A stretch of DNA of 64,000 bases from positions 88,554-152,553 of the forward strand of contig CADBZH010000001.1 of the NCBI GenBank assembly GCA_902799045.1, given 5' to 3'. Position 1 is the first letter of the stretch, and every line of letters begins with the position of its first letter. This DNA comes from an uncultured Eubacteriales bacterium. GTDB lineage: Bacteria; Bacillota; Clostridia; Christensenellales; Aristaeellaceae. The notes beneath the pieces were generated by a model. That model saw only the letters and a program-made list of their open reading frames with translations. It did no database searches and was not told the origin of the DNA. This document shows positions 1 to 64,000 of this stretch, piece by piece. The position numbers and the translations under genes were made by a program.

Positions 1-597
1 CCCGTGTCCATCAAGATGGCGAAGGAGCAGAACCTCTCCCTGAACCCCACGAAGATCTCCGGCCAGTGCGGGCGGCTGATGTGCTGCCTGAAGTACGAGC
101 AGGACAACTACGAGGCGGTGCTGAAGCGGGTGCCCCGGGTGGGCAAGGACGTCATCACCCCCGACGGCGTGGGCGTGATCGCGGAGATCAACTGCATCAA
201 GGAGACCGTGAAGGTGCGCGTGCGCGTGGACGACGACAGCTATGACGTGCGCGAATACGCCATCGACGACGTGCGCCGCCCCAGCGCGGAGGACGCCGCG
301 GCCCTGAAGGACATGTCTCGGCCGGAGCGCAAGCCCCGCCGCCCGAAGCCCGTGCCGGAGCAGCCGGCGGAAGAGGGGGAGGAGGGCTCCGAGGAGCCGA
401 AGAAGAAGCGCTATCCGCGCCAGAAGGCGCCCCGGAATCTGTCCACCGATCAGTTCCTGGAGAAGCTGAGGGAGAGCGAAGGCGCGGCACAGGGCCAGGC
501 CCTCGCGCGGGAGCATCGCCGCCGCCGCGGCCGCGGCAAGGGCGGCGAGGGCCACGAGGGGCAGGCGCCGAAGCCGGAGACCCCGAAGGGCGAATGA
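1..597 (+). CDS. ricT: PSP1-domain protein RicT/YaaT, 5' end cut off by the window
   Basis: The reading frame is open from the first base, so the true start lies upstream. The visible part begins in the conserved PSP1 core: SGQCGRLMCCLKYE is the family's cysteine signature, and in B. subtilis RicT such cysteines help hold an Fe-S cluster. The family acts with RicA and RicF (Y-complex) in RNase Y-dependent mRNA processing, sporulation and competence. From about residue 100 the protein becomes a long charged tail rich in Lys, Arg, Glu and Pro, longer than in B. subtilis and probably disordered. Identification rests on the core motif; a role in RNA processing here is inferred from the family. 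Confidence 0.85.
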   Translation, partial: PVSIKMAKEQNLSLNPTKISGQCGRLMCCLKYEQDNYEAVLKRVPRVGKDVITPDGVGVIAEINCIKETVKVRVRVDDDSYDVREYAIDDVRRPSAEDAAALKDMSRPERKPRRPKPVPEQPAEEGEEGSEEPKKKRYPRQKAPRNLSTDQFLEKLRESEGAAQGQALAREHRRRRGRGKGGEGHEGQAPKPETPKGE

Positions 598-653
598 TTC
601 CGAAGCTGTCACGGAAAATTTAAAATTTGTGGCGAGAAATGTTCGGAAAAGGC

Positions 654-682
654 TGTACAAAATTGTTCCAGTGTGTTATAAT
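654..682 (+). promoter_or_regulatory. Promoter of the zinc-ribbon gene
   Basis: TGTACA (654-659), 17 bp, then perfect TATAAT (677-682). It gives a leader of about 115 nt before the ATG at 805. The leader holds a small hairpin (CCGAT 737-741 with ATCGG 749-753). I do not recognise it as a known riboswitch. Confidence 0.65.
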
Positions 683-804
683 ATTTTCAGCCCCGATTAG
701 CAGGCTTTTGAACCGTATCCCTCCGGTGGAACCCTACCGATGGCAGGAATCGGCAACAGAGACTATACATCGCACGGGCAACACAATTAGGAGGGTTTAT
801 TTCC

Positions 805-1101
805 ATGTTTGAAGACAAGACTTTGGTATGTCGTGAGTGTGGCAACGAGTTCGTTTTCACCGCTTCCGAGCAGCAGTTCTACGCCGACAAGGGCTTCCAG
901 AACGAGCCCGGCCGCTGCAAGGCCTGCCGCGACAAGCGCAAGGCCGCCAACGGTGGCTTCAACCGCGCCGATCGCCCCATGTATGATGTCGTTTGCGCCG
1001 AGTGCGGCAAGCCCACCCAGGTGCCCTTCCAGCCCCGTGGGGATCGCCCGGTGTACTGCCGTGAGTGCTTCGACAAGCAGCGCATGGAGAGCCGCTGGTA
1101 A
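805..1101 (+). CDS. Small zinc-ribbon protein (CxxC-x17-CxxC family)
   Basis: 98 residues with four CxxC knuckles in two pairs: CREC and CKAC in the first half, CAEC and CREC in the second. The spacing matches the small bacterial family named for its CxxC-x17-CxxC pattern, found widely in Firmicutes and of unknown function. It should bind two zinc ions and is probably cytoplasmic, since there is no signal peptide or membrane segment. The start follows AGGAGG with good spacing. It has its own promoter and terminator, so it is a single-gene transcript. A nucleic-acid or ribosome-associated role is plausible for zinc ribbons but is not shown here. Confidence 0.85.
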   Translation: MFEDKTLVCRECGNEFVFTASEQQFYADKGFQNEPGRCKACRDKRKAANGGFNRADRPMYDVVCAECGKPTQVPFQPRGDRPVYCRECFDKQRMESRW

Positions 1102-1112
1102 GCGATTCATAC

Positions 1113-1143
1113 AAAACTCCCTTCCGAACGGAAGGGAGTTTTT
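1113..1143 (+). terminator. Rho-independent terminator after the zinc-ribbon gene
   Basis: A 13-bp perfect stem (AAAACTCCCTTCC with its complement) around a GAAC loop, followed by T residues. It lies 11 bases after the stop codon. Confidence 0.9.
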
Positions 1144-1215
1144 GCGTGCCGAAGCCTTTGCCGGGATCCTGACGGACGCCCGGGGCAGAATTGGAATGAA
1201 GTCCGCTCATTATGC

Positions 1216-1292
1216 GCACAGATCCTTCGCTTTGCTCAGGAGGACCGGGATTGCGACTCCCGGTCACCCTGAGCGTAGCGAAGGATCTGTGC
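1216..1292. repeat. Palindromic repeat, family A (GATCCTTCGC type)
   Basis: Long inverted repeat whose arms read CAGATCCTTCGCT and AGCGAAGGATCTG, with an inner stem ACCGGGA/TCCCGGT. Three more complete copies are at 7310-7380, 18731-18801 and 52723-52790, and a half copy starts at 63877. All lie between genes. Confidence 0.85.
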
Positions 1293-1374
1293 ATTTTGCC
1301 GGCAAACAGCATCGGAAGAGAGGACCTGCCCGTCCCTTCGCCCTATATCCCTGCTTTCCGGGATGTGCCCTTTG

Positions 1375-2226
1375 TCATACCTTCCTCATCAATCCCAGCG
1401 CGATGACGCCGGGGCCGACGTGGCAGGCGATGCTGATGGGCAGCGGATCGCCGGTGACCTCAAACTGGGGGTACTTTTCCTGCACCTGGGCGGTCCACAT
1501 GCGGCCGATGCCGTCGTCGCCGGTCCAGGCCGTGCGCAGGATGACGGGCGTTTCAGAAAAGCGGTCGGCCAGGTCGCTGGCCACGGCGCCCAGCATCGTG
1601 TTCTGGGCGGCGTGCAGCCCGCGCACCTTCTTGTAGGTGTCCAGCTTGCCGCCCTGGATCTGCAGCACCGGCTTGATGTTCAGCACCGTGCCGATGGCGG
1701 CCACCGAGGGGGTGATGCGCCCGCCCTTCTTCAGGTACTTCAGGTTGTCCACGGTCAGGTATATGCTGGCGTCCATGGCCGTGTCCATCAGGTTCTTCAC
1801 GATGGCTTCGGCGTCCAGCCCCGCGTCGCGCCACTTCAGCGCGTCCAGCACGGATTGCTTTTGGCTGATGGAGATGCGGCGGTTGTCCACCACGAACACG
1901 CGGCCCTCATAGTCCTCCGCGAACAGGCGCGCGCTCTGGCAGCTGGAGGAGAGTGCGCTGGACATGGGGATGTAAATCAGCTGGTCGAAGCTCTCCAGGG
2001 CCTTGTCCCAGCAGCGGGTCACGTCCTCGGGCGAGGGCTGGGAGGTGGCGACCGACGCGCCGCCGGCCAGGCGCTCGAAGAACTCGGCGTAGGTCATGTT
2101 CACGTTTTCCACGTAATTTCGGCCGTTGACGGTGAACGGCATGGGCATCAGCGTCACGCCCAGGGCGCGCGCCTCCTCGGAGGTCATGCCGGAATTGGTG
2201 TCGGTGATGATGCCGATCCTGCTCAT
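1375..2226 (-). CDS. DegV family fatty-acid-binding protein
   Basis: 283 residues, the usual DegV length. It opens with MSRIGIITDTNSGMTSEEA, the DegV N-terminal strand and phosphate-contact region, and contains the conserved TSQPSPED segment. In Firmicutes the family (FakB) binds a fatty acid and presents it to the kinase FakA, feeding exogenous fatty acids into phospholipids; which fatty acid this one binds cannot be read. An upstream in-frame ATG exists, but I chose the ATG at 2226 because GGGG stands 8 bases before it and the first conserved residues follow directly. No fakA is in the window. It is divergent from pheS and has its own promoter. Confidence 0.88.
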   Translation of the reverse strand: MSRIGIITDTNSGMTSEEARALGVTLMPMPFTVNGRNYVENVNMTYAEFFERLAGGASVATSQPSPEDVTRCWDKALESFDQLIYIPMSSALSSSCQSARLFAEDYEGRVFVVDNRRISISQKQSVLDALKWRDAGLDAEAIVKNLMDTAMDASIYLTVDNLKYLKKGGRITPSVAAIGTVLNIKPVLQIQGGKLDTYKKVRGLHAAQNTMLGAVASDLADRFSETPVILRTAWTGDDGIGRMWTAQVQEKYPQFEVTGDPLPISIACHVGPGVIALGLMRKV

Positions 2227-2274
2227 GGTGATATCCCCTTCGCAAAATGCTAGGCCTCGTAAACCATCTGTCTC

Positions 2275-2303
2275 ATTGTAGGCGCTCGGCTGTGGCAAAT
2301 CAA
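2275..2303 (-). promoter_or_regulatory. Promoter of degV
   Basis: On the minus strand, TTGATT (2298-2303), 17 bp spacer, TACAAT (2275-2280), about 50 bp upstream of the chosen degV start. Confidence 0.6.
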
Positions 2304-2371
2304 CGCACTTTAGCGGAGTATTGCGTTAAGGTTTGATTGCCGCCGTGCCGCGTTAATTAACGGATAAGCCG

Positions 2372-2400
2372 TTGTAATTTGCGGCGCGCTGTGCTAAAAT
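2372..2400 (+). promoter_or_regulatory. Promoter of the T-box/pheST transcript
   Basis: TTGTAA (2372-2377), 17 bp, TAAAAT (2395-2400). It begins the transcript just before the T-box stem I. Confidence 0.65.
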
Positions 2401-2414
2401 AGCTGTAATTTGGC

Positions 2415-2655
2415 TGGGATGGAGAGAGTAACCCGCGTTGCCTCCCAAAGAGAGCCGCGCCATGGCTGGAAGCGCGGCGGACGGGACGCCGGCGAAGTTC
2501 ACTCCGGAGCTCTTTCGCTGAAAGGCATTTCGAGTAGGCGAAGGCGGGGTCATTTCCGTTATCAGAATGAGAGGCCCGTTCGCGGACGGGTGAATTTGGG
2601 TGGTACAGCGGAGTTTCGGCTTCGCCCCTTGAAGCGGGGCGGAGCCTTTGTTTTG
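2415..2655 (+). promoter_or_regulatory. T-box riboswitch, phenylalanine specifier
   Basis: The leader of pheS has the T-box parts in order: an AG-rich stem I base (GGAGAGAGTAAC, 2421-2432), a candidate specifier codon TTC (Phe, 2498-2500) in the context GAAG-TTC-ACTCC, the T-box sequence GGGTGGTACAGCG (2598-2610), and a terminator hairpin (2618-2628 with 2636-2646) followed by a T-rich run to 2654. Uncharged tRNA-Phe should pair with the TTC and with the T-box bulge, favour the antiterminator and allow pheST expression. The specifier assignment comes from context and the downstream gene; the fold was not computed. Confidence 0.9.
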
Positions 2656-2698
2656 CCCCCGAAAAACATCAATCAGGGTTGTGAGGAGTGAACGTTTC

Positions 2699-3721
2699 AT
2701 GGAAAAGATGCTTCGTGAAATGCGCGAGCGCGTGATGCAGAACATCAAGGAGGCGCGGGCGACTGCCAATCTGGAGCAGATTCGCGTGGCCGCGCTGGGC
2801 AAGAAGGGCGAGCTGACCGCGCTGCTGCGCGGCATGGGCAAGCTGCCGCCGGAGGAGAGGCCGAAGATGGGCCAGCTGGTGAACGACGTGCGCGCCGCGC
2901 TGGAGACCGAGCTGGAAAAGCGGGCCGCCGAGCTGGCCGAGAAGGAGAAGGCCGCGCGCCTGGCCGCCGAGACCATCGACGTGACGCTGCCGGGTCCGGA
3001 GCGCAGCGCCGGTTCGCTGCACCCGATGAACATCGCCCTCAGGAAGATGGTGGATATCTTCGTGGGCATGGGCTATGAGGAGGTCGTCGGCCCGGAGGTG
3101 GAGTACGACCACTACAACTTCGAGCTGCTGAACGTGCCGAAGAATCACCCGGCGCGCGACGCCCAGGACACCTTCTACGTGGAGGACAACATCGTGCTGC
3201 GCAGCCAGACCAGCCCGGTCCAGGCCCGCATCATGACCACCCGCAAGCCGCCCATCCGCATCATCAGCCCCGGCCGCGTGTATCGCGCCGACGAGGCCGA
3301 CGCCACCCACAGCCCGGTCTTCCACCAGATGGAGGGCCTGGTGATCGACGAGAACATCACCATGGGCGATTTGAAGGGCACGCTGGACGAGTTTGCCCGC
3401 CAGATGTATGGCGAGGGCATCCAGACCCGCTTCCGCCCGTCCTTCTTCCCGTTCACCGAGCCCAGCGCCGAGGTGGACCTGACCTGCGCGAACTGCAAGG
3501 GCGCGGGCTGCCGCATGTGCAAGGGCACCGGCTGGATCGAGGTGCTGGGCGCCGGCATGGTGAACCCGCGGGTGCTGGAGATGTGCGGCATCGACAGCCA
3601 CAAGTATTCCGGCTTCGCCTTCGGCATGGGCGTGGAGCGCATCGCTCTTTTGAAGTACAACATTCCGAACCTCAGATACCTCTATGAGAATGACCTGCGG
3701 TTCCTGACGCAATACCGGTAA
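2699..3721 (+). CDS. pheS: Phenylalanyl-tRNA synthetase alpha subunit
   Basis: 340 residues, normal for PheS. It has an N-terminal coiled coil (about 1-90) and a class II catalytic core: PVFHQMEGLVID in motif 2 and GFAFGMGVERIALL in motif 3. Four cysteines around residues 262-276 (CANC, CRMC) are the variant found in many Firmicutes. It charges tRNA-Phe in an alpha2beta2 complex with PheT. The ATG at 2699 is preceded by GAGGAG; upstream in-frame codons lie inside the T-box and are not used. Expression should be set by that T-box. A 150-bp gap with a repeat separates it from pheT. Confidence 0.97.
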   Translation: MEKMLREMRERVMQNIKEARATANLEQIRVAALGKKGELTALLRGMGKLPPEERPKMGQLVNDVRAALETELEKRAAELAEKEKAARLAAETIDVTLPGPERSAGSLHPMNIALRKMVDIFVGMGYEEVVGPEVEYDHYNFELLNVPKNHPARDAQDTFYVEDNIVLRSQTSPVQARIMTTRKPPIRIISPGRVYRADEADATHSPVFHQMEGLVIDENITMGDLKGTLDEFARQMYGEGIQTRFRPSFFPFTEPSAEVDLTCANCKGAGCRMCKGTGWIEVLGAGMVNPRVLEMCGIDSHKYSGFAFGMGVERIALLKYNIPNLRYLYENDLRFLTQYR

Positions 3722-3724
3722 ATG

Positions 3725-3828
3725 AGTGTGGAGTGTTGAGAGTGGAGCGTGGAGCGATCGTTTGAGGTGGGAGTTGTTCTCATCAGCGGAATTGAGAGAC
3801 CCGAAGGATTTCCACCACACTCCACACT
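3725..3828. repeat. Inverted repeat in the pheS-pheT gap
   Basis: AGTGTGGAGTGT (3725-3736) is exactly complementary to ACACTCCACACT (3817-3828). The arms sit in GTGGAG-rich text similar in style to GTGAGGAGTGAGGAG stretches at about 23510-23530 and 42933-42960. Probably a small non-coding repeat inserted inside the operon. Confidence 0.5.
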
Positions 3829-3871
3829 GGAGAGTGATTCCCTCGAATAGAAAACGGAGGTTTGTATAATT

Positions 3872-6265
3872 ATGAAAGTCCCAATGAAGTGGCTGAAGGA
3901 ATATGTGGATATCAAGCTCCCGGCGGAGGAATACGCCTCCCGCATGGTGATGACCGGCACCGCCGTCGAAGGCGTGGAGAAGACCGGCGAGCAGTTTGAC
4001 AAGGTGGTTGTGGGCTATGTGGAGAGTTGCGTGGACCATCCCAATTCCGATCACCTGCACATCTGCATGGTGGACGTGGGCGAGGCGGAGCCCCTGCAGA
4101 TCGTCTGCGGCGCGCCGAATGTGCACGCGGGCATGCGGGTGGCGGCGGCGCTGGACGGCGCGCATTTGCCCGGGGGCGTCAAAATCAAGAAGGGCAAGAT
4201 GCGCGGCGAGGTGTCCATGGGCATGCTGTGCTCCGGCCCGGAGCTGGACGTGCCCGCGGGCCTGTATCCCCACATCGGCGACGAGGGCATCATCGAGATC
4301 TTCGAGGACGTGAAGCCCGGCACCGACGTCAAGGAGGTCTTCGGCCTCGGCGACGACATCGTCGACTTTGAGATCCTGGCCAACCGCCCGGACTGCCTGA
4401 GCGTCTGGGGCTTGGCGAGGGAATCCAGCGCCGTGCTCCAGGAGCACTTCGTGGTGCCGGAGATCGCCGTGGAAGAGGAAGGAAAGGGCACCTTCGACGA
4501 CTACGCCAGGGTGGAGGTGCTGGACGACGAGGCCTGCCCCCGCTATTGCGCGCGGGTCATCACCGACGTGAAGATCGGCCCCAGCCCCAAGTGGATGCGG
4601 GAATACCTGTATGGCGCGGGCGTCCGTCCCATCAACAACATCGTGGACATCACCAACTTCGTCATGCTGGAGACCGGCCACCCGATGCACGCCTTTGACC
4701 TGTCCAAGGTGAAGGAGCAGACCATCGTCGTGCGCCGCGCCCGCCCGGGCGAGCATCTCACCACGCTGGACGGCAAGGAACACGTGCTGGATGAGACCAT
4801 GCTGGTGATCGCCGACAAGCAGAACGCCACCGGCCTGGCCGGCATCATGGGCGGCGAGGAGAGCGAGATCGTCAGCGACACGGCCAGCGTGCTGTTCGAG
4901 TGCGCGGCCTTTGAGCGCGCCAACAACCGCGTCACCGCCCGCAAGCTGGGCGTGCGCACCGAGGCCAGCGGCCGCTTCGAGAAGGGCGTCTGCCCGGACA
5001 CCGCCATGGAGGCGCTGGAGCGGGCCTGCATGCTGGTGAACATGCTGGAGTGCGGCAAGGTGGTGCCCGGCGCGTTCGACCACTATCCGAACCCGAAGCC
5101 CCCGGTGGAGATCGAGGCCGAGGTGGAGCGCATCCGCCGCCGCATCGGCGTGGACGTGCCCGCCGAGGACATGGAGGACATCCTGAACCGCCTGTACATC
5201 GACACGACCCTCGTGGACGGCAGGCTGCTGCACTGCGAGGTGCCCGCCTTCCGCCAGGACATGGAGACCGAGGCCGACGTGTCCGAGGAAGTGCTGCGCA
5301 TGTACGGCTACGACCACATCCCCTCCACGCTGATGAACGGCGTGACGATGGCGGGCCGTCGCAACCCGGTGAACGCCTTCGGCGACCGGGTGAAGGAGGC
5401 GCTGGTGGGCATGGGCCTGTACGAGGCGCTGAACTATTCCTTCATCAGCCCGAAGTGGATCGACGCCCTGGGCCTGGACCAGGACGATCCGCGCCGCCGT
5501 GCCGTGACGCTGCGCAACCCCCTGGGCGAGGATACCAGCGTGATGCGCACGTCCCTGGTGCCCAGCATGCTGAACACCGTGGCGGGCAACCTGAACCGCG
5601 GCAACGCCTCCGGCGCGCTGTTCGAGCTGAGCAAGGTGTTCGTGCCCGCCGAAAAGGCCGGGGACCTGCCCACCGAGAAGAACGCGCTGTGCTTGAGCGC
5701 CTTCGGCGAGGACGTGGACTTCTACACCGTGAAGAACATCGTGGTCTGGCTGCTGGCGAAGTTCGGCGTGACGGCGCAGATCGAAGCAGCGGGCGACGGC
5801 TACTACCATCCGGGCCGCAAGGCGGTGCTTACCGCGAACGGCGTGAAGCTGGCGACGCTGGGCGAGGTGCATCCGGACGTGGCCGAGCGCTTTGACATCA
5901 AGGGCCGCGTGTACCTGGCCGAGGTGGACCTGGACGCCCTGATGCCTCTGGAACAGGATTTCTACGGCGTGAAGCCCCTGCCGAAGTTCCCTGCCGTCAG
6001 CCGCGATATCGCCGTGGTGGTGGACGAGAAAATCGGCGCGGGCACGATGATGGACGCCATCCGCAGGGCGGCCGCCAAGACGCTGGAGGACGTGAAGCTG
6101 TTTGACATCTATCGCGGTGAAAAGCTGGGCAAGGAAAGGAAGTCCGTGGCCTACGCCATCACGCTGCGCGCCCCCGACCGCACCCTGACCGACGAGGAGA
6201 TCAACGGCACCATGGAAAAGGTGCTGAAGGCTCTGAAGGAATTCGGTGCGGAGCTGAGGGCGTAA
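3872..6265 (+). CDS. pheT: Phenylalanyl-tRNA synthetase beta subunit
   Basis: 797 residues, full length. Domain order is as in bacterial PheT: start motif MKVPMKWLKEYVDI, the OB-fold tRNA-binding domain (about 40-150), the B3/B4 editing domain that hydrolyses Tyr-tRNA-Phe, B5, the catalytic-like core, and a C-terminal anticodon-binding ferredoxin fold ending near the stop. It works only with PheS. The start follows GGAGG with 9-base spacing. It is co-transcribed with pheS from the T-box leader and followed after 80 bp by the cytidine deaminase gene, with a hairpin (6282-6292 with 6310-6320) between them. Confidence 0.97.
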   Translation: MKVPMKWLKEYVDIKLPAEEYASRMVMTGTAVEGVEKTGEQFDKVVVGYVESCVDHPNSDHLHICMVDVGEAEPLQIVCGAPNVHAGMRVAAALDGAHLPGGVKIKKGKMRGEVSMGMLCSGPELDVPAGLYPHIGDEGIIEIFEDVKPGTDVKEVFGLGDDIVDFEILANRPDCLSVWGLARESSAVLQEHFVVPEIAVEEEGKGTFDDYARVEVLDDEACPRYCARVITDVKIGPSPKWMREYLYGAGVRPINNIVDITNFVMLETGHPMHAFDLSKVKEQTIVVRRARPGEHLTTLDGKEHVLDETMLVIADKQNATGLAGIMGGEESEIVSDTASVLFECAAFERANNRVTARKLGVRTEASGRFEKGVCPDTAMEALERACMLVNMLECGKVVPGAFDHYPNPKPPVEIEAEVERIRRRIGVDVPAEDMEDILNRLYIDTTLVDGRLLHCEVPAFRQDMETEADVSEEVLRMYGYDHIPSTLMNGVTMAGRRNPVNAFGDRVKEALVGMGLYEALNYSFISPKWIDALGLDQDDPRRRAVTLRNPLGEDTSVMRTSLVPSMLNTVAGNLNRGNASGALFELSKVFVPAEKAGDLPTEKNALCLSAFGEDVDFYTVKNIVVWLLAKFGVTAQIEAAGDGYYHPGRKAVLTANGVKLATLGEVHPDVAERFDIKGRVYLAEVDLDALMPLEQDFYGVKPLPKFPAVSRDIAVVVDEKIGAGTMMDAIRRAAAKTLEDVKLFDIYRGEKLGKERKSVAYAITLRAPDRTLTDEEINGTMEKVLKALKEFGAELRA

Positions 6266-6345
6266 GACAATTGAAAATCCGGAATTGGGAATTGGGAACG
6301 AAGGACCCGATTCCCAATTCTGTATCAAATACAGGAGGAACGATC

Positions 6346-6753
6346 ATGGACTCGATTTGGATGGAGATGCTGGAGGCGGCGAAGGCCGTGCGCAACGAGC
6401 GCCGCGTGTCCGAATACGTGACCTGCGGCGAGGTCTCCGCGGCGGTTCGCTCGAAGTCCGGCAGGATCTATACCGGCGTCTGCGTGGACACCTGCTCCAC
6501 GCTGGGCATCTGCGCCGAGCGCAACGCCATATTCAACATGCTGACCAACGGCGAGCAGGCGATCGACCGCGTGCTGTCGATTCTGCCTGACGGCTCGGGC
6601 GGCGCGCCCTGCGGGGCCTGCCGGGAGCTGATGGTGCAGCTGATGCCCGACGACTATCCCGCCGTCCGCGTCCTGCTGGACAACGAGACGGGCCGGGAGA
6701 CGACCCTGGGCGAGCTGACGCCCGAATGGTGGATTCAGCCCCAAAAGAGATGA
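6346..6753 (+). CDS. Cytidine deaminase family protein
   Basis: 135 residues, the size of the small homotetrameric cytidine deaminases. The zinc site is clear: Cys56-Ala-Glu58 (CAERNA), with Glu58 as the proton shuttle, and Cys89/Cys92 in PCGAC. Three cysteine ligands are typical of the tetrameric enzymes. The likely reaction is cytidine or deoxycytidine to uridine, but blasticidin-S-deaminase-like members share this pattern, so the substrate is not certain. The start at 6346 follows AGGAGG; earlier in-frame codons lie in the intergenic hairpin. Its stop overlaps the next start (ATGA), so the two genes are translationally coupled. Confidence 0.85.
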   Translation: MDSIWMEMLEAAKAVRNERRVSEYVTCGEVSAAVRSKSGRIYTGVCVDTCSTLGICAERNAIFNMLTNGEQAIDRVLSILPDGSGGAPCGACRELMVQLMPDDYPAVRVLLDNETGRETTLGELTPEWWIQPQKR

Positions 6754-7205
6754 TTGAGCGGGTGGAGGCGCCGGAGCGCCGCGCGGAGATCGCCCGGGCG
6801 ATCCTGGAGGCCCTGCCGGATTGGTTCGGCATCGAGGAATCGCGGGAGCGCTACATCGCCGAAAGCCGCGAACGGCTGACGCTGGCCGCCGTCAAGGCGG
6901 GTCGGCCCGTGGGCTTTCTGTGCCTGAAGGAGACGGGAGACGCCACCGTGGAGCTGGCCGTGATGGGCGTGCTGCCCGATTGTCACCGCAAGGGCTACGG
7001 GCGGCGGCTGGTCGAAGCCGCCGTCGCCTGCGCCCGGGAGGCGGGCTATCGCTTCATGCAGGTCAAGACCGTGAAGATGGGCGTCTATGAGGATTACGAC
7101 CGCACGAACCGCTTTTACCGCAGCATGGGCTTTCAGGAGTTCGAGGTGTTCCCGGAGATGTGGGACGCGGCGAATCCCTGCCAGATCTACGTGATGGCGC
7201 TGTGA
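6750..7205 (+). CDS. GNAT family N-acetyltransferase
   Basis: 151 residues from the ATG that overlaps the previous stop (ATGA); an ATG 24 bases upstream is possible but the coupled start is more natural. The acetyl-CoA loop is visible as CHRKGYGRRL, preceded by the usual beta strand (VELAVMGVLP) and followed by TNRFYRSMGFQEF, the GNAT C-terminal motif. The substrate is unknown. Coupling to a nucleoside deaminase may only reflect operon order. Family-A repeat 7310-7380 follows it instead of a classical terminator. Confidence 0.82.
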   Translation: MIERVEAPERRAEIARAILEALPDWFGIEESRERYIAESRERLTLAAVKAGRPVGFLCLKETGDATVELAVMGVLPDCHRKGYGRRLVEAAVACAREAGYRFMQVKTVKMGVYEDYDRTNRFYRSMGFQEFEVFPEMWDAANPCQIYVMAL

Positions 7206-7309
7206 GGCGGGCAAAGAAGGGGGGAGGATACTTTCCGGGAATCGCATAAACGGCAGGCGCTTCACAAAAGCCTGGAGAATCAGCCAGATGCAGTCGGCTT
7301 GGATGCGAA

Positions 7310-7380
7310 CAGATCCTTCGCTGCGCTCAGGATGACAGGGATTTCGACTAGTTGTCATCCTGAGCGCAGCGAAGGATCTG
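7310..7380. repeat. Palindromic repeat, family A
   Basis: Nearly perfect inverted repeat: arm 7311-7337 (AGATCCTTCGCTGCGCTCAG plus GATGACA) pairs with 7353-7379. It lies in the 271-bp gap between the convergent acetyltransferase and lipoprotein genes, where a strong hairpin could serve as a bidirectional terminator. Nothing else is recognised in the gap. Confidence 0.9.
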
Positions 7381-7476
7381 CCCATTTTGACGAATGATGG
7401 CACTGAAAGAGAAACCAGACAAGCTCCCCCGGCCCTCCATGAAGGGCTATCCTCCGGCAACGGACCCCTCGTTCCT

Positions 7477-9420
7477 CTACCGCCGCTTGCGGCCCTTTTC
7501 CTTCAGCAGGTCGCCGTACTTGGAGAACAGGAAGCTCTGGAACTCCACGCCCGCCGCGCCGTCGGCGCTGCCGTAGCCCATCTTCAGCTGCGCGCTGGTG
7601 ACGGCCACGCGGGTGGCGTCGTTGTAGGTGCCGATGCTGTCCTTCACGTCCTTGCGCTCCAGCAGGCCCAGCTCCCACAGCCGCCGCTGGAGGTTGGTCA
7701 CCTCGTCGCCGGTGTCGCCCAGGCGCAGGGGGATGTAGCGGTCGCCGGTGGATTCAAACTGCACCGAGGCGTCCGGCGCGGCCTTGCTGTAGATATAGCG
7801 CTGCATCGAGGCGGAGGCCTCGCCGGTCTGCTCCACGCCGATGGCCGCCTGGAAGGCGTTCACGGCGCTGCGGGTGGCCTCGTCGAACACGCCGCTGCCC
7901 GTCTCAAGGTAGCCCAGCTCCACCAGGCGGTTCTGCAGGGCCGTCACGGCGCTGCCGGTGGAGCCGACCACCAGGTTGAAGTAGAGCGTGTCGGCGTCGG
8001 CGGCGGGCGTTGCGGTGGGCGTCGGCGTCGCCTCGACGGGCGCTTCGCCGTCGGGCACGAGGCCCATCTCACCGTCGGTGGGGAAGCCCTCCACGCCCTG
8101 CTGGGTCTGCTCATAGGTCAGGGCCTGGTCGCTGAACAGCACGGTTTGCAGCCAAACGCTGGCCAGGCCGTCCGGCTCCATGCCGTTGCACTGCTGGTAG
8201 AAGGCCACGGCGCTGATGGTGGCCGGGCCGTATTCGCCGTTGGGCGTGCCGTTGGCGTAGCCCAGCTCCACCAGCCGGCGCTGCAGGTTCATCACGGCCT
8301 CGCCGCTGTCGCCCACATTCAGGTTCTCATAGGCGGAGATGGCCGCCTCGCCGCCGTAGGCCGGGGCGTTTTCAGACAGCAGGAATTCCTGCATGTCCGT
8401 GGTGAGCATGCCGTTGGGCGCGAGGCCAATGGCGCTCAGGAAGCGGTTCACGCCCTCCTGGGTGGCCTGGTCGAACACGCCGGTGTCGGTACCGCCCGTC
8501 ATGTAGCCCAGGGTGATCAGCCGCTGTTGGATCTGGGAGATGCGCGTGCCGGAGCTGCCCAGGGCGATGGCCGTGCTGTCGTCGGCCTCGGTGCCGTCGG
8601 GCATGTAGATGGCGGCCTGCTGGCCCTCCTCGTCCGGGGTCATCGTGGTCAGCACCTGCACGGACGGGTCGTAGGTCCTGGCGGTGTCGGCGTAGAGCTC
8701 GCGCTGCATGGCCACGTTGGCCACGTCGCTGGCGGCGAGCCCGTAGGCCGCGTAGAACAGCCGCACACACTGGCCCGTCTGCTCGTCGAACACGCCGGTC
8801 AGCTCCGTCAGCGGATAGCCCAGGTTCTTGAGCCTCTGCTGCAGCGCGTACACCGAGCTGCCCACCGCGCCGGGGCGCAGCACCGCGTACTGGGCGATCA
8901 CCGCGCTGTTGTATTCCTCGCTGCCATAGACGGGCGCGTTGCCGGCGAACAGCTTCAGCTGCAGCTTGGCCGTGGCGACGCCGGTCTGCATGGTGCCGTA
9001 GGTCTGCTCAAAGCGCTTCACGGCGGCTTCGGTCTCCGAGTCGAACAGGCCGGACACGTCGCCGGTGAAATAGCCCAGGTCCCTCAGGCGCAGCTGCAGC
9101 GCCTGCACGGCGATGCCGGTGTTGCCCAGGCTCAGGCTGCGGTATTCGGTCTGCTCCTCCTGGTCTCGGGCGGACTGGAAGTCGCCCTCGATCACGGAGG
9201 AATCGTTCAGCGTCACGTTGCCGTCGGCGTCGATCACGATGGCCTCCGGCGCGCTCATGTTCTGGGGGAGGGGCGTGGCGGTGGCGTAGGGCACGCTGAT
9301 GTCCACCGAGGTGTTGACCTCGGTGTTCAGGTAATCCTCGTCAATCGTGCCGCAGCCGCTCAGCAGCAGGCAGGCGCCCGCCGCCAGCAGAACCAGCGCT
9401 CCGATCTTCCGGTTTCCCAT
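7477..9420 (-). CDS. Lipoprotein with six peptidoglycan-binding repeats
   Basis: 647 residues. The N-terminus MGNRKIGALVLLAAG leads to lipobox LLSG-Cys23, so the protein should be lipid-anchored outside the membrane. After a linker come six PG_binding_1 repeats of about 45 residues, each with the pattern LxxGxxGxxVxxLQxRLxxLGY and ending GxFDxxTxxAVxxFQ. A Thr/Pro linker (TPTPTATPA type) separates repeats four and five. No catalytic domain is seen, so it is probably a cell-wall scaffold or sensor. The start at 9420 is chosen because GGAGG stands just before it and the lipobox then sits at the right distance. The L,D-transpeptidase at 18996 carries two repeats of the same type. Confidence 0.88.
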   Translation of the reverse strand: MGNRKIGALVLLAAGACLLLSGCGTIDEDYLNTEVNTSVDISVPYATATPLPQNMSAPEAIVIDADGNVTLNDSSVIEGDFQSARDQEEQTEYRSLSLGNTGIAVQALQLRLRDLGYFTGDVSGLFDSETEAAVKRFEQTYGTMQTGVATAKLQLKLFAGNAPVYGSEEYNSAVIAQYAVLRPGAVGSSVYALQQRLKNLGYPLTELTGVFDEQTGQCVRLFYAAYGLAASDVANVAMQRELYADTARTYDPSVQVLTTMTPDEEGQQAAIYMPDGTEADDSTAIALGSSGTRISQIQQRLITLGYMTGGTDTGVFDQATQEGVNRFLSAIGLAPNGMLTTDMQEFLLSENAPAYGGEAAISAYENLNVGDSGEAVMNLQRRLVELGYANGTPNGEYGPATISAVAFYQQCNGMEPDGLASVWLQTVLFSDQALTYEQTQQGVEGFPTDGEMGLVPDGEAPVEATPTPTATPAADADTLYFNLVVGSTGSAVTALQNRLVELGYLETGSGVFDEATRSAVNAFQAAIGVEQTGEASASMQRYIYSKAAPDASVQFESTGDRYIPLRLGDTGDEVTNLQRRLWELGLLERKDVKDSIGTYNDATRVAVTSAQLKMGYGSADGAAGVEFQSFLFSKYGDLLKEKGRKRR

Positions 9421-9521
9421 CTCATACCCTCCGCTTTGGTGCAGCTTGTTCATATCCGTTGGACGCGCGAACCGCGCGATCGTTGCCTTCAGGCGAAAAT
9501 ATAACACAGTATTACAAAACT

Positions 9522-9550
9522 ATTTTAAATCAATTTCCGGGAAAATACAA
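9522..9550 (-). promoter_or_regulatory. Promoter of the peptidoglycan-binding lipoprotein
   Basis: Minus strand: TTGTAT (9545-9550), 17 bp, TAAAAT (9522-9527), about 100 bp before the lipoprotein start. Confidence 0.55.
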
Positions 9551-9561
9551 TAGCAAATGCA

Positions 9562-11508
9562 CTAAGTTTCCGGTAAGTTCCGATGAACGTCGTCAAGCGC
9601 GTACACGCACACGTCGCCCTCGGCAAACACCAGCTCGCAGTGCTCCGCGAACCAGGTCTCGTCCAGGTCGTAGTCGCCGCGCTCATAGTTTGAGAGATAG
9701 ACGTAGCGCACGCCGTACTGCTCAAACAGCGCCGCGCTGTCCTCCGGCAGCTCCAGCATCTGCTTCGCGGCCAGGTATTGCCCGGAATAGTCGATGCCGT
9801 GGAAGTAGAGGTAGCTGGGCGTGCCGCAGACGATGCTCCGGCCCGCCAGCGCCGCCACGGCGTTCTTATGCTGGGTGCCGGTCAGGAACACCGCGTCCGC
9901 GGGCGTCTCGCGCTCGACGAACGCGGCGGCGTGGGCCTCGGCGGCGCTGAACAGCTGGTAGTTGGACACGACCTCCCGCCCGATGCTCAGCGCGCCGGAG
10001 AGCGTGGACGCCAGCAGGAACGCCGCCGCCAGCAGCGCCCGTCCGCGCACGCCCTTCAGATGGTTCCACAGCGTCACCAGATACCAGCCCACCGCCGGCA
10101 GCATCGCCATGTAGGCCACGTAGAACAGCTTGTTGTTGTCATACTCGTTGGGCTGGAACTGGACCAGCTCCGCCACGGCGTATACGATCGCCGCGCCCAG
10201 GCCCAGCATCCGAAGCGAGAATTGCCGCTGATCCGCCCCGTCCCGCCTGCCGCAGAGCGCCGCCGGGACCATCATCAGCCAGATCAGGCCCACGTTCTTG
10301 ATCCAGAACCAGCAGTAGCCGTCGATCAGGCGGCCGCTGCCGTCGTTGTTAACCCAGTTGAAGCGGAGCTTCAGCGAGCCGCCGTTCACCGTCTGGGGCA
10401 CCGACCAGGTCATCAGCTGCGGCAGCGCCAGCGCCAGGGCGACGCCGCCGTAGAGGGCGAAGCGCAGGAAGACGGCCGTCCGCTCCGCCTTCGGCGCGCG
10501 CCACACGCAGAAGGCCACCGCGCCCACGCTGATCAGCCCCAGCGCCAGGAAGGAGTGGGTGTGGATCATCGGCATGGTCCCGGCCCAGACGCCGAGCAGG
10601 GCGAACGGCATCCACTCGCGGCCCCGCGCCGCCGTCACCAGCAGCCACAGCGCCGGGACCAGCGCCATCCACCCGGTCAGCAGCGTCCGCTGGGGGATCA
10701 TCATGTCGCAGATCACGTTCACCCAGCGCAGGTTCAGGTCCGGCTGGTTCGTGGGGGTGCGGTAGAAGCCGGTGAAGATCTCCCTGAACGTGGTGGCGTC
10801 GCGGCCGATGCCGTCCAGCGCGTAGACAAAGCCCAGGCCGCCGTTTAAGAACATCAGCAAAAACGCGATCACGGTGGCGGCGCGGCTCTTCGTCAGCTCC
10901 CAGCAGAACAGCACGAACCCGAGGCCCACCAGCGCCATCATCAGCGTGCCGGTGAAAACGAACGAAAAGGAGAGGCCGCTGCCGAAGAGCAGCATCGAGG
11001 TGACCATGCTGTCGCCCAGGAACGGATAGCCCAGCAGCGCCCCGGGCAGCAGGGAATAGGTGGGGGGATAAGCCGCGTCGCGCAGGCTGGTGGCGATGCC
11101 CAGGTGCAGGCACAGATCGCCGTAGGTGGACTGGCCCACGTACAGCGCGCCGGCCTCGGGCCGCAGGATGTGGGTGGTTTGCAGATAGCCGCCGAGGATC
11201 GCCAGCGGCGCCACCAGCGCGAGGGGCAGCCACAGGGGCATGTCCGTCCACCGGCGCTCGCGGGGCGTCCTTCGGGCGAGGAGCTGGGACGCCCCGGCGA
11301 AGGCCGCCGCCGTGCCGAGCCCCAGCAGGTTGGAAAGCCGCGTGAAGCCCAGGAAGAAGGCGTACAGCGTGGGCAGCCACATCATCAGGATCAGGCCCGC
11401 GCTCAGCCCCAGCCACAGCCGGACGAGCCGCTGCCGCCTCGGCAAAAGCCCGTCCACCAGTGCCGCGCCGCACAGCAGGTATCCGATCAACAGCATCGCG
11501 CCGCCCAT
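9562..11508 (-). CDS. Polytopic membrane protein, GT-C glycosyltransferase-like
   Basis: 648 residues with about 12-13 hydrophobic helices through residue 480, then a soluble C-terminal part of about 120 residues. The plan (many helices, long loops with conserved acidic and aromatic residues such as HILRPEAG and FNWVNNDGSGRLIDGYCWFW, and a C-terminal domain ending FAEGDVCVYAL) resembles GT-C enzymes that take sugars from polyprenyl-phosphate donors. I do not recognise a named family, so the function is tentative. GGGAGG lies 9 bases before the start. It is divergent from the GH13 gene, with separate promoters. Confidence 0.7.
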   Translation of the reverse strand: MGGAMLLIGYLLCGAALVDGLLPRRQRLVRLWLGLSAGLILMMWLPTLYAFFLGFTRLSNLLGLGTAAAFAGASQLLARRTPRERRWTDMPLWLPLALVAPLAILGGYLQTTHILRPEAGALYVGQSTYGDLCLHLGIATSLRDAAYPPTYSLLPGALLGYPFLGDSMVTSMLLFGSGLSFSFVFTGTLMMALVGLGFVLFCWELTKSRAATVIAFLLMFLNGGLGFVYALDGIGRDATTFREIFTGFYRTPTNQPDLNLRWVNVICDMMIPQRTLLTGWMALVPALWLLVTAARGREWMPFALLGVWAGTMPMIHTHSFLALGLISVGAVAFCVWRAPKAERTAVFLRFALYGGVALALALPQLMTWSVPQTVNGGSLKLRFNWVNNDGSGRLIDGYCWFWIKNVGLIWLMMVPAALCGRRDGADQRQFSLRMLGLGAAIVYAVAELVQFQPNEYDNNKLFYVAYMAMLPAVGWYLVTLWNHLKGVRGRALLAAAFLLASTLSGALSIGREVVSNYQLFSAAEAHAAAFVERETPADAVFLTGTQHKNAVAALAGRSIVCGTPSYLYFHGIDYSGQYLAAKQMLELPEDSAALFEQYGVRYVYLSNYERGDYDLDETWFAEHCELVFAEGDVCVYALDDVHRNLPET

Positions 11509-11552
11509 TCCAAACCGCCTCCCAGCCGGGTGAGTTCACAAACATCCATTCT

Positions 11553-11582
11553 ATTATACCACTCCATGCCGCCGGATGTAAA
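11553..11582 (-). promoter_or_regulatory. Promoter of the polytopic membrane protein
   Basis: Minus strand: TTTACA (11577-11582), 18 bp, perfect TATAAT (11553-11558), about 45 bp before the start. Confidence 0.65.
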
Positions 11583-11600
11583 GCGCAACGCCGCCGCGAG

Positions 11601-11629
11601 TTGACAACCGCGCGCCGTTCCACTATACT
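11601..11629 (+). promoter_or_regulatory. Promoter of the GH13 gene
   Basis: Perfect TTGACA (11601-11606), 17 bp, TATACT (11624-11629). It lies back to back with the divergent promoter at 11553-11582. Confidence 0.8.
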
Positions 11630-11667
11630 GGCTGTAATACCAATTCTGCCAGCGAGGGATGAGCGCC

Positions 11668-13722
11668 ATGAACCAGCCCTACAACGAGCAGGACGCCCTG
11701 CTTGCCTCCATCTTCAGCGACGGCACCGCCCTGTTCCGCCAGCCCGCCGAGCCGGAACCCTGGGATCACGTCTCCGTGCGCCTGCGCCTGATGCGGGGCG
11801 CGGAGGCGAAGGTCACGCTGCTGCGGGATTTCCCGGCGGAGCACGTGCGCATGTCCCGATTCGCGAGCGACGCCGCCTTCGACTGGTACGAGGCCAAGCT
11901 CTACTGCCGCGAAGCGCCGATCTTCTATTCCTTCCTGATCGAGTGGGCGGACCGGCGCATCCACTACAACCGCCTCGGCGCGCGCTGGGTGGACGCCGTG
12001 CCCTCGCCGGATCCGGCGGGCTCGTTCGAGGTGATCCCGGGCTTCCATGTGCCGGAGTGGGCCAAGGGCGCGGTGCAGTACCAGATTTTTCCGGACCGCT
12101 TTTCAAACGGCGACGCGGCTAACGACGTGGTGGACGGGGAATACTGGTACGCGGGCGCGCGCATCCGCCACGCCGCGGCCTGGGACGCCCTGCCCGAGAC
12201 GGACGACTACCACTGCTTCCACGGCGGCGACCTGGTGGGCGTGCGGGACAAGCTGGACTACCTGCAATCGCTGGGCGTGGAGGCAATCTACTTCAACCCG
12301 ATCTTCGTCTCGCCCTCGCCCCACAAGTACGACACCCAGGACTACGAACACGTCGATCCCCACCTGACCGTCATCGAAAGCGACGGCGGCGAGGCGCTGC
12401 CCCCGCGGGCCAGGAGCAACGGCAGGGCCACGCGCTACATCCGCCGCACCACCGACCCCGCGAATCTCGCGGCCAGCGACGCCTGGTTCGCCGGTTTCTG
12501 CCGGGAGGCGCACCGGCGGGGGATGAGGATCATCCTCGACGGCGTGTTCAACCACTGCGGCTCCTTCGGCCGCTGGATGAACCGCGAGGGCCTCTACGGC
12601 GAGCACGAGGGCGCCTACGGCCACGTGAAGAGCCCTTATCGCAGCTGCTTCAACTTCCGGGACGCCCGCGACTACGACAGCTGGTGGAACGTGACGACGC
12701 TGCCGAAGCTCTGCTACGAGCGCTCCGGCGCGCTCTGCGAGGCGATCTTCCGCGTGGCGGAGAAGTGGGTCTCTCCGCCCTACAGCGTGGACGGCTGGCG
12801 GCTGGACGTGGCGGCGGATCTGGGCCAGACGCCCGCCTTCAACCACCTGTTCTGGAAGGAATTCCGCCGCCGGGTGAAGACCGCGAATCCCGACGCGCTG
12901 ATCATTGCCGAGCACTACGGCGATCCCACCGATTGGCTCAAGGGCGACGAGTGGGATTCCGTGATGAACTACGACGCCTTCATGGACCCGCTCTCCTTCT
13001 TCCTCACCGGCATGGAGAAGCACTCGGACTACCGCCGGGACGACCTGTACCAGAACGGCATGGCCTTCTTCGACGGCATCCTCACCGGGATGTCGCGCCT
13101 GCCCACCCCGTCGGTCTACTGCGCCATGGACGAATTGAGCAACCACGATCACAGCCGCTTCATGACCCGCACCAACGGTCGGCCCGGACGCCTGCCCTCG
13201 GCGGGCAGCGCCGCGGCGTCGGAGGGCGTCCGCCCGGCGGTGTTCCGGGAGGCGGCGCTGATCCAGATGACCTGGCCCGGCGCGCCGACGCTCTACTACG
13301 GCGACGAGGCGGGCCTGACCGGCTGGACCGACCCGGACAACCGCCGCGCCTATCCCTGGGGCCGCGAGGACCAGGACCTGATCGCCTTTCACCGGGCCCT
13401 CTCGGCGCTGCGCACGGAATGGCCGGTGCTGCGCAAGGGCAGCGTGAAGCCGCTGTGCGCCGGCTACGGCTACGTCGCCTACGCCCGCTTCGACGGGGAA
13501 TGCGCGCTGGCCGTCGCCTGCAACAACACCGAGCGCCCGATGGCGCTGGATCTGCCGCTGAGGGACGTCGGCGTGCCCGACGGCGCGGCGGTGTCGATCC
13601 GCTTCATCACCACCTCCGGGGGCTGGAGCGACGCGCCCGCGCCCGCCGGGACCGTGGTGGACGGCGTGCTTCGCCTGGCCGCGCCGGCCAACAGCGCGGC
13701 GGTGCTGACGATTTCTGATTAA
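11668..13722 (+). CDS. GH13 alpha-glycosidase (neopullulanase/maltogenic amylase type)
   Basis: 684 residues. The N-terminal ~125 residues form a CBM34/N-domain-like beta region, followed by WAKGAVQYQIFPDRF, the usual opening of the neopullulanase subfamily barrel. GH13 catalytic residues are present: region I DGVFNH (Asp291), nucleophile Asp380 in GWRLDVA, acid/base Glu415 in IIAEHYG and transition-state Asp494 in SNHDHSR. A small beta domain closes the protein. There is no signal peptide, so it acts on imported malto-oligosaccharides in the cytoplasm. Of two close ATG codons I chose 11668, because GAGGG (11654-11658) is correctly spaced for it and touches the earlier one. Confidence 0.92.
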   Translation: MNQPYNEQDALLASIFSDGTALFRQPAEPEPWDHVSVRLRLMRGAEAKVTLLRDFPAEHVRMSRFASDAAFDWYEAKLYCREAPIFYSFLIEWADRRIHYNRLGARWVDAVPSPDPAGSFEVIPGFHVPEWAKGAVQYQIFPDRFSNGDAANDVVDGEYWYAGARIRHAAAWDALPETDDYHCFHGGDLVGVRDKLDYLQSLGVEAIYFNPIFVSPSPHKYDTQDYEHVDPHLTVIESDGGEALPPRARSNGRATRYIRRTTDPANLAASDAWFAGFCREAHRRGMRIILDGVFNHCGSFGRWMNREGLYGEHEGAYGHVKSPYRSCFNFRDARDYDSWWNVTTLPKLCYERSGALCEAIFRVAEKWVSPPYSVDGWRLDVAADLGQTPAFNHLFWKEFRRRVKTANPDALIIAEHYGDPTDWLKGDEWDSVMNYDAFMDPLSFFLTGMEKHSDYRRDDLYQNGMAFFDGILTGMSRLPTPSVYCAMDELSNHDHSRFMTRTNGRPGRLPSAGSAAASEGVRPAVFREAALIQMTWPGAPTLYYGDEAGLTGWTDPDNRRAYPWGREDQDLIAFHRALSALRTEWPVLRKGSVKPLCAGYGYVAYARFDGECALAVACNNTERPMALDLPLRDVGVPDGAAVSIRFITTSGGWSDAPAPAGTVVDGVLRLAAPANSAAVLTISD

Positions 13723-13745
13723 CATATATATAACATGCGAACCTA

Positions 13746-13774
13746 TTGACATCTGCAAATTAATTTGATACAAT
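13746..13774 (+). promoter_or_regulatory. Promoter with palindromic operator for the peroxide-defence operon
   Basis: Perfect TTGACA (13746-13751), 17 bp, TACAAT (13769-13774). The spacer is almost filled by a perfect 12-bp palindrome, CAAATTAATTTG (13756-13767), and the AT-rich partial palindrome continues over the -10 (TTGAT-ACA-ATCAA). OhrR/MarR proteins bind AT-rich palindromes overlapping promoters, so this is the likely site of the regulator encoded at 14351. Confidence 0.75.
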
Positions 13775-13807
13775 CAATTTGCAAACGAAATAAAGGAGGT
13801 TCACACC

Positions 13808-14347
13808 ATGAGCATTTATGATTACACCGTGAAGGCCCGCAAGGGCGCGACCCTGAATATGAACGACCTGAGGGGCAAGGTGCTGCTGATCGTCAACACC
13901 GCCACCGGCTGCGGCTTCACGCCCCAGTATGAGGCGCTGGAAAACCTGTACGAGAAGTATCACGACCAGGGCTTTGAGATCCTGGACTTCCCCTGCAACC
14001 AGTTCGGCCACCAGGCCCCCGGCGACGAGAGCGAGATCCACGAGTTCTGCACCGCCAAGTACAAGACCCAGTTCGACCAGCTGGCGAAGATCGACGTCAA
14101 CGGCGAAGGCGAGGAGCCGCTGTTCACCTTCCTGAAGCAGGCCAAGCCCGACGAGAAGGTGGAGGGCATGAAGAACAAGGCCGCCATGGCCATGATCGCC
14201 AAGATCAGCACCACCTGCAAGAAGCCCGGCGACATCAAGTGGAACTTCACCAAGTTCCTGGTGGACCGCGAGGGCAACGTGGTCAAGCGCTTTGACCCCA
14301 CCAGCGACCCCGCCTCCTTCGAGGCCGACATCGCCGCCCTGATCTGA
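13808..14347 (+). CDS. Glutathione peroxidase family (thiol peroxidase)
   Basis: 179 residues. The peroxidatic residue is a cysteine, Cys35 in NTATGCGFTPQY, not selenocysteine. The other catalytic positions are visible as FPCNQFG (Gln) and WNFTKFLVD (Trp, Asn). Bacterial Cys-type members reduce organic and hydrogen peroxides and mostly use thioredoxin as electron donor. That fits the operon, which also encodes thioredoxin and thioredoxin reductase. AAAGGAGG precedes the ATG at 13808. It is the first gene of the operon and followed after 3 bp by the regulator. Confidence 0.92.
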   Translation: MSIYDYTVKARKGATLNMNDLRGKVLLIVNTATGCGFTPQYEALENLYEKYHDQGFEILDFPCNQFGHQAPGDESEIHEFCTAKYKTQFDQLAKIDVNGEGEEPLFTFLKQAKPDEKVEGMKNKAAMAMIAKISTTCKKPGDIKWNFTKFLVDREGNVVKRFDPTSDPASFEADIAALI

Positions 14348-14350
14348 GAT

Positions 14351-14794
14351 ATGGACGGCAAATACGAGGCGCTGCGGCTCAGGAACCAGCTGTGCTTTCC
14401 GCTCTACCTCTGCTCCAAGGAGCTGACCCGCCGCTACCAGCCGCTGCTGGACGGGATCAACCTCACCTACACCCAGTACGTGGTGATGATGTACTTCTGG
14501 GAGATGCGGCGTGCCAGCGCGAAGGAAGTGAGCCGCGCGCTGCTGATCGATCCCAGCACGCTGACGCCGGTGCTGAAGAAGCTGGAGCAGAAGGGCTTCC
14601 TGAGCCGCGAGCGCGACCCGAGCGACGAGCGCAGCCTGGCGATCGCCCTCACCGAAGCCGGCGCGGCCCTGCAGGACCAGGCGCTCGATATCCCGCAGCG
14701 CATCGGCGGCTGCGTGGGGCTGACCGAGGAAGAGGCCCGGACGCTGGGCGCGCTGATCGGGAAGGTACTCATCAATATTGAAAAGGAGATGTGA
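14351..14794 (+). CDS. OhrR-like MarR family peroxide sensor
   Basis: 147 residues, close to B. subtilis OhrR in length and layout. The sensing cysteine is at the same place: RNQLCF, Cys15, followed by conserved tyrosines in RRYQPLLDG and LTYTQYVV. The winged helix reads SRALLIDPSTLTPVLKKLE and the wing RERDPSDERS. OhrR represses DNA until its cysteine is oxidised by organic hydroperoxide. The gene starts 3 bp after the peroxidase stop and lies in the operon it probably controls. A second cysteine, Cys21, is nearby; whether it forms a disulfide cannot be told from sequence. OhrR usually controls ohr, and no ohr gene is present here. Confidence 0.87.
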   Translation: MDGKYEALRLRNQLCFPLYLCSKELTRRYQPLLDGINLTYTQYVVMMYFWEMRRASAKEVSRALLIDPSTLTPVLKKLEQKGFLSRERDPSDERSLAIALTEAGAALQDQALDIPQRIGGCVGLTEEEARTLGALIGKVLINIEKEM

Positions 14795-14796
14795 AC

Positions 14797-15108
14797 ATGT
14801 CTGTCATCGAGGTCAACAAGGGCAATTTTGAAGAAGTGGTTTTGAAGAGCGAAGTGCCGGTGCTGGCGGATTTCAACGCCGGCTGGTGCGGCCCGTGCCG
14901 CGCGATGAAGCCCATGCTGGACGAGCTGGCCGAGGGCAACGAGGCCTATAAGATCGTGTCCATCGACATCGACGAGGAGGACGAGCTGGCCGATCAGTAT
15001 GAGGTTTCGTCGATTCCCTGCCTGGTGGTGTTCAAGGGTGGCGAGGAAGTGAACCGCAGCGTCGGCCTGATCGCCAAGGAAGCCATCGCGGACCTGGTGG
15101 AGGGCTGA
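14797..15108 (+). CDS. trxA: Thioredoxin
   Basis: 103 residues with the classical active site WCGPC (Cys31, Cys34) after ADFNAG, and the cis-proline segment SSIPCLVVF. It carries electrons from thioredoxin reductase to substrates, here most likely the peroxidase two genes upstream. An extra cysteine follows the cis-proline. AAGGAG ends inside the previous gene, and the ATG at 14797 lies 2 bases after that gene's stop, so the genes are translated together. A GTG two codons earlier is possible but less well spaced. Confidence 0.95.
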   Translation: MSVIEVNKGNFEEVVLKSEVPVLADFNAGWCGPCRAMKPMLDELAEGNEAYKIVSIDIDEEDELADQYEVSSIPCLVVFKGGEEVNRSVGLIAKEAIADLVEG

Positions 15109-15111
15109 TCG

Positions 15112-16020
15112 ATGCTGGACATCATCGTGGTCGGGGCCGGCCCCGCCGGCATGACCGCCGCCATCTATGCCCGCCGCGCCGCGCGGACGGTGCTGGTGCT
15201 GGAGGCGCTCAGCTACGGCGGCCAGATCATCAACACCCCCGACATCGAAAACTATCCCGTGGAGGCCCACATCTCCGGCTTCGACTTCTCGACGAAGGTC
15301 TACGAGCAGGCCAAGGGGCTCGGTGCGGAATTCAAATTTGAAAAGGTCGTGGGCATTCGCCGGGAGGAAGGCGCGTTCGTCGTCGAAACCGCGAAGAACG
15401 CCTACGAGGCCTGCGCCGTCATCCTGGCCACCGGCTCGGAAAACCGCAAGCTGGGCCTGGAGGACGAGCAGAAGCTCACCGGCCGCGGCGTCTCCTACTG
15501 CGCCACCTGCGACGGCAACTTCTATCGCAGGAAGACCGTCGCCGTGGTGGGCGGCGGCAACACGGCGCTGGAGGACGCGCTGTACCTGTCCGACCTGGCG
15601 GAAAAGGTGTACCTGATCCACCGGCGCGACAGCTTCCGCGGCGAGGAGACCAACGCCGCGCGGCTCATGGAGCGCGCAAACGTGGAGATCGTCTGGAATT
15701 CCAACGTCACCCGTCTGCTCTCCGACAAGCGCCTGACCGGCATCGAGGTTACCAACAAGGTGGACGGCAGCGTGCGCACGATCGAGCTGAACGGCCTGTT
15801 CATCGCCGTCGGCCGCGTGCCGGAGAACCAGAACTTCGCGAGCCTCGTGAACCTGGACGAGGCCGGCTACGTCGTGGCGGGCGAGGACTGTCACACCTCC
15901 TGCGAGGGCATCTTCGTGGCGGGCGACAACCGCGTGAAGACCCTGCGCCAGCTGGTAACCGCCACCGCCGACGGCGCCATGGCCGCCACCGAGGCCGTGA
16001 AGTACATCAACAGCCTGTAG
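15112..16020 (+). CDS. trxB: Thioredoxin reductase
   Basis: 302 residues, normal for low-molecular-weight bacterial TrxB. FAD-binding GAGPAGMTAA is at the N-terminus, the redox pair is Cys130/Cys133 in CATCDG, the NAD(P)H motif GGGNTALEDA follows, and the C-terminal FAD motif is GIFVAGD. It transfers electrons from NADPH to thioredoxin. It starts 3 bp after trxA, completing peroxidase-sensor-thioredoxin-reductase. A bidirectional terminator follows at once. Confidence 0.95.
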   Translation: MLDIIVVGAGPAGMTAAIYARRAARTVLVLEALSYGGQIINTPDIENYPVEAHISGFDFSTKVYEQAKGLGAEFKFEKVVGIRREEGAFVVETAKNAYEACAVILATGSENRKLGLEDEQKLTGRGVSYCATCDGNFYRRKTVAVVGGGNTALEDALYLSDLAEKVYLIHRRDSFRGEETNAARLMERANVEIVWNSNVTRLLSDKRLTGIEVTNKVDGSVRTIELNGLFIAVGRVPENQNFASLVNLDEAGYVVAGEDCHTSCEGIFVAGDNRVKTLRQLVTATADGAMAATEAVKYINSL

Positions 16021-16025
16021 TACAA

Positions 16026-16055
16026 AAAGGCCTTCCCCCTGTAGGGAAGGCCTTT
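16026..16055. terminator. Bidirectional terminator between trxB and cysE
   Basis: A 12-bp perfect stem, AAAGGCCTTCCC (16026-16037) with its complement (16044-16055). The upstream A run gives a T run for the opposite strand, so it serves both convergent genes, which lie only 40 bp apart. Confidence 0.85.
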
Positions 16056-16060
16056 CATGG

Positions 16061-17020
16061 TCAAATCTCATAGCACCAGTTGTCGCCGTCGCCGGGGACG
16101 TCGCTTTGCAGCACGTAGCCCTGGCCGTTTTTGTACACCAGCTCCTGGTTGCGGATCGAGACGCGGGTGTTCGGCGGGATCGGGTGGGTGATGAAGGCGT
16201 TGGAGCCGATCACCGAATCGTGGCCGATCACCGTCTCGCCGCCCAGGATGGACGCGCCGGCATAGATGGTCACGCGATCCTCGATGGTGGGGTGGCGGCG
16301 CTTGCCCCGCAGCTTCTGGCCGCCGCGGGTGGAGAGCGCGCCCAGGGTGACGCCCTGATAGATCTTCACGTTGTCGCCGATCACCGTCGTCTCGCCCACG
16401 ACGATGCCGGTGCCGTGGTCGATGAAGAAGTAGTGGCCGATCTGCGCGCCGGGATGGATGTCGATGCCGGTTTTGCTGTGGGCCGTCTCCGTCATGATGC
16501 GCGGGATCAGCGGCACGTTCAGCTGATACAGCGCGTGGGCCAGCCGGTTCACCGTGATGGCGTAGAGGCCCGGATAGGCGATGATCACCTCCGCCTTGCT
16601 GCCGGCGGCGGGGTCGCCGTCGTAGGCGGCCTGAAGGTCCGTCTCCACGTAGGCGCGGATCTGGGGCAGCTTCTCCAGGAACGCGGCGGTGAGGCTTTCG
16701 GCGGTGCGGTCGATGTGCTCCTGGGGGCACTTGCCGTTGCCCCGCAGGGCGATGCCGATCTGCCGGTTCAGGTGGAAGGCCACGTCGTCGATCAGCGCCG
16801 CGAGGTTGTTCTTCGGGTCGTAGATGCGGTAGACGTAGTCGCGATAGTAGCCGGGGAACACCAGGCGGAGCAGCTTCGCGATCAGCGCCTCGATGACCTG
16901 TCGGTCGGGCTGGGTGAACATCTCCAGCCGATCGATCACGCGCTCGTTGCCGTAGTCCGCGAGGAGCCTGGCCGACAGCGCCTGCAGGCGCGCTTCAAAG
17001 GGCTCGGTCTTGTCGTTCAT
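16061..17020 (-). CDS. cysE: Serine O-acetyltransferase (long EpsC-like form)
   Basis: 319 residues. An N-terminal helical region of about 150 residues precedes a left-handed beta-helix of hexapeptide repeats, with family residues in GIDIHPGAQIGHYFFIDHGT (catalytic His/Asp) and the VIGDNVKIYQGVTLGAL strand. It makes O-acetylserine from serine and acetyl-CoA, the first committed step of cysteine synthesis. The long N-terminus matches the Firmicutes/Bacteroidota type rather than E. coli CysE. GGGGAG precedes the ATG. Its upstream region carries a tandem repeat that duplicates its -10 element. Confidence 0.92.
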   Translation of the reverse strand: MNDKTEPFEARLQALSARLLADYGNERVIDRLEMFTQPDRQVIEALIAKLLRLVFPGYYRDYVYRIYDPKNNLAALIDDVAFHLNRQIGIALRGNGKCPQEHIDRTAESLTAAFLEKLPQIRAYVETDLQAAYDGDPAAGSKAEVIIAYPGLYAITVNRLAHALYQLNVPLIPRIMTETAHSKTGIDIHPGAQIGHYFFIDHGTGIVVGETTVIGDNVKIYQGVTLGALSTRGGQKLRGKRRHPTIEDRVTIYAGASILGGETVIGHDSVIGSNAFITHPIPPNTRVSIRNQELVYKNGQGYVLQSDVPGDGDNWCYEI

Positions 17021-17055
17021 GGGATTCTCCCCTCAATAAGAAGTCTCTTCTCAGG

Positions 17056-17223
17056 CATTATACCATGATTGTCGGCGTGCTGCGCAACTCGCTTCGCTCC
17101 CTTGCCCGCCGACCCGGAAAAACGCTGTTTTTCCTAATCATTATACCATGATTGCTGCGCAACTCGCTTCGCTCCCTTGCCCGCCGACCCGGAAAAACGC
17201 TGTTTTTCCTAATCATTATACCA
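17056..17223. repeat. Two tandem units with duplicated -10 sequences upstream of cysE
   Basis: Units 17056-17138 (83 bp) and 17139-17213 (75 bp, same sequence minus 8 bp) are followed by the first 10 bases of a third unit. Each holds the hairpin GGAAAAAC-GCT-GTTTTTCC. Read on the minus strand, each begins with TGGTATAAT, an extended -10 element (TGnTATAAT). The copy nearest cysE (TATAAT at 17057-17062) is well placed to be its promoter. Confidence 0.85.
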
Positions 17224-17262
17224 CATTTCCGCGTCCCTGCAAAGCCCGCGCGATTTTCCGGG

Positions 17263-17291
17263 TTGATATTCTCCGAGAAATGCGCTAGAAT
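17263..17291 (+). promoter_or_regulatory. Promoter of lysC
   Basis: TTGATA (17263-17268), 17 bp, TAGAAT (17286-17291). The leader is only about 35 nt, too short for a lysine riboswitch, so control of lysC is probably at the enzyme level. Confidence 0.65.
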
Positions 17292-17333
17292 GGGCGTATA
17301 CGATAACAAAAGGGCGGGGGATCGAGAAAACCT

Positions 17334-18656
17334 ATGCGAAAAGTGGTAGCGAAATTCGGCGGGACCAGCCTGGCGGACGCCGGCCAGTTCCGAAAGATCA
17401 AGCAGATCGTCAAGGCGGACGCGGGGCGGCGCTTCATCGTGGCTTCAGCCCCCGGCAAGCGCTTCAGCGAGGACGTAAAGGTGACGGATCTGCTGCTGAG
17501 GGCCTTCGGGCAGGCCGTGGCGGGCCAGCCCTTCGAGGCGACGCTGGCGCTCATTGACGGGCGCTATCGCTCGATCGTAGAGGAGTTGGGCCTCGACTTT
17601 CCCCTGTCGGAGGAGATCGCAAAGCTGCGCGCACACTTGATGGACGCGCCGAGCCGCGATTACGTGCTCAGCCGGGGCGAATACCTGAACGCAAAGCTGC
17701 TGGCGCAGTATCTGGGCTATACGTTCGTGGACCCGGAGTGGTGCGTCTGCTTTGATTCCGAGGGCAGGCTGGACGCGGCGCTCAGCCGGAGGACGATGGG
17801 CGCGGCGCTGCGGCCGCTTGAGAACGCGGTGATCGCGGGCTTTTACGGCGCGGACATGGACGGCAACGTCCGCACGCTCTCGCGGGGCGGCTCCGACGTG
17901 ACCGGCAGCCTCGCCGCGGCGGCCATCGACGCGGACCTCTATGAAAACTGGACGGACGTGTCCGGCCTTCTGGCGGCGGACCCGCGCATCGTGCCCGAGC
18001 CCAAGACCGTGCCCTTCGTCAGCTATCGCGAGCTGCGCACGTTGTCCTACATGGGCGCTTCCGTGCTGCACACCGACGCGGTGCTGCCGGTTTCGGACAT
18101 GGATATCCCGATCAACATCCGCAACACCGACCGCCCGGAGGACGCCGGCACCACCATCCTGCGCCGGCTGCCGAAGGGGGAGACGAAGTATCCCATCATC
18201 GGCGTGGCCGGGCGCGTGGGCATGTCGGTGATCCAGGTGGAGAAGGTGATGGCGTCGGACGGCTCCGGCTTCACCGCCGTGATGCTGGACATCCTGAAAA
18301 ACCGCCAGCTGCCCTTCGAGACCTGCCTGACCGGCATCGACACCGTCACGCTGGTGATCCGTAGCGACCTGCTGGCCCCCTGCAAGGACGACCTGTTCGA
18401 CGAGATCCGCGCGACGCTGAAGCCGGACTACCTGGGCCTGACCGAGCGGCTGTCGATGATCGCCGTGATCGGCGAGAAGGACACCGAGTCCAGCGACGCC
18501 AACCTGCGCGTGCTGCAGGCGCTTTTGAATGCGGGCATGCCCATCAACACCATCAACCAGGGCGCGGGCAAGCTGAACCTGCTCATCGGCGTGCCGGAGG
18601 AGAAGTACGAGGAGGCCATCCGCGCGATCTATCGCACCATCGATGAATCCCTGTGA
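17334..18656 (+). CDS. lysC: Aspartate kinase
   Basis: 440 residues. The kinase motif VAKFGGTSLADA is at the N-terminus, the second nucleotide-site segment is LSRGGSDVTGS, and two ACT domains occupy the last 150 residues (GRVGMSVIQVEKVM and SMIAVIGEKDTESSDANLR). It phosphorylates aspartate for lysine, threonine, methionine and diaminopimelate. The ACT domains imply feedback inhibition by an amino acid, not specified by sequence alone. The ribosome site is weak (GGGGGATCGAG), and the gene stands alone. Confidence 0.95.
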   Translation: MRKVVAKFGGTSLADAGQFRKIKQIVKADAGRRFIVASAPGKRFSEDVKVTDLLLRAFGQAVAGQPFEATLALIDGRYRSIVEELGLDFPLSEEIAKLRAHLMDAPSRDYVLSRGEYLNAKLLAQYLGYTFVDPEWCVCFDSEGRLDAALSRRTMGAALRPLENAVIAGFYGADMDGNVRTLSRGGSDVTGSLAAAAIDADLYENWTDVSGLLAADPRIVPEPKTVPFVSYRELRTLSYMGASVLHTDAVLPVSDMDIPINIRNTDRPEDAGTTILRRLPKGETKYPIIGVAGRVGMSVIQVEKVMASDGSGFTAVMLDILKNRQLPFETCLTGIDTVTLVIRSDLLAPCKDDLFDEIRATLKPDYLGLTERLSMIAVIGEKDTESSDANLRVLQALLNAGMPINTINQGAGKLNLLIGVPEEKYEEAIRAIYRTIDESL

Positions 18657-18730
18657 ACAGGGGATAACCGCAGGGCGAAATGAAGCGATCCACAGCGCGC
18701 CTTCTCTTCGCTGTAAATTGACGGAATGTG

Positions 18731-18801
18731 CAGATCCTTCGCTGCGCTCAGGATGAAAGCGAATCGAAATCCCTGTCATCCTGAGCGCAGCGAAGGATCT
18801 G
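18731..18801. repeat. Palindromic repeat, family A
   Basis: CAGATCCTTCGCTGCGCTC at 18731 pairs with GAGCGCAGCGAAGGATCTG ending at 18801. It lies in the 340-bp gap between lysC and the L,D-transpeptidase; the rest of the gap holds only that gene's promoter. Confidence 0.9.
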
Positions 18802-18908
18802 TGCATCATGAAGGCTGCCTGCATCGCGTTCAAACGATAAATGCTTGAGATGAACCGTCTTTTGGAGATCGACCTCCCTTGTGGCTGGATGAATAAGTCA
18901 AAAATATA

Positions 18909-18937
18909 TTGCAAATATGACAATATTGTGGTATACT
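18909..18937 (+). promoter_or_regulatory. Promoter of the L,D-transpeptidase gene
   Basis: TTGCAA (18909-18914), 17 bp, TATACT (18932-18937) in an AT-rich patch. Confidence 0.65.
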
Positions 18938-18995
18938 GCCCTTTAGGTATAAGCGCCGCCGCGGTGGTGCGAATATGAGGACGGGGTTGAAGCCC

Positions 18996-20972
18996 ATGAT
19001 ACGGCGAAGTTTCACGGCTCTATGGTTGATCGTCGCGCTGCTGCTGGCGGCGCTTTCGGGCGTGACGGGCGCCCTGGCGGAGTATGACATGCCCTATACC
19101 ATCGAGGTGGACATCTCCAGCCAGATCGTCACGATCTTCATCGGCGACACCGACCAGATCGCGCGGCAGATGCTCTGCTCCACCGGCCTCAACGACTGGA
19201 CGCCCACCGGCGATTTCATCCTGCCGGAGACCCGCGGCGGCACGGACCGCCAGCCCTGGTATCAGATCGGTAACCTGTGGGTGAAGTACGCCACGCGCCT
19301 GTGGGGCAAGGTGCTGTTTCACTCGATCCCCTACAGCAAGAAATCGATGCAGGCCATCGACCCCCAATGCCTGAAGCGCTTCGGCTATCCCGCCTCCCAC
19401 GGCTGCATCCGCTTGCGCTGGAAGGACGCCCAGTTCATCGCGGAAAACTGCATGCCCGGCACGATGGTGCACGTCATCAAGAGCGGCAACCGCAACGAGA
19501 GCCTGCGCGAGCTGCTGTTCCAGGAGACCTACGACGCCGGCAAGGGCTTCTCCTACGAAAACTTCCTGGGCATCTCCAACGAACCCGGCGCGCTCAGCCG
19601 CGTCAGCGAGGGCCAGGAGGTGCTGAACCTGCAATACCGCCTGCGCGACCTGGGCATCTATGACGGCGAGCTCAGCGGCAAGTATGACAGCCGGACCGTC
19701 AACGCCGTGCGCTTCGCCCAGTATCTGATGGGCGAGGACCTGAACGGCGTGGCCACGGCCCAGTTCCAGGAGAAGATCTACGACGCCGACGCCCCCACCG
19801 CCATGAACGTGGAGCTGACGGAGGGCGTCAGCGGCCCGGCGGTGCGCAAGCTGCAGGAGAACCTCGAAGCGCTTCGCCTCTATGGGGACGCGGTGGATTC
19901 CAGCTACGACGTGGGCGTGGTGGAGGCCGTGAAGGCCTTCCAGGGCGCCTATGGCTACGAGGCGAACGGCGTGGCCTCCTCCGAGGTGCAGAAGGCCATT
20001 GACTACGAGGCCCGGCAGGTGAGCGCCGCCTTCGAGGGCGCGGACTATACCTGCGAGACCACTTCCGAGCCGCTGAACCTGGCGGCCGTGACGGTGGACG
20101 CCGGCGCGGCCCTGCGCTCGAAGCCCTCCCAGGACAGCCACAAGATCAAGTCCCTGCGCCACGGCACGTCGGCCATCGTGCTGGAGCAGGGCGGCACCTG
20201 GAGCAAGGTGCGCAGCGGCAGCGACGTGGGCTATGTGAAGAGCAGCCTCGTGCACTTCTTTACCCAGGACCTGACGTTCCTGCGCTACACCTCGACGGTG
20301 GACGATCGCGTCTACACCGTGGGCAGCACCGCCAGCGACTACTACGCCGGGGCGAACCTGCCCTGCGAGGTGTTCGCGGAGTATCTGGCCGCCAGCGACC
20401 AGAGCCTGGACATCTCCAGCCTGGTGAACTACGTCACGGTGGACACCCGCGGCGAGGCCGAGGCGCTGAATCTGCGCTCGTCGCCCAGCACGGACGGCGA
20501 CGTGCTGGCCACGGTGCCCGACGGCATGAGCCTGAAGGTGGAGCGCCGCTTCACCGAGTGGACCGAGGTGAACGCCGAGGGCACCAAGGGCTACCTGATG
20601 AACGCCTATCTGAACTTCTGGACCGGCCCGGACGACGCGCTGGAGGCCGAGGAGGACGACGTGCCGCTGGATGCCTCCATGGTGGCCTACGCCGTGGTGG
20701 AAAGCGTGGTGGAAGCCGGCGCGGGCGTCTATGACGACGATTCCGACGAGGCCGAGCTGCTGGGTCACCTGCCCGACGGCGTGCAGGTGGAGGTGGCGGA
20801 CCTGTCGGACGGCTGGTGCCTGATTCGCTACATGGGCCACGAGGGCTACATGAGCGTGGAGGACCTGCAGCTGGTGCTGAAGGACGCGCCCAGCGCCGAC
20901 GCCGACGAGCGGGTCGGGGCAGAGGACGAGTCTGTCAGCGAACCACCGAACGAGAGCACCCTACAGAACTGA
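18996..20972 (+). CDS. Secreted L,D-transpeptidase with peptidoglycan-binding and SH3 domains
   Basis: About 658 residues. A signal peptide (MIRRSFTALWLIVALLLAAL, cut after about ALA) precedes a YkuD domain with the active-site motif SHGCIRL (catalytic Cys near residue 137). Then come two PG_binding_1 repeats (about 190-330) and three SH3-like segments with the signatures AALRSKPS, ALNLRSSPS and GAGVYDD, and an acidic tail. It should form 3-3 peptidoglycan cross-links or attach proteins to the wall. An ATG at 18975 in the same frame is also possible; I prefer 18996 because it gives a compact signal-peptide N-region and follows AGGACGGGG. Confidence 0.9.
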   Translation: MIRRSFTALWLIVALLLAALSGVTGALAEYDMPYTIEVDISSQIVTIFIGDTDQIARQMLCSTGLNDWTPTGDFILPETRGGTDRQPWYQIGNLWVKYATRLWGKVLFHSIPYSKKSMQAIDPQCLKRFGYPASHGCIRLRWKDAQFIAENCMPGTMVHVIKSGNRNESLRELLFQETYDAGKGFSYENFLGISNEPGALSRVSEGQEVLNLQYRLRDLGIYDGELSGKYDSRTVNAVRFAQYLMGEDLNGVATAQFQEKIYDADAPTAMNVELTEGVSGPAVRKLQENLEALRLYGDAVDSSYDVGVVEAVKAFQGAYGYEANGVASSEVQKAIDYEARQVSAAFEGADYTCETTSEPLNLAAVTVDAGAALRSKPSQDSHKIKSLRHGTSAIVLEQGGTWSKVRSGSDVGYVKSSLVHFFTQDLTFLRYTSTVDDRVYTVGSTASDYYAGANLPCEVFAEYLAASDQSLDISSLVNYVTVDTRGEAEALNLRSSPSTDGDVLATVPDGMSLKVERRFTEWTEVNAEGTKGYLMNAYLNFWTGPDDALEAEEDDVPLDASMVAYAVVESVVEAGAGVYDDDSDEAELLGHLPDGVQVEVADLSDGWCLIRYMGHEGYMSVEDLQLVLKDAPSADADERVGAEDESVSEPPNESTLQN

Positions 20973-20995
20973 GCGATCATCACAGGAGGACGAGC

Positions 20996-22117
20996 ATGAG
21001 CGAGTATCTGGGAAAGGACACCTTCAAGCTGGGCTTTGGACTGATGCGCCTGCCCAAGAATCCCGACGGCACCATCGACATCCCTCAGACTTCCAGGATG
21101 GCGGACGCCTTCATCGCCGCCGGCGGCACCTACTTTGATACCGCCTATGTCTACGACGAGGGCCGCAGCGAGGCCGCCTTCAAGGCCGCCGTGGCGGACC
21201 GCTATCCCCGGGAGGCCTACACCATCGCCACCAAGCTGAACGCCTGGCTGGGCGCGCCGGACATGGCCGCCGCGAGGCAGCAGTTCTTCACCAGCCTGGA
21301 GCGCACCGGCGCGGGCTATTTCGACTATTACCTGCTGCATGCCATCCAGCGCAACAACCTGGAGGTGTACGACAAGTACGGCATCTGGGATTTCGTGAAG
21401 GAGCAGAAGGCGAAGGGCCTCATCAAGCACTGGGGCTTTTCGTTCCATGCCGACCCGGACCTGCTGGAGCAGCTTTTGAACGACCATCCCGACGTGGAGT
21501 TCGTGCAGCTGCAAATCAACTACGCCGACTGGGAGAACCCGGGCGTGGCCTCCCGCCGCAACTGGGAGATCTGCAAGGCCCACGGCGTGCCGGTGACGGT
21601 GATGGAGCCGGTGAAGGGCGGCATCCTGGCCGACCCGATTCCCGAGGTGCGCAGGGTCCTTGAGCAGGCCGCCCCCGGCATGTCCTGCGCCTCCTGGGCC
21701 ATCCGCTTCGTGGCCAGCCAGGACAACATCATCACGGTGCTCTCCGGCATGTCCAGCATGGAGCAGATAGAGGACAACCTGAGCTACATGAAGGACTTCC
21801 AGCCGCTCAGCGAAGCGGAGCAGGGCGTGATCCGCCAGGTCCAGGCGATTCTGGACGGCGACCAGTCCATTCCCTGCACGGCCTGCCACTACTGCGTGGA
21901 GGGCTGCCCGATGGGCATCCCGATCCCGGAGATCTTCACCGTGGCGAACCGCCGCAAGGGCAGCCCCCACTTCCGCACCGTGCGGGAGTACACCATCGTC
22001 ACCCAGGACAAGGGCAAGGCCAGCGACTGCATCCAGTGCGGCCAGTGCGAGGGCGCCTGCCCGCAGCACCTGCCCATCATCAGCCTGCTGGAAAAGTGCC
22101 GGGAGATGGAGAGCTGA
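20996..22117 (+). CDS. Aldo/keto reductase with C-terminal 2x[4Fe-4S] ferredoxin domain
   Basis: 373 residues. The N-terminal 280 residues are an aldo/keto reductase barrel: GTYFDTAYVYDEG holds the catalytic Asp and Tyr, and YYLLHAI follows. The C-terminus has two ferredoxin clusters, CTACHYCVEGCP and CIQCGQCEGACP. This fusion is common in anaerobic Clostridia; substrate and electron partner are unknown. The start at 20996 follows AGGAGG, 23 bp after the transpeptidase stop, so the two are probably co-transcribed. Confidence 0.93.
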   Translation: MSEYLGKDTFKLGFGLMRLPKNPDGTIDIPQTSRMADAFIAAGGTYFDTAYVYDEGRSEAAFKAAVADRYPREAYTIATKLNAWLGAPDMAAARQQFFTSLERTGAGYFDYYLLHAIQRNNLEVYDKYGIWDFVKEQKAKGLIKHWGFSFHADPDLLEQLLNDHPDVEFVQLQINYADWENPGVASRRNWEICKAHGVPVTVMEPVKGGILADPIPEVRRVLEQAAPGMSCASWAIRFVASQDNIITVLSGMSSMEQIEDNLSYMKDFQPLSEAEQGVIRQVQAILDGDQSIPCTACHYCVEGCPMGIPIPEIFTVANRRKGSPHFRTVREYTIVTQDKGKASDCIQCGQCEGACPQHLPIISLLEKCREMES

Positions 22118-22139
22118 CCGGCAATCCGGCCCCCAAATG

Positions 22140-22173
22140 CGAAGGCCTCGCGCCGATTGGCGCGGGGCCTTCG
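22140..22173 (+). terminator. Strong hairpin between the converging reductase and argD genes
   Basis: A 15-bp stem, CGAAGGCCTCGCGCC (22140-22154), pairs with 22159-22173 with one G-U. The loop is GATT. The T run afterwards is poor, so termination is likely but not certain. Confidence 0.6.
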
Positions 22174-22293
22174 ATTGGCTCTTCATGGAAAGGCCTGGGA
22201 ATGCGTCGATGCCGCAGGACAGCGAAACGCAGCGTCAAGGGGATACAGTCTGTCGACCCCACTGCCTTTCGCAAAGAATCCAGATTGGCGGCT

Positions 22294-23460
22294 TTACTCC
22301 GCCAGCGCCGCCTTCAGCACGGCGATGGCCTTTTCCAGCTGCTCCATCGGAATGTTCAGCGCGGGCAGCAGGCGCACGCGGTCCTTGGCGGTCAGGCAGA
22401 GCACGCCGTTTTCGATGCACTTGCCCACCACCTCGCGGGCGGGCTTCACCGGCTTGACGCCGATCATCAGGCCCATGCCGCTGACGCTTTCGACGCCCTT
22501 CGCGCCGGTGAGCTGATCGAAGATGTACTGGCTGCGCTCGCGCACGCCCTGAAGCAGCGCCTCGTCGATGCGGCTCAAGATGCTGACACCGCCGGCGCAG
22601 GAGGCGGGGTTGCCGCCGAAGGTGGAGCCGTGGTCGCCGGGGGCGAACACGTCCTTCACCTTCTCGCCCAGCAGGCACGCGCCGATGGGCAGGCCGCCGC
22701 CCAGGCCCTTGGCTGTGGAGACGATGTCCGGCTGGATGCCGTAGTTCATGTAGGCGTAGAGCTGGCCGCTGCGGCCGTTGCCGGTCTGCACCTCGTCCAC
22801 CACCAGCAGCACGTCGCTGGCCTTGCAGAAGGTGTCCAGGCCGTGCACGAAATGGGCGTCCAGCGGCACCACGCCGCCCTCGCCCTGCACGCATTCGATC
22901 ATCACGGCGGCGATCTTCGTCTGCTTTGCCAGCGCCTTCAGCGCGTCCAGGTCGCCCGCGGGAATGTGGGTGAAGCCGGGGGTCAGCGGCTGGTAGAGCT
23001 CGTGGTAGTGGGCCTGGCCGGTGGCGGACAGCGTGGTCAGCGTGCGCCCGTGGAAGCTGTTCTCCAGCGTCACGATGGTGTAGCAGTCCGCGCCGTGCTT
23101 TTCGGCGGCGTACTTCCGGGAGGCTTTGATGGCGCACTCGTTGGCCTCCGCGCCGGAGTTTCCGAAGAACACCTTCTTCATGCCGGTGCGCTGGCACAGC
23201 ATTTCAGCCAGCTTCGCGCCGGGCTCGGTGAAGTAGAGGTTCGAGGCGTGGGGGAGCCTCGACAGCTGCTCGGTGACGGCCTTCAGCCACACCTCGTCCG
23301 AGATGCCGAAGCCGTTCACGGCGATGCCGCTGCCCAGGTCGATGTATTCCTTGCCCTCGACGTCCCAGGCCAGAGAGCCCTTGCCGGACACCAGATGCAC
23401 CGGGAAGCGCGCGTAGGTGTTGGCGATATAAGTCCTGTCCAATGCTTTGATGTCTGACAT
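22294..23460 (-). CDS. argD: Acetylornithine aminotransferase
   Basis: 388 residues of a class III PLP aminotransferase. The PLP lysine lies in STAKGLGGGLPIGA, the cofactor loop is GNSGAEANE, and the Asp motif is VVDEVQTGNGR. It converts N-acetylglutamate semialdehyde to N-acetylornithine. The start at 23460 follows GGAGG and gives the usual length; the upstream open frame is repeat DNA. It is the last gene of argC-GNAT-argJ-argB-argD, separated from argB by a 370-bp repeat-filled gap. Confidence 0.93.
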   Translation of the reverse strand: MSDIKALDRTYIANTYARFPVHLVSGKGSLAWDVEGKEYIDLGSGIAVNGFGISDEVWLKAVTEQLSRLPHASNLYFTEPGAKLAEMLCQRTGMKKVFFGNSGAEANECAIKASRKYAAEKHGADCYTIVTLENSFHGRTLTTLSATGQAHYHELYQPLTPGFTHIPAGDLDALKALAKQTKIAAVMIECVQGEGGVVPLDAHFVHGLDTFCKASDVLLVVDEVQTGNGRSGQLYAYMNYGIQPDIVSTAKGLGGGLPIGACLLGEKVKDVFAPGDHGSTFGGNPASCAGGVSILSRIDEALLQGVRERSQYIFDQLTGAKGVESVSGMGLMIGVKPVKPAREVVGKCIENGVLCLTAKDRVRLLPALNIPMEQLEKAIAVLKAALAE

Positions 23461-23830
23461 AATACAAACCTCCATGTTCATGGGTGAGGAGCGGGGAGAG
23501 AGGCGTTTGAGAGTGAGGAGTGAGGAGTTGCGGTACAAATCCCTGCGGATTTGTTGGATTGAAAGGGGACCGGATTGCCACGTCAGCCCTTCGGGCTTCC
23601 TCGCAATGACATTGAACGAAACTGCGATCATCGAATGATGGGGGCATCGAACCACGTCATTGCATAGAACGAAACTGCGATCGTCGAATGATGGGGTATC
23701 GAACCGCGTCGTTGCGAGGAGCAAAACTGTAAGCGGCGAATAATCTTTCCCGAACCACGTCATTGCGAGGAGCGAAGCGACGTGGCAATCCGGTTCTCCG
23801 GCAAACTATAATCCTAACTCCTCACTTCAT
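23461..23830. repeat. Repeat-filled gap between argB and argD (family C, ATTGCGAGGAGCGAAGC type)
   Basis: No gene is seen here. It holds an inverted copy of the ATTGCGAGGA...GTGGCAATCC repeat at 23571-23610, two direct repeats of 53 bp starting AACGAAACTGCGATC at 23615 and 23668, and a complete copy at about 23757-23793. At 23505-23560 there is GTGAGGAGTGAGGAGT text and a small ACAAATCC/GGATTTGT hairpin. A short family-C relic also lies at about 33706-33729. Confidence 0.8.
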
Positions 23831-24700
23831 CTACTCCCTGCTTCCGCGGATCATGGTGCCGGCGCCCTCGTCGGTGAGGATCTCCATCAGGATCGAATGG
23901 GGCACCCGCCCGTCCATGATGATCACCTTGCGCACGCCCGCGCGAATGGCGTCCACGCAGCACTCCACCTTCGGGATCATGCCGCCGGAGATCACGCCCT
24001 CGGCGCGCAGCTTCGCCGCCTCCTGAATGGTCAGTTCGGGAATCAGCGTGCCGGGGTCGTCCTTGTCGCGCAGCAGGCCGGGAATGTCCGAGAGCATGAT
24101 GAGCCTCTCGGCTCCCAGCGCCCCGGCCACCCGGGCCGCGGCGGTGTCGCCGTTGATGTTGTAGGTGTTGCCCTCGCGGTCGCAGCCCAGCGTGGAGATG
24201 ACGGGGATGTAGCCCTTCTCCAGCAGGTCTGTCACGGGCTTGATGTTCACCTGGGTGATCTCGCCCACGTAGCCCAGCCGCTCGTCCTTCATCCGGGCCT
24301 CGATCAGCCGGCCGTCCATTCCGGAAAGGCCCATGGCGCGGCCGCCTTTCATCTCGAGCAGGTTCACCAGCGTCTTGTTGATCTTTCCGGCCAGCACCAT
24401 CTGCACGATGTCCACCGTCTCGCGGTCCGTCACCCGCAGGCCGTCCACGAACTCGGCCTTCTTGCCCAGGCGCTGCATGGTCTCGCTGATCTCCGGCCCG
24501 CCGCCGTGCACCAGCACCACCTTTACGCCGATCAGCCACAGCAGGGTGATGTCCTCCATCACCTGGTGCTTCAGCTGCTCGTTGATCATGGCGTTGCCGC
24601 CGTATTTCACCACGACGATCTTGCCGTTGTAGCGCTTGATGTAGGGCAGCGCCTCGACGAGCACCTGTGCCCGTTCGGAATTCGAGAAATTGCTATCCAT
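23831..24700 (-). CDS. argB: Acetylglutamate kinase
   Basis: 289 residues of the amino-acid kinase family: VVVKYGGNAM at the N-terminus, VLVHGGGPEIS and the nucleotide segment NINGDTAAARVAGAL. It phosphorylates N-acetylglutamate, the second step of arginine synthesis and usually the feedback-controlled one when the pathway is cyclic, as here with ArgJ. Two starts compete: an ATG at 24730 overlapping the argJ stop (ATGA), and the ATG at 24700. I chose 24700 because AAAGGAG stands just before it. Confidence 0.95.
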   Translation of the reverse strand: MDSNFSNSERAQVLVEALPYIKRYNGKIVVVKYGGNAMINEQLKHQVMEDITLLWLIGVKVVLVHGGGPEISETMQRLGKKAEFVDGLRVTDRETVDIVQMVLAGKINKTLVNLLEMKGGRAMGLSGMDGRLIEARMKDERLGYVGEITQVNIKPVTDLLEKGYIPVISTLGCDREGNTYNINGDTAAARVAGALGAERLIMLSDIPGLLRDKDDPGTLIPELTIQEAAKLRAEGVISGGMIPKVECCVDAIRAGVRKVIIMDGRVPHSILMEILTDEGAGTMIRGSRE

Positions 24701-24726
24701 AATGGCTCCTTTGGTCGAGGGAGGAC

Positions 24727-25974
24727 TCATGTCCGGTAGTCCCCGTTGATCTTCACGTAGTCATAGGTCAGATCGCAGCCCCAGGCGGTGGCGGCCTGAT
24801 CGCCCATCTTCATGTCGCAGGTGAAGGCGACCTTTTTTTCCGACAGGATCTGAAGCGCGGCGTCCTCGTCGAAGGCCTGCACGCAGCCGTCCCGGTAGAA
24901 GCACAGCGTCTGCTTTTCGCCGAGGAGATACAGCTCGATCACGGCGGGATCGAATGCCACCCCGGCGTAGCCCAAGGCGCAGAGCACGCGGCCGCAGTTG
25001 GCGTCCTTGCCGAACACCATGGCCTTCACCAGGCTGGAGCCGATCACGCTGTGGGCCAGTTTGCGGGCGTTTTCCTTCGTGTCGGCGCCGGTGACGGTCA
25101 TCTCGATCAGGTGTGTCGCGCCTTCGCCGTCGCCGGCCATCTTCACGGCCAGGTCGCGGCACACGGCCGTCAGCGCCGCCTTGAAGCACTCGTAGGCCTC
25201 GCCCGCTACGGCGATGGGCGCGTTGCCCGCCAGGCCGTTCGCCAGCACCAGCAGCGTGTCGTTTGTGCTGGTGTCGCCGTCCACGGAGATCATGTTGAAC
25301 GTGTCCGGCACCACCTCGCTCAGCGCCCTTTGCAGCAGCGCGCGGTCGATGGCGCAGTCGGTGGTGACGTAGCCCAGCATGGTGCACATGTTCGGGTGGA
25401 TCATGCCGGAGCCCTTGCTCATGCCGCCCAGACGCACCTCAACGGCGCCCTCGCCGTTCGCGGCGGGCAGCTCAAAGGCCACGGCGCACTGCTTGTTGAC
25501 GGTGTCGGTGGTCATGATGGCGCGGCTGGCGTCATCGCCGGCCTCCAGGGTGTCCGAGAGGGAAGCCGCCATCCGGGTCACGCCCGCGCAGATGCGGTCG
25601 ATGGGCAGGTTCGGCCCGATGACGCCGGTGGAGCCCAGCAGCACGGAATCGGCGGGGATGCCCAGCGCCCGGGCGGTGCAATCCGCGGTCTGGGCGCACA
25701 TGGCCATGCCGGTTTCCCCGGTGGCCGCGTTGGCGATGCCCGCGTTGACGACCACGGCCTGAGCCGTGCCGATTTCCTTCACGATCTTCCGGTCCCACAG
25801 CACCGGCGCGGCCTTGACCACGTTGGTGGTAAAGGTGCCTGCCACGGCGCAGGGCGCGTCGCTGAACAGCATCGCCATGTCGGTGCGACCGGCATACTTG
25901 ATGCCCGCCGCGCAGCTGGCCGCCTTGAAGCCCCTGGCCGCGGTCACGCCGCCGGGAATGTTGCTAATCTTCAT
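24727..25974 (-). CDS. argJ: Glutamate N-acetyltransferase / amino-acid N-acetyltransferase (ArgJ)
   Basis: 415 residues, full length. ArgJ precursors cut themselves before a Thr, and the cleavage region is visible as SGMIHPNMCTMLGY, with Cys where most members have Ala just before the nucleophilic Thr. ArgJ moves the acetyl group from acetylornithine to glutamate; bifunctional forms also use acetyl-CoA. The N-terminus overlaps the end of the GNAT gene by 11 bp. The presence of a GNAT upstream leaves open whether this ArgJ is mono- or bifunctional. Confidence 0.95.
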   Translation of the reverse strand: MKISNIPGGVTAARGFKAASCAAGIKYAGRTDMAMLFSDAPCAVAGTFTTNVVKAAPVLWDRKIVKEIGTAQAVVVNAGIANAATGETGMAMCAQTADCTARALGIPADSVLLGSTGVIGPNLPIDRICAGVTRMAASLSDTLEAGDDASRAIMTTDTVNKQCAVAFELPAANGEGAVEVRLGGMSKGSGMIHPNMCTMLGYVTTDCAIDRALLQRALSEVVPDTFNMISVDGDTSTNDTLLVLANGLAGNAPIAVAGEAYECFKAALTAVCRDLAVKMAGDGEGATHLIEMTVTGADTKENARKLAHSVIGSSLVKAMVFGKDANCGRVLCALGYAGVAFDPAVIELYLLGEKQTLCFYRDGCVQAFDEDAALQILSEKKVAFTCDMKMGDQAATAWGCDLTYDYVKINGDYRT

Positions 25975-26440
25975 GGTCGTCTCCTATGAATCGCGTAATA
26001 TTGTCCTCGTTCAGGACGAATTCGTAGTAGTTCACGTCGCTGGACTTCCAGCCGATGTCCCGCCAGAAGGCGTTGCCGGCGTCGTTGTTGGAGAAGGCGA
26101 TCAGCGAGACTTTGTTGATGCCCATCTCCCGCAGTTTTTCCATGCAATGGCCCACCATGCGGGTGCCGATGCCGCGCCGCCGGTATTCGCGGGCCACGCA
26201 GACGTGATAAAGCGCCCCCTGACGGCCGTCGGAGCCGCAGAGTATGGAGCCGACGATGCGCCCGTCGGCCTCGGCCACCACGCTGGTGGTGGGGTTGCGG
26301 CGGATGAAGCGGGCCACGTCCTCGCGGGAATCGTCCAGCGCCCGGATGCCGAAGCCGCGGATCGTCATCCACAGCGCTCGCACGGCGTCGTAATCCTCCT
26401 CGCGCATCGGCAGGATGCGCACCTCACACGTCTCAGCCAA
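25964..26440 (-). CDS. GNAT acetyltransferase inside the arginine operon
   Basis: About 158 residues. The acetyl-CoA loop is EYRRRGIGTRMV, after RNPTTSVVAEADGRIVGS, and it ends with the GNAT motif NDAGNAFWRDIGWK. It lies between argC and argJ, overlapping both (about 8 bp and 11 bp). Start choice is difficult: a TTG at 26440 has GGAGG nine bases upstream and is preferred; an ATG at 26461 and an ATG at 26407 also exist. A dedicated N-acetylglutamate synthase role is possible, since short GNAT enzymes of this kind exist, but it is inferred only from position. Confidence 0.8.
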   Translation of the reverse strand: MAETCEVRILPMREEDYDAVRALWMTIRGFGIRALDDSREDVARFIRRNPTTSVVAEADGRIVGSILCGSDGRQGALYHVCVAREYRRRGIGTRMVGHCMEKLREMGINKVSLIAFSNNDAGNAFWRDIGWKSSDVNYYEFVLNEDNITRFIGDDHED

Positions 26441-27359
26441 GGACCAATCCCTCCGTCTCATCCACGCCCATCAGGAGGTTCATGTTCTGGATCGCCGCGC
26501 CGGACGCGCCCTTGCCCAGGTTGTCAAATCGGGCGGTGAGCAGCAGCCGCTCGTCGTTTCCGGAAACGGAGATTTCCATGGCGTCGCTGCCGGACAGCTT
26601 CGCCGCGGACAGGAACCCGGCTTCGTCGGCCTGCTCCGCGAAGCGGATGACCGGCCCGCGATAGACGTCGGCATAGACCTCGCGCACGCGCTGGAGCCCG
26701 CCCTCGACCCACGCGCCGAACAGGGGCACGGACACTTCCATGCCGCTGTAGAAGTCGGCCACGATGGGGGAGAAGATCGGCGGCGCCTCCAGCCGGCAGA
26801 CGGCGGCCATTTCCTTCAGATGCTTGTGGCTCTGGGAGAGGCCGTACTGCCGCGGGGCGTCCAGCAGCGCGTCCCGCCCGTCTTCCTCATACTGGGCGAT
26901 CATCTTCTTGCCGCCTCCGGAATAACCGGTGAGGGAGAAGCAGGAAAGCCGCGCGTCCCGGGCGACGACGCCCGCCTCCACCAGCGGCGCCACCAGCGCG
27001 ATGAACCCGCTGGCGTGGCAGCCGGGGTTGGCGACGCGCTTCGACGCGGCGATGCGGGGGCGCTGACCCTTCAGCTCCGCCATGCCGTAGACCCAGCCCT
27101 CGGCGGTGCGATGGGCGGTGGACGTGTCGATGATGGCACAGTCGCCGCCTTCCGCCAGGGCCACGGCCTCCCGGGCCGCGTCGTCCGGCAGGCAGAGGAA
27201 GGCGATGTCCGCCGCGTGCAGGGCCTCCGCGCGGGCCTCGGGCTGCTTGCGCCGTTCCTCGGACAGCAGGATCAGCTCGATGTCCCGCCGGGCCTCCAGG
27301 CGCTCGCGGATGCGCAGGCCGGTGGTCCCGGCGCTGCCGTCGATGAATACCTTCGTCAT
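26433..27359 (-). CDS. argC: N-acetyl-gamma-glutamyl-phosphate reductase, type 2
   Basis: 308 residues, the short type-2 form. MTKVFIDGSAGTTGLRIRER is the Rossmann start, ANPGCHASGF contains the catalytic Cys, and LTGYSGGGKK follows. It reduces acetylglutamyl phosphate to the semialdehyde with NADPH. The ATG at 27359 is preferred over one 24 bases upstream because of the matching N-terminus and a GTGATC that extends the anti-Shine-Dalgarno match. First gene of the arg operon, with its own promoter and ARG box. Confidence 0.93.
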   Translation of the reverse strand: MTKVFIDGSAGTTGLRIRERLEARRDIELILLSEERRKQPEARAEALHAADIAFLCLPDDAAREAVALAEGGDCAIIDTSTAHRTAEGWVYGMAELKGQRPRIAASKRVANPGCHASGFIALVAPLVEAGVVARDARLSCFSLTGYSGGGKKMIAQYEEDGRDALLDAPRQYGLSQSHKHLKEMAAVCRLEAPPIFSPIVADFYSGMEVSVPLFGAWVEGGLQRVREVYADVYRGPVIRFAEQADEAGFLSAAKLSGSDAMEISVSGNDERLLLTARFDNLGKGASGAAIQNMNLLMGVDETEGLVLG

Positions 27360-27395
27360 GGATCGATCACTCGGTTCATTCATAGTTATGCGTAT

Positions 27396-27424
27396 ATTAT
27401 ACGCTCGAAGCCGCTGCTTATCAA
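27396..27424 (-). promoter_or_regulatory. Promoter of the argC operon
   Basis: Minus strand: TTGATA (27419-27424), 17 bp, perfect TATAAT (27396-27401). Confidence 0.8.
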
Positions 27425-27430
27425 GTTAAA

Positions 27431-27448
27431 TATGAATAAATATTCATA
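27431..27448. promoter_or_regulatory. ARG box (ArgR/AhrC operator)
   Basis: TATGAATAAATATTCATA matches the 18-bp ARG box consensus WNTGAATWWWWATTCANW at every position. It ends 6 bp upstream of the argC -35. ArgR/AhrC with bound arginine represses such promoters. argR itself is not in the window. Confidence 0.8.
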
Positions 27449-27465
27449 AATATGTATTACACCGC

Positions 27466-27602
27466 TGTAGGGGCGGCGCTGCGCCGCCCGCCCGAAGCCT
27501 TCCCCCGGGGAAGGTGGCCGAGCGAAGCGGGGTCGGATGAGGTCGTCATCCACAAACGCTTCGTTCAGTTCAATGGGCGGGCGCCGCAACGGCGCCCCTA
27601 CA
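27466..27602. repeat. MITE-like repeat, family B, with 10-bp terminal inverted repeats
   Basis: 137 bp bounded by TGTAGGGGCG and CGCCCCTACA. It contains nested hairpins (CTTCCCC-CGGGGAAG) and the text GGTCGGATGAGGTCGT. Related copies are at 33743-33915 (complete), 32936-32970 (left end) and 34060-34150 (core, inverted). It fills the gap between isocitrate dehydrogenase and the arg promoter and has no coding content. Confidence 0.85.
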
Positions 27603-27652
27603 TGGATGAAGTCGACGTCGTGCACTATTATATAAGCGCTATATTAATTCTG

Positions 27653-28765
27653 CTACCCCTCGATGGCCTTTATCAGCCGGTCCGCGAAGCCCTTGGCGGT
27701 GTCGCCGTCGTGGGGCACGGTGTCCATCGCCCTGTCCAGCGCGTCGGCCTTGTCATAGCGGGCGATGTGGCGGAGCATCATGCTCGCCGCCCTGAGCAGG
27801 CTGGAGGGGTTGGCGTAGTCGCCGCGGCCCGTCTCGATCATCCGGGGCGCGGAGCCGTGGATGGCCTCGAACATGGCGTACTGGTCGCCCAGGTTGGCGC
27901 TGCCGGCGGTGCCGACGCCGCCCTGGATCTGCGCGGCCTCGTCGGTGATGATATCGCCGTAGAGGTTCGGCAGCACGAACACCTGGAAGCGCGTGCGCAC
28001 GCGCTCGTCCACCAGCTTGGCGGTGACGATGTCGGCGTACCAGTCCTCGGCGGCGATGCCCGGATAGCCCTCGGCCACCTCGTGGCAGAGCTCGGAGAAG
28101 CGTCCGTCGGTCTTCTTCATGATGTTGGCCTTGGTGACGATGGCGACCATGTCCTTGCCGTTGTTCCTGGCGTAGTTGAAGGCCATTCGGGCGATGCGGC
28201 GGGTGCCGGGCTCGGTGGTCACCTTGAAGTCCATCGTCAGCGCGCCGGGGATCTCGATGCCCTTGCTGCCCAGCACGTATTCGCCCTCGGTGTTCTCGCG
28301 GAAGAAGGTCCAGTCGATGCCCTTCTCCGGCACGGACACCGGGCGCACGTTGGCATACAGGTCCAGCTCCCGGCGCAGGGTCACGTTCGCGCTCTCCATG
28401 GTGCCGCCCTTGGGCGTCTCGGTGGGGCCCTTCAGCAGCACGTCGCAGGTCTTGACCTCCTCGAGCACGTCCTTCGGCACGGCCTCGCCCTTGGCCAGGC
28501 GGTTTTCGATGGTCAGGCCCTCGATCTGCTTGAGCACGATGGTGCCCGAGGCCAGCTCGTCCTTCAGCAGGGTCTCGAGCACGCGGGTGGTCTGCCTGGA
28601 AATGATCGGGCCGATGCCGTCGCCGTCGATCACGCCGATGGTGACCACCGGCAGGGCGGTGAAGTCCTTGGCGGGGGCGGCGTTGTTCATGCGCTCCACG
28701 CGCTCCAGCTGCGCCTCCAGCAAAGCACGATAATGGTTCACCGCAGAATCCACGTAACTATTCAT
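27653..28765 (-). CDS. Isocitrate dehydrogenase (isocitrate/isopropylmalate dehydrogenase family)
   Basis: 370 residues. GVIDGDGIGP is the N-terminal family motif, RRELDLYANVRPV the substrate-binding segment, and LPNLYGDIITDEAAQ the metal-binding Asp cluster. The family includes isocitrate, isopropylmalate and homoisocitrate dehydrogenases; the operon with aconitase and citrate synthase points to isocitrate to 2-oxoglutarate. Cofactor choice (NAD or NADP) is not decided here. AGGAGG precedes the ATG at 28765, 50 bp after the aconitase stop. Last gene of the operon. Confidence 0.88.
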   Translation of the reverse strand: MNSYVDSAVNHYRALLEAQLERVERMNNAAPAKDFTALPVVTIGVIDGDGIGPIISRQTTRVLETLLKDELASGTIVLKQIEGLTIENRLAKGEAVPKDVLEEVKTCDVLLKGPTETPKGGTMESANVTLRRELDLYANVRPVSVPEKGIDWTFFRENTEGEYVLGSKGIEIPGALTMDFKVTTEPGTRRIARMAFNYARNNGKDMVAIVTKANIMKKTDGRFSELCHEVAEGYPGIAAEDWYADIVTAKLVDERVRTRFQVFVLPNLYGDIITDEAAQIQGGVGTAGSANLGDQYAMFEAIHGSAPRMIETGRGDYANPSSLLRAASMMLRHIARYDKADALDRAMDTVPHDGDTAKGFADRLIKAIEG

Positions 28766-28815
28766 GGGTAATCCTCCTGTCGTAGTGGTGTCAATGAGGA
28801 ATGAAATACTCTCAA

Positions 28816-30741
28816 TCAATCCTTTGCCGTGTATGCCAGCAGCCCGCCCGCCTTCAGCATGTCCTTCTGACGCTCGGTGAAGCTGCAAACCAGCGCGAAG
28901 CTCTGGCCGGTGGTGAGGTCGCAGAGGGTGATCCGCCCGCTGTCCATGCCGGCGTGGATGCCCTTCAGGGCCAGCTTATCGCCCTGGGAGAGGGCGTCGT
29001 AGTCGTCCGGGTTTTCAAACGTCAGCGGCAGGATGCCGGCGTTGATCAGGTTCGCCACGTGGATGCGGGCGAAGCTCTTGGCGATCACGGCGCGCACGCC
29101 CAGATACATCGGCACCAGCGCGGCGTGTTCGCGGGAGGAGCCCTGGCCGTAGTTGCCGCCGCCCACCACGATGCTCTCGCCCGCGGCCTTGGCCCGCTCG
29201 GGGAACGTGGCGTCGCACACGCCGAAGCAGAACTGGCTCAGGTGCGGGATGTTGCTGCGGTAGGGCAGGATCTTCGCTCCCGCGGGCATGATGTGGTCGG
29301 TGGTGATGTTGTCGCCCACCTTCAGCGTCAGCTCGGCTTCGATGGTGTCGCCCACGGCCTTGCTCTTCGGGAAGGGCTTGATGTTCGGGCCGCGCACGAC
29401 CTCCAGCGCCTTCGCGTCCTCCGGCGAGGCGGGCAGGATCACAGCGCTGTCGTCGACGCGGAAACGCTCCGGCATCTGAATCGCCGGCATGTCGCCCAGA
29501 AGCCGCGGGTCGGTGATAGTCCCCGTCAGCGCGGCGGCCACGGCGGTCTCCGGGGAGACCAGGTACACGCCTGCGTCGGCGGTGCCGCTGCGCCCCAGGA
29601 AGTTGCGGTTGAACGTGCGCAGCGAGACGCCGGCGCTGTTCGGGCTGAAGCCCATGCCGATGCAGGGGCCGCAGGCGCATTCCAGCACCCGGGCGCCGCT
29701 CTGCAGGATGTCGTTCAGCGCGCCGGATTCCGCCAGCATGGCCAGCACCTGCTTGCTGCCGGGGGAGATGGACAGGCTCACCGACGGGTCGATGGTCTTG
29801 CCCTTCAAAAGCGCCGCCACCTTCAGCATATCCATCAGGCTGGAGTTGGTGCAGCTGCCGATGCACACCTGGTCCACCTTCGTGCCCTTCAGCTCGGAGA
29901 CCTTCTTCACGTTGTCCGGACTGTGGGGGCAGGCGATCAGCGGCTCCAGGGTGGAGAGGTCGATGTCGATCACGCGGTCGTATTCCGCGTCCGGGTCGCT
30001 GGAAAGCTCCGTCCAGGCGGCTTCGCGGCCCTCGGCCTTCAGGAATTCGCGGGTGATTGCGTCGGAGGGGAAGATGGAGGTGGTCGCGCCCAGCTCCGTG
30101 CCCATGTTGGTGATGGTGGCGCGCTCCGGCACGGACAGGGTCCTGACGCCCTCGCCGCCCCATTCGATGATCGCGCCCACGCCGCCCTTCACGGACAGGA
30201 TGCGCAGGATCTCCAGGCTCACGTCCTTCGCCGTCACGAAGGGCCGCAGCCTGCCGGTCAGGTTCACCTTGAACATCTTCGGCATCGTGATGTAGTAGGC
30301 GCCGCCGCCCATGGCCACGGCCACGTCCATGCCGCCCGCGCCGAAGGCCAGCATGCCGATGCCGCCGCCGGTGGGGGTGTGGCTGTCCGAGCCGATCAGC
30401 GTCTTGCCCGGCACGCCGAAGCGCTCCAGGTGCACCTGGTGGCAGATGCCGTTGCCGGGCCGGGAGAAGCGGATGCCGTGCTTCTTCGCCACGGTCTGGA
30501 TATAGCGGTGGTCGTCGGCGTTCTCGAAGCCGCACTGGAGGGTGTTGTGGTCGATGTAGGCCACGGAGAGCTCCGTGCGCACGCGCTCGATGCCCATCGT
30601 TTCAAACTCCAGGTAGGCCATCGTGCCGGTGGCGTCCTGGGTCAGCGTCTGGTCGATGCGAAGAGCGATCTCCTGACCGGGGATCATCTTGCCGGATACC
30701 AGGTGGTTCTTAATGATCTTCTGTGCAATCGTCATGCCCAT
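28816..30741 (-). CDS. Aconitate hydratase
   Basis: 641 residues, the compact aconitase type found in Clostridia and resembling the mitochondrial enzyme. The [4Fe-4S] cysteines are seen in IGSCTNSS and ECACGPCIGMG. Substrate residues are in LIGSDSHTPTGGG and in GGGNYGQGSSREHAA of the swivel domain. It isomerises citrate to isocitrate. The start overlaps the end of the regulator's stop region, with GGAGG 9 bases upstream, so the two are coupled. Confidence 0.95.
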   Translation of the reverse strand: MGMTIAQKIIKNHLVSGKMIPGQEIALRIDQTLTQDATGTMAYLEFETMGIERVRTELSVAYIDHNTLQCGFENADDHRYIQTVAKKHGIRFSRPGNGICHQVHLERFGVPGKTLIGSDSHTPTGGGIGMLAFGAGGMDVAVAMGGGAYYITMPKMFKVNLTGRLRPFVTAKDVSLEILRILSVKGGVGAIIEWGGEGVRTLSVPERATITNMGTELGATTSIFPSDAITREFLKAEGREAAWTELSSDPDAEYDRVIDIDLSTLEPLIACPHSPDNVKKVSELKGTKVDQVCIGSCTNSSLMDMLKVAALLKGKTIDPSVSLSISPGSKQVLAMLAESGALNDILQSGARVLECACGPCIGMGFSPNSAGVSLRTFNRNFLGRSGTADAGVYLVSPETAVAAALTGTITDPRLLGDMPAIQMPERFRVDDSAVILPASPEDAKALEVVRGPNIKPFPKSKAVGDTIEAELTLKVGDNITTDHIMPAGAKILPYRSNIPHLSQFCFGVCDATFPERAKAAGESIVVGGGNYGQGSSREHAALVPMYLGVRAVIAKSFARIHVANLINAGILPLTFENPDDYDALSQGDKLALKGIHAGMDSGRITLCDLTTGQSFALVCSFTERQKDMLKAGGLLAYTAKD

Positions 30742-30742
30742 G

Positions 30743-31390
30743 TCATGCTTCCTCCCCGTCGGTCAGTCCCCGCGCCATGGCGTTTCGGATGTGTTGCTTT
30801 ATGCGCTCGGCGGCCAGGTCCGCGTCCTTAGCCTGGATGGCCTGCAGGATCTCGCGATGCTCCCGCACGGAATGCGACGCGCGATCGGGCGTGCGCAGGG
30901 CGTTGCGGCGATACTGCTGGATCTTTTTGTGCAGCGGCGAAAGCGTGTCCCGCAGGATCATGCTGCCGCAGCCGGCGTAGATAATCTCGTGGAAGCGCCC
31001 GTCCAGCGCCTTCAACTGGTCGATGTCGCCGCGGGCCAGGTAGAACTCCTGGAAATCCACCGCCTCGTTCAGCGCCTTCAGGCTGTCGGCGTCGCTGTTT
31101 TTGATGAAGCCGCGAACGGCCAGATCCTCGATGCGCAGGCGGATCTCCGACATGTCCTCAAAGTCCTTCGGCGTGATGCCCAGCACCATGGTGCCCCGGG
31201 GCGTGTCTTCGATGAGGTGCTCCTGGAACAGCCGGCGCAGCGCCTCGCGGATGGGGGTGCGGCTGACGCCCAGCTCTGAGCAGAGCTGCAGCTCGGTGAT
31301 GATTTCCCCGCGCTGGTACTTGCCGCTCAATATGTTCGACTCCAGGTGCTCGAAAACCTGGTCGGAGAGGGATACGGTCTTGTAATCCAT
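30743..31390 (-). CDS. GntR-family regulator, FCD (FadR) type
   Basis: 215 residues. The N-terminal winged helix has LCSELGVSRTPIREALRRL, the GntR signature. The C-terminal all-helical FCD domain contains the metal/ligand residues in LDGRFHEIIYAG and SVREHREILQAI. FCD proteins usually sense small organic acids; citrate or a related acid is a sensible guess here. The gene sits between citrate synthase and aconitase, 12 bp after the former, so it probably controls its own operon through the palindrome at 32824. Confidence 0.9.
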   Translation of the reverse strand: MDYKTVSLSDQVFEHLESNILSGKYQRGEIITELQLCSELGVSRTPIREALRRLFQEHLIEDTPRGTMVLGITPKDFEDMSEIRLRIEDLAVRGFIKNSDADSLKALNEAVDFQEFYLARGDIDQLKALDGRFHEIIYAGCGSMILRDTLSPLHKKIQQYRRNALRTPDRASHSVREHREILQAIQAKDADLAAERIKQHIRNAMARGLTDGEEA

Positions 31391-31402
31391 GCTGGCACCT
31401 CC

Positions 31403-32779
31403 TTACAGCCTTTTCAGAGCGCCGTTTGACAGCTCTTCGATCTTCGTCTCCAGCTCGGCGGTGGACAGGGTGGTTTGGCGGCCACCCTCATATTCGGCGT
31501 CGATCCACTTTTTCAGCGTCTCCACCAGCTCGCTGTGTTTGTTGACGGCGTTATCGCCGGTCAGCTGATAGTTTTCATTGATCCAGTAGGCGATGCCTGC
31601 CAGGCCGCTGGCCTTGCCGATCATCACGGCGGGGGCGCGGTTCAGGATCTTGCGCGTATCGAAGATGGTGTACACCTCTGCGTCCTTCAGCAGGCCGTCG
31701 GCGTGGATGCCGGCGCGGGTGGTGTTGAACTGGCGGCCCACGAAGGGCGTCATCACCGGGATGTCGTAGCCGATCTCATCCCGGAAGTAGCGGGCGATGT
31801 CGGTGATGGCCGTCGGGTCCATGCCGTCCAGGGAGCCGCGCAGCGAGGCGTACTCCATCACCATGGCCTCCAGCGGGATGTTGCCCGTGCGCTCGCCGAT
31901 GCCCAGCAGCGAGCAGTTCACCGCGCACGCGCCGTAGAGCCAGGCGGTGGAGGCGTTCGCGACGGCCTTGTAGAAGTCGTTGTGGCCGTGCCATTCCAGC
32001 ATCTCGCTGGGCACGTCGGAATAGTGCTGCAGGCCGTAGATGATGCCCGGTACGCTCCGGGGCAGCGCCACCTCGGAATAGGGCACGCCGTAGCCCATGG
32101 TGTCGCAGGCGCGGATCTTCACCGGGATGCCCGCGTCCTGGCTCATCTTCATCAGCTCGTTCACGAAGGGCACCACGAAGCCGTAGAAGTCGGCGCGGGT
32201 GATGTCCTCCAGGTGGCAGCGGGGCATCACGCCGGAATCAAAGGCGTCCGCCACGGTCTTCAGGTAATAATCCATGCACTGCTTGCGGGTCATCTGCATC
32301 TTCTTGAAGATGTGATAGTCGCTGCAGGAGACCAGTATGCCCGTCTCGCGGATGCCCAGGTCCTTCACCAGCTTGAAATCCTCGCGGGTGGCGCGGATCC
32401 AGGTGGTGATCTCCGGGAAGCGGTAGCCCAGGTCCATGCACTCCTGGATGGCCTGGCGATCCTTCTCGCTGTAGACGAAGAACTCCGTCTGGCGGATGAC
32501 GCCGTAGGGGCCGCCCAGCCGCGCCATCAGCTTGTACAGATCCACGATCTGCCTGACGGTGTAGGGCTCCACGGACTGCTGCCCGTCGCGGAAGGAGGTG
32601 TCCGTGATCCATATGTCCTCCGGCATGCCCATGGGCACCCTGCGGTGGTTGAAGGCGATGCGGGGAATTTCGTCGTAGGGGTAGATATCCCGGTACAGGT
32701 TCGGGTTGGCCACGTCCTGCAGGGAATACTTGTACTGCCGCTGCTCCAGCAGATTGGTCTTGCTCGACATTTCCAGCAT
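31403..32779 (-). CDS. Re-type citrate synthase (isopropylmalate synthase superfamily)
   Basis: 458 residues of an HMGL-like TIM barrel: ITDTSFRDGQQS holds the catalytic and metal residues, EWHGHNDFYKA the metal histidines, and NCSLLGIGERTGNIPLEAMV the C-terminal barrel motif. Length and text fit the clostridial group that includes Re-citrate synthase of Clostridium kluyveri rather than LeuA. The next genes are aconitase and isocitrate dehydrogenase, and no leuCD is near. It would condense acetyl-CoA and oxaloacetate with opposite stereochemistry to ordinary citrate synthase. Homocitrate synthase remains possible. GGGAG precedes the ATG at 32779. Confidence 0.78.
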   Translation of the reverse strand: MLEMSSKTNLLEQRQYKYSLQDVANPNLYRDIYPYDEIPRIAFNHRRVPMGMPEDIWITDTSFRDGQQSVEPYTVRQIVDLYKLMARLGGPYGVIRQTEFFVYSEKDRQAIQECMDLGYRFPEITTWIRATREDFKLVKDLGIRETGILVSCSDYHIFKKMQMTRKQCMDYYLKTVADAFDSGVMPRCHLEDITRADFYGFVVPFVNELMKMSQDAGIPVKIRACDTMGYGVPYSEVALPRSVPGIIYGLQHYSDVPSEMLEWHGHNDFYKAVANASTAWLYGACAVNCSLLGIGERTGNIPLEAMVMEYASLRGSLDGMDPTAITDIARYFRDEIGYDIPVMTPFVGRQFNTTRAGIHADGLLKDAEVYTIFDTRKILNRAPAVMIGKASGLAGIAYWINENYQLTGDNAVNKHSELVETLKKWIDAEYEGGRQTTLSTAELETKIEELSNGALKRL

Positions 32780-32823
32780 AGGTTCTCATCTCCCGTCGGT
32801 CTGCGTCCGTTTGAACGGATGCT

Positions 32824-32858
32824 TGTATCATTGTATACAAAGATACATGTATTGTCAA
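32824..32858 (-). promoter_or_regulatory. Promoter and palindromic operator of the citrate synthase operon
   Basis: Minus strand: perfect TTGACA (32853-32858), 17 bp, TACAAT (32830-32835). A 24-bp palindrome with one mismatched pair covers 32824-32847; its core TTGTATACAA (32831-32840) is perfect and outer arms are TGTATC/GATACA. A second palindrome ATACATGTAT lies at 32843-32852. GntR/FCD proteins often bind TGTATACA-like sites, so this is the likely operator of the GntR gene downstream. Confidence 0.82.
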
Positions 32859-32996
32859 GACCGGGCATATAATGTTAACATAAAGGGGCCATGCCGCCCG
32901 CACACGGAAACGGAAGCGCCTGTGCCGTCATTTCGTAGAGGCGCCGATGCGGCGCCCGCCCGTGCCGCATGCGCGAGCGGGCAGACGGATTGGCTA

Positions 32997-33025
32997 TAGA
33001 CATTTGCCTGGAAGTTGTGTATAAT
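32997..33025 (+). promoter_or_regulatory. Promoter of the cytidylate-kinase-like gene
   Basis: TAGACA (32997-33002), 17 bp, perfect TATAAT (33020-33025). A left-end fragment of family-B repeat lies just upstream at about 32936-32970. Confidence 0.7.
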
Positions 33026-33081
33026 ATAAGTAAAGAAACCAACCGAAACTTTACAATGCAACCGACAAAGGAGGCATCGTC

Positions 33082-33702
33082 ATGAAAAAAATGAGCATCG
33101 TCATCGACCGCGAATACGGCAGCGGCGGGCGCGAGGTGGCGCGCATCCTGTCTGAAAAGCTGGATATGGAGTTTTACGACGGCAACCTGCTGACGATGGC
33201 GGGCAAGGAATACGGCATCGAGCTGGGCGTCATCCAGGAGTTTGACGAGAAGGGCGTGGGCGGCATCCTCTCCGACATCGCCATGATGAGCAGCGTCGCG
33301 GGCCCCGGCTTCAAGATGGAACAGGCCTACAGCGTGTTCTCGGCGCAGTCGCGGCTGGTGCAGCAGCTGGTGGCGAAGGCACCCTGCATCTTCCTGGGCC
33401 GCTGCACCGCGCGGATTTTGAAGACCGAGGCGCACGTGCCGTTCATCAACGCCTTCATCTATGCCAGCGACATGCAGGATCGCGTCGACCGCGTTCGCAA
33501 GGTGGACGGCGTGGAGGCAAGCCGCATCGAGGCCTATATCAAGCGCCGGGACGCCGAGCGCAAGAACTACAACAAGTTCTTCGCCGACAAGGTGTGGGGC
33601 GACCCGAAGAACTATGACCTGATGCTGAACACCTCGGCCCTGGGCTACGAGGCCGCCGCCGAAGCCATCATCGGCGTGATGAATGCCAGAAACGGCAAGT
33701 GA
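33082..33702 (+). CDS. Cytidylate kinase-like P-loop protein
   Basis: 206 residues of the Cytidylate_kin2 family. The N-terminus SIVIDREYGSGGREVARILS has the family's unusual phosphate loop (YGSGGRE) in place of GxxxxGK. PCIFLGRCTARIL and RIEAYIKRRDAERKNYNKFF are the lid-type segments. The family is common in Clostridia and its substrate is unproven; true CMP kinase (Cmk) has a different loop. AAAGGAGG precedes the ATG. It is a single gene with its own promoter. Confidence 0.88.
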   Translation: MKKMSIVIDREYGSGGREVARILSEKLDMEFYDGNLLTMAGKEYGIELGVIQEFDEKGVGGILSDIAMMSSVAGPGFKMEQAYSVFSAQSRLVQQLVAKAPCIFLGRCTARILKTEAHVPFINAFIYASDMQDRVDRVRKVDGVEASRIEAYIKRRDAERKNYNKFFADKVWGDPKNYDLMLNTSALGYEAAAEAIIGVMNARNGK

Positions 33703-34197
33703 GCGCGGCGAAGCGACGTGGCAATCCGGGCCTCCTCTTTTCGCGGGGGCGGCGATGCGCCGCCCGCCCTTTGCCTTCCCCTATGGGGAAGGTGGCTGGC
33801 CGCAGGCCAGACGGATGAGGTCGTTACCCAAAACACTTCGTTTTTGGGCGGGCGCCGCAGAGCGGAATCGCGCGCGCACCGCTTCCCGCACCGCGCACGA
33901 GATGGCGCCCCTACATAATCATCATACCTCTATCGCTGTTCCCCATCGGAAAAGGCGGTCTGCAACCGAAAACCCTGAAACGAGCGCGTTGCACGCATCG
34001 TGTGCAAAAGCGATGTTTCCGGGTTTTACGGGCAGACCGCCAAAAATTTCAATACGGCCTCAAGGACCTCATCCGACCTCGCTGCGCTCGGCCACCTTCC
34101 CCATCGGGGGAAGGCTTGGGCACTCCTCGGGCCTGCGGCCACCTTCCCTTACACAGAAAGGCTTTTTTCACGGACAGAGCGCCGTTCGGGAATCCGC
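33703..34197. repeat. 495-bp gap made of family B and C repeats
   Basis: No gene is seen. A family-C fragment (GCGAAGCGACGTGGCAATCC) lies at about 33710-33729. A family-B element runs from about 33743 to 33915, ending in GGCGCCCCTACA. The family-B inner core recurs in opposite orientation at 34060-34150 (CCTCATCCGACCTCGCTGCG and CACCTTCCCC). This suggests repeated insertion of the same elements at one site. Confidence 0.75.
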
Positions 34198-34833
34198 CTA
34201 CAGCTTGGAATACCCGAAGCTGTTCACCAGCGCGTCCAGCTTCTGTCCGGCCTTGCACAGCGGGCAGGAGTGGGCGTCGTAGGAGGTGTAGCCCGGCAGG
34301 TCGTTCGGGTTGAACAGGCCGCTCACCGGCAGGCCCTCGATGCTCTCCACGGTGGCGAAGATGCTGGCGATGCCCACGGCGTGGCCGCCGTAGTAGGCGA
34401 TGGTTTCGATGGCAGATTTCGCGGTGTAGCCGGTGGAAACCGACGCCATCATGATCAGCACGTTCTTCCCGGCGATCATCGGGGCGGTGTTCTCGCGGAA
34501 GATCAGCTGGCTGCCCACGGTGCGCTCCGGCGTCAGGACGTTCATATCCTGGTTCTGGTTGATGTTCATGTAGCCGGTCTTGGTCATCTCGCTGGCCATG
34601 CAGGAGGCGATGACCTCGGTGCCGTCCAGGCAGAGGATGGTGTCGATCAGCGTGTTCAGTTTGTATTCGCGCGCCAACGCGATGGCCACCTTGCGCGCCT
34701 CGGAGAGGCAGAATTTCTGACGGGTGACGTCGATGTAGTGGTTGATGTGGCTGTGGCCCGTGGCGAAGTGTCCCTTCGTGACGTTCAAAAGGATGTCCGC
34801 CTTGACCGGTTGCAGGATCTGTTCCATGGACAT
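34198..34833 (-). CDS. Orotate phosphoribosyltransferase-like protein with degenerate PRPP loop
   Basis: 211 residues with a type I phosphoribosyltransferase fold. The PRPP loop should read like VVEDVxTTGGS with two acidic residues; here it is VLIMMASVSTGYTAKSA, so both acidic residues are replaced by Met-Ala. The C-terminus has a CPLC pair (SCPLCKAGQKLDAL). Such proteins are often annotated as PyrE, but no other pyr gene is near and the loop argues against normal catalysis. It may be a ligand-binding relative. GGGAGG precedes the ATG at 34833. Single gene. Confidence 0.7.
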   Translation of the reverse strand: MSMEQILQPVKADILLNVTKGHFATGHSHINHYIDVTRQKFCLSEARKVAIALAREYKLNTLIDTILCLDGTEVIASCMASEMTKTGYMNINQNQDMNVLTPERTVGSQLIFRENTAPMIAGKNVLIMMASVSTGYTAKSAIETIAYYGGHAVGIASIFATVESIEGLPVSGLFNPNDLPGYTSYDAHSCPLCKAGQKLDALVNSFGYSKL

Positions 34834-34864
34834 GGATAGCCCTCCCTTGCGTTACTTTGTAAAT

Positions 34865-34893
34865 ATTATAACACGCAATTAAATAATACGCAA
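34865..34893 (-). promoter_or_regulatory. Promoter of the OPRT-like gene
   Basis: Minus strand: TTGCGT (34888-34893), 17 bp, perfect TATAAT (34865-34870). Confidence 0.65.
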
Positions 34894-34908
34894 TAGCTTC
34901 CATGAAAA

Positions 34909-34953
34909 TAGAGTGTGTTTCTAAAATGCGCTTCCGGCATTTTGAAACACACT
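34909..34953. repeat. Short palindrome, family D (AGAGTGTGTTTC ends)
   Basis: AGAGTGTGTTTC at the left and its complement at the right enclose AAAATGC/GCATTTT and a short loop. The same terminal sequence AGAGTGTGTTTCTAAA begins a longer element at 63905. On the minus strand it follows the DUF6171 gene and ends in ATTTT, so it may also terminate the ROK operon. Confidence 0.75.
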
Positions 34954-34983
34954 CTAACTTCCCCGAGGGGAAGGCTGGATGGG

Positions 34984-35250
34984 CTACCATCGGTTCGGCA
35001 CGTCCGGGCAGCGGCGATCCGCCTGCGCGGCGCGATACTCCACATAGCAGCCGCAGAGCGCGCAGCTGCCCGCGGCAAGGTGCTCGCATTGCCGGCAGGC
35101 CGTAAGCCGCGCTGCGTAGGCCGCTTCGCCGGCCCTTCGCTCCGGCGGCAGCGCTTCGATCCACTGCCGGTTCAGCGCCGCAAGCGCCTCCGCCCCCGGC
35201 ACCTCCTCCAGCAGGCAGCGGGGGCAGGGCCTTTCGCGCTGGCTGTTCAC
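34984..35250 (-). CDS. DUF6171-like small cysteine-rich protein
   Basis: 88 residues from a GTG whose last bases overlap the GH51 stop (GTGA), so translation is coupled. It has CPRC near the N-terminus, then CRQC, CALCGC and RCPDVPNRW at the end: eight cysteines arranged like two zinc sites. The pattern matches a small uncharacterised family of Clostridia (DUF6171) as I remember it; this should be checked by profile search. The middle is a predicted helix. It is the last gene of the ROK-CutC-GH51 operon. Its function is unknown. Confidence 0.72.
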
Positions 35251-36710
35251 GCGATCGTGAGCGCCGCCACGCTGCAGGGTGGCAGGCTCAGGCTGATCTC
35301 GTCCTTCCCGGCCGTGAAGTCGGCATAGGGCGCGGAAGCCACGGGGCTGCTTACGAAATCGTTGAAGGCGTGGGCCTCGCCGGAGAGCAGGCGGCCGGTG
35401 ATCCTGCCCGTGTGGGGGACCTTCACGGTCACGTCCGCGGCCTCGTCCATCGAGCAGTTCGCCACGGTCAGCGTCACGACGCCGTCCTTCACGGAGGCCG
35501 ACGCGCTGACGCGGTCCAGCTGCCACTTGCCCTCGCCGACCTGGTCCGTCTCCACGAAGCAGTCTGCCAGCGCCGCGCCCTGGTGGGCCTTGAACAGGTC
35601 GTACACGTGCCAGGTGGGGGTGAGCACCATCCGGTCGCCGTCGGTGAGGATCACCGATTGCAGCACGTTCACCGTCTGGGCCAGGTTGCTCATCGCCACG
35701 CGGTCGCAGTGGCGGTTGAACAGGTTCAGGTGAACGGCCGCCAGGATGGCGTCGCGCATGGTGTTCTGCTGGTAGAGGAAGCCGGGGTTGGTGCCCTCCT
35801 CGACCCGGTGCCAGCTGCCCCACTCGTCCACGATCAGCCCGACGCGCTTTTCCGGGTCGAAGCGATCCATGATCTTGCCGTGGTTTTCGATCAGCGTCTC
35901 CATCCACGCGCCCTTGCTCAGCAGCTCGTAGTATTCGCCGCGGGTGAACGTCAGCGCCCTGCCCTTCTCCTCCCAGGTGGGGCCGGTGACGCTGTAGTAG
36001 TGCAGGCTCAGGCCGTCCATGAAGCGGCCCGCGCGCTCCATCAGCACCTCGGTCCAGCGGTAGTCGTCGGTGTTCGGGCCGCAGGCCACGCGATAGAGGC
36101 TGCTTCCGGGATAGTTGCGGCAATAGGTCTGGTAGCGGCGGTATTCGTCGGCATAGTATTCCGGCCGCATGTTGCCGCCGCAGCCCCAGCTTTCATTGCC
36201 CACGCCCCAGTATTTCACGCCCCAGGGCTCCTTGCGCCCGTTAGCCCAGCGCTCGCGCACCACGGTGGAATCGCCGGGACTGTTCAGGTATTCCACCCAC
36301 TCGCTCATCTCCCGGATGGTGCCGGAGCCCAGGTTGCCGGTGATGTAGGGCGCGCAGCCCAGCTGGGCGCATAGCTCCATGAACTCGTGGGTGCCGAAGG
36401 AGTTGTCCTCCACCACCTGGCCCCAGTGGGTGTTCACCATGCGCTTGCGGCCCTCCTGCGGGCCGATGCCGTCGCGCCAGTGGTATTCGTCGGCAAAGCA
36501 GCCGCCGGGCCAGCGCAGCACCGGCACGCGGATGGCCTTCAGGGCCTCCACCACGTCGGTGCGCATGCCGTTCACGTTGGGGATCGGGCTGCCCTTGCCC
36601 ACGAAGATGCCGCCGTAGATGCAGCGGCCCAGATGCTCGGCAAAATGCCCGTAGATATTGGGATTGATCGTGCCGACGCTTCGGTTGGGATTGATGGTGA
36701 TGCGATTCAT
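35247..36710 (-). CDS. GH51 alpha-L-arabinofuranosidase
   Basis: 487 residues. Catalytic acid/base Glu173 is in [13 protein letters not shown] and nucleophile Glu296 in [10 protein letters not shown]. The substrate-site segment is [18 protein letters not shown]. The barrel is followed by the usual C-terminal beta sandwich. There is no signal peptide, so it removes arabinose from imported arabino-oligosaccharides in the cytoplasm. GGAGG stands 8 bases before the ATG. It is 26 bp downstream of cutC in an operon headed by a ROK regulator, which suggests sugar-dependent control. Confidence 0.94.
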
Positions 36711-36736
36711 GGCGCAAGCCTCCTTGCAGATCTGGT

Positions 36737-37477
36737 TTACAGCCTGGCGCGAACGGCGGCCACGTAGTCGCCGTCGATCACGTCGTAGCGGTCCTCCGGG
36801 GGATACAGCGCGCCGCCGTAGTAGATCTCCGGGTTTCCGGCGGTGGAGGGGTCGGTGTACTGGCGGAATTTGGCAACGTGGATCGCGGTGCAGCCGGTGA
36901 TCCCGATGATCCGGTCCATGTTGCGCAGGGTCACGCCGCCGCCGGGGAGGATCTCAATGGCGCCCTGGGCAAACTCGATCATCTGCCGGATGACCTCCGC
37001 GCCGTAGTAGCAGTCCGGGGCCTGGCCGCTGGTGAGCACCCGGTCGATGCCGATGTCGATCAGCTTGCCGAGCGTCGCCTTCCAGTCGCCCACCACGTCG
37101 ATGGCGCGGTGGAACACTTTCGTCCGGTTTCCGGCCAGCCGCGCCAGCTGCTTCGTGCGGGCCTCGTCCAGCGTCCCGTCGGCATTCAGAAAGCCGAAAA
37201 CCAGGCCGTCCGCGCCGTTGGCGAGCAGCGCCTCCGCGTCCGCGAGGGCGGTTTGATACTCGGCGTCGGTGTAGAGGAAACCGCCCTGGCGCGGGCGCAC
37301 CATGGTCATCACGGGCAGCTTCGAGAGCTTCTTGGCGGTGATCAGCTCGCCCACGGAGGGAGTCAGGCCCCCGTGGAACAGGCCGGTATTCAGCTCGACG
37401 CGGTCCGCGCCGCCCCTTTCGGCCTGGAGCACGTCTTCAACGCTGCCGCAGCAGACTTCGAGCAGGTATCGTTTCAT
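36737..37477 (-). CDS. cutC: CutC family TIM-barrel protein
   Basis: 246 residues with the family opening [25 protein letters not shown] (written here only as the family pattern LLEVC...GGADR-EL), and later [17 protein letters not shown] and EILPGGGV. CutC was first linked to copper tolerance in E. coli, but that role is disputed and metal sites are not conserved. Its place between a ROK sugar regulator and an arabinofuranosidase favours a carbohydrate-related role. It starts 36 bp after the ROK gene with a weak ribosome site. Confidence 0.88.
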
Positions 37478-37513
37478 TTCTATTCTCTTTTCATCGTTTA
37501 TTTGGCTTATCGG

Positions 37514-38653
37514 TCAATCCACATCGCCGGTGGCCTCCATGGCCAGGTCGATGCGCTGGTGCAGGGCGCTTTGCAGCGCGATGGCCGCCGCGCCCTGGGC
37601 GCAGGCGTCCTCGAAGCGCTCGCCGAAGGTGTAGTCGCCGTCGGGCAGCATGCCCGGCACGGCCCGCAGCGCCTCGGTGATGTCGCCGCCGAGGATGATG
37701 CAGTGCGGGTCGAGTATGGCGCGCACCAGCTGGAGCACGATGTTCAGGTGGCTCACAAAGTCGTCCATCAGCAGCCGCGCCCAGGTCAGCCCCATGCGAT
37801 GGGCCTTCAGGATATCGCTGATGCTGGAGACGGAGGGGGAGAAGCGCCGGGCCCGCTCGACCATGCTGATCTCCATCAGGTGCTCGTTCAGGCACTCGTT
37901 CATGTTCAGGTACACGTCTTCGATCTCGCCGGCCGCGTTGTTCAATCCGCGCACGACCTGGCCGCCCACCATGCAGGCGAAGCCGATGCCGGCGCGGCCG
38001 AGGTAGAGGTAGGCCGCGTCCTTCATGGCGTCCTTGATGCCCAGGCGCGTGGTCTCCCACGTGATGCACGAGCGCACGTCGTTTTCCACCTGCACCGGCA
38101 TCTCCAGCACCTCGGAGAGCGGCGTCGCCAGGTCCAGGTTCGACCAGCCGAACACCTTCGAGGCCCCGACGATGCCGTGTTCGGCGTCCATGCGTCCGGA
38201 GACGCTGATGCCGCAGCTGCGCAGCCGGTCCGGATGCTCCGGCATCAGCCGCGTGGCCTGCTCCTTGATCAGCTGGGCCAGGCGATGGGGCTCGCGATCC
38301 TCCACCGGCAGGATAACCTCCGTGGCGGCGCGGGAGCGGCGGCTGAAATCCATCAGGCAGACGCGCAGGCTCTTCGGGTCGATGTGGCAGCCGAGGGCGT
38401 ACATGCCGTCCGGCGCGATGCACAGGTTCACGGCCTTGCGGCCCCGGCCCGCGCTGTCCGTCACGCTCACTTCCTTCACCAGCCCCAGCGCGCCGAGGGC
38501 GCTGACAAAGCGGGTGACGCTGGCAGAGGACATCTCCGTCAACCGGGCCAGCTCCGTGCGGGAGACCGGCTGGCAGCGCTCCAGCGTTGTAAGCAGGCGC
38601 TCGATATTGTGGCGCTTGATATAGGACTGATCCAATGTGCGCTGCTGTTTCAT
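37514..38653 (-). CDS. ROK family transcriptional regulator
   Basis: 379 residues. An N-terminal winged helix (SRTELARLTEMSSASVTRFV) precedes a ROK sugar-kinase-like domain with VENDVRSCITWE and LYLGRAGIGFACMVGGQVV. The zinc motif CxCGxxGCxE usual in ROK proteins is missing; the region reads NNAAGEIEDVYLNMNEC. It should be a sugar-responsive repressor of the XylR/NagC type controlling the operon it heads, with cutC, GH51 and DUF6171 downstream. AGGAAGTGAG precedes the ATG. Confidence 0.88.
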   Translation of the reverse strand: MKQQRTLDQSYIKRHNIERLLTTLERCQPVSRTELARLTEMSSASVTRFVSALGALGLVKEVSVTDSAGRGRKAVNLCIAPDGMYALGCHIDPKSLRVCLMDFSRRSRAATEVILPVEDREPHRLAQLIKEQATRLMPEHPDRLRSCGISVSGRMDAEHGIVGASKVFGWSNLDLATPLSEVLEMPVQVENDVRSCITWETTRLGIKDAMKDAAYLYLGRAGIGFACMVGGQVVRGLNNAAGEIEDVYLNMNECLNEHLMEISMVERARRFSPSVSSISDILKAHRMGLTWARLLMDDFVSHLNIVLQLVRAILDPHCIILGGDITEALRAVPGMLPDGDYTFGERFEDACAQGAAAIALQSALHQRIDLAMEATGDVD

Positions 38654-38688
38654 GGACGACTCACTTCCTAATTGGATGTTACTTTTGG

Positions 38689-38717
38689 ATTATAACACGG
38701 TAAACTATAAAATGCAA
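38689..38717 (-). promoter_or_regulatory. Promoter of the ROK-CutC-GH51 operon
   Basis: Minus strand: TTGCAT (38712-38717), 17 bp, perfect TATAAT (38689-38694). Confidence 0.65.
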
Positions 38718-38780
38718 TGATTAATTTTTAGCGAGAAAGAAATTCCCTGATCCCCATGGGATTTGGATGAACCGCATGCC

Positions 38781-38809
38781 TTGCAATGGAAGACAAAATA
38801 TGTTATAAT
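38781..38809 (+). promoter_or_regulatory. Promoter of the amphipathic-helix gene
   Basis: TTGCAA (38781-38786), 17 bp, perfect TATAAT (38804-38809), divergent from the ROK promoter. Confidence 0.75.
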
Positions 38810-38850
38810 ATAATTAACTACTATAGTATTTACATGAGGAGGCATTCTAC

Positions 38851-39564
38851 ATGGCTGGCATCATGGACGAACTGGGCAAGGCGGTATCGAAGCTGTCGGA
38901 GGTCGGCGGCAAGGCGGTGGAAGGCGCGAAGGACCTGTTTGAAAAGGCGAAGCCGGCGGTAGAGGAGACCTTCGAAAAGGTCGCCGACGGCGCCAGGAAC
39001 CTGGCGGAGAAGGCCAAGCCCGCGGTGGCGGACGCGCTGGACAAGATGGGCGACGGCGCCAAGGACCTGGCGGAGAAGGCCCGGGCAGGTGCGGAAGCCT
39101 CGGACAAGACGCGGGAGATCCGCGAGGAGCTGAGCGAAGAGGTGAAGGCCCAGGTGGCCGAGATCCGCGGCGCGAGCAGCGGCACGGATTCGATCCACGA
39201 CTACTTCCAGAGCAAGCTCGCCGAGAAGAAGGAAGCCGTCGAGGAGGCCAGGACCGAAGCCGCCGACGCGCTGCAGCAGGCCGCCGACGATGCCAGGGAG
39301 GCCGCCGACAAGGGCGGGGAGGCCGCCAGGGACGCCATCGAGAGCGTCGGCGCGGGCCTGAATGACATCGCCGCCAAGGTGCAGGATACCTTTGAACAGA
39401 TCAAGGGAGACCTGGAGGGCGTGACCCCCGAGGACGCCGAGCGGAAGGTGGAGGAGGCCGTGAAGGCCGCCGCCGTGAAGGCGGAAGCCGTGACGGAGAT
39501 CCCCGAGGACGTCGCCATCGAGACCGTCGAGTTCGAGGAGCCGGACGACACCGAGGCGGAATGA
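38851..39564 (+). CDS. Amphipathic helical repeat protein (LEA/apolipoprotein-like), function unknown
   Basis: 237 residues, made almost entirely of Ala, Lys, Glu and Asp with no aromatic core and no signal peptide. The first 90 residues hold three related segments (VEGAKDLFEKAKPAVEE, VADGARNLAEKAKPAVAD, MGDGAKDLAEKARAGAE), an 11-residue-type periodic pattern that makes long amphipathic helices. The C-terminal 30 residues are acidic. Such proteins can coat membranes or protect cells in stress, but no specific function can be assigned. AGGAGG precedes the ATG, and it has its own strong promoter and terminator. Confidence 0.8.
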   Translation: MAGIMDELGKAVSKLSEVGGKAVEGAKDLFEKAKPAVEETFEKVADGARNLAEKAKPAVADALDKMGDGAKDLAEKARAGAEASDKTREIREELSEEVKAQVAEIRGASSGTDSIHDYFQSKLAEKKEAVEEARTEAADALQQAADDAREAADKGGEAARDAIESVGAGLNDIAAKVQDTFEQIKGDLEGVTPEDAERKVEEAVKAAAVKAEAVTEIPEDVAIETVEFEEPDDTEAE

Positions 39565-39580
39565 TCCGAACAGGCAATGG

Positions 39581-39615
39581 AAAACCGCTGCGCGAAGCAT
39601 CGCGCGGCGGTTTTT
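39581..39615 (+). terminator. Terminator after the amphipathic-helix gene
   Basis: AAAACCGC-T-GCGCGA pairs with TCGCGC-G-GCGGTTTT, followed by T residues. It lies 17 bases after the stop. Confidence 0.9.
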
Positions 39616-39912
39616 GCGCTTCGTCCCGTCTCCGCTAAAGCTGTTTTCCTTTCGCTGTGATTGTCGCGCAGTTTTAAATTTTCATTGTGCAAAAAATGGA
39701 ATATTAACCGTAATGGGCGTGAAAAACCGGCGTAAAACGCATAAAACCGGCAGAATTGATGTATATTTATGCCTTTGCGATTGTTGCGCGGCGGTGGGCC
39801 CGGCTTAATGCCCTATCCAAAGCTGTCAGATTATCGAGGCGCAAGCTGTGCGAATTGCCTAAAACAAAAAGGGCGCGTGAGAAGCACGATGGCAACGGTT
39901 GCAAACATATTG
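39616..39912. other. Unassigned intergenic stretch
   Basis: About 300 bp, more AT-rich than the surroundings. I see no gene, RNA or repeat of the families found elsewhere in the window. Confidence 0.5.
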
Positions 39913-40018
39913 AATGTTCGGGTTTTCTGACGGATTCATGGGAAAAAGTAAAGATTTCAATTCTCGTAACATAAAAACACGAACGTTCGGAAATTCCAGA
40001 GGTTAAATATTCGGAATT
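39913..40018 (+). promoter_or_regulatory. PurBox-like elements (PurR operator) before purE
   Basis: The B. subtilis PurBox is AWWWCCGAACWWT. In reverse orientation, AATATTCGGAATT (40006-40018) and AACGTTCGGAAAT (39982-39994) each match 12 of 13 positions, and AATGTTCGGGTTT (39913-39925) matches 12 of 13. A weaker forward box overlaps at 39975-39987 (10 of 13), 18 bp from the last reverse box, close to the 16-17 bp between paired boxes in B. subtilis. The last box ends 4 bp before the purE -35. Confidence 0.72.
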
Positions 40019-40022
40019 CAAC

Positions 40023-40051
40023 TTGACTTGTGGCGGCGTCGGGACTATACT
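40023..40051 (+). promoter_or_regulatory. Promoter of the purine operon
   Basis: TTGACT (40023-40028), 17 bp, TATACT (40046-40051). The leader to purE is about 100 nt. Confidence 0.8.
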
Positions 40052-40083
40052 TTAGGCGTTGAGAAACGCAAAGGAGGCGCGCC

Positions 40084-40160
40084 GTGACGGCCGTCCGGCG
40101 GGCAATCCATTTCGGATTGTCCTATATTTTGCCCCAAAGCGACAAGAGACGGAGGATAAC

Positions 40161-40164
<4 letters not shown>
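40084..40164 (+). CDS. Candidate 26-residue leader peptide coupled to purE
   Basis: A GTG at 40084 follows a perfect AAGGAGG (40071-40077) with 6-base spacing. The frame (MTAVRRAIHFGLSYI...) runs 26 codons and its TGA overlaps the purE ATG as ATGA. A hairpin CAATCC-ATTTC-GGATTG (40102-40118) lies inside. The stronger ribosome site and coupled stop suggest it is translated and affects purE translation. No homologue is known to me, so it may also be chance. Confidence 0.4.
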
Positions 40165-40658
<494 letters not shown>

Positions 40659-40700
40659 ACAACGTATCAAAGCGAAAAACCATCAAGGAGGATCATTACC

Positions 40701-41411
40701 ATGGAAAAGCTCGCTCAGCTCTACGAGGGCAAGGCCAAGAAGGTCTACGCGACCGCGGACGAAAACCTGTACATCGTCTCCTACAAGGATGACGCCACCG
40801 CCTTCAACGGCCTCAAGAAGGGCACGATCGTCGGCAAGGGCGCGATCAACAACCGCATGAGCAACATGCTGATGCAGATGCTGGAGCAGCATGGCGTGCC
40901 GACCCACTTCGTCAAGGAGCTGAGCGACCGCGACACGCTGGTGAAGAAGGTTTCCATCGTGCCGCTGGAGGTCATCATCCGCAACATCTCCGCCGGCTCC
41001 TTCGCCAAGCACTACGGCGTGGAGGAGGGCATCGTTTTCGACGCGCCGACGATCGAGTTTTCCTATAAAAATGACGACCTGGGCGACCCGCTGCTGAACC
41101 GCTATCACGCGCTGGCGCTGAAGCTGGCCACGGCGGAGGAGATCGACCTGATCGAAAAATATGCCTTCAAGGTGAACGAGGTGCTGAAGGCGTACTTCCT
41201 GGGCCTGAACATCACGCTGGTGGACTTCAAGCTGGAGTTCGGCCGCCTCGCGGACGGCACCATCGTGCTGGCCGACGAGATCAGCCCCGACACCTGCCGC
41301 TTCTGGGACAAGGACACCGGCGAAAAGCTGGACAAGGATCGCTTCCGCCGCGACCTGGGCGGCGTCGAGGACGCCTACAACGAGGTCATGCGCAGGCTGA
41401 TGAGCAAGTAA
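40701..41411 (+). CDS. purC: SAICAR synthetase
   Basis: 236 residues, standard length. [12 protein letters not shown] is the nucleotide-binding start, [14 protein letters not shown] and [14 protein letters not shown] are the two PurC signatures. It joins aspartate to CAIR with ATP. AAGGAGG precedes the ATG, 42 bp after purE. Confidence 0.97.
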
Positions 41412-41513
41412 ACGGAATGCAGGGTTCAGCGCCTGGACAAAACGGCCATTCGCTGAATTCTGAACACTGGATTGGTACCAAGGACATCAGATAAGGAGTC
41501 TAAAGGAGTCTAT

Positions 41514-42932
41514 ATGAAGCATATCCACGAAGAATGCGGCGTTTTCGGCATCTACAGCCCCGAGCACGCGGCACTGGCCTCCGATTGTTACTATGCGCTG
41601 TTCGCCCTGCAGCATCGCGGCCAGGAGAGCGCGGGCATCACGGTGAATGAGAAGGGCCGCCTGCGCACCCACAAGGACGCGGGCCTGGTGGAGGACGTGT
41701 TCACCAAGGACGTGATGGACTATCTGGGCACGAGCAACATGGCCCTGGGCCACGTGCGCTACGGCACGGCGGGCATCAATCCCGTGCAGAACGCCCAGCC
41801 CATCGTGGTGAACCACTGCAAGGGCCTGATGTCCCTGGCCCACAACGGCAGCCTTACCAACGCCGGCGAGCTGCGGGAGGAGCTGGAGATGAACGGCTCC
41901 ATCTTCCACATGACCAGTGATTCCGAAATCATCGCCCACGTCATCATCCGCGAACGGCTGAAGAGCGACTCCATCGAGGAGGCCGTCTCCAAGGCCATGG
42001 ACCGCCTGGACGGCGCCTATTCCTTCGTGGTGATGTCCTCGACGAAGCTGATCGCCGCGCGCGATCCCCACGGCTTCCATCCGCTCTGCATCGGCAAGCG
42101 CTCGGACGGCAGCATCATGTTCGCCTCCGAGACCGTCGCCCTGGACGCGGTGGGAGCCCAATTTGTGCGCGACGTGCTGCCCGGCGAGGTGGTGATCGTG
42201 GACAAGAACGGCCTGCGCAGCGACGACAGCCACGTGGGCAAGTGCCCGAAATCGCTGTGCGTGTTCGAATACATCTACTTCGCCCGTCCGGATTCCGTGG
42301 TGGACGGCTCCAGCGTGCACATGGCGCGCCAGCGGGCCGGCAGCTTCCTGGCGCTGGAGCATCCGGTGAACGCCGACGTGGTGATCGGCGTGCCGGACAG
42401 CGGCCTGGACGCCGCCATCGGCTATGCCAAGACCTCCGGCATCCCCTATGGCATCGGCTTCATCAAGAACAAGTACATCGGCCGCACGTTCATCCAGCCC
42501 ACCCAGTCCGACCGCGAGAACCTGGTGCGCATCAAGCTGAATCCGGTCTCCGCCACGGTGAAGGGCAAGCGGGTCGTGCTGGTGGACGACAGCATCGTGC
42601 GCGGCACCACCTGCGCCCGCATCGTGAAGCTGCTTCGCGAGGCCGGGGCCACCGAGGTGCACATGCGCTCCTCCGCGCCGCCCTTCCTCTATCCCTGCTA
42701 CTACGGCACCGACGTGGACAGCCAGGACCACCTGGTGGCCTGGAACCGCACGGTGGGAGAGGTGCGCGACATCATCGGCGTCGATTCCCTGGGCTACCTC
42801 TCCTGCGAGAACGCCCACAAGCTGGCCGAGAACACCGAGGGCTTCTGCACCGCCTGCTTTGACGGCAAGTATCCCTGCACGCCCCCCAAGGTTCCGGACA
42901 AGACCCGGTTCGAGCGGGGCGTCGAGGAGTGA
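41514..42932 (+). CDS. purF: Amidophosphoribosyltransferase
   Basis: 472 residues. The N-terminal 7 residues (MKHIHEE) form a propeptide removed to expose the glutaminase nucleophile Cys8 in [18 protein letters not shown] and the PRPP loop [13 protein letters not shown] are conserved. Four cysteines in the C-terminal half are compatible with the [4Fe-4S] site of the B. subtilis type enzyme. It commits PRPP to purine synthesis. AAAGGAG precedes the ATG at 41514. Confidence 0.96.
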
Positions 42933-43074
42933 GGAGAGCGGAGTGAGGCGTGAGGAGCTGAAGGATGCGGCTGCCGCGCGGCAGCGTATCATCCCGACAA
43001 ATCCGTCAGGATTTGCGCCTCAACGCCACACTCATCGCTCAAAAAGCAGTATCAATTCAAATGGAGGCAACTAC
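42933..43074. repeat. Repeat-like insert between purF and purM
   Basis: 142 bp inside an operon that is otherwise tightly packed. It begins with GAGTGAGGCGTGAGGAG, has a hairpin GGCTGCCGCGCGGCAGC, and the pair ACAAATCC-GTCA-GGATTTG. The same ACAAATCC/GGATTTGT motif and GTGAGGAG text occur at 23505-23560. No coding content seen. Confidence 0.55.
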
Positions 43075-44118
43075 ATGGCTAACACCATTTCCCGTTCCGA
43101 AAGCTACGCCGCGGCGGGCGTGGACATCACCGCGGGCTACAGGGCGGTCGAGCTGATGAAACAGCACATCGCCCGCACGAACATTCCCGGCGTGGTCAGC
43201 GGCATCGGCGGCTTCGGCGGGCTGTTTGAGCTGGATCTGACAGGCATACAGCGGCCCGTGCTGGTCAGCGGCACCGACGGCGTGGGCACGAAGCTGAAGC
43301 TGGCGTTCCTGATGGACAAGCACGACACCGTGGGCATCGACTGTGTGGCCATGTGCGTCAACGACATCGTGTGCTGCGGCGCGAAGCCCCTCACGTTCCT
43401 CGATTACATCGCCTGCGGTAAGAACGTGCCGGAGAAGATCGCCAGCATCGTCTCGGGCGTGGCCGAGGGCTGCGTCCAGGCGGGCTGCGCGCTGATCGGC
43501 GGCGAGACGGCCGAAATGCCGGGCTTCTATCCGGTGGACGAGTACGACCTGGCGGGCTTCTCCGTGGGCGTGGTGGACAAGGCGAAGATCTTCGAGCCCG
43601 CCTCCGTTGTCGCCGGGGACGCGCTGATCGGCCTGCCCTCCTCTGGCGTGCACAGCAACGGCTTCTCACTGGTGCGCAAGGTGTTCGACGTGGAGAACGG
43701 CGGGCTGGACTTCTACTGCGACGACCTGGGCAAGACCCTGGGCGAGGCGCTGCTGGAGCCCACGCGCATCTACGTCAAGCCCGTGCTGGCGCTGGCGGAG
43801 AAGGTGACGGTGAAGGCCGTCAGCCACATCACCGGCGGCGGCTTCTATGAGAACATTCCGCGGAGCCTGCCCGACGGGCTCACCGCCTGCATCGACCTGA
43901 AGCGGATCGGCGCCACGCCGCTGTTTGACCGCATCGCCGACGCCGGCCGCATCCCCATGCGCGACATGTACAACACGTTCAACATGGGCATCGGCATGTG
44001 CCTGACCGTGCCCGCCGACCAGGCGGACGAGGCCGTGCGCGTGCTGAAGGCCAACGGCGAGGACGCCCGCGTCATCGGCGAGGTCGTGGCCGGAGAGGAA
44101 CGGGTGACGCTGGTATGA
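43075..44118 (+). CDS. purM: Phosphoribosylformylglycinamidine cyclo-ligase (AIR synthetase)
   Basis: 347 residues. [15 protein letters not shown] is the ATP/substrate motif, [14 protein letters not shown] and [16 protein letters not shown] the other family signatures. It closes the imidazole ring to make AIR. ATGGAGGC precedes the ATG at 43075. Its stop overlaps the purN start (ATGA). Confidence 0.96.
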
Positions 44119-44723
44119 AAACGCGCATCGCGGTGCTGGTGTCCGGCGGCGGCACCAACCTCCAGGCGCTGATCGACGCGGCGAACCGCGGGGAGCTGCC
44201 CCACGGGGAACTGGCGCTGGTCGTCTCCAACAACGCCGGGGCCTACGCCCTCAAGCGCGCCGAGGCGGCGGGCATCGAGACGGCGGTCTGCCTGCGGGAG
44301 AAGGGCCAGCCGCGCGCGGACTTCGAGGCGCGGCTGCAGGTTGTCCTCTCGGCGCACGGCATCGACATGCTGGTCCTGGCCGGGTTCATGGCGATCCTGT
44401 CCGCAGAGTTCGTGAAGCGCTGGCCGGACCGCATCATCAACGTGCATCCGGCGCTGATCCCGTCGTTCTGCGGCGAGGGCTACTACGGCCTTCGCGTCCA
44501 CCGCGCCGCGCTGGACTATGGCGTGAAGGTGACCGGTGCGACGGTGCACTATGTGAACGAGATTCCCGACGGCGGGCGCATCATCGCCCAGAAGGCCGTC
44601 GACATCTTGCCCGACGATACCCCCGAGACGCTGCAAAGGCGCGTGATGGAGCAGGCCGAGTGGATCCTGCTGCCCCGCGCCGCCGAGGAAGTCGCGGAAA
44701 AATTGGGAACGGAAAAGGGTTGA
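44115..44723 (+). CDS. purN: Phosphoribosylglycinamide formyltransferase
   Basis: 202 residues. [15 protein letters not shown] is the phosphate-binding start, [12 protein letters not shown] holds the catalytic Asn and His, and [14 protein letters not shown] the Asp. It formylates GAR with 10-formyltetrahydrofolate. The start overlaps the purM stop by 4 bases. Confidence 0.96.
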
Positions 44724-44790
44724 AGCAATCCCTTCGGGTTTCACGGGTTCCCGATGCAATTTGTACCCTGCTTTTAAGGAGGACATTGAT

Positions 44791-45504
44791 ATGATCGTTT
44801 CAGCATGCAAGGCCGTCGGCGCGACCACCTATCCCGGCCGCGGCATCATCGTGGGCAAGAGCGCGGACGGACAGCGCGCCGTGATGGCCTATTTCATCAT
44901 GGGCCGCAGCGTGAACAGCCGCAACCGCGTGTTCGTGGAGCAGCCCGGCGGCATCCGTACCGAGGCCTTTGATCCCTCGAAGATGGTGGACCCCAGCCTC
45001 ATCATCTATTCGCCGGTGCGCACCATCGACAACAAGGTGATCGTCACCAACGGTGACCAGACCGACACGATCTACGATTACGTGGCCGAGGACGCGACCT
45101 TCGCCGACGCCCTGCGCACCCGCGAATTCGAGCCGGACGCCCCGAATTTCACGCCCCGCGTCAGCGCCATGGCCACCTTCGCGGACGGCGATTTCAGCCT
45201 CGACATGGCCATCCTCCGCGCCGGGGACGCCGAGGGCAGCTGCTGCCACCGCGTGTTCTGGGAGATGGAGAAGGTGGAGGCGGGGAAGGGCTACTTCCTG
45301 CACACCTACCTGAACGACGGCAACCCCATTCCGTCCTTCACCGGCGACCCGGAGACCGTGGCCATCGGCAATCACAGCGCCTTTGAGATCGCCGACGCCA
45401 TCTGGGCGGGCCTGAACGCCGACAACCGCGTCTCGCTGTGGGTCTGTACCCGCGACCTGAAGACCGGCCGGACCGACACCAAGATCATCAACGCGAACGC
45501 GTAA
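44791..45504 (+). CDS. purO: IMP cyclohydrolase, PurO type
   Basis: 237 residues of the IMP_cyclohyd family, known mainly from archaeal PurO. YPGRGIIVGKS is the family opening, SRNRVFVEQPGG and NGDQTDTIYDY are conserved, and it ends with SLWVCTRDLKTG. It closes FAICAR to IMP, the last step of purine synthesis. Most bacteria use the N-terminal domain of PurH instead. AAGGAGG precedes the ATG at 44791, and the next gene encodes the other half of the PurH reaction. Confidence 0.87.
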   Translation: MIVSACKAVGATTYPGRGIIVGKSADGQRAVMAYFIMGRSVNSRNRVFVEQPGGIRTEAFDPSKMVDPSLIIYSPVRTIDNKVIVTNGDQTDTIYDYVAEDATFADALRTREFEPDAPNFTPRVSAMATFADGDFSLDMAILRAGDAEGSCCHRVFWEMEKVEAGKGYFLHTYLNDGNPIPSFTGDPETVAIGNHSAFEIADAIWAGLNADNRVSLWVCTRDLKTGRTDTKIINANA

Positions 45505-45525
45505 GGAATACGGAGGGAAGATACC

Positions 45526-46704
45526 ATGGCTCATGAAATCCAACTGAAGTATGGCTGCAACCCCAACCAGAAGCCTTCCCGCATCTTCTTTGAAGGCGGC
45601 GAGCTGCCCCTGGAGGTCGTGAACGGCCGTCCCGGCTACATCAATTTCCTCGACGCGCTGAACAGCTGGCAGCTGGTGAGCGAGCTGAAGAAGGCCACCG
45701 GCATGCCCGCCGCCGCCTCCTTCAAGCACGTCAGCCCCGCCGGCGCCGCCATTGGCAATCCGCTGACGGACGTGCTGCGCAGGATCTACTTCGTGCCCAT
45801 GGACATGGAGCTTTCCCCGCTGGCCTGCGCCTATGCCCGGGCCCGCGGCGCGGACCGCATGTCCTCCTTCGGGGATTTCATCGCCCTTTCCGACGTCTGC
45901 GACGTGCCCACAGCCCAGCTGATCCGCCACGAGGTGTCCGACGGCGTCATCGCCCCCGGCTACACCGACGAGGCGCTGGCCATCCTGAAGGAGAAGCGCA
46001 AGGGCGGCTACAACATCATCCGGATCGACCCGGACTATGTGCCCGATGAGATCGAGCGCAAGCAGGTGTTCGGCATCACCTTCGAGCAGGGCCGGCAGGC
46101 GCTGGAGATCAACAACGAGATGATCTCCAATGTCGTCACCGAGAACAAGACCCTCACCGACGCCCAGAAGCGCGACCTGCTGGTGGCACTGATCACCCTG
46201 AAGTACACCCAGTCCAATTCCGTCTGCTACGTGAAGGACGGCCAGGCCATCGGCGTGGGCGCGGGCCAGCAGAGCCGCATCCACTGCACCCGCCTGGCGG
46301 GCGGCAAGGCCGACAACTGGCACCTGCGCCAGCATGAAAAGGTGCTGAACCTGCCCTTCAGGGAGGACCTGGGCCGCCCCGACCGCGACAACGCCATCGA
46401 CGTCTACATCTCCGAGGACTGGGAGGACGTGCTGGGCGAGGGCAACTGGCAGCGCCTGTTCACCGAGCGCCCCGAGCCGCTGACCCGCGAGGAAAAGCGC
46501 GCCTACCTGGACACCGTCACCGACGTGGCCCTGGGCTCTGACGCCTTCTTCCCCTTCAGCGACAACATCGAGCGCGCCCACCGCAGCGGCGTCACCTGCA
46601 TCGCCGAGCCCGGCGGCTCCATCCGCGACGACCTGGTGATTGAGAAGTGCAACGAGTACGGCATCGCCATGGCCTTCACGGGCATCCGCCTGTTCCACCA
46701 CTGA
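45526..46704 (+). CDS. Stand-alone AICAR formyltransferase (PurH C-terminal domain only)
   Basis: 392 residues. It starts MAHEIQLKYGCNPNQKPSRI, the AICAR transformylase opening, and contains SFKHVSPAGAAIG (catalytic Lys-His) and SDAFFPFSDNIERA near the end. The MGS-like IMP cyclohydrolase half of PurH is absent. It formylates AICAR with 10-formyltetrahydrofolate; the PurO-type gene directly upstream (21-bp gap) completes the step. GGAGG precedes the ATG. Confidence 0.92.
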   Translation: MAHEIQLKYGCNPNQKPSRIFFEGGELPLEVVNGRPGYINFLDALNSWQLVSELKKATGMPAAASFKHVSPAGAAIGNPLTDVLRRIYFVPMDMELSPLACAYARARGADRMSSFGDFIALSDVCDVPTAQLIRHEVSDGVIAPGYTDEALAILKEKRKGGYNIIRIDPDYVPDEIERKQVFGITFEQGRQALEINNEMISNVVTENKTLTDAQKRDLLVALITLKYTQSNSVCYVKDGQAIGVGAGQQSRIHCTRLAGGKADNWHLRQHEKVLNLPFREDLGRPDRDNAIDVYISEDWEDVLGEGNWQRLFTERPEPLTREEKRAYLDTVTDVALGSDAFFPFSDNIERAHRSGVTCIAEPGGSIRDDLVIEKCNEYGIAMAFTGIRLFHH

Positions 46705-47013
46705 TGAAGCACTGGGAGACGACCCCTCAGTCGCCTGCGGCGACAGCCCCCCCTTACACAGGGAAGCCGCCGGATACTTGCGCCAGAAGCCTCCCCTGTG
46801 TAAGGGGAGGGGCTGAGCGCTGCGAGGCGGAGGGGTTGTCACTCTCCACACTCCTGACTGGGCTTTCAAAGCGCGGCCTTTCGGCCCCGGAATCCTGGCT
46901 GTGACGACGAAGGGACGTCGGTGCGGTCGGTGAAAGGCCGAGAAGCCGGTCTTTGGAAGCCCGGTGCAAATTGGCTTCACCCCTGGGAAGGCCGTGACGG
47001 ATGGGGTCGTTTC
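46705..47013. repeat. Gap with imperfect palindrome (family E) inside the purine operon
   Basis: The stretch 46718-46840 is a large imperfect inverted repeat: CCCTTACACAGGGA on the left, TCCCCTGTGTAAGGGG on the right, with outer arms GACCCCTC and GGGGTTGTC. From 46841 to 47013 I see nothing recognisable. The element interrupts an operon whose genes otherwise nearly touch. Confidence 0.65.
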
Positions 47014-47682
47014 ATGGAAATACAGAACAATCTCCTGCGCAGGCTCCTGAAGGACTGCTACTTCATCACCGGCACGGCCTATGCCGGCAAGTCCACCATG
47101 GTGTGCATGCTGGCGGAAAAGCACGGCGTCTGGTGCCGCGAGAACTACACCGAGGACCTGTTCCATCTGATCGACCCGGAGCACCAGCCGAACCTGTGCT
47201 ACTTTGAAACCATGTCCGACTGGCAGGAGTTCGTGAACCGGACCCCGGAGCAGTATGAGGCGTGGCTCTACGGCTGCGCCGAGGAGGGCTCGGGGCTGGA
47301 GCTGATCGAGCTGATCCGCCGCACCGAGGGCGGGAAAAAGGTGTTCGTGGACACCCAGCTTTCCCCGGAGGCGCTGCACGCGATCTCGGATTACCGCCAT
47401 GTGGCGGTGATGCTGGCGGACCCGGAGATCTCCGTCCGCCGCTTCTTCGAGCGCGAGGACGCGGAGAAGCAGTTCATCTATCAAAAGATCCTGGAGGCCG
47501 AGGATCCGCAGGCGACGATGGCGAACTATCGCGCCGTCCTGGAGCGGATCAACAGCCCCGAAAACTATCGAAGACTGGAAAACAGCGGCTTTTTCGTGCT
47601 GAAGCGGGACGACGCCCGCGCGCCGGAGGAGACGCTTCGCCTGTTGGAAAGACACTTTGCGCTTGTGGAGGATGAAAAATGA
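47014..47682 (+). CDS. Unknown P-loop kinase/ATPase in the purine operon
   Basis: 222 residues. Walker A is GTAYAGKST near residue 20; KVFVDTQLS may be the Walker B region, and AVMLADPEISVRRFFERED resembles the lid of small-molecule kinases. No named family is recognised; it looks like a shikimate/nucleoside-kinase-like fold. It lies between the AICAR transformylase and purD, and its stop overlaps the purD start (ATGA), so it is translationally coupled to a purine enzyme. The ATG at 47014 is chosen because of GGATGGGG upstream. Confidence 0.78.
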   Translation: MEIQNNLLRRLLKDCYFITGTAYAGKSTMVCMLAEKHGVWCRENYTEDLFHLIDPEHQPNLCYFETMSDWQEFVNRTPEQYEAWLYGCAEEGSGLELIELIRRTEGGKKVFVDTQLSPEALHAISDYRHVAVMLADPEISVRRFFEREDAEKQFIYQKILEAEDPQATMANYRAVLERINSPENYRRLENSGFFVLKRDDARAPEETLRLLERHFALVEDEK

Positions 47683-48962
47683 AGATACTGGTCGTCGGCG
47701 GCGGCGGACGCGAGCACGCCATCATCAAGAAGCTGAAGGAAAACGCGCAGGTGGAGTCCGTCACCTGCCTGCCGGGCAACGCGGGCATCGCGAAGGACGC
47801 CCGATGCGTGCCGATCAAGGCCACGGACATCGACGGCATCGTGAACTATGTGCGCGACAACCCGGTGGATTTCGCCGTGGTTGCGCCGGACGATCCGCTG
47901 GCGCTGGGCTGCGTGGACCGGCTGCACGCGCTGGGCGTGAAGTGTTTCGGCCCGAACGCCGCCGCCGCCCGCATCGAGGCCAGCAAGGTGTTCGCCAAGA
48001 ACCTGATGAAGAAGTACGGCATCCCCACCGCGGCCTACGAGGTGTTCGACGACGCGGACAGGGCACTGGAATACGTGAAGACCTGCCAGATCCCCGTGGT
48101 GGTGAAGGCCGACGGCCTGGCGCTGGGCAAGGGCGTCACGATCTGCATGAGCCGCGCGGAGGCCGAGGCCGCCGTGAAGGCCGCCATGCTGGAGGGCGCG
48201 TTCGGCGCGTCGGGCAGCCGCATCGTCGTGGAGGAATACCTGGAGGGCCCGGAGGTCTCCGTGCTCGCCTTCACGGACGGCCACGTGGTGAAGCCCATGG
48301 TGTCGTCCATGGACCACAAGCGGGTGGGGGACGGCGACGTCGGCCCCAACACCGGCGGCATGGGCACCATCGCCCCGAACCCCTGCTACACCCCGGACGT
48401 GGCCGAGCGCTGCATGAAGGAGATCTTCCTGCCCACCGTCGCGGCCATGAACGCCGAGGGCTGTCCCTTCAAGGGCTGCCTCTACTTCGGCCTGATGGTC
48501 ACGAAGGACGGCCCGAAGGTGATCGAGTACAACTGTCGCTTCGGCGATCCGGAGACCCAGGTGGTGCTGCCGCTTCTGAAGAGCGACCTGCTCACCATCA
48601 TGCTCGCCGTGGAGAACGAGACCCTGGCGGACACGCACGTGGCGTTTTCGGATGGCGCGGCCTGCTGCGTGATGCTGGCCAGCGGCGGTTATCCCGGCAA
48701 GTATGAAAAGGGCAAGGCCATCGACCTCGGAAGCGCCGAAGCCATGGCCTGCGTCTACCACAGCGGCACGGCCCTGGACGCCGACGACAACCTCGTCACC
48801 GCCGGCGGCCGCGTGCTGGGCGTCGCCTGCACGGCGGACGACCTTAAGACCGCCATCGAAAAGGCCTATGCCGCCGCCGACCAGGTGAAGTGGGACGGCA
48901 TGATCTATCGCCGCGACATCGGCAAGAGGGCGCTGACATTACTGAATAAGGAGAAGAACTGA
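47679..48962 (+). CDS. purD: Phosphoribosylamine-glycine ligase
   Basis: 427 residues, full length. MKILVVGGGGREHAI is the PurD start; VVKADGLALGKGV is the ATP-grasp strand and MGTIAPNPCYT plus EYNCRFGDPETQ the C-terminal signature. It makes GAR from phosphoribosylamine and glycine. The start overlaps the stop of the preceding kinase. Confidence 0.97.
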   Translation: MKILVVGGGGREHAIIKKLKENAQVESVTCLPGNAGIAKDARCVPIKATDIDGIVNYVRDNPVDFAVVAPDDPLALGCVDRLHALGVKCFGPNAAAARIEASKVFAKNLMKKYGIPTAAYEVFDDADRALEYVKTCQIPVVVKADGLALGKGVTICMSRAEAEAAVKAAMLEGAFGASGSRIVVEEYLEGPEVSVLAFTDGHVVKPMVSSMDHKRVGDGDVGPNTGGMGTIAPNPCYTPDVAERCMKEIFLPTVAAMNAEGCPFKGCLYFGLMVTKDGPKVIEYNCRFGDPETQVVLPLLKSDLLTIMLAVENETLADTHVAFSDGAACCVMLASGGYPGKYEKGKAIDLGSAEAMACVYHSGTALDADDNLVTAGGRVLGVACTADDLKTAIEKAYAAADQVKWDGMIYRRDIGKRALTLLNKEKN

Positions 48963-48963
48963 C

Positions 48964-51900
48964 ATGGTCTATCGCATCTACGCAGAGAAGAAGCCCGGGT
49001 TCGATCACGAGGCCGCGGCGCTGTATGAGGAGCTGAAATCCTTCCTGGGCATCGAGGGCCTCTCCGGCGTGCGCATCCTGAACCGCTACGATGTGGAGAA
49101 CATCGACCCGGCGCTGTTTGAGCAGGCCGTTTCCAACGTGTTCTCCGAGCCGATGGTGGACGAGGTCTATCGCGCACTGCCCGACTATGACGGCGCGATC
49201 TTCGCGGCGGAATACCTGCCCGGCCAGTTCGACCAGCGGGCGGATTCCGCGGCCCAGTGCATCCAGCTGTCGGCCCAGTGCGAGCGCCCGGACGTGCGTA
49301 CCGCCACGGTCTACATCCTCGCGGGCGATCTCAGCGCGGCGGACGTCGAGGCCGTGAAGAAGCATGTCATCAACCCGGTGGAGCGCCGCGAGGCGTCCCT
49401 TGCCGAGGTGGAGACCCTGCGCGCGGACTACGCCATCCCCACCACGGTGCAGACCATGACCGGCTTCATCGACTATACCGAGGCCCAGCTTTCGGACTTC
49501 ATCAAGCGGTACGGCCTCGCCATGGACGCGGCGGACATCGCCTTCTGCCAGACCTACTTCAGGGGTGAGCACCGCGACCCGACCCTCACCGAGATCCGCA
49601 TGATCGACACCTACTGGTCCGATCACTGCCGCCACACCACGTTCCTGACGGAGCTGGGCGACGTGACCTTCGAGGACGCGGACGTCGAGGCCGCCTACCG
49701 GCGCTACCTGGCCGTGCGCGGGGAGCTGAACCGCTCCAAGCCCGTCTGCCTGATGGATATCGCCACCATCGGCGCGAAGTACCTCAAGGCCAAGGGCCTG
49801 CTCACCGACCTGGACGAGAGCGACGAGATCAACGCCTGCACCATCCGCATGGACGTGGACGTGCACGGCGAGCAGCAGAAGTGGCTTCTGCTGTTCAAGA
49901 ACGAGACCCACAACCATCCCACCGAGATCGAGCCCTTCGGCGGCGCGGCCACCTGCATCGGCGGCGCGATCCGCGACCCGCTGTCCGGGCGCGGCTACGT
50001 GTACCAGGCCATGCGCATCACCGGCGCGGCGGATCCCACCCGCAGCGTCTCCGAGACCATTCCCGGCAAGCTGCCCCAGCGCCAGCTGGTCACCACCGCC
50101 GCGGCGGGCTATTCCAGCTACGGCAACCAGATCGGCCTGGCCACAGGCCTGGTGGAAGAGATCTATCACGACGGCTATGCCGCCAAGCGCATGGAGATCG
50201 GCGCGGTGGTGGGCGCGGTGCCAGCGGACGTGGTGCGCCGCGAGGTGCCCGCGCCCGGCGACGTGGTGATCCTGCTGGGCGGCCGCACGGGCCGCGACGG
50301 CTGCGGCGGCGCGACCGGCTCCAGCAAGGCCCACACCCATGAGAGCCTGGAGACCTGCGGCGCGGAGGTGCAGAAGGGCAACGCCCCCGAGGAGCGCAAG
50401 CTGCAGAGGCTGTTCCGCAACGAGCAGGCCGTGCGCATGATCAAGCGCTGCAACGACTTCGGCGCAGGCGGCGTGTCCGTCGCCATCGGCGAGCTGGCCG
50501 ATGGCCTTTCGATCGACCTGAACGCCGTGCCACGCAAGTACGAGGGCCTGGACGGCACGGAGCTGGCCATCTCCGAATCGCAGGAGCGCATGGCCGTGGT
50601 GCTGGCGGCGGAGGACGTGGACGCCTTCCGCGCCCTGGCGGATTCGGAAAACCTGGAATCCACCCGCGTGGCCGTCGTCACCGCCGAACCGCGCCTCGTG
50701 ATGCACTGGAACGGCGCGGAGATCGTGAACGTCTCCCGCGAATTCCTGAATTCCAACGGCGCGCCCAAGCGCACCGTCGCCCATGTGACCGGCCAGGACA
50801 AGTCGGACGCCCCCGTGCAAACCGGCTTTGCCGAGGGCATGCGGGCCATGGCCTCGGACCTGAACCTCTGCTCCCAGCGGGGCCTGGCCGAGCGCTTTGA
50901 CTCCACCAACGGCGCTTCGTCCCTGCTGATGCCCTTTGGCGGCGCGCGGCAGCTGACGCCCATCCAGGCCATGGCCAGCCGGATCCCGGTGGAGGGCGGC
51001 GAGAGCGACACCGCCAGCGTGATGGCCTACGGCTTCGATCCCGCCGTCAGCGAGAAGAGCCCGTGGCGCGGCGCGTACCTGGCCGTGGTGGATTCCATCG
51101 CCAGGCTGGTGGCCGCGGGCAACGGCACCGAAAACGTGCACCTCACCTTCCAGGAGTACTTTGAGCGCATGACCGGCCCGGACGCCTGGGGCAAGCCCCT
51201 GTCGGCGCTGCTGGGCGCCCTGGAGGCCCAGCTGGACTTTGGCGCGGCGGCCATCGGCGGCAAGGACAGCATGTCCGGCTCCTTTGAGGACATCCATGTG
51301 CCCCCGACGCTGGTCTCCTTCGCGGTGGGCGTGTGCCCGGCGAAGGACATCCGCTCCGGCGAGTTCAAGCGGGCGGGCAGCGCCATTGGCTGGCTGAAGA
51401 GCGACTATCGCGAAAGCGGCATCCCCGACCCGTCGAGCCAGAAGGCGCTGTTTGAGAAGGTCACCGGCCTGCTGCGCTCCGGCAAGGCCATCGCCGTGTA
51501 CGCGGTGGGGAAGGGCGGCGCGGCCGCCGCGGCCTTCCGCATGGCGCTGGGCAACGGCTTTGGCGTGGCGTTTGACACGGATGAAAACCTGTTCGACGCC
51601 CGGTATGGCAGCTTCCTGGTGGAATACGCCGATGAGGCGGACGCCGAGGGCGTGATCGGCCACGTCACCCGGGAGCGCGTGTTCGCGCTGGGCGGCGAGA
51701 GCGTTTCCGCCGACGCGTTGGAGGCCCTCTACGAGAGCCGCTTGAACGGCGTGTTCCCGGCCACGGTGAAGAAGGACTTCGTCTCCCCGACGCCCTGCTG
51801 CTTCGAGGCGAAGGACCGTGTGTGCCCGGCCAGCCCGGTGGCGAAGCCGCGGGTGCTGATCCCCGTGTTCCCGGGCACGAACTGCGAATACGACACCGCC

Positions 51901-52650
51901 CGCGCCTTCATCAAGGCGGGCGCGGTGCCCGAGATCATGGTCATTCGCAACCTGACGGCCCGGGCGGTCGCGGAGTCTGTGACGGCCTTTGCCGAGGCCA
52001 TCGACCGCAGCCAGATCATATTCATCCCCGGCGGCTTCTCCGGCGGCGACGAGCCGGACGGCTCCGGCAAGTTCATCACGGCGTTCTTCCGCAACCCGCT
52101 GCTGCGGGAGCGGGTGCACGCGCTGCTGAACGAACGAGACGGCCTGATGGGCGGCATATGCAACGGCTTCCAGGCGCTGGTGAAGCTGGGCTTGGTGCCC
52201 TATGGCGAGATCCGCGAGGCCGACGATTGCACCGAGTGCACGCTGACCTTCAACGACATCGGCCGGCATCAGTCCCGCCTGGTGCGCACTCGCGTGGCCA
52301 GCAACAAGAGCCCCTGGCTGATGCACACCCGTGTGGGCGACGTGCATCTGGCGCCCATCTCCCACGGCGAGGGCAAGTTCATCGCCTCCGACGAGGTGAT
52401 CGCGCGCCTGGCCGCGAACGGGCAGGTCGCCACCCAGTATTGCGATGAAAAGGGCGATCCCACGATGGACATCCTGTGCAATCCCAACGGCTCCTGCAAC
52501 GCCATCGAGGGCATCACGTCTCCCGACGGCCGCGTGTTCGGCAAGATGGCGCACAGCGAGCGCGTGGGCTTCGACGTGCCGCTGTACGTGAACGTCCCCG
52601 GCAACTACGACAACGGCATGTTCCGCGGCGCGGTGGACTATTACAGGTAA
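48964..52650 (+). CDS. purL: Phosphoribosylformylglycinamidine synthase, single chain
   Basis: 1228 residues: both synthetase halves and the glutaminase in one chain, the clostridial version of large PurL. FKNETHNHPTEIEPFGGAAT is the ATP site, GAGGVSVAIGELADG follows, and the C-terminal amidotransferase has PVFPGTNCEYD and nucleophile Cys1066 in GGICNGFQAL. It converts FGAR to FGAM. Most Bacillota use separate PurS, PurQ and PurL, so absence of those genes here is consistent. It starts 1 base after the purD stop and closes the operon. Confidence 0.96.
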   Translation: MVYRIYAEKKPGFDHEAAALYEELKSFLGIEGLSGVRILNRYDVENIDPALFEQAVSNVFSEPMVDEVYRALPDYDGAIFAAEYLPGQFDQRADSAAQCIQLSAQCERPDVRTATVYILAGDLSAADVEAVKKHVINPVERREASLAEVETLRADYAIPTTVQTMTGFIDYTEAQLSDFIKRYGLAMDAADIAFCQTYFRGEHRDPTLTEIRMIDTYWSDHCRHTTFLTELGDVTFEDADVEAAYRRYLAVRGELNRSKPVCLMDIATIGAKYLKAKGLLTDLDESDEINACTIRMDVDVHGEQQKWLLLFKNETHNHPTEIEPFGGAATCIGGAIRDPLSGRGYVYQAMRITGAADPTRSVSETIPGKLPQRQLVTTAAAGYSSYGNQIGLATGLVEEIYHDGYAAKRMEIGAVVGAVPADVVRREVPAPGDVVILLGGRTGRDGCGGATGSSKAHTHESLETCGAEVQKGNAPEERKLQRLFRNEQAVRMIKRCNDFGAGGVSVAIGELADGLSIDLNAVPRKYEGLDGTELAISESQERMAVVLAAEDVDAFRALADSENLESTRVAVVTAEPRLVMHWNGAEIVNVSREFLNSNGAPKRTVAHVTGQDKSDAPVQTGFAEGMRAMASDLNLCSQRGLAERFDSTNGASSLLMPFGGARQLTPIQAMASRIPVEGGESDTASVMAYGFDPAVSEKSPWRGAYLAVVDSIARLVAAGNGTENVHLTFQEYFERMTGPDAWGKPLSALLGALEAQLDFGAAAIGGKDSMSGSFEDIHVPPTLVSFAVGVCPAKDIRSGEFKRAGSAIGWLKSDYRESGIPDPSSQKALFEKVTGLLRSGKAIAVYAVGKGGAAAAAFRMALGNGFGVAFDTDENLFDARYGSFLVEYADEADAEGVIGHVTRERVFALGGESVSADALEALYESRLNGVFPATVKKDFVSPTPCCFEAKDRVCPASPVAKPRVLIPVFPGTNCEYDTARAFIKAGAVPEIMVIRNLTARAVAESVTAFAEAIDRSQIIFIPGGFSGGDEPDGSGKFITAFFRNPLLRERVHALLNERDGLMGGICNGFQALVKLGLVPYGEIREADDCTECTLTFNDIGRHQSRLVRTRVASNKSPWLMHTRVGDVHLAPISHGEGKFIASDEVIARLAANGQVATQYCDEKGDPTMDILCNPNGSCNAIEGITSPDGRVFGKMAHSERVGFDVPLYVNVPGNYDNGMFRGAVDYYR

Positions 52651-52722
52651 AGGATGAAATAAAAAAAGGCCCTTCGCGGAGCTGGAGAGATTGGTATCAG
52701 GCAGCCTGTTGACGCTGCGCAA

Positions 52723-52790
52723 AGATCCTTCGCTCCGCTCAGGATGACAACGAGTGCGATTCATGTCATCCTGAGCGAAGCGAAGGATCT
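52723..52790. repeat. Palindromic repeat, family A
   Basis: AGATCCTTCGCTCCGCTCAG...GATGACA pairs with TGTCATCCTGAGCG...AGGATCT. It fills the gap between convergent purL and mutY, where no classical terminator is seen. Confidence 0.9.
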
Positions 52791-52815
52791 GTCCGTTTTG
52801 AGACATTCCCTTCCG

Positions 52816-53841
52816 TTATCCCCGGATCAGCTCCTCCGCGATCCCGCGATACACGCGCAGGGCGGAGGGGAAGGGGAGGGCGGCGAGGGCGCCTGAGTCG
52901 ACGGGGAGGAAGTCCTCGGGGAAGGATTCGCAGGACGCCGTCCAGCCCCGCATCCGCCAGACGCGGTGGGTGAACACGTGCCTGGCATCGGGCAGCCTGT
53001 CCAGGATCCTGACGCCTCCGAAGCCCTGCCGGGTCAATGCGTCCGACAACTCCGCCCGGTCAAAATGGCCGGGGACGGCGGCAAACTCATACAGCCCGCC
53101 CAGCAAGCCCTTCGGCCGTCGGTGCGCCAGCAGCTTGTCGCCGGCGAACACCAGCAGGATTGACCAGTCCTCCTCCTTCTTCGGAACCGGCGCGCTCTTG
53201 TGGGGGAAATCCTCCTGCGCTTCTTCCTTCAGCGCCTCGCAGTGCGCCGCCACGGGGCAGTCTCCGCAGTGGGGCCGCTTTGGCAGGCAGACGGACGCGC
53301 CCAGGTCCATCAGCGCCTGGTTGTAGTCGCCGGGGCGCTCCCTGGAGATCAGCCCGGTCGCCGGTTCGAGGAGGTCGAAGGGCGTGCGCAGCGCTTCCTC
53401 CCAGGCCAGCACCCGGGAGAGCACCCGCGCCTGGTTGCCGTCCAGCGCCGGCACCGGTTCGCCGTAGGCGATGGAGGCGATGGCGTTCGCGGCGTAGGGA
53501 CCGATGCCCGGCAACTGCCTCAGCCCCGCGGCATCCGTGGGAAACGCGCCGTCGCGCCCGTTCGCAACCGCCTTCGCCGCGGCGTGCAGGTTCCGCGCCC
53601 GGGAGTAATAGCCCAGCCCCTCCCACAGCTTCAGCACGGACTCCTCGTCCGCCGCCGCCAGCGCGAACACGTCCGGGAAGCGCTCGAGGAATCGGGCGTA
53701 GTAGCCCTTCACGGTCTGCGTCTGGGTCTGCTGCAGCATGATCTCGCTCAGCCAGATGCGATAGGGATCGCGCTCGCCCCGCCAGGGCAGGGTGCGGGCG
53801 TTGGCGTCATACCAGGTCAAAAGATCATTGGCAAAGCTCAT
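52816..53841 (-). CDS. mutY: A/G-specific adenine DNA glycosylase
   Basis: 341 residues. Catalytic Glu is in LSEIMLQQTQTQ, the helix-hairpin-helix reads LRQLPGIGPYAANAI, Asp in ALMDLGASVC, and the [4Fe-4S] cysteines follow the C-x6-C-x2-C-x5-C pattern (CLPKRPHCGDCPVAAHC). The C-terminal domain is NUDIX-like and recognises 8-oxoG. It removes adenine mispaired with 8-oxoguanine. Single gene, convergent with purL. Confidence 0.95.
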   Translation of the reverse strand: MSFANDLLTWYDANARTLPWRGERDPYRIWLSEIMLQQTQTQTVKGYYARFLERFPDVFALAAADEESVLKLWEGLGYYSRARNLHAAAKAVANGRDGAFPTDAAGLRQLPGIGPYAANAIASIAYGEPVPALDGNQARVLSRVLAWEEALRTPFDLLEPATGLISRERPGDYNQALMDLGASVCLPKRPHCGDCPVAAHCEALKEEAQEDFPHKSAPVPKKEEDWSILLVFAGDKLLAHRRPKGLLGGLYEFAAVPGHFDRAELSDALTRQGFGGVRILDRLPDARHVFTHRVWRMRGWTASCESFPEDFLPVDSGALAALPFPSALRVYRGIAEELIRG

Positions 53842-53860
53842 CGATGATCACCCATAAAAC

Positions 53861-53884
53861 AGCGCCGCGCATAGGCACGGCGCT
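53861..53884 (-). terminator. Terminator of the CapA-like gene
   Basis: On the minus strand AGCGCCG and CGGCGCT enclose a 10-base loop, followed by GTTTT. It lies 17 bases after the CapA-like stop. Confidence 0.7.
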
Positions 53885-53901
53885 GAGGTTTGTCTGTTGG
53901 T

Positions 53902-55215
53902 TTATTCCGCCGCGACGGTGGCGACATCGGTGCCCATCACCTTCTGGACGTCGGCCCAGACCTGGCGCATGCGCGCGGCATCGGCGTAGGCCATGCCCTC
54001 CGGCTCGGTGTCCAGCCACTGGCCCACGGCCAGGGTGTGATAGTCATACTTGCCGTCCTCGGTCTCGGCGCGCCACACGAAGGTGGGGATGTAGACGGGG
54101 CTGGTGATGATGAACTTGCCGTATTCCTCCGTCTCCTGGATGGTGAACTGGAAGATCACGCCGTTGTCATACTGGCCGTACTGGTCGGACAGGAAGTTGC
54201 CCGTCGCGCCCAGGCACAGCGTGCGGCGCACGTTGCCGTCGGCATCCTTGTTTTCCAGCCACATCGCGGGCTGTACCACGTGCGGGTTGTAGCCGATGAT
54301 CACGTCCACGCCCCACTCGGCCAGCTTCTTGGCGATCTGCACCTCGGTCTCGGTGGGGCTCTGCTTCAGCATCTCGCCCCAGCTGCAATAGGCCACGATC
54401 ACGTCGGCGCCGGCGGCGCGGGCGTTCTCGATATCCTTCTTCGCGTTGGACTTGGAGATCAGGTTCACGCCGTATTCGGTCGCGGCGGGATCGGCGTTCT
54501 TCTCGTTGCCGTTCAGGCTCTCGGTGTAGGCCAGGAAGGCCACGTTGATGCCGTTCAGCTCCCGAATGACGGGGGTGGAGCGCTCCTCGGCGGAGGCCGC
54601 CGCGCCCACATAGTCCATGCCCTCGCTCTGGCAGTTGGCCACCGTTGCCTGCAGCTCGGCCCAGCCGCCGTCCAGGGCGTGGTCGTTCGCCAGCATCAGC
54701 ATGTCGACGCCGCAATCCTTCAGCGCGCCGATCAGCGCGGGCGGTGTCACCATCTTGGTGGTGCCGGAATACTCGGTGGTGCCGCCGAGGGTGCCCTCGA
54801 CGTCGGCCACGGTGTAGTCCGCGTCGCCGATGACGTCGGCGATTTCAGAGAACATGCCGCTGAAATCGAAGGTATTTTCGCTCACGGCGGCGCGCAGCAG
54901 GTTCTGCTGCATGGCGATCTCGCCCAGCGAGCGAATGGTGGCGCTGCGGGGCTCGGGCTGCGGCGTGGGCGTGGGCACCGGCGTGGGCGTGGGCGCCGGC
55001 GTGGCCTCCAGGCCGCCTTCCGCGCCGTCAGTCGCGACGGGCGCGTCCGGGATCACGCTGGAAACCGTGGCGTCCGGACTGCCGCCGAACGGATGGAACA
55101 CCACCAGCACGATCGCCGCAATGAGGATCACCAGCAGCGCGGCCAGCACCGCGATGCCCAGCGGCGTGATGCGATAATTCCCGATACGAATGCCTTTTGC
55201 GGGTTTGTTGGACAT
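53902..55215 (-). CDS. CapA-like (poly-gamma-glutamate synthesis) metallophosphatase-fold protein
   Basis: 437 residues. A basic N-terminus, one membrane helix (about 20-42: ITPLGIAVLAALLVILIAAI), a Pro/Thr-rich linker (TPAPTPTPVPTPT) and an extracellular CapA domain. Domain motifs seen are YTVADVEGTLGG, LMLANDHALDGG and IIGYNPHVVQP. In CapA proteins the usual first motif is GDxxx; here it reads LGEIAMQQ. It may take part in polymer export or wall modification; poly-gamma-glutamate itself is not implied, since no capBC are present. GGAGGG precedes the ATG at 55215. Divergent from the Cys/His-module gene. Confidence 0.85.
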   Translation of the reverse strand: MSNKPAKGIRIGNYRITPLGIAVLAALLVILIAAIVLVVFHPFGGSPDATVSSVIPDAPVATDGAEGGLEATPAPTPTPVPTPTPQPEPRSATIRSLGEIAMQQNLLRAAVSENTFDFSGMFSEIADVIGDADYTVADVEGTLGGTTEYSGTTKMVTPPALIGALKDCGVDMLMLANDHALDGGWAELQATVANCQSEGMDYVGAAASAEERSTPVIRELNGINVAFLAYTESLNGNEKNADPAATEYGVNLISKSNAKKDIENARAAGADVIVAYCSWGEMLKQSPTETEVQIAKKLAEWGVDVIIGYNPHVVQPAMWLENKDADGNVRRTLCLGATGNFLSDQYGQYDNGVIFQFTIQETEEYGKFIITSPVYIPTFVWRAETEDGKYDYHTLAVGQWLDTEPEGMAYADAARMRQVWADVQKVMGTDVATVAAE

Positions 55216-55277
55216 ATTGCTTCCCTCCATGGATCTGCCTCGCGCACAGGCGCAAGGCTCCACTTCTTAATATCGGT

Positions 55278-55306
55278 ATTATAGCACACGACCCGATTTG
55301 AGGCAA
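55278..55306 (-). promoter_or_regulatory. Promoter of the CapA-like gene
   Basis: Minus strand: TTGCCT (55301-55306), 17 bp, perfect TATAAT (55278-55283). It lies at one side of a strongly AT-rich divergent region (about 55305-55415) in which I see no further gene. Confidence 0.7.
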
Positions 55307-55411
55307 TGGAAGAATTTGATTTTTTGGTATATTTTTTGCAATAATATTTCTATATATGAATTTCTATTAATTAAGAATGTGACAAAATTTCATTTTTTTA
55401 TTCCGAAACGA

Positions 55412-55440
55412 TTGACAGCTTGGCACATATGATGTATGCT
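55412..55440 (+). promoter_or_regulatory. Promoter of the 13-module Cys/His protein
   Basis: Perfect TTGACA (55412-55417), 17 bp, TATGCT (55435-55440). The leader to the chosen start is about 88 nt. Confidence 0.7.
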
Positions 55441-55534
55441 TGTAATGGCATTAAGTAGTTATCGGGCGGTCTTTGCCATTAGCCAAAAAACGGCGCGCCC
55501 GCAATCCCTTTCGATGCGTAAGGTGGTACATACT

Positions 55535-58500
55535 ATGGCGACACACGCTTTGGGAAATTTGAAATTCAATCTGTCGGACAAGGGCTTAGCCTGGCGGATG
55601 GGGGATGGGAAGGTCCATCGCCTGTTCGGCGGCAAGCAGGCCCCGGCGGATGATGAATATGTGGAGAGCATCGATCCTGATGGCGAGGAAGGCTACCAGG
55701 ACGCTTACGATGCCCAGGATTCCGATTATTCGGACGATTATGAATATGAGGATCACGCCGACGACGGCTACGACGCTGACGGCTATGACGACGACGGCTA
55801 CGGCGAGGACGACGGCTACGACGATCCCGGCTACGACGACGGCGATTATGACGACGATCGCTATGACGACGATGACGGATATGTCAACGACGGCTACGAC
55901 GACGGGTATGACAGCGACGAAGGCTATGACGACGAAGGCTATGACGATCGCTATTCCGACGTGGACGCCGACGATTACCAGGAGGACGCCTACGACGACG
56001 AGCAGGGCGGCCTGATGCGCTATGTGGACGAGAATGACTGGGTCACGTACCTGCTGCTTTTCCTGTTCCCGCCGCTGGGCATCTACCTGCTCTGGCGCAG
56101 GAACCGCCTCGAGAAGCCCGTGCGCTGGGGCCTGACCGCCGCGTCCGCCATCTGGTTCGTGGTGGCGCTGATCCTGCTGCTGCGCGGCCTGTTCGGCGGC
56201 ACCGGCGACGCGCAGACCCAGCCCAACATCACCATCCCGCCGGTCCAGGTGGAGGTCACCGCCGCGCCGGTCGCGGACGACGTCACCTCCATCGACCTCG
56301 GCGGCGACACCCAGACGGACGATACCGTGGATACGGTCGATACCTCCGACACGGCCGACACCGGCGATACCGCCACGGACTTCGGCGGCCTGACCGGCGC
56401 CGATACCGACGTGGAGCCCACGGCCACGCCGCTGGCCTCCAGCGCCAACGGCTCCAACGCCAACACCGCCAGCTACGTCTGGAGTCCGGCCTCCGGCCTC
56501 TACTACCACTCCACCAACACCTGCCCCTCCATCGAGGACGGCGTGCAGGTCTGGCAGGTCACCAAGGAGATCGCGGAGAACAGCCGCCACCAGTCGCCCT
56601 GCCCGGATTGCATCGGCGGCGGCACCACCACCACCTATTATGCCAGGCCGGACGGCAAGTACTATCACTCCGACCAGACCTGCAGCAACATGAAGAACGC
56701 CCAGATCTACACGCTGGAGGCGGCGCAGAACGAGGGCAAGGAAGCCTGTCCGGTCTGCGTGCTGAAGACCCAGACCAGCCTTGATCCGGCCACCAATGCC
56801 GGCGTGCAGTTCGTCAGCTCCGGCACCACCGACAAGAGCGGCATCGAGGTCTACGCCACCAAGGGCGGCGAGCACTTCCATGTGAAGAGCGACTGCTCCG
56901 GCATGCAGGGAGCCAGCAAGGGCTCGCTGAAGGACGCGCTGCTGGCGGGCAAGACGGCCTGCCCGAAGTGCTGCCCGACGGCGGGGAACAAGGTGTACTG
57001 CCGCTCCGACAGCAAGAGCTATCACGTGGACCCGAACTGCCAGGGCATGAAGAACGCCAAGCAGATCACGCTGGCGGAGGCCATGGTGCTCGGCAAGGAG
57101 AAGTGCGACGTCTGCATCGGCAGCGCCAGCGCCTCGATCTCGGAGAACGCGTCCGGCGCGGAGAGCGGCAAGACCGTGTCCCTCACCAGCGCCACCGGCG
57201 ACAAGGTGAAGGTCTACGCCACCCAGAACGGCACCTACTACCACACCAACAGCGTCTGCTCCGGCATGAAGGACGCCCAGCTCTACACGCTGAAGGCCAT
57301 GCTCCAGGCCGGCAAGAAGGCCTGTCCCACCTGCGCCTCCGCGGCGAACACCAAGGTCTACGCGGCCAAGGGCGGCAAGTACTACCACTCCTACGCCACC
57401 TGCTCCGACATGACGAACGCCACCAGCGGCACGCTGGCCGAGGCGCTGGCGGCGGGGCTGAAGCGCTGCACGAAGTGCTGGGACAAGTCCGGCAACGCCG
57501 TGAAGGCCTCCACCCAGACGGCCTCCGCCAAGACCGGCAGCTCAGCCACCGCGACCAGCGCGTCCGCCTCTTCCTCCGCATCAGGCAGCCAGACGGCCAC
57601 CACCGCCAAGCAGCAGAAGGCCACCACGGCGGCCAGCAAGGCCACCGCGAGCAACACCTACGTCTACGCCACGAAGGACGGACACTATTATCACCTGAGC
57701 AGCAGCTGCGGCGGCATGACCGGCGCCAGCCGCGTGACGCTGAAGAAGGCCATCAACGCCGGCAAGACCGCCTGCCCGATATGCGCCTCCACGGCCAATC
57801 GCACGGTCTATTCCACGTCGAAGGGCGATCACTATCACGCGGCGAGCGTGTGCGTGCCCTCCGGCATGAAGAACGGCACCAAGCGCAAGCTCTCCGAGGC
57901 GCTGATGCTGGGCCAGACGGCCTGCCCCCACTGCCTGAGCAGCAAGAAGGCGGCCCAGACCGCCCAGAAGACCGCCGAGGCGGTGCAGGAAGCCGTGCAG
58001 ACCGCCGTGCGCACCGGCACCAACTACAAGTCCGGCAAGTCCGGCGTGCGGGTGTACGCCAGCCTGACCGGGAAGTATTATCACACCAAGAGCAACTGTC
58101 CGAACCTGTCCGGCACTGCCAACCGCGTGTCGTTGGAGACGGCCCTGAACTACGGCAAGGCCGCCTGCCCGGAGTGCGCTTCCACGGCCACGCGCACGGT
58201 GTACGCCACCCGGGGCGGCAAGTATTATCACGCCAGCAAGGCCTGCGCCGGCACCGGCGCCCGGAAGGGGACGCTGGCCTCGGCCCTCGCCTACGGGCTG
58301 GACCCCTGCCCGAACTGCGTGACCCACACCGCGACGGTCACCTCCTCCGGCCTCTACCAGAGCGGCACCTCCGGCATCAAGGTCTACGCCACGGCGGGCA
58401 GCAAGTACTACCACGCCAACAGCACCTGCTCCGGCCTCACCGGCGCAAGCCGCGTGTCCCTGGAGACGGCGCTGAACTATGGCAAGAAGGCCTGCCCGGT

Positions 58501-58909
58501 CTGCCTGGCCGCGGCCAACCACAAGGTCTACGCGGTGCCCGGCGGCGATTACTACCACGCCTACAAGGCCCACGCCGGGTCCGGCGCCATCGCCGGCACG
58601 CTGGCCACGGCCCGCGCCATCGGCCTGAAGGCCTGCCCCACGTGCGCCAAGGCGCTGGCGGGCCAGTTGAATCCGGACAACGGCGGCGAACCGGACGCGC
58701 CGGTCTCCACGGAGTACTATCCGGGCCTGCCGGATTCCAGCGTCTACATCGACATCGGCAGCGCCAACAGCTACTATCACCTCGGCGCGAAGTGCTCCCA
58801 GGCGAAGTTCTCCGGCGGCACGAAGGTGACGTTGAAGTACGCCATCGACTGGGACTACAAGGCCTGTCCCTATTGCAACCCGCCGACCAGCGTCTATACC
58901 GGCACCTGA
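55535..58909 (+). CDS. Membrane-anchored protein with 13 tandem Cys/His modules, function unknown
   Basis: 1124 residues. Residues ~1-168 are an acidic tail packed with Asp and Tyr (GYDDDGYGEDDGYDD type). Two hydrophobic helices follow (about 169-188 and 199-222) with a basic loop RRNRLEKPVR between, then a Thr/Asp linker. From about residue 310 to the end come 13 modules of roughly 45-50 residues with the pattern VYAxxxGxYYHxxxxCxGMxxAxxxTLxxAxxxGKxACPxC. One His and three Cys per module suggest zinc binding, like the single C-terminal modules on some nucleases and MBL-fold proteins. In module 12 the first Cys is His. By the positive-inside rule the modules are outside the cell. The start follows AAGGTGG. 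The gene stands alone, divergent from the CapA-like gene. Confidence 0.85.
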   Translation: MATHALGNLKFNLSDKGLAWRMGDGKVHRLFGGKQAPADDEYVESIDPDGEEGYQDAYDAQDSDYSDDYEYEDHADDGYDADGYDDDGYGEDDGYDDPGYDDGDYDDDRYDDDDGYVNDGYDDGYDSDEGYDDEGYDDRYSDVDADDYQEDAYDDEQGGLMRYVDENDWVTYLLLFLFPPLGIYLLWRRNRLEKPVRWGLTAASAIWFVVALILLLRGLFGGTGDAQTQPNITIPPVQVEVTAAPVADDVTSIDLGGDTQTDDTVDTVDTSDTADTGDTATDFGGLTGADTDVEPTATPLASSANGSNANTASYVWSPASGLYYHSTNTCPSIEDGVQVWQVTKEIAENSRHQSPCPDCIGGGTTTTYYARPDGKYYHSDQTCSNMKNAQIYTLEAAQNEGKEACPVCVLKTQTSLDPATNAGVQFVSSGTTDKSGIEVYATKGGEHFHVKSDCSGMQGASKGSLKDALLAGKTACPKCCPTAGNKVYCRSDSKSYHVDPNCQGMKNAKQITLAEAMVLGKEKCDVCIGSASASISENASGAESGKTVSLTSATGDKVKVYATQNGTYYHTNSVCSGMKDAQLYTLKAMLQAGKKACPTCASAANTKVYAAKGGKYYHSYATCSDMTNATSGTLAEALAAGLKRCTKCWDKSGNAVKASTQTASAKTGSSATATSASASSSASGSQTATTAKQQKATTAASKATASNTYVYATKDGHYYHLSSSCGGMTGASRVTLKKAINAGKTACPICASTANRTVYSTSKGDHYHAASVCVPSGMKNGTKRKLSEALMLGQTACPHCLSSKKAAQTAQKTAEAVQEAVQTAVRTGTNYKSGKSGVRVYASLTGKYYHTKSNCPNLSGTANRVSLETALNYGKAACPECASTATRTVYATRGGKYYHASKACAGTGARKGTLASALAYGLDPCPNCVTHTATVTSSGLYQSGTSGIKVYATAGSKYYHANSTCSGLTGASRVSLETALNYGKKACPVCLAAANHKVYAVPGGDYYHAYKAHAGSGAIAGTLATARAIGLKACPTCAKALAGQLNPDNGGEPDAPVSTEYYPGLPDSSVYIDIGSANSYYHLGAKCSQAKFSGGTKVTLKYAIDWDYKACPYCNPPTSVYTGT
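56487..58885 (+). repeat. Thirteen tandem module-coding repeats
   Basis: Each unit codes YYH or a variant (HFH, SYH, HYH), then Cys 5 residues later, then a TLxxA helix, then CPxC. Most modules come in close pairs joined by a short AxxN/T linker, with longer Ser/Thr/Ala linkers after modules 2, 4, 6, 8, 10 and 12, so the array may have grown by duplicating a two-module unit. The linkers differ in length and sequence, which argues against very recent duplication. Confidence 0.85.
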
Positions 58910-58928
58910 GAAAGCATCCGGTTCACGA

Positions 58929-58958
58929 GGGGATTCCCCGCCATCGCGGGGAATCCCC
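58929..58958. repeat. Perfect hairpin before galK
   Basis: GGGGATTCCCCGC (58929-58941), loop CATC, and the perfect complement (58946-58958). It is followed by CTTATAAT, not a T run. A related GGGGAATCCCCGC text occurs at 60380-60392 after galK, so the two hairpins flank that gene. Confidence 0.7.
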
Positions 58959-58970
58959 CTTATAATGGGC

Positions 58971-58999
58971 TTGCAAAACGGGCACGAATCGGGTACAAT
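58971..58999 (+). promoter_or_regulatory. Promoter of galK
   Basis: TTGCAA (58971-58976), 17 bp, TACAAT (58994-58999). Confidence 0.65.
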
Positions 59000-59060
59000 A
59001 CATTATAGAAAAATATGGCCGAAAGCGCCGACGGCGCCGAGGCCCAGGGGGGCAGATATC

Positions 59061-60308
59061 ATGGATGTCAGGGCTTTGTTTGAACGCAATCGGGCGCGGC
59101 TGGACGCGCTGTACGCCGGCGTAGATCAGCTGGAGCGCTATCAGAAGCTGGCGGACGATTTCCGCGCCCAATTCGGCCGGGAGCCGGAGCTGTTCGTTTC
59201 CGCGCCGGGACGCACCGAGGTGGTGGGCAATCACACCGACCACCAGAACGGCAGGGTGCTGGCCGCGGCGGTGAACCTGGACACCGTGGCCGCCGTCGCG
59301 CCGAGGGACGACGGACGCGTGGTGCTGTATTCCGCGGGCTACGACAAGCCCTTTGACGTGGATATCACCGATACCGCCGTGCGCGAGGACGAGAAGGAAA
59401 CCACCTTCGCGCTGATCCGCGGCGTGGCGGCGCGGCTCGGCCAGCTGGGCTACCGGGTGGGCGGCTTTGACGCCAGCGTCACCAGCACCGTGTTCAAGGG
59501 CAGCGGCCTGTCCTCCTCCGCGGCGCTGGAGGTCATGCTGGTCGGTGCGTTCGACGCGCTGTACAACGGCTGGGTGATCGACCCGCAGGAGAACGCCCGC
59601 GTCAGCCAGTATGCCGAGAACGTCTATTTCGGCAAGCCCAGCGGCCTGATGGACCAGATGGCCAGCGCCGTGGGCGGCCTCTCCATCCAGGATTTCGGCC
59701 AGACTCCCACCGGCGTCGAGGCCATCGGCTATGACTTCGCCGCGAAGGGCTACGCCGTGTGCGTGGTCAGCTGCGGCGGCGACCACGGCAACCTCACCCA
59801 CGAGTACGCCGCCATTCCCGCCGAGATGAAGGCCGTGGCGAAGGCCATGGGTCGCGAGCTGCTGCAGGACGTGACGCCGGACGAGCTGTTTACGGCCCTG
59901 CCGAAGCTGAAGAACGCGGTGCCGGATCGGGCGATCCTGCGCGCCTTCCACTTCGTGGACGACACGCGCCGCGCCCGGGAGGCCGCCGACGCCCTGAAGC
60001 GCGACGACCTGAACGGCTTCTTTGACGCCGTGATTCGCGCCGGAGACAGCAGCTGGGAGCTGCTGCAAAACCTGTACGTCGCCAGCGGCGACAACCAGGA
60101 GATCCCCCTGGCGCTGGAGATGAGCCGCCGGATGCTGGCGGGCCGCGGCGCCTGGCGCAACCACGGCGGCGGCTTCGCGGGCACCATACTGGCCTTCGTG
60201 CCCTTTGACGTCCTGGACGCCTATCGCGCCGCCATGGACGGCGTGTTCGGCGCGAACGCCACCACCGTGCTGGCCATCCGCCCGGAGGGCGTGGCCTGGA
60301 TCAAGTGA
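59061..60308 (+). CDS. galK: Galactokinase
   Basis: 415 residues of the GHMP family. APGRTEVVGNHTDHQNG is the galactokinase signature (with Thr where many have Asn/Glu-His), FKGSGLSSSAALEVML the ATP loop, and NHGGGFAGTILAFV the C-terminal motif. It phosphorylates galactose at C1. No galT or galE is adjacent, so the rest of the Leloir pathway is elsewhere. The ATG at 59061 is preceded by GGGGGG; upstream in-frame codons lie across the promoter. Confidence 0.9.
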   Translation: MDVRALFERNRARLDALYAGVDQLERYQKLADDFRAQFGREPELFVSAPGRTEVVGNHTDHQNGRVLAAAVNLDTVAAVAPRDDGRVVLYSAGYDKPFDVDITDTAVREDEKETTFALIRGVAARLGQLGYRVGGFDASVTSTVFKGSGLSSSAALEVMLVGAFDALYNGWVIDPQENARVSQYAENVYFGKPSGLMDQMASAVGGLSIQDFGQTPTGVEAIGYDFAAKGYAVCVVSCGGDHGNLTHEYAAIPAEMKAVAKAMGRELLQDVTPDELFTALPKLKNAVPDRAILRAFHFVDDTRRAREAADALKRDDLNGFFDAVIRAGDSSWELLQNLYVASGDNQEIPLALEMSRRMLAGRGAWRNHGGGFAGTILAFVPFDVLDAYRAAMDGVFGANATTVLAIRPEGVAWIK

Positions 60309-60362
60309 GCTATTTCCGGAGCCCTTTCCATGGGACAGCATCGCAAAGCCGCCGCCGCTCTT

Positions 60363-60404
60363 GCTTCCCCACCGCAGTGGGGAATCCCCGCGAAGCGGGG
60401 GACA
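60363..60404. repeat. Double hairpin after galK
   Basis: TTCCCCAC-CGCA-GTGGGGAA is followed at once by CCCCGC-GAA-GCGGGG. It lies in the 152-bp gap before tsaE and may terminate galK. No clear promoter for tsaE is seen downstream. Confidence 0.6.
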
Positions 60405-60460
60405 GGGCACATTAAACCGACGGCATTGTTCCACAGGAGAAGGCTGAAACGAGGCAGTCA

Positions 60461-60934
60461 ATGACCTACACAACCCATTCTGAATCCGACACCCTCGCCT
60501 TCGCCTCCCGGCTCGCGCCGATGCTCGCCCCCGGCGACACGGTGCTGCTGACGGGCGACCTGGGCGCGGGCAAGAGCGTGCTGGCCCGGGGCATCGCCCG
60601 GGGCATGGGCGTGACGGGGGCGATGCCGAGCCCCACCTTCACGCTGATGATCCCCTACGAGGAGGGCGGGCGCAGGCTCTATCACTTCGACCTGTACCGC
60701 TTGTCCGACCCCGACGAGTACTATGCCGCGGGGCTGGACGAATTCGTGGGCGGCGACGGCGTGGCGTTGATCGAATGGCCGCAGATGGCGGAGCTGGAGC
60801 CTTCGCCCGCGCTGCGGATCGCCCTGGCGCGCGCCGATGTCGACGACGCGCGGCGCATCACCATCGAAAATGACGGCGTGGCGGGCTTTGATCCCGCGGC
60901 GCTGGCCGACTGGAGGGACGCGGATGACCTTTGA
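60461..60934 (+). CDS. tsaE: tRNA threonylcarbamoyladenosine complex ATPase TsaE
   Basis: 157 residues. Walker A is LTGDLGAGKSVLARG, SPTFTLMIPYE is the switch region, and HFDLYRLSDPDEY the conserved acidic strand. TsaE powers the TsaB-TsaD complex that makes t6A37 in ANN-decoding tRNAs. GAGG precedes the ATG. Its end overlaps tsaB by 11 bp. tsaD is not in the window. Confidence 0.95.
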   Translation: MTYTTHSESDTLAFASRLAPMLAPGDTVLLTGDLGAGKSVLARGIARGMGVTGAMPSPTFTLMIPYEEGGRRLYHFDLYRLSDPDEYYAAGLDEFVGGDGVALIEWPQMAELEPSPALRIALARADVDDARRITIENDGVAGFDPAALADWRDADDL

Positions 60935-61646
60935 CGGCATCAACCCCACGGTGCTGGCGATCGACACCTCCGGCCCCGTGGCGGGCTGCGCGGTGCTGAA
61001 GGGCGGGAAGATCGTCCACCAGATCGCCATGAACCACGGCCTGACCCATTCGGAGACGATCATGTCTGCGGTGGACGCGGCGCTCTCCGCCGTGAACCTC
61101 GCCTGTGCGGACGTGGACGTGTTCGCCGCCGTGGCGGGTCCCGGTTCGTTCACCGGCGTGCGCATCGGCGTCTGCGCCGCGAAGGGCCTGGCCCACGGCG
61201 CCGGGAAGCCCTGCTGCGCCGTACACGCCCTCGATGCCCTCGCCATGAACTTCTATGGCTTCGACGGCCTCTGCTGCCCGATCCTGGACGCCCGGCGGGG
61301 GCAGGTCTACTGCGCCGCATTTGACATGCGGCAGGGGCTGCCCCGGCGCGCCCTGGCGGACGCCGCTGAGCCGCTTGCGGATTTCCTGGCGCGGCTGCCG
61401 AAGGACGGGCGGCTGGTGTTCGTCGGCGACGGCGTGCCGGTGCACGAAGCCGCCGTGCGCGAGGCGCTGGGAGACCGGGCGATGATCGCCCCGCCCAGCC
61501 TGCGCGATCTGCGCGCCGACGCCGCGGCTGTGCTGGCCGCCCGCCGGCCCGAGACCTGGGTCGAGGCGAAGACCCTGGCGCCCATCTACCTGCGCGCCCC
61601 TCAGGCGGAGCGGGAACGAAAGGTGAAATTGGAAAACAATGCCTGA
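60924..61646 (+). CDS. tsaB: tRNA threonylcarbamoyladenosine complex subunit TsaB
   Basis: 240 residues. VLAIDTSGPVAGCAVL and GLTHSETIMSAVD are the ASKHA-fold start, and AVAGPGSFTGVRIGV is the TsaB signature. TsaB is the inactive partner that supports TsaD. The start at 60924 lies inside tsaE and is the one that gives the conserved N-terminus. It overlaps rimI by 8 bp. Confidence 0.95.
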   Translation: MTFDGINPTVLAIDTSGPVAGCAVLKGGKIVHQIAMNHGLTHSETIMSAVDAALSAVNLACADVDVFAAVAGPGSFTGVRIGVCAAKGLAHGAGKPCCAVHALDALAMNFYGFDGLCCPILDARRGQVYCAAFDMRQGLPRRALADAAEPLADFLARLPKDGRLVFVGDGVPVHEAAVREALGDRAMIAPPSLRDLRADAAAVLAARRPETWVEAKTLAPIYLRAPQAERERKVKLENNA

Positions 61647-62127
61647 GATTACCATCGGATTGATGACCCTGGACGACGTCGAAGCGGTGGCGGCCATCGA
61701 GGCGGCCACGTTTCGGACGCCCTGGTCAAAGGAATCGTTTTACAGGGAGGTCACGGACAACGCCTGCGCGCGCTATGTGGTGCTGCGGGAGGACGGCGAG
61801 GCGGTGGCCTACGCCGGGGTCTGGTTCGTGCTGGACGAGGGGCACATCACCAACATCGCCGTGCGGGAGGATCGCCGCGGCATCGGCTATGGCGAACGGG
61901 TCACCCGCGCGATGATCCAGCTGGCGGCCGACAGCGGCATGAACTGGATGACGCTGGAGGTGCGCCGCTCGAACGTCGCCGCGCAAAACCTCTATCACAA
62001 GCTGGGCTTCATCGACGTGGGCTATCGCAAGCGCTACTATGAAAACACCGAGGATGCCCTGATCATGGCGCTGGAGCAGCTGCCCGAGGGCCATCCGGAG
62101 AACGACCCGTATCTGGTCGAGGAATGA
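61639..62127 (+). CDS. rimI: Ribosomal protein S18 alanine N-acetyltransferase-like (RimI)
   Basis: 162 residues. GNAT acetyl-CoA loop REDRRGIGYGERVT after EGHITNIAV; LEVRRSNVAAQNLYHKLGF and RKRYYENTEDALIM are the RimI C-terminal motifs. Position in tsaE-tsaB-rimI is the standard arrangement. The exact protein substrate cannot be deduced, and bacterial RimI is broader than S18 in some species. Confidence 0.92.
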   Translation: MPEITIGLMTLDDVEAVAAIEAATFRTPWSKESFYREVTDNACARYVVLREDGEAVAYAGVWFVLDEGHITNIAVREDRRGIGYGERVTRAMIQLAADSGMNWMTLEVRRSNVAAQNLYHKLGFIDVGYRKRYYENTEDALIMALEQLPEGHPENDPYLVEE

Positions 62128-62151
62128 GAAACCTGTCATAAGAGGAGAACC

Positions 62152-63753
62152 ATGCTGTTTACGATTGTGGAGATCGCGATCGTCGCGGTGGCCTGCTGTG
62201 CCGCGTCCGTCCGCTGCGTCCACGCGCTGCAAATGGAGCGCTACCAGTTGCCGGCCTATCGCCACTGGCTGACGCGCAATCGCGATCGCATACTGAAGGA
62301 GAACGTGCTGTGGGCCTTTGCCGCGGCGCTGATGAGCTGGTACCTGCCGGTGCTGCTGAGCATGTTCATGGCGGGGGAGGAGGCGCGGCAGGCGCTGGCC
62401 GGGTGGCTGGTGCTGGCGCTGTTCTCGGGGCTCATGGCCTTCATCGCCTGGCGGGATTACACGCGCCCCAGCAAGCGGCCCTTCGCGGTCACCCAGCGGG
62501 TGCGCCGGCTGCTCAGCGTGCTGCTGGCGCTGTGCGCGGCGGTGGCTGCGCTGCTCTCGGCGGTGCACATCCCCGTCTACTTCCTGTTCGCCGGCATGCC
62601 GTTCATGGTGCTGCTGGCGGCCATGATCATCAACCCCTACGAGGCGCGGCTGAACGCCGGCTTCTTCAAGAGCGCGAAGAAGAAGATCCGCGAGCACAAG
62701 GGGCTCGTCACCATCGGCATCACCGGCAGCTACGGCAAGACGAACGTGAAGTTCATCCTGCGGGATCTGCTCTCGGCGAAGTACAAGGTGCTGGCGACGC
62801 CCGCCAGCTTCAACACGGCTATGGGCATCTCCCGCACCGTGAACGACCAGCTCAAGCCCGAGCACGAGGTGTTCATTGCGGAGATGGGCGCGACGCACGT
62901 GGGCGACATCAAGGAGCTGGTGGAGCTGGTGCGCCCGAAATACGCCATCCTCACCAGCATCGGCCCCCGCCACATGGACACCTTCGGCTCGCTGGAGAAC
63001 ATCGCCAGCACGAAATTTGAGCTGATCCAGGGCCTGCCCAGGGCGGGCTTTGCGGTGTTCGGCAGCGGCGACGACTACGTCAACCGCCTGTACGCGCTGT
63101 GCCGGCACGAGAAGTGCCGCGTCGGGCTGGAGGGTGACGGCGAGGTATGGCTCCGCGCGGAGCAGCTGACCTACAGTGAGCGCGGCTCAAGCTTCAGGAT
63201 GGTCTGCGCAGACGGCCAGACGGCCCACTGTCGCACGCGCCTGCTGGGCAGCTACAATGTCAAGAACATCCTCCTGGCGGTGGCGCTTTGCCAGCGGATG
63301 GGCATGAACCTGGATGAGATCGCCGAGGGCGTCGCCAAGCTCGCGCCCATCGAGCATCGCATGCAGCTGATCCCCGGGGAGCTGAACGTGATCGACGATT
63401 CGCTGAACGACGACGCGGACAGCGCCTTCGAGGCCATGCGCGTCCTTTCGCAGATGTCGGGCCGCCGCATCGTGGTGACGCCCGGACTGGGCGAGCAGGG
63501 CGGCCGGGAGAGCGACGTGAACTTTGCCCTGGGCACCGTCATGGCCGACTGCGCCGATTCGGTGATCCTCGTCGGGCGGCGCGCCTTCTCGCGCAGCATC
63601 GTCCGCGGCATGCTGCAATCCGGTTTCTCCCGCAGCAGCATCCACACCGCCGACGACATGGACGACGCCTCCGAGATCCTCCAGGAAATCTCCGACGACG
63701 GCGACACCGTGCTGTTCGAAAGCCGGATTCCGGAGTACGAGGAAGAGGAGTAA
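62152..63753 (+). CDS. Membrane-anchored Mur ligase homologue (MurF-like)
   Basis: 533 residues. About 170 N-terminal residues contain four to five hydrophobic helices; then a Mur ligase core with P-loop GITGSYGKTNVKF, AEMGATHVGDIKEL, ILTSIGPRHMDTFGS, and the C-terminal region EHRMQLIPGELNVIDDS. True MurF has no membrane domain, and this shorter core seems to lack much of the UDP-binding N-terminal domain. It is probably a distinct family, not the essential MurF; substrate unknown. GAGGAG precedes the ATG, 24 bp after rimI. It ends the operon before a strong terminator. Confidence 0.82.
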   Translation: MLFTIVEIAIVAVACCAASVRCVHALQMERYQLPAYRHWLTRNRDRILKENVLWAFAAALMSWYLPVLLSMFMAGEEARQALAGWLVLALFSGLMAFIAWRDYTRPSKRPFAVTQRVRRLLSVLLALCAAVAALLSAVHIPVYFLFAGMPFMVLLAAMIINPYEARLNAGFFKSAKKKIREHKGLVTIGITGSYGKTNVKFILRDLLSAKYKVLATPASFNTAMGISRTVNDQLKPEHEVFIAEMGATHVGDIKELVELVRPKYAILTSIGPRHMDTFGSLENIASTKFELIQGLPRAGFAVFGSGDDYVNRLYALCRHEKCRVGLEGDGEVWLRAEQLTYSERGSSFRMVCADGQTAHCRTRLLGSYNVKNILLAVALCQRMGMNLDEIAEGVAKLAPIEHRMQLIPGELNVIDDSLNDDADSAFEAMRVLSQMSGRRIVVTPGLGEQGGRESDVNFALGTVMADCADSVILVGRRAFSRSIVRGMLQSGFSRSSIHTADDMDDASEILQEISDDGDTVLFESRIPEYEEEE

Positions 63754-63757
63754 TGCC

Positions 63758-63821
63758 AAAAAGAGGCTGTCTCAAACGCATACCCGCTGTATGGTTATGC
63801 GTTTGAGACAGCCTCTTTTTT
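63758..63821. terminator. Very strong bidirectional terminator
   Basis: A 25-bp perfect stem (63758-63782 with 63796-63820) that begins with an A run and ends with TTTTTT. It follows the Mur ligase stop by 4 bases and would work in both directions. Confidence 0.92.
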
Positions 63822-63822
63822 G

Positions 63823-64000
63823 GATTCATCATGGAAAGCTGGCGAGCGCAGGAATGCGCCTCCGGACGCCGCATAAAGATCCTTCGCTCCGTTATCTGAT
63901 ACTAGAGTGTGTTTCTAAATCCCAGGAGATGCAGTTTCGAGCGTAGTTGGCTGCATTTCAAGGCGGTTTTCCGCAGGTTTACTGGCGGTAAATCAAGGAA
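63823..64000. repeat. Half family-A repeat joined to the start of a family-D element
   Basis: AGATCCTTCGCTCCG (63877-63891) is only the left arm of family A. At 63905 AGAGTGTGTTTCTAAA begins, identical to the end of the small palindrome at 34909-34953. The element continues past the window edge, so it is longer than the other copy. No coding region is seen. Confidence 0.7.

Follow-up and report, generated by a model that had tools for sequence, protein, structure and literature searches.

Thirteen tandem Ada-like Cys/His modules on a putative membrane-anchored surface protein of an uncultured Clostridia bacterium

Introduction

What a protein with thirteen copies of one small Cys/His module might do, and where such a module comes from, are the questions raised by a gene (P0001) at positions 55535–58909 (+) of the window, as the whole 64,000-nucleotide stretch of DNA analysed here is called. 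Literature searches, screened by title or the start of the abstract, found nothing on the module or the array, and those for PF02805 or ‘Ada Zn binding’ led only to domain coevolution. The module looks like a recognisable Ada-like zinc domain in which the reactive Cys has been replaced by His. The favoured reading, with a probability of about 0.5, is that the array is a membrane-anchored, flexible surface tether of zinc-stabilised doublets and acts as a multivalent binder of an extracellular polymer.

The Ada zinc domain thereby connects a secreted tag of wide occurrence with a large surface protein built of tandem copies, the suggestion being that a fold from DNA repair gave up its chemistry (Cys to His), left the cell and multiplied in one gut-bacterial family. 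As many of the sampled Clostridia carry single tags on their ComEC-like and nuclease proteins, the ligand of one module would inform many unnamed proteins.

Organisation of the array protein

The 1124 residues of P0001 are translated from ATG 55535, which is preceded by AAGGTGG and gives the MAT start shared by 14 of 20 orthologues; the frame, start and end in the original prediction were right, and a longer mechanical open reading frame from 55436 is not needed for the start of the gene. A candidate sigma-70-like promoter (TTGACA-17-TATGCT), found by consensus match only, lies 5' of the gene at 55412–55440 (+). Long antisense open frames cross the gene (55586–57388 and 57581–58780, both on the minus strand) and are probably a by-product of base composition.

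The protein begins with a segment of around 33 residues that is conserved among orthologue N-termini (55535–55633 (+); MATHxxGxLKFxxSxxG...GDGxxHRL) and is possibly a decayed DUF4236. The DUF4236 profile (PF14020) gives a weak match (E 0.12, below the cut-off) for one of nine array-protein N-termini, and a comparison against one sequence gives 75.6% over 21 columns; among the matches listed, there are 26 to DUF4236 for 31 relatives and none at the array gene of the window. The segment is followed by an acidic D/Y/G-rich region (55640–56029 (+)), and the 170-residue N-tail has a net charge of −55.

The membrane anchor originally proposed fits a predicted two-helix hairpin at 56036–56200 (+) (residues ~168–222), which contains FPPLGIYLLW and a basic loop, RRNRLEKPVR, and whose motif 17 of 20 orthologues share; some 88 linker residues lie between the hairpin and the module string. 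In the nine proteins read, the hairpin loop carries a charge of +2 to +4 and the preceding segment 0 to −5. Under the positive-inside rule basic loops lie on the cytoplasmic side, so a basic loop with acidic or neutral flanks would place both ends of the protein outside. Pro/Thr-rich linkers in CapA and in two module proteins of the same genome (L012 and L013) were also counted toward surface exposure, and the array modules are probably exposed at the cell surface.

The modules and their ligand positions

All 13 modules that had been claimed for P0001 exist, each of about 46 residues with the pattern H-x4-C ... C-x2-C and a rough consensus of VYAT..G.YYH-x4-C-SGM..A...TL..A...G..ACP-x-C; the pattern is counted 13 times after residue 230, whereas 2000 shuffles average 0.02 and never exceed 2. 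The proposed YYH-x4-C signature holds in part, since the first Cys is present in 12 of the modules and YYH in 10, the other three reading HFH, SYH and HYH, and module 12 has His in the place of the first Cys (H1008-x4-H1013), an exchange kept in L070 and L071. The spacer from the first Cys to the CxxC is 20–25 residues in the window modules, all 13 of which keep four ligand-type residues, and the ligand positions account for 38 of the 40 Cys of P0001.

Across 256 modules from 21 array proteins, a tally built from every CxxC and thus confined to modules that have one, the fifth residue after the His is Cys in 223, His in 24, Asp in four, and Phe and Asn in one each, with the His itself not found in three. 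In 251 of the 256 the position is thus occupied by Cys, His or Asp, and because these residues interchange there it is read as a metal ligand, which supports the suggestion that the modules look like zinc sites. Disulfide repeats are rejected on account of the odd Cys number and the Cys/His/Asp exchange, and three Cys with one His fit no disulfide scheme. Another ligand-type exchange is seen in two single tags (L120 and L128), in which H-x2-C replaces the CxxC and the first Cys is His. In the first module of a paralogue (L132, 5469–7232), Arg stands where the Cys would be and a His is next to it (GFHRGPTRHGM); the site may have shifted or been lost. Recent duplication at the DNA level was also considered and rejected: a tandem-repeat finder returned the acidic region and short arrays, with no module-length repeat, and the modules therefore look old.

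The close pairing noted in the original prediction is real. In the window protein the gaps from one CxxC to the next His alternate between 17–18 and 31–71 residues, giving six doublets and one terminal single module: modules 1 and 2 (56468–56764), 3 and 4 (56840–57121), 5 and 6 (57203–57484), 7 and 8 (57653–57940), 9 and 10 (58043–58324), 11 and 12 (58373–58651) and the C-terminal module 13 (58739–58882), all on the plus strand. By reading of the spacings, 15 of 21 array proteins show the alternation (15–21 residues within pairs), and the six in which it breaks down are L058, L060, L063, L064, L065 and L067. Modules 3, 5, 7, 9 and 11 score a mean of 128 among themselves, modules 4, 6, 8, 10 and 12 a mean of 89, and the mean across the two sets is 91. 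In a four-module model (pLDDT 67, pTM 0.33), residues 94–111 fall below pLDDT 50, in what is a poor model, built from three sequences, that does not show how the doublets are arranged; the linker between doublets is predicted to be flexible.

Relationship to the Ada zinc-binding domain

The original prediction had named the Ada N-terminal domain and zinc ribbons as structures to compare. An Ada relative is borne out by a chain of profiles and by predicted fold, and a zinc-ribbon relative was not found. P0001 matches no Pfam family at E ≤ 10, be it a zinc ribbon or another known domain, and homology to Ada_Zn_binding (PF02805) by profile is reached through intermediates only, the direct comparison giving 41%. 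The array modules (alignment A1) compare with single tags (A3) at 99.1%, type B tags match the E. coli Ada N-domain structure 1ADN at 7.5e-8, and many type B tags score over the PF02805 cut-off; the predicted fold of the doublet of modules 5 and 6 is that of the Ada N-domain. PF02805 is not among the families matched by any of 25 single modules scanned, and in the same genome the best module of a paralogue reaches 10.3 bits (cut-off 23) and a type B tag (L018) 18.8 bits, also under the cut-off. An NCBIfam match of P0001 to YidC (E 2.7) and PDB matches at E ≥ 0.016 and E ≥ 0.78 look like chance.

Ada has a four-Cys site with a methyl-acceptor Cys, which is not what the modules have: the first ligand is His in A1, A3 and A4 as opposed to Cys in five Ada rows, where the His of A1 is there by construction, as its rows were picked by a pattern requiring it, and that of the 13 window modules is seen directly. 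A1 leaves out the degenerate first module of L013, which lacks H-x4-[CH]; A3 omits L086, L092 and L095, and A4 omits L118, L120, L122, L125 and L128, so that ‘invariant’ applies to the kept rows. Among the rows omitted from A4, the CxxC is lost in L125 and replaced by H-x2-C in L120 and L128, and L118 has no clear H-x3-C.

One single tag (L114, 1501–1746) scores 33.6 bits against the sunset domain model of NCBIfam (NF051437; cut-off 27) and also has a weak match to the NCBIfam Ada model (16.5 bits), which suggests that sunset and Ada_Zn_binding may be relatives; NF051437 gives no match for P0001 at E ≤ 10.

Single modules and spread across genomes

Single modules occur as C-terminal tags on lipoproteins, ComEC-like MBL proteins, and nuclease and protease proteins, which agrees with the tags on MBL-fold, competence-related and nuclease-like proteins that had been expected. 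Among 48 single-module proteins scanned, matches at E ≤ 0.001 are to Ada_Zn_binding (24), Lactamase_B (18), Endonuclea_NS_2 (six), Cu_amine_oxidN1 (three), Trypsin_2 (one) and PG_binding_1 (one), and the ComEC_Rec2 model is matched by 18, with L119 and L110 below its whole-protein cut-off; these shares are rough, as the 48 are extractable frames chosen by the analysis's own profiles, with L086, L092, L093 and L127 excluded. Sorted by regular expression, 45 single-module proteins divide into 22 with a lipobox, 15 with some other hydrophobic N-terminus and eight with neither, and the module would therefore usually lie outside the cell.

A whole-protein search of the same genome found five more module proteins, on contigs C48 (five modules), C2 (two), C3 (three and one degenerate), C19 (one) and C43 (one). 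The first of these, at locus L131, is a second array protein with the acidic-hairpin layout; it adjoins an MBL and lamin-tail lipoprotein (1217–2728 and 3229–4479 for the pair) here and in four of five same-genus loci fetched.

In the host family modules occur in at least 122 of 150 genomes, and at least 45 genomes, across at least 18 of 50 genera, reach seven matches or more, which may be spread over several proteins. The array relatives include two uncultured Clostridiales RUG isolates. Twenty array loci were fetched, some of them at contig ends, with 13 modules in 13 loci and 8–16 in the other seven; the order of modules agrees with the window for 13 of 13 in L050 and L053, 12 of 13 in L059 and 4–9 of 13 in six proteins from other genera that likewise have 13 modules. 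At the order level at least 47 of 297 genomes match, 33 of them outside the host family, where the matches listed number one in 29 genomes, two in three and seven, in separate frames, in one (G304). At the class level at least 54 of 291 genomes match, with at most three matches listed per genome outside the family. Among the matches listed from the sampled genomes, proteins with three or more modules occur only in the host family, and outside it a protein with two modules, forming one doublet, came up once (L152).

Genomic neighbourhood

The divergent neighbour of the array gene is capA (53902–55263 (−)), which encodes a CapA-like protein (PGA_cap, PF09587, 175.5 bits); the intergenic gap is 271 bp and looks AT-rich. 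A capA gene takes this place in 14 of 20 array loci from several genera, and of the six loci without a match, L061, L063 and L067 end early on that side, and L058, L060 and L064 have none in the fetched stretch. The linkage may be explained by plain synteny because mutY, named by eye like all neighbours except capA, is also kept in 12 of 20 loci.

ECF sigma genes directly precede the genes of two of the five paralogues in the same genome (L012 and L014) and those of L143 (another genus, three modules) and L148. In the first two cases (L129 6161–6634 with L012 1120–2418; L130 6012–6482 and 4408–6015) the ECF sigma gene is followed by that of a module-bearing, single-TM anti-sigma-like protein, and for L014 there is a sub-threshold match to DUF4179.

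Possible functions of the array

From the repeats, their doublet spacing and ligand pattern, the profile chain to Ada, the predicted fold and the spread of arrays we infer a zinc-bearing tether that is exposed at the surface and binds. Each Ada-like module of about 46 residues would bind a single zinc with the one His and three Cys of H-x4-C ... C-x2-C, and His or Asp could replace the first Cys. The zinc would be structural, closing domains too small to fold alone; doublet partners would be joined by a fixed step of 17–18 residues, and the doublets would hang on variable stretches of 31–71. Such a string could work by multivalency, through many weak contacts with a cell-surface or wall glycan or with nucleic acid, and single copies may in like manner be C-terminal targeting tags on secreted enzymes.

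A more specific proposal, possible at rather low odds, is the capture of extracellular nucleic acid, in which the modules keep the DNA-binding tendency of Ada without its repair chemistry and the array collects DNA for module-bearing nucleases and ComEC-like MBL proteins. The relation to Ada, the MBL, nonspecific endonuclease and ComEC_Rec2 matches of the single-module proteins (18, six and 18 of 48) and the MBL and lamin-tail lipoprotein beside the five-module paralogue speak for it. Cys38 of Ada is a methyl acceptor whose methylation turns Ada into a strong DNA binder, as stated in a review (PMC10814553), and a His ligand would be likewise unreactive. However, the Arg-Pro that follows the first ligand of Ada is missing from the array modules, many of the tagged proteins are unconnected with nucleic acids, and the net charge of the modules in 10 proteins varies from +70 (L067) through +34 (window) to −28 (L068), so that DNA binding by positive charge is rejected as a common trait of the orthologues. 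A wider version, which is improbable, sees an exported and amplified repair domain locked by Cys to His in a state like that of methylated Ada, with the array catching DNA or another polymer at the cell surface and passing it to tagged nucleases and ComEC-like proteins, under the watch of anti-sigma factors that carry modules.

A surface zinc buffer or sponge, in which the 13 sites of each molecule would store zinc for uptake or as protection from its toxicity, is quite improbable. It would account for the four ligand-type residues kept in every window module and for the further module proteins of the genome, but spending 46 folded residues on each metal is uneconomical and single tags on enzymes are unlike storage. 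No zinc transporter gene was noticed, by eye, in the gene lists beside the arrays, and no Zur box matches in the window with up to three mismatches to the consensus, which speaks against Zur control of the array gene. Storage is less likely than a surface binder.

Envelope sensing, in which the modules of anti-sigma factors sense a ligand that the big array competes for or presents, draws on the paralogues that follow ECF sigma genes; it is very doubtful, as none of the neighbours seen at the array gene is a sigma gene and the sigma/anti-sigma pairs L055 and L134 have no module. A cytoplasmic array (N-in, C-in) that binds zinc or nucleic acid there would fit the lack of a signal peptide, the weakly DUF4236-like N-terminus and a protein (L155) that combines DUF4236, a similar hairpin and one module, but is very unlikely given the basic hairpin loop between acidic or neutral flanks and the occurrence of such modules on lipoproteins and secreted enzymes. 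The layout of L155 (DUF4236, a PPxG hairpin, a charged coil and one module) may be ancestral to that of the array protein.

Comparison with known systems

Ada_Zn_binding (PF02805), known from the E. coli Ada N-terminal domain (1ADN, 1U8B, 1ZGW and 1WPK), is like the array module in ligand order, in predicted fold and through the profile chain. The first ligand of Ada is the methyl-acceptor Cys38 in C-x3-C, whereas that of the array module is His in H-x4-C, and the Arg-Pro that is invariant after it in the five Ada rows (A5) has given way most commonly to T, S, L, V or A. Unlike Ada_Zn_binding, the array module stands in 13 copies on a membrane protein with no Pfam match.

The sunset model matches one single tag and not the array protein, and other NCBIfam models name sunset on ribosomal proteins. 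ComEC-type MBL lipoproteins often bear a single module, but their enzyme domain is their own and none was found in the array protein. The single tags of Clostridia (types A and B, names coined in this analysis) differ from the array in that nearly all have one copy per protein and sit on lipoproteins, MBL, nuclease and protease proteins, and share with it H-x3/4-C ... C-x2-C and G-x-x-x-C.
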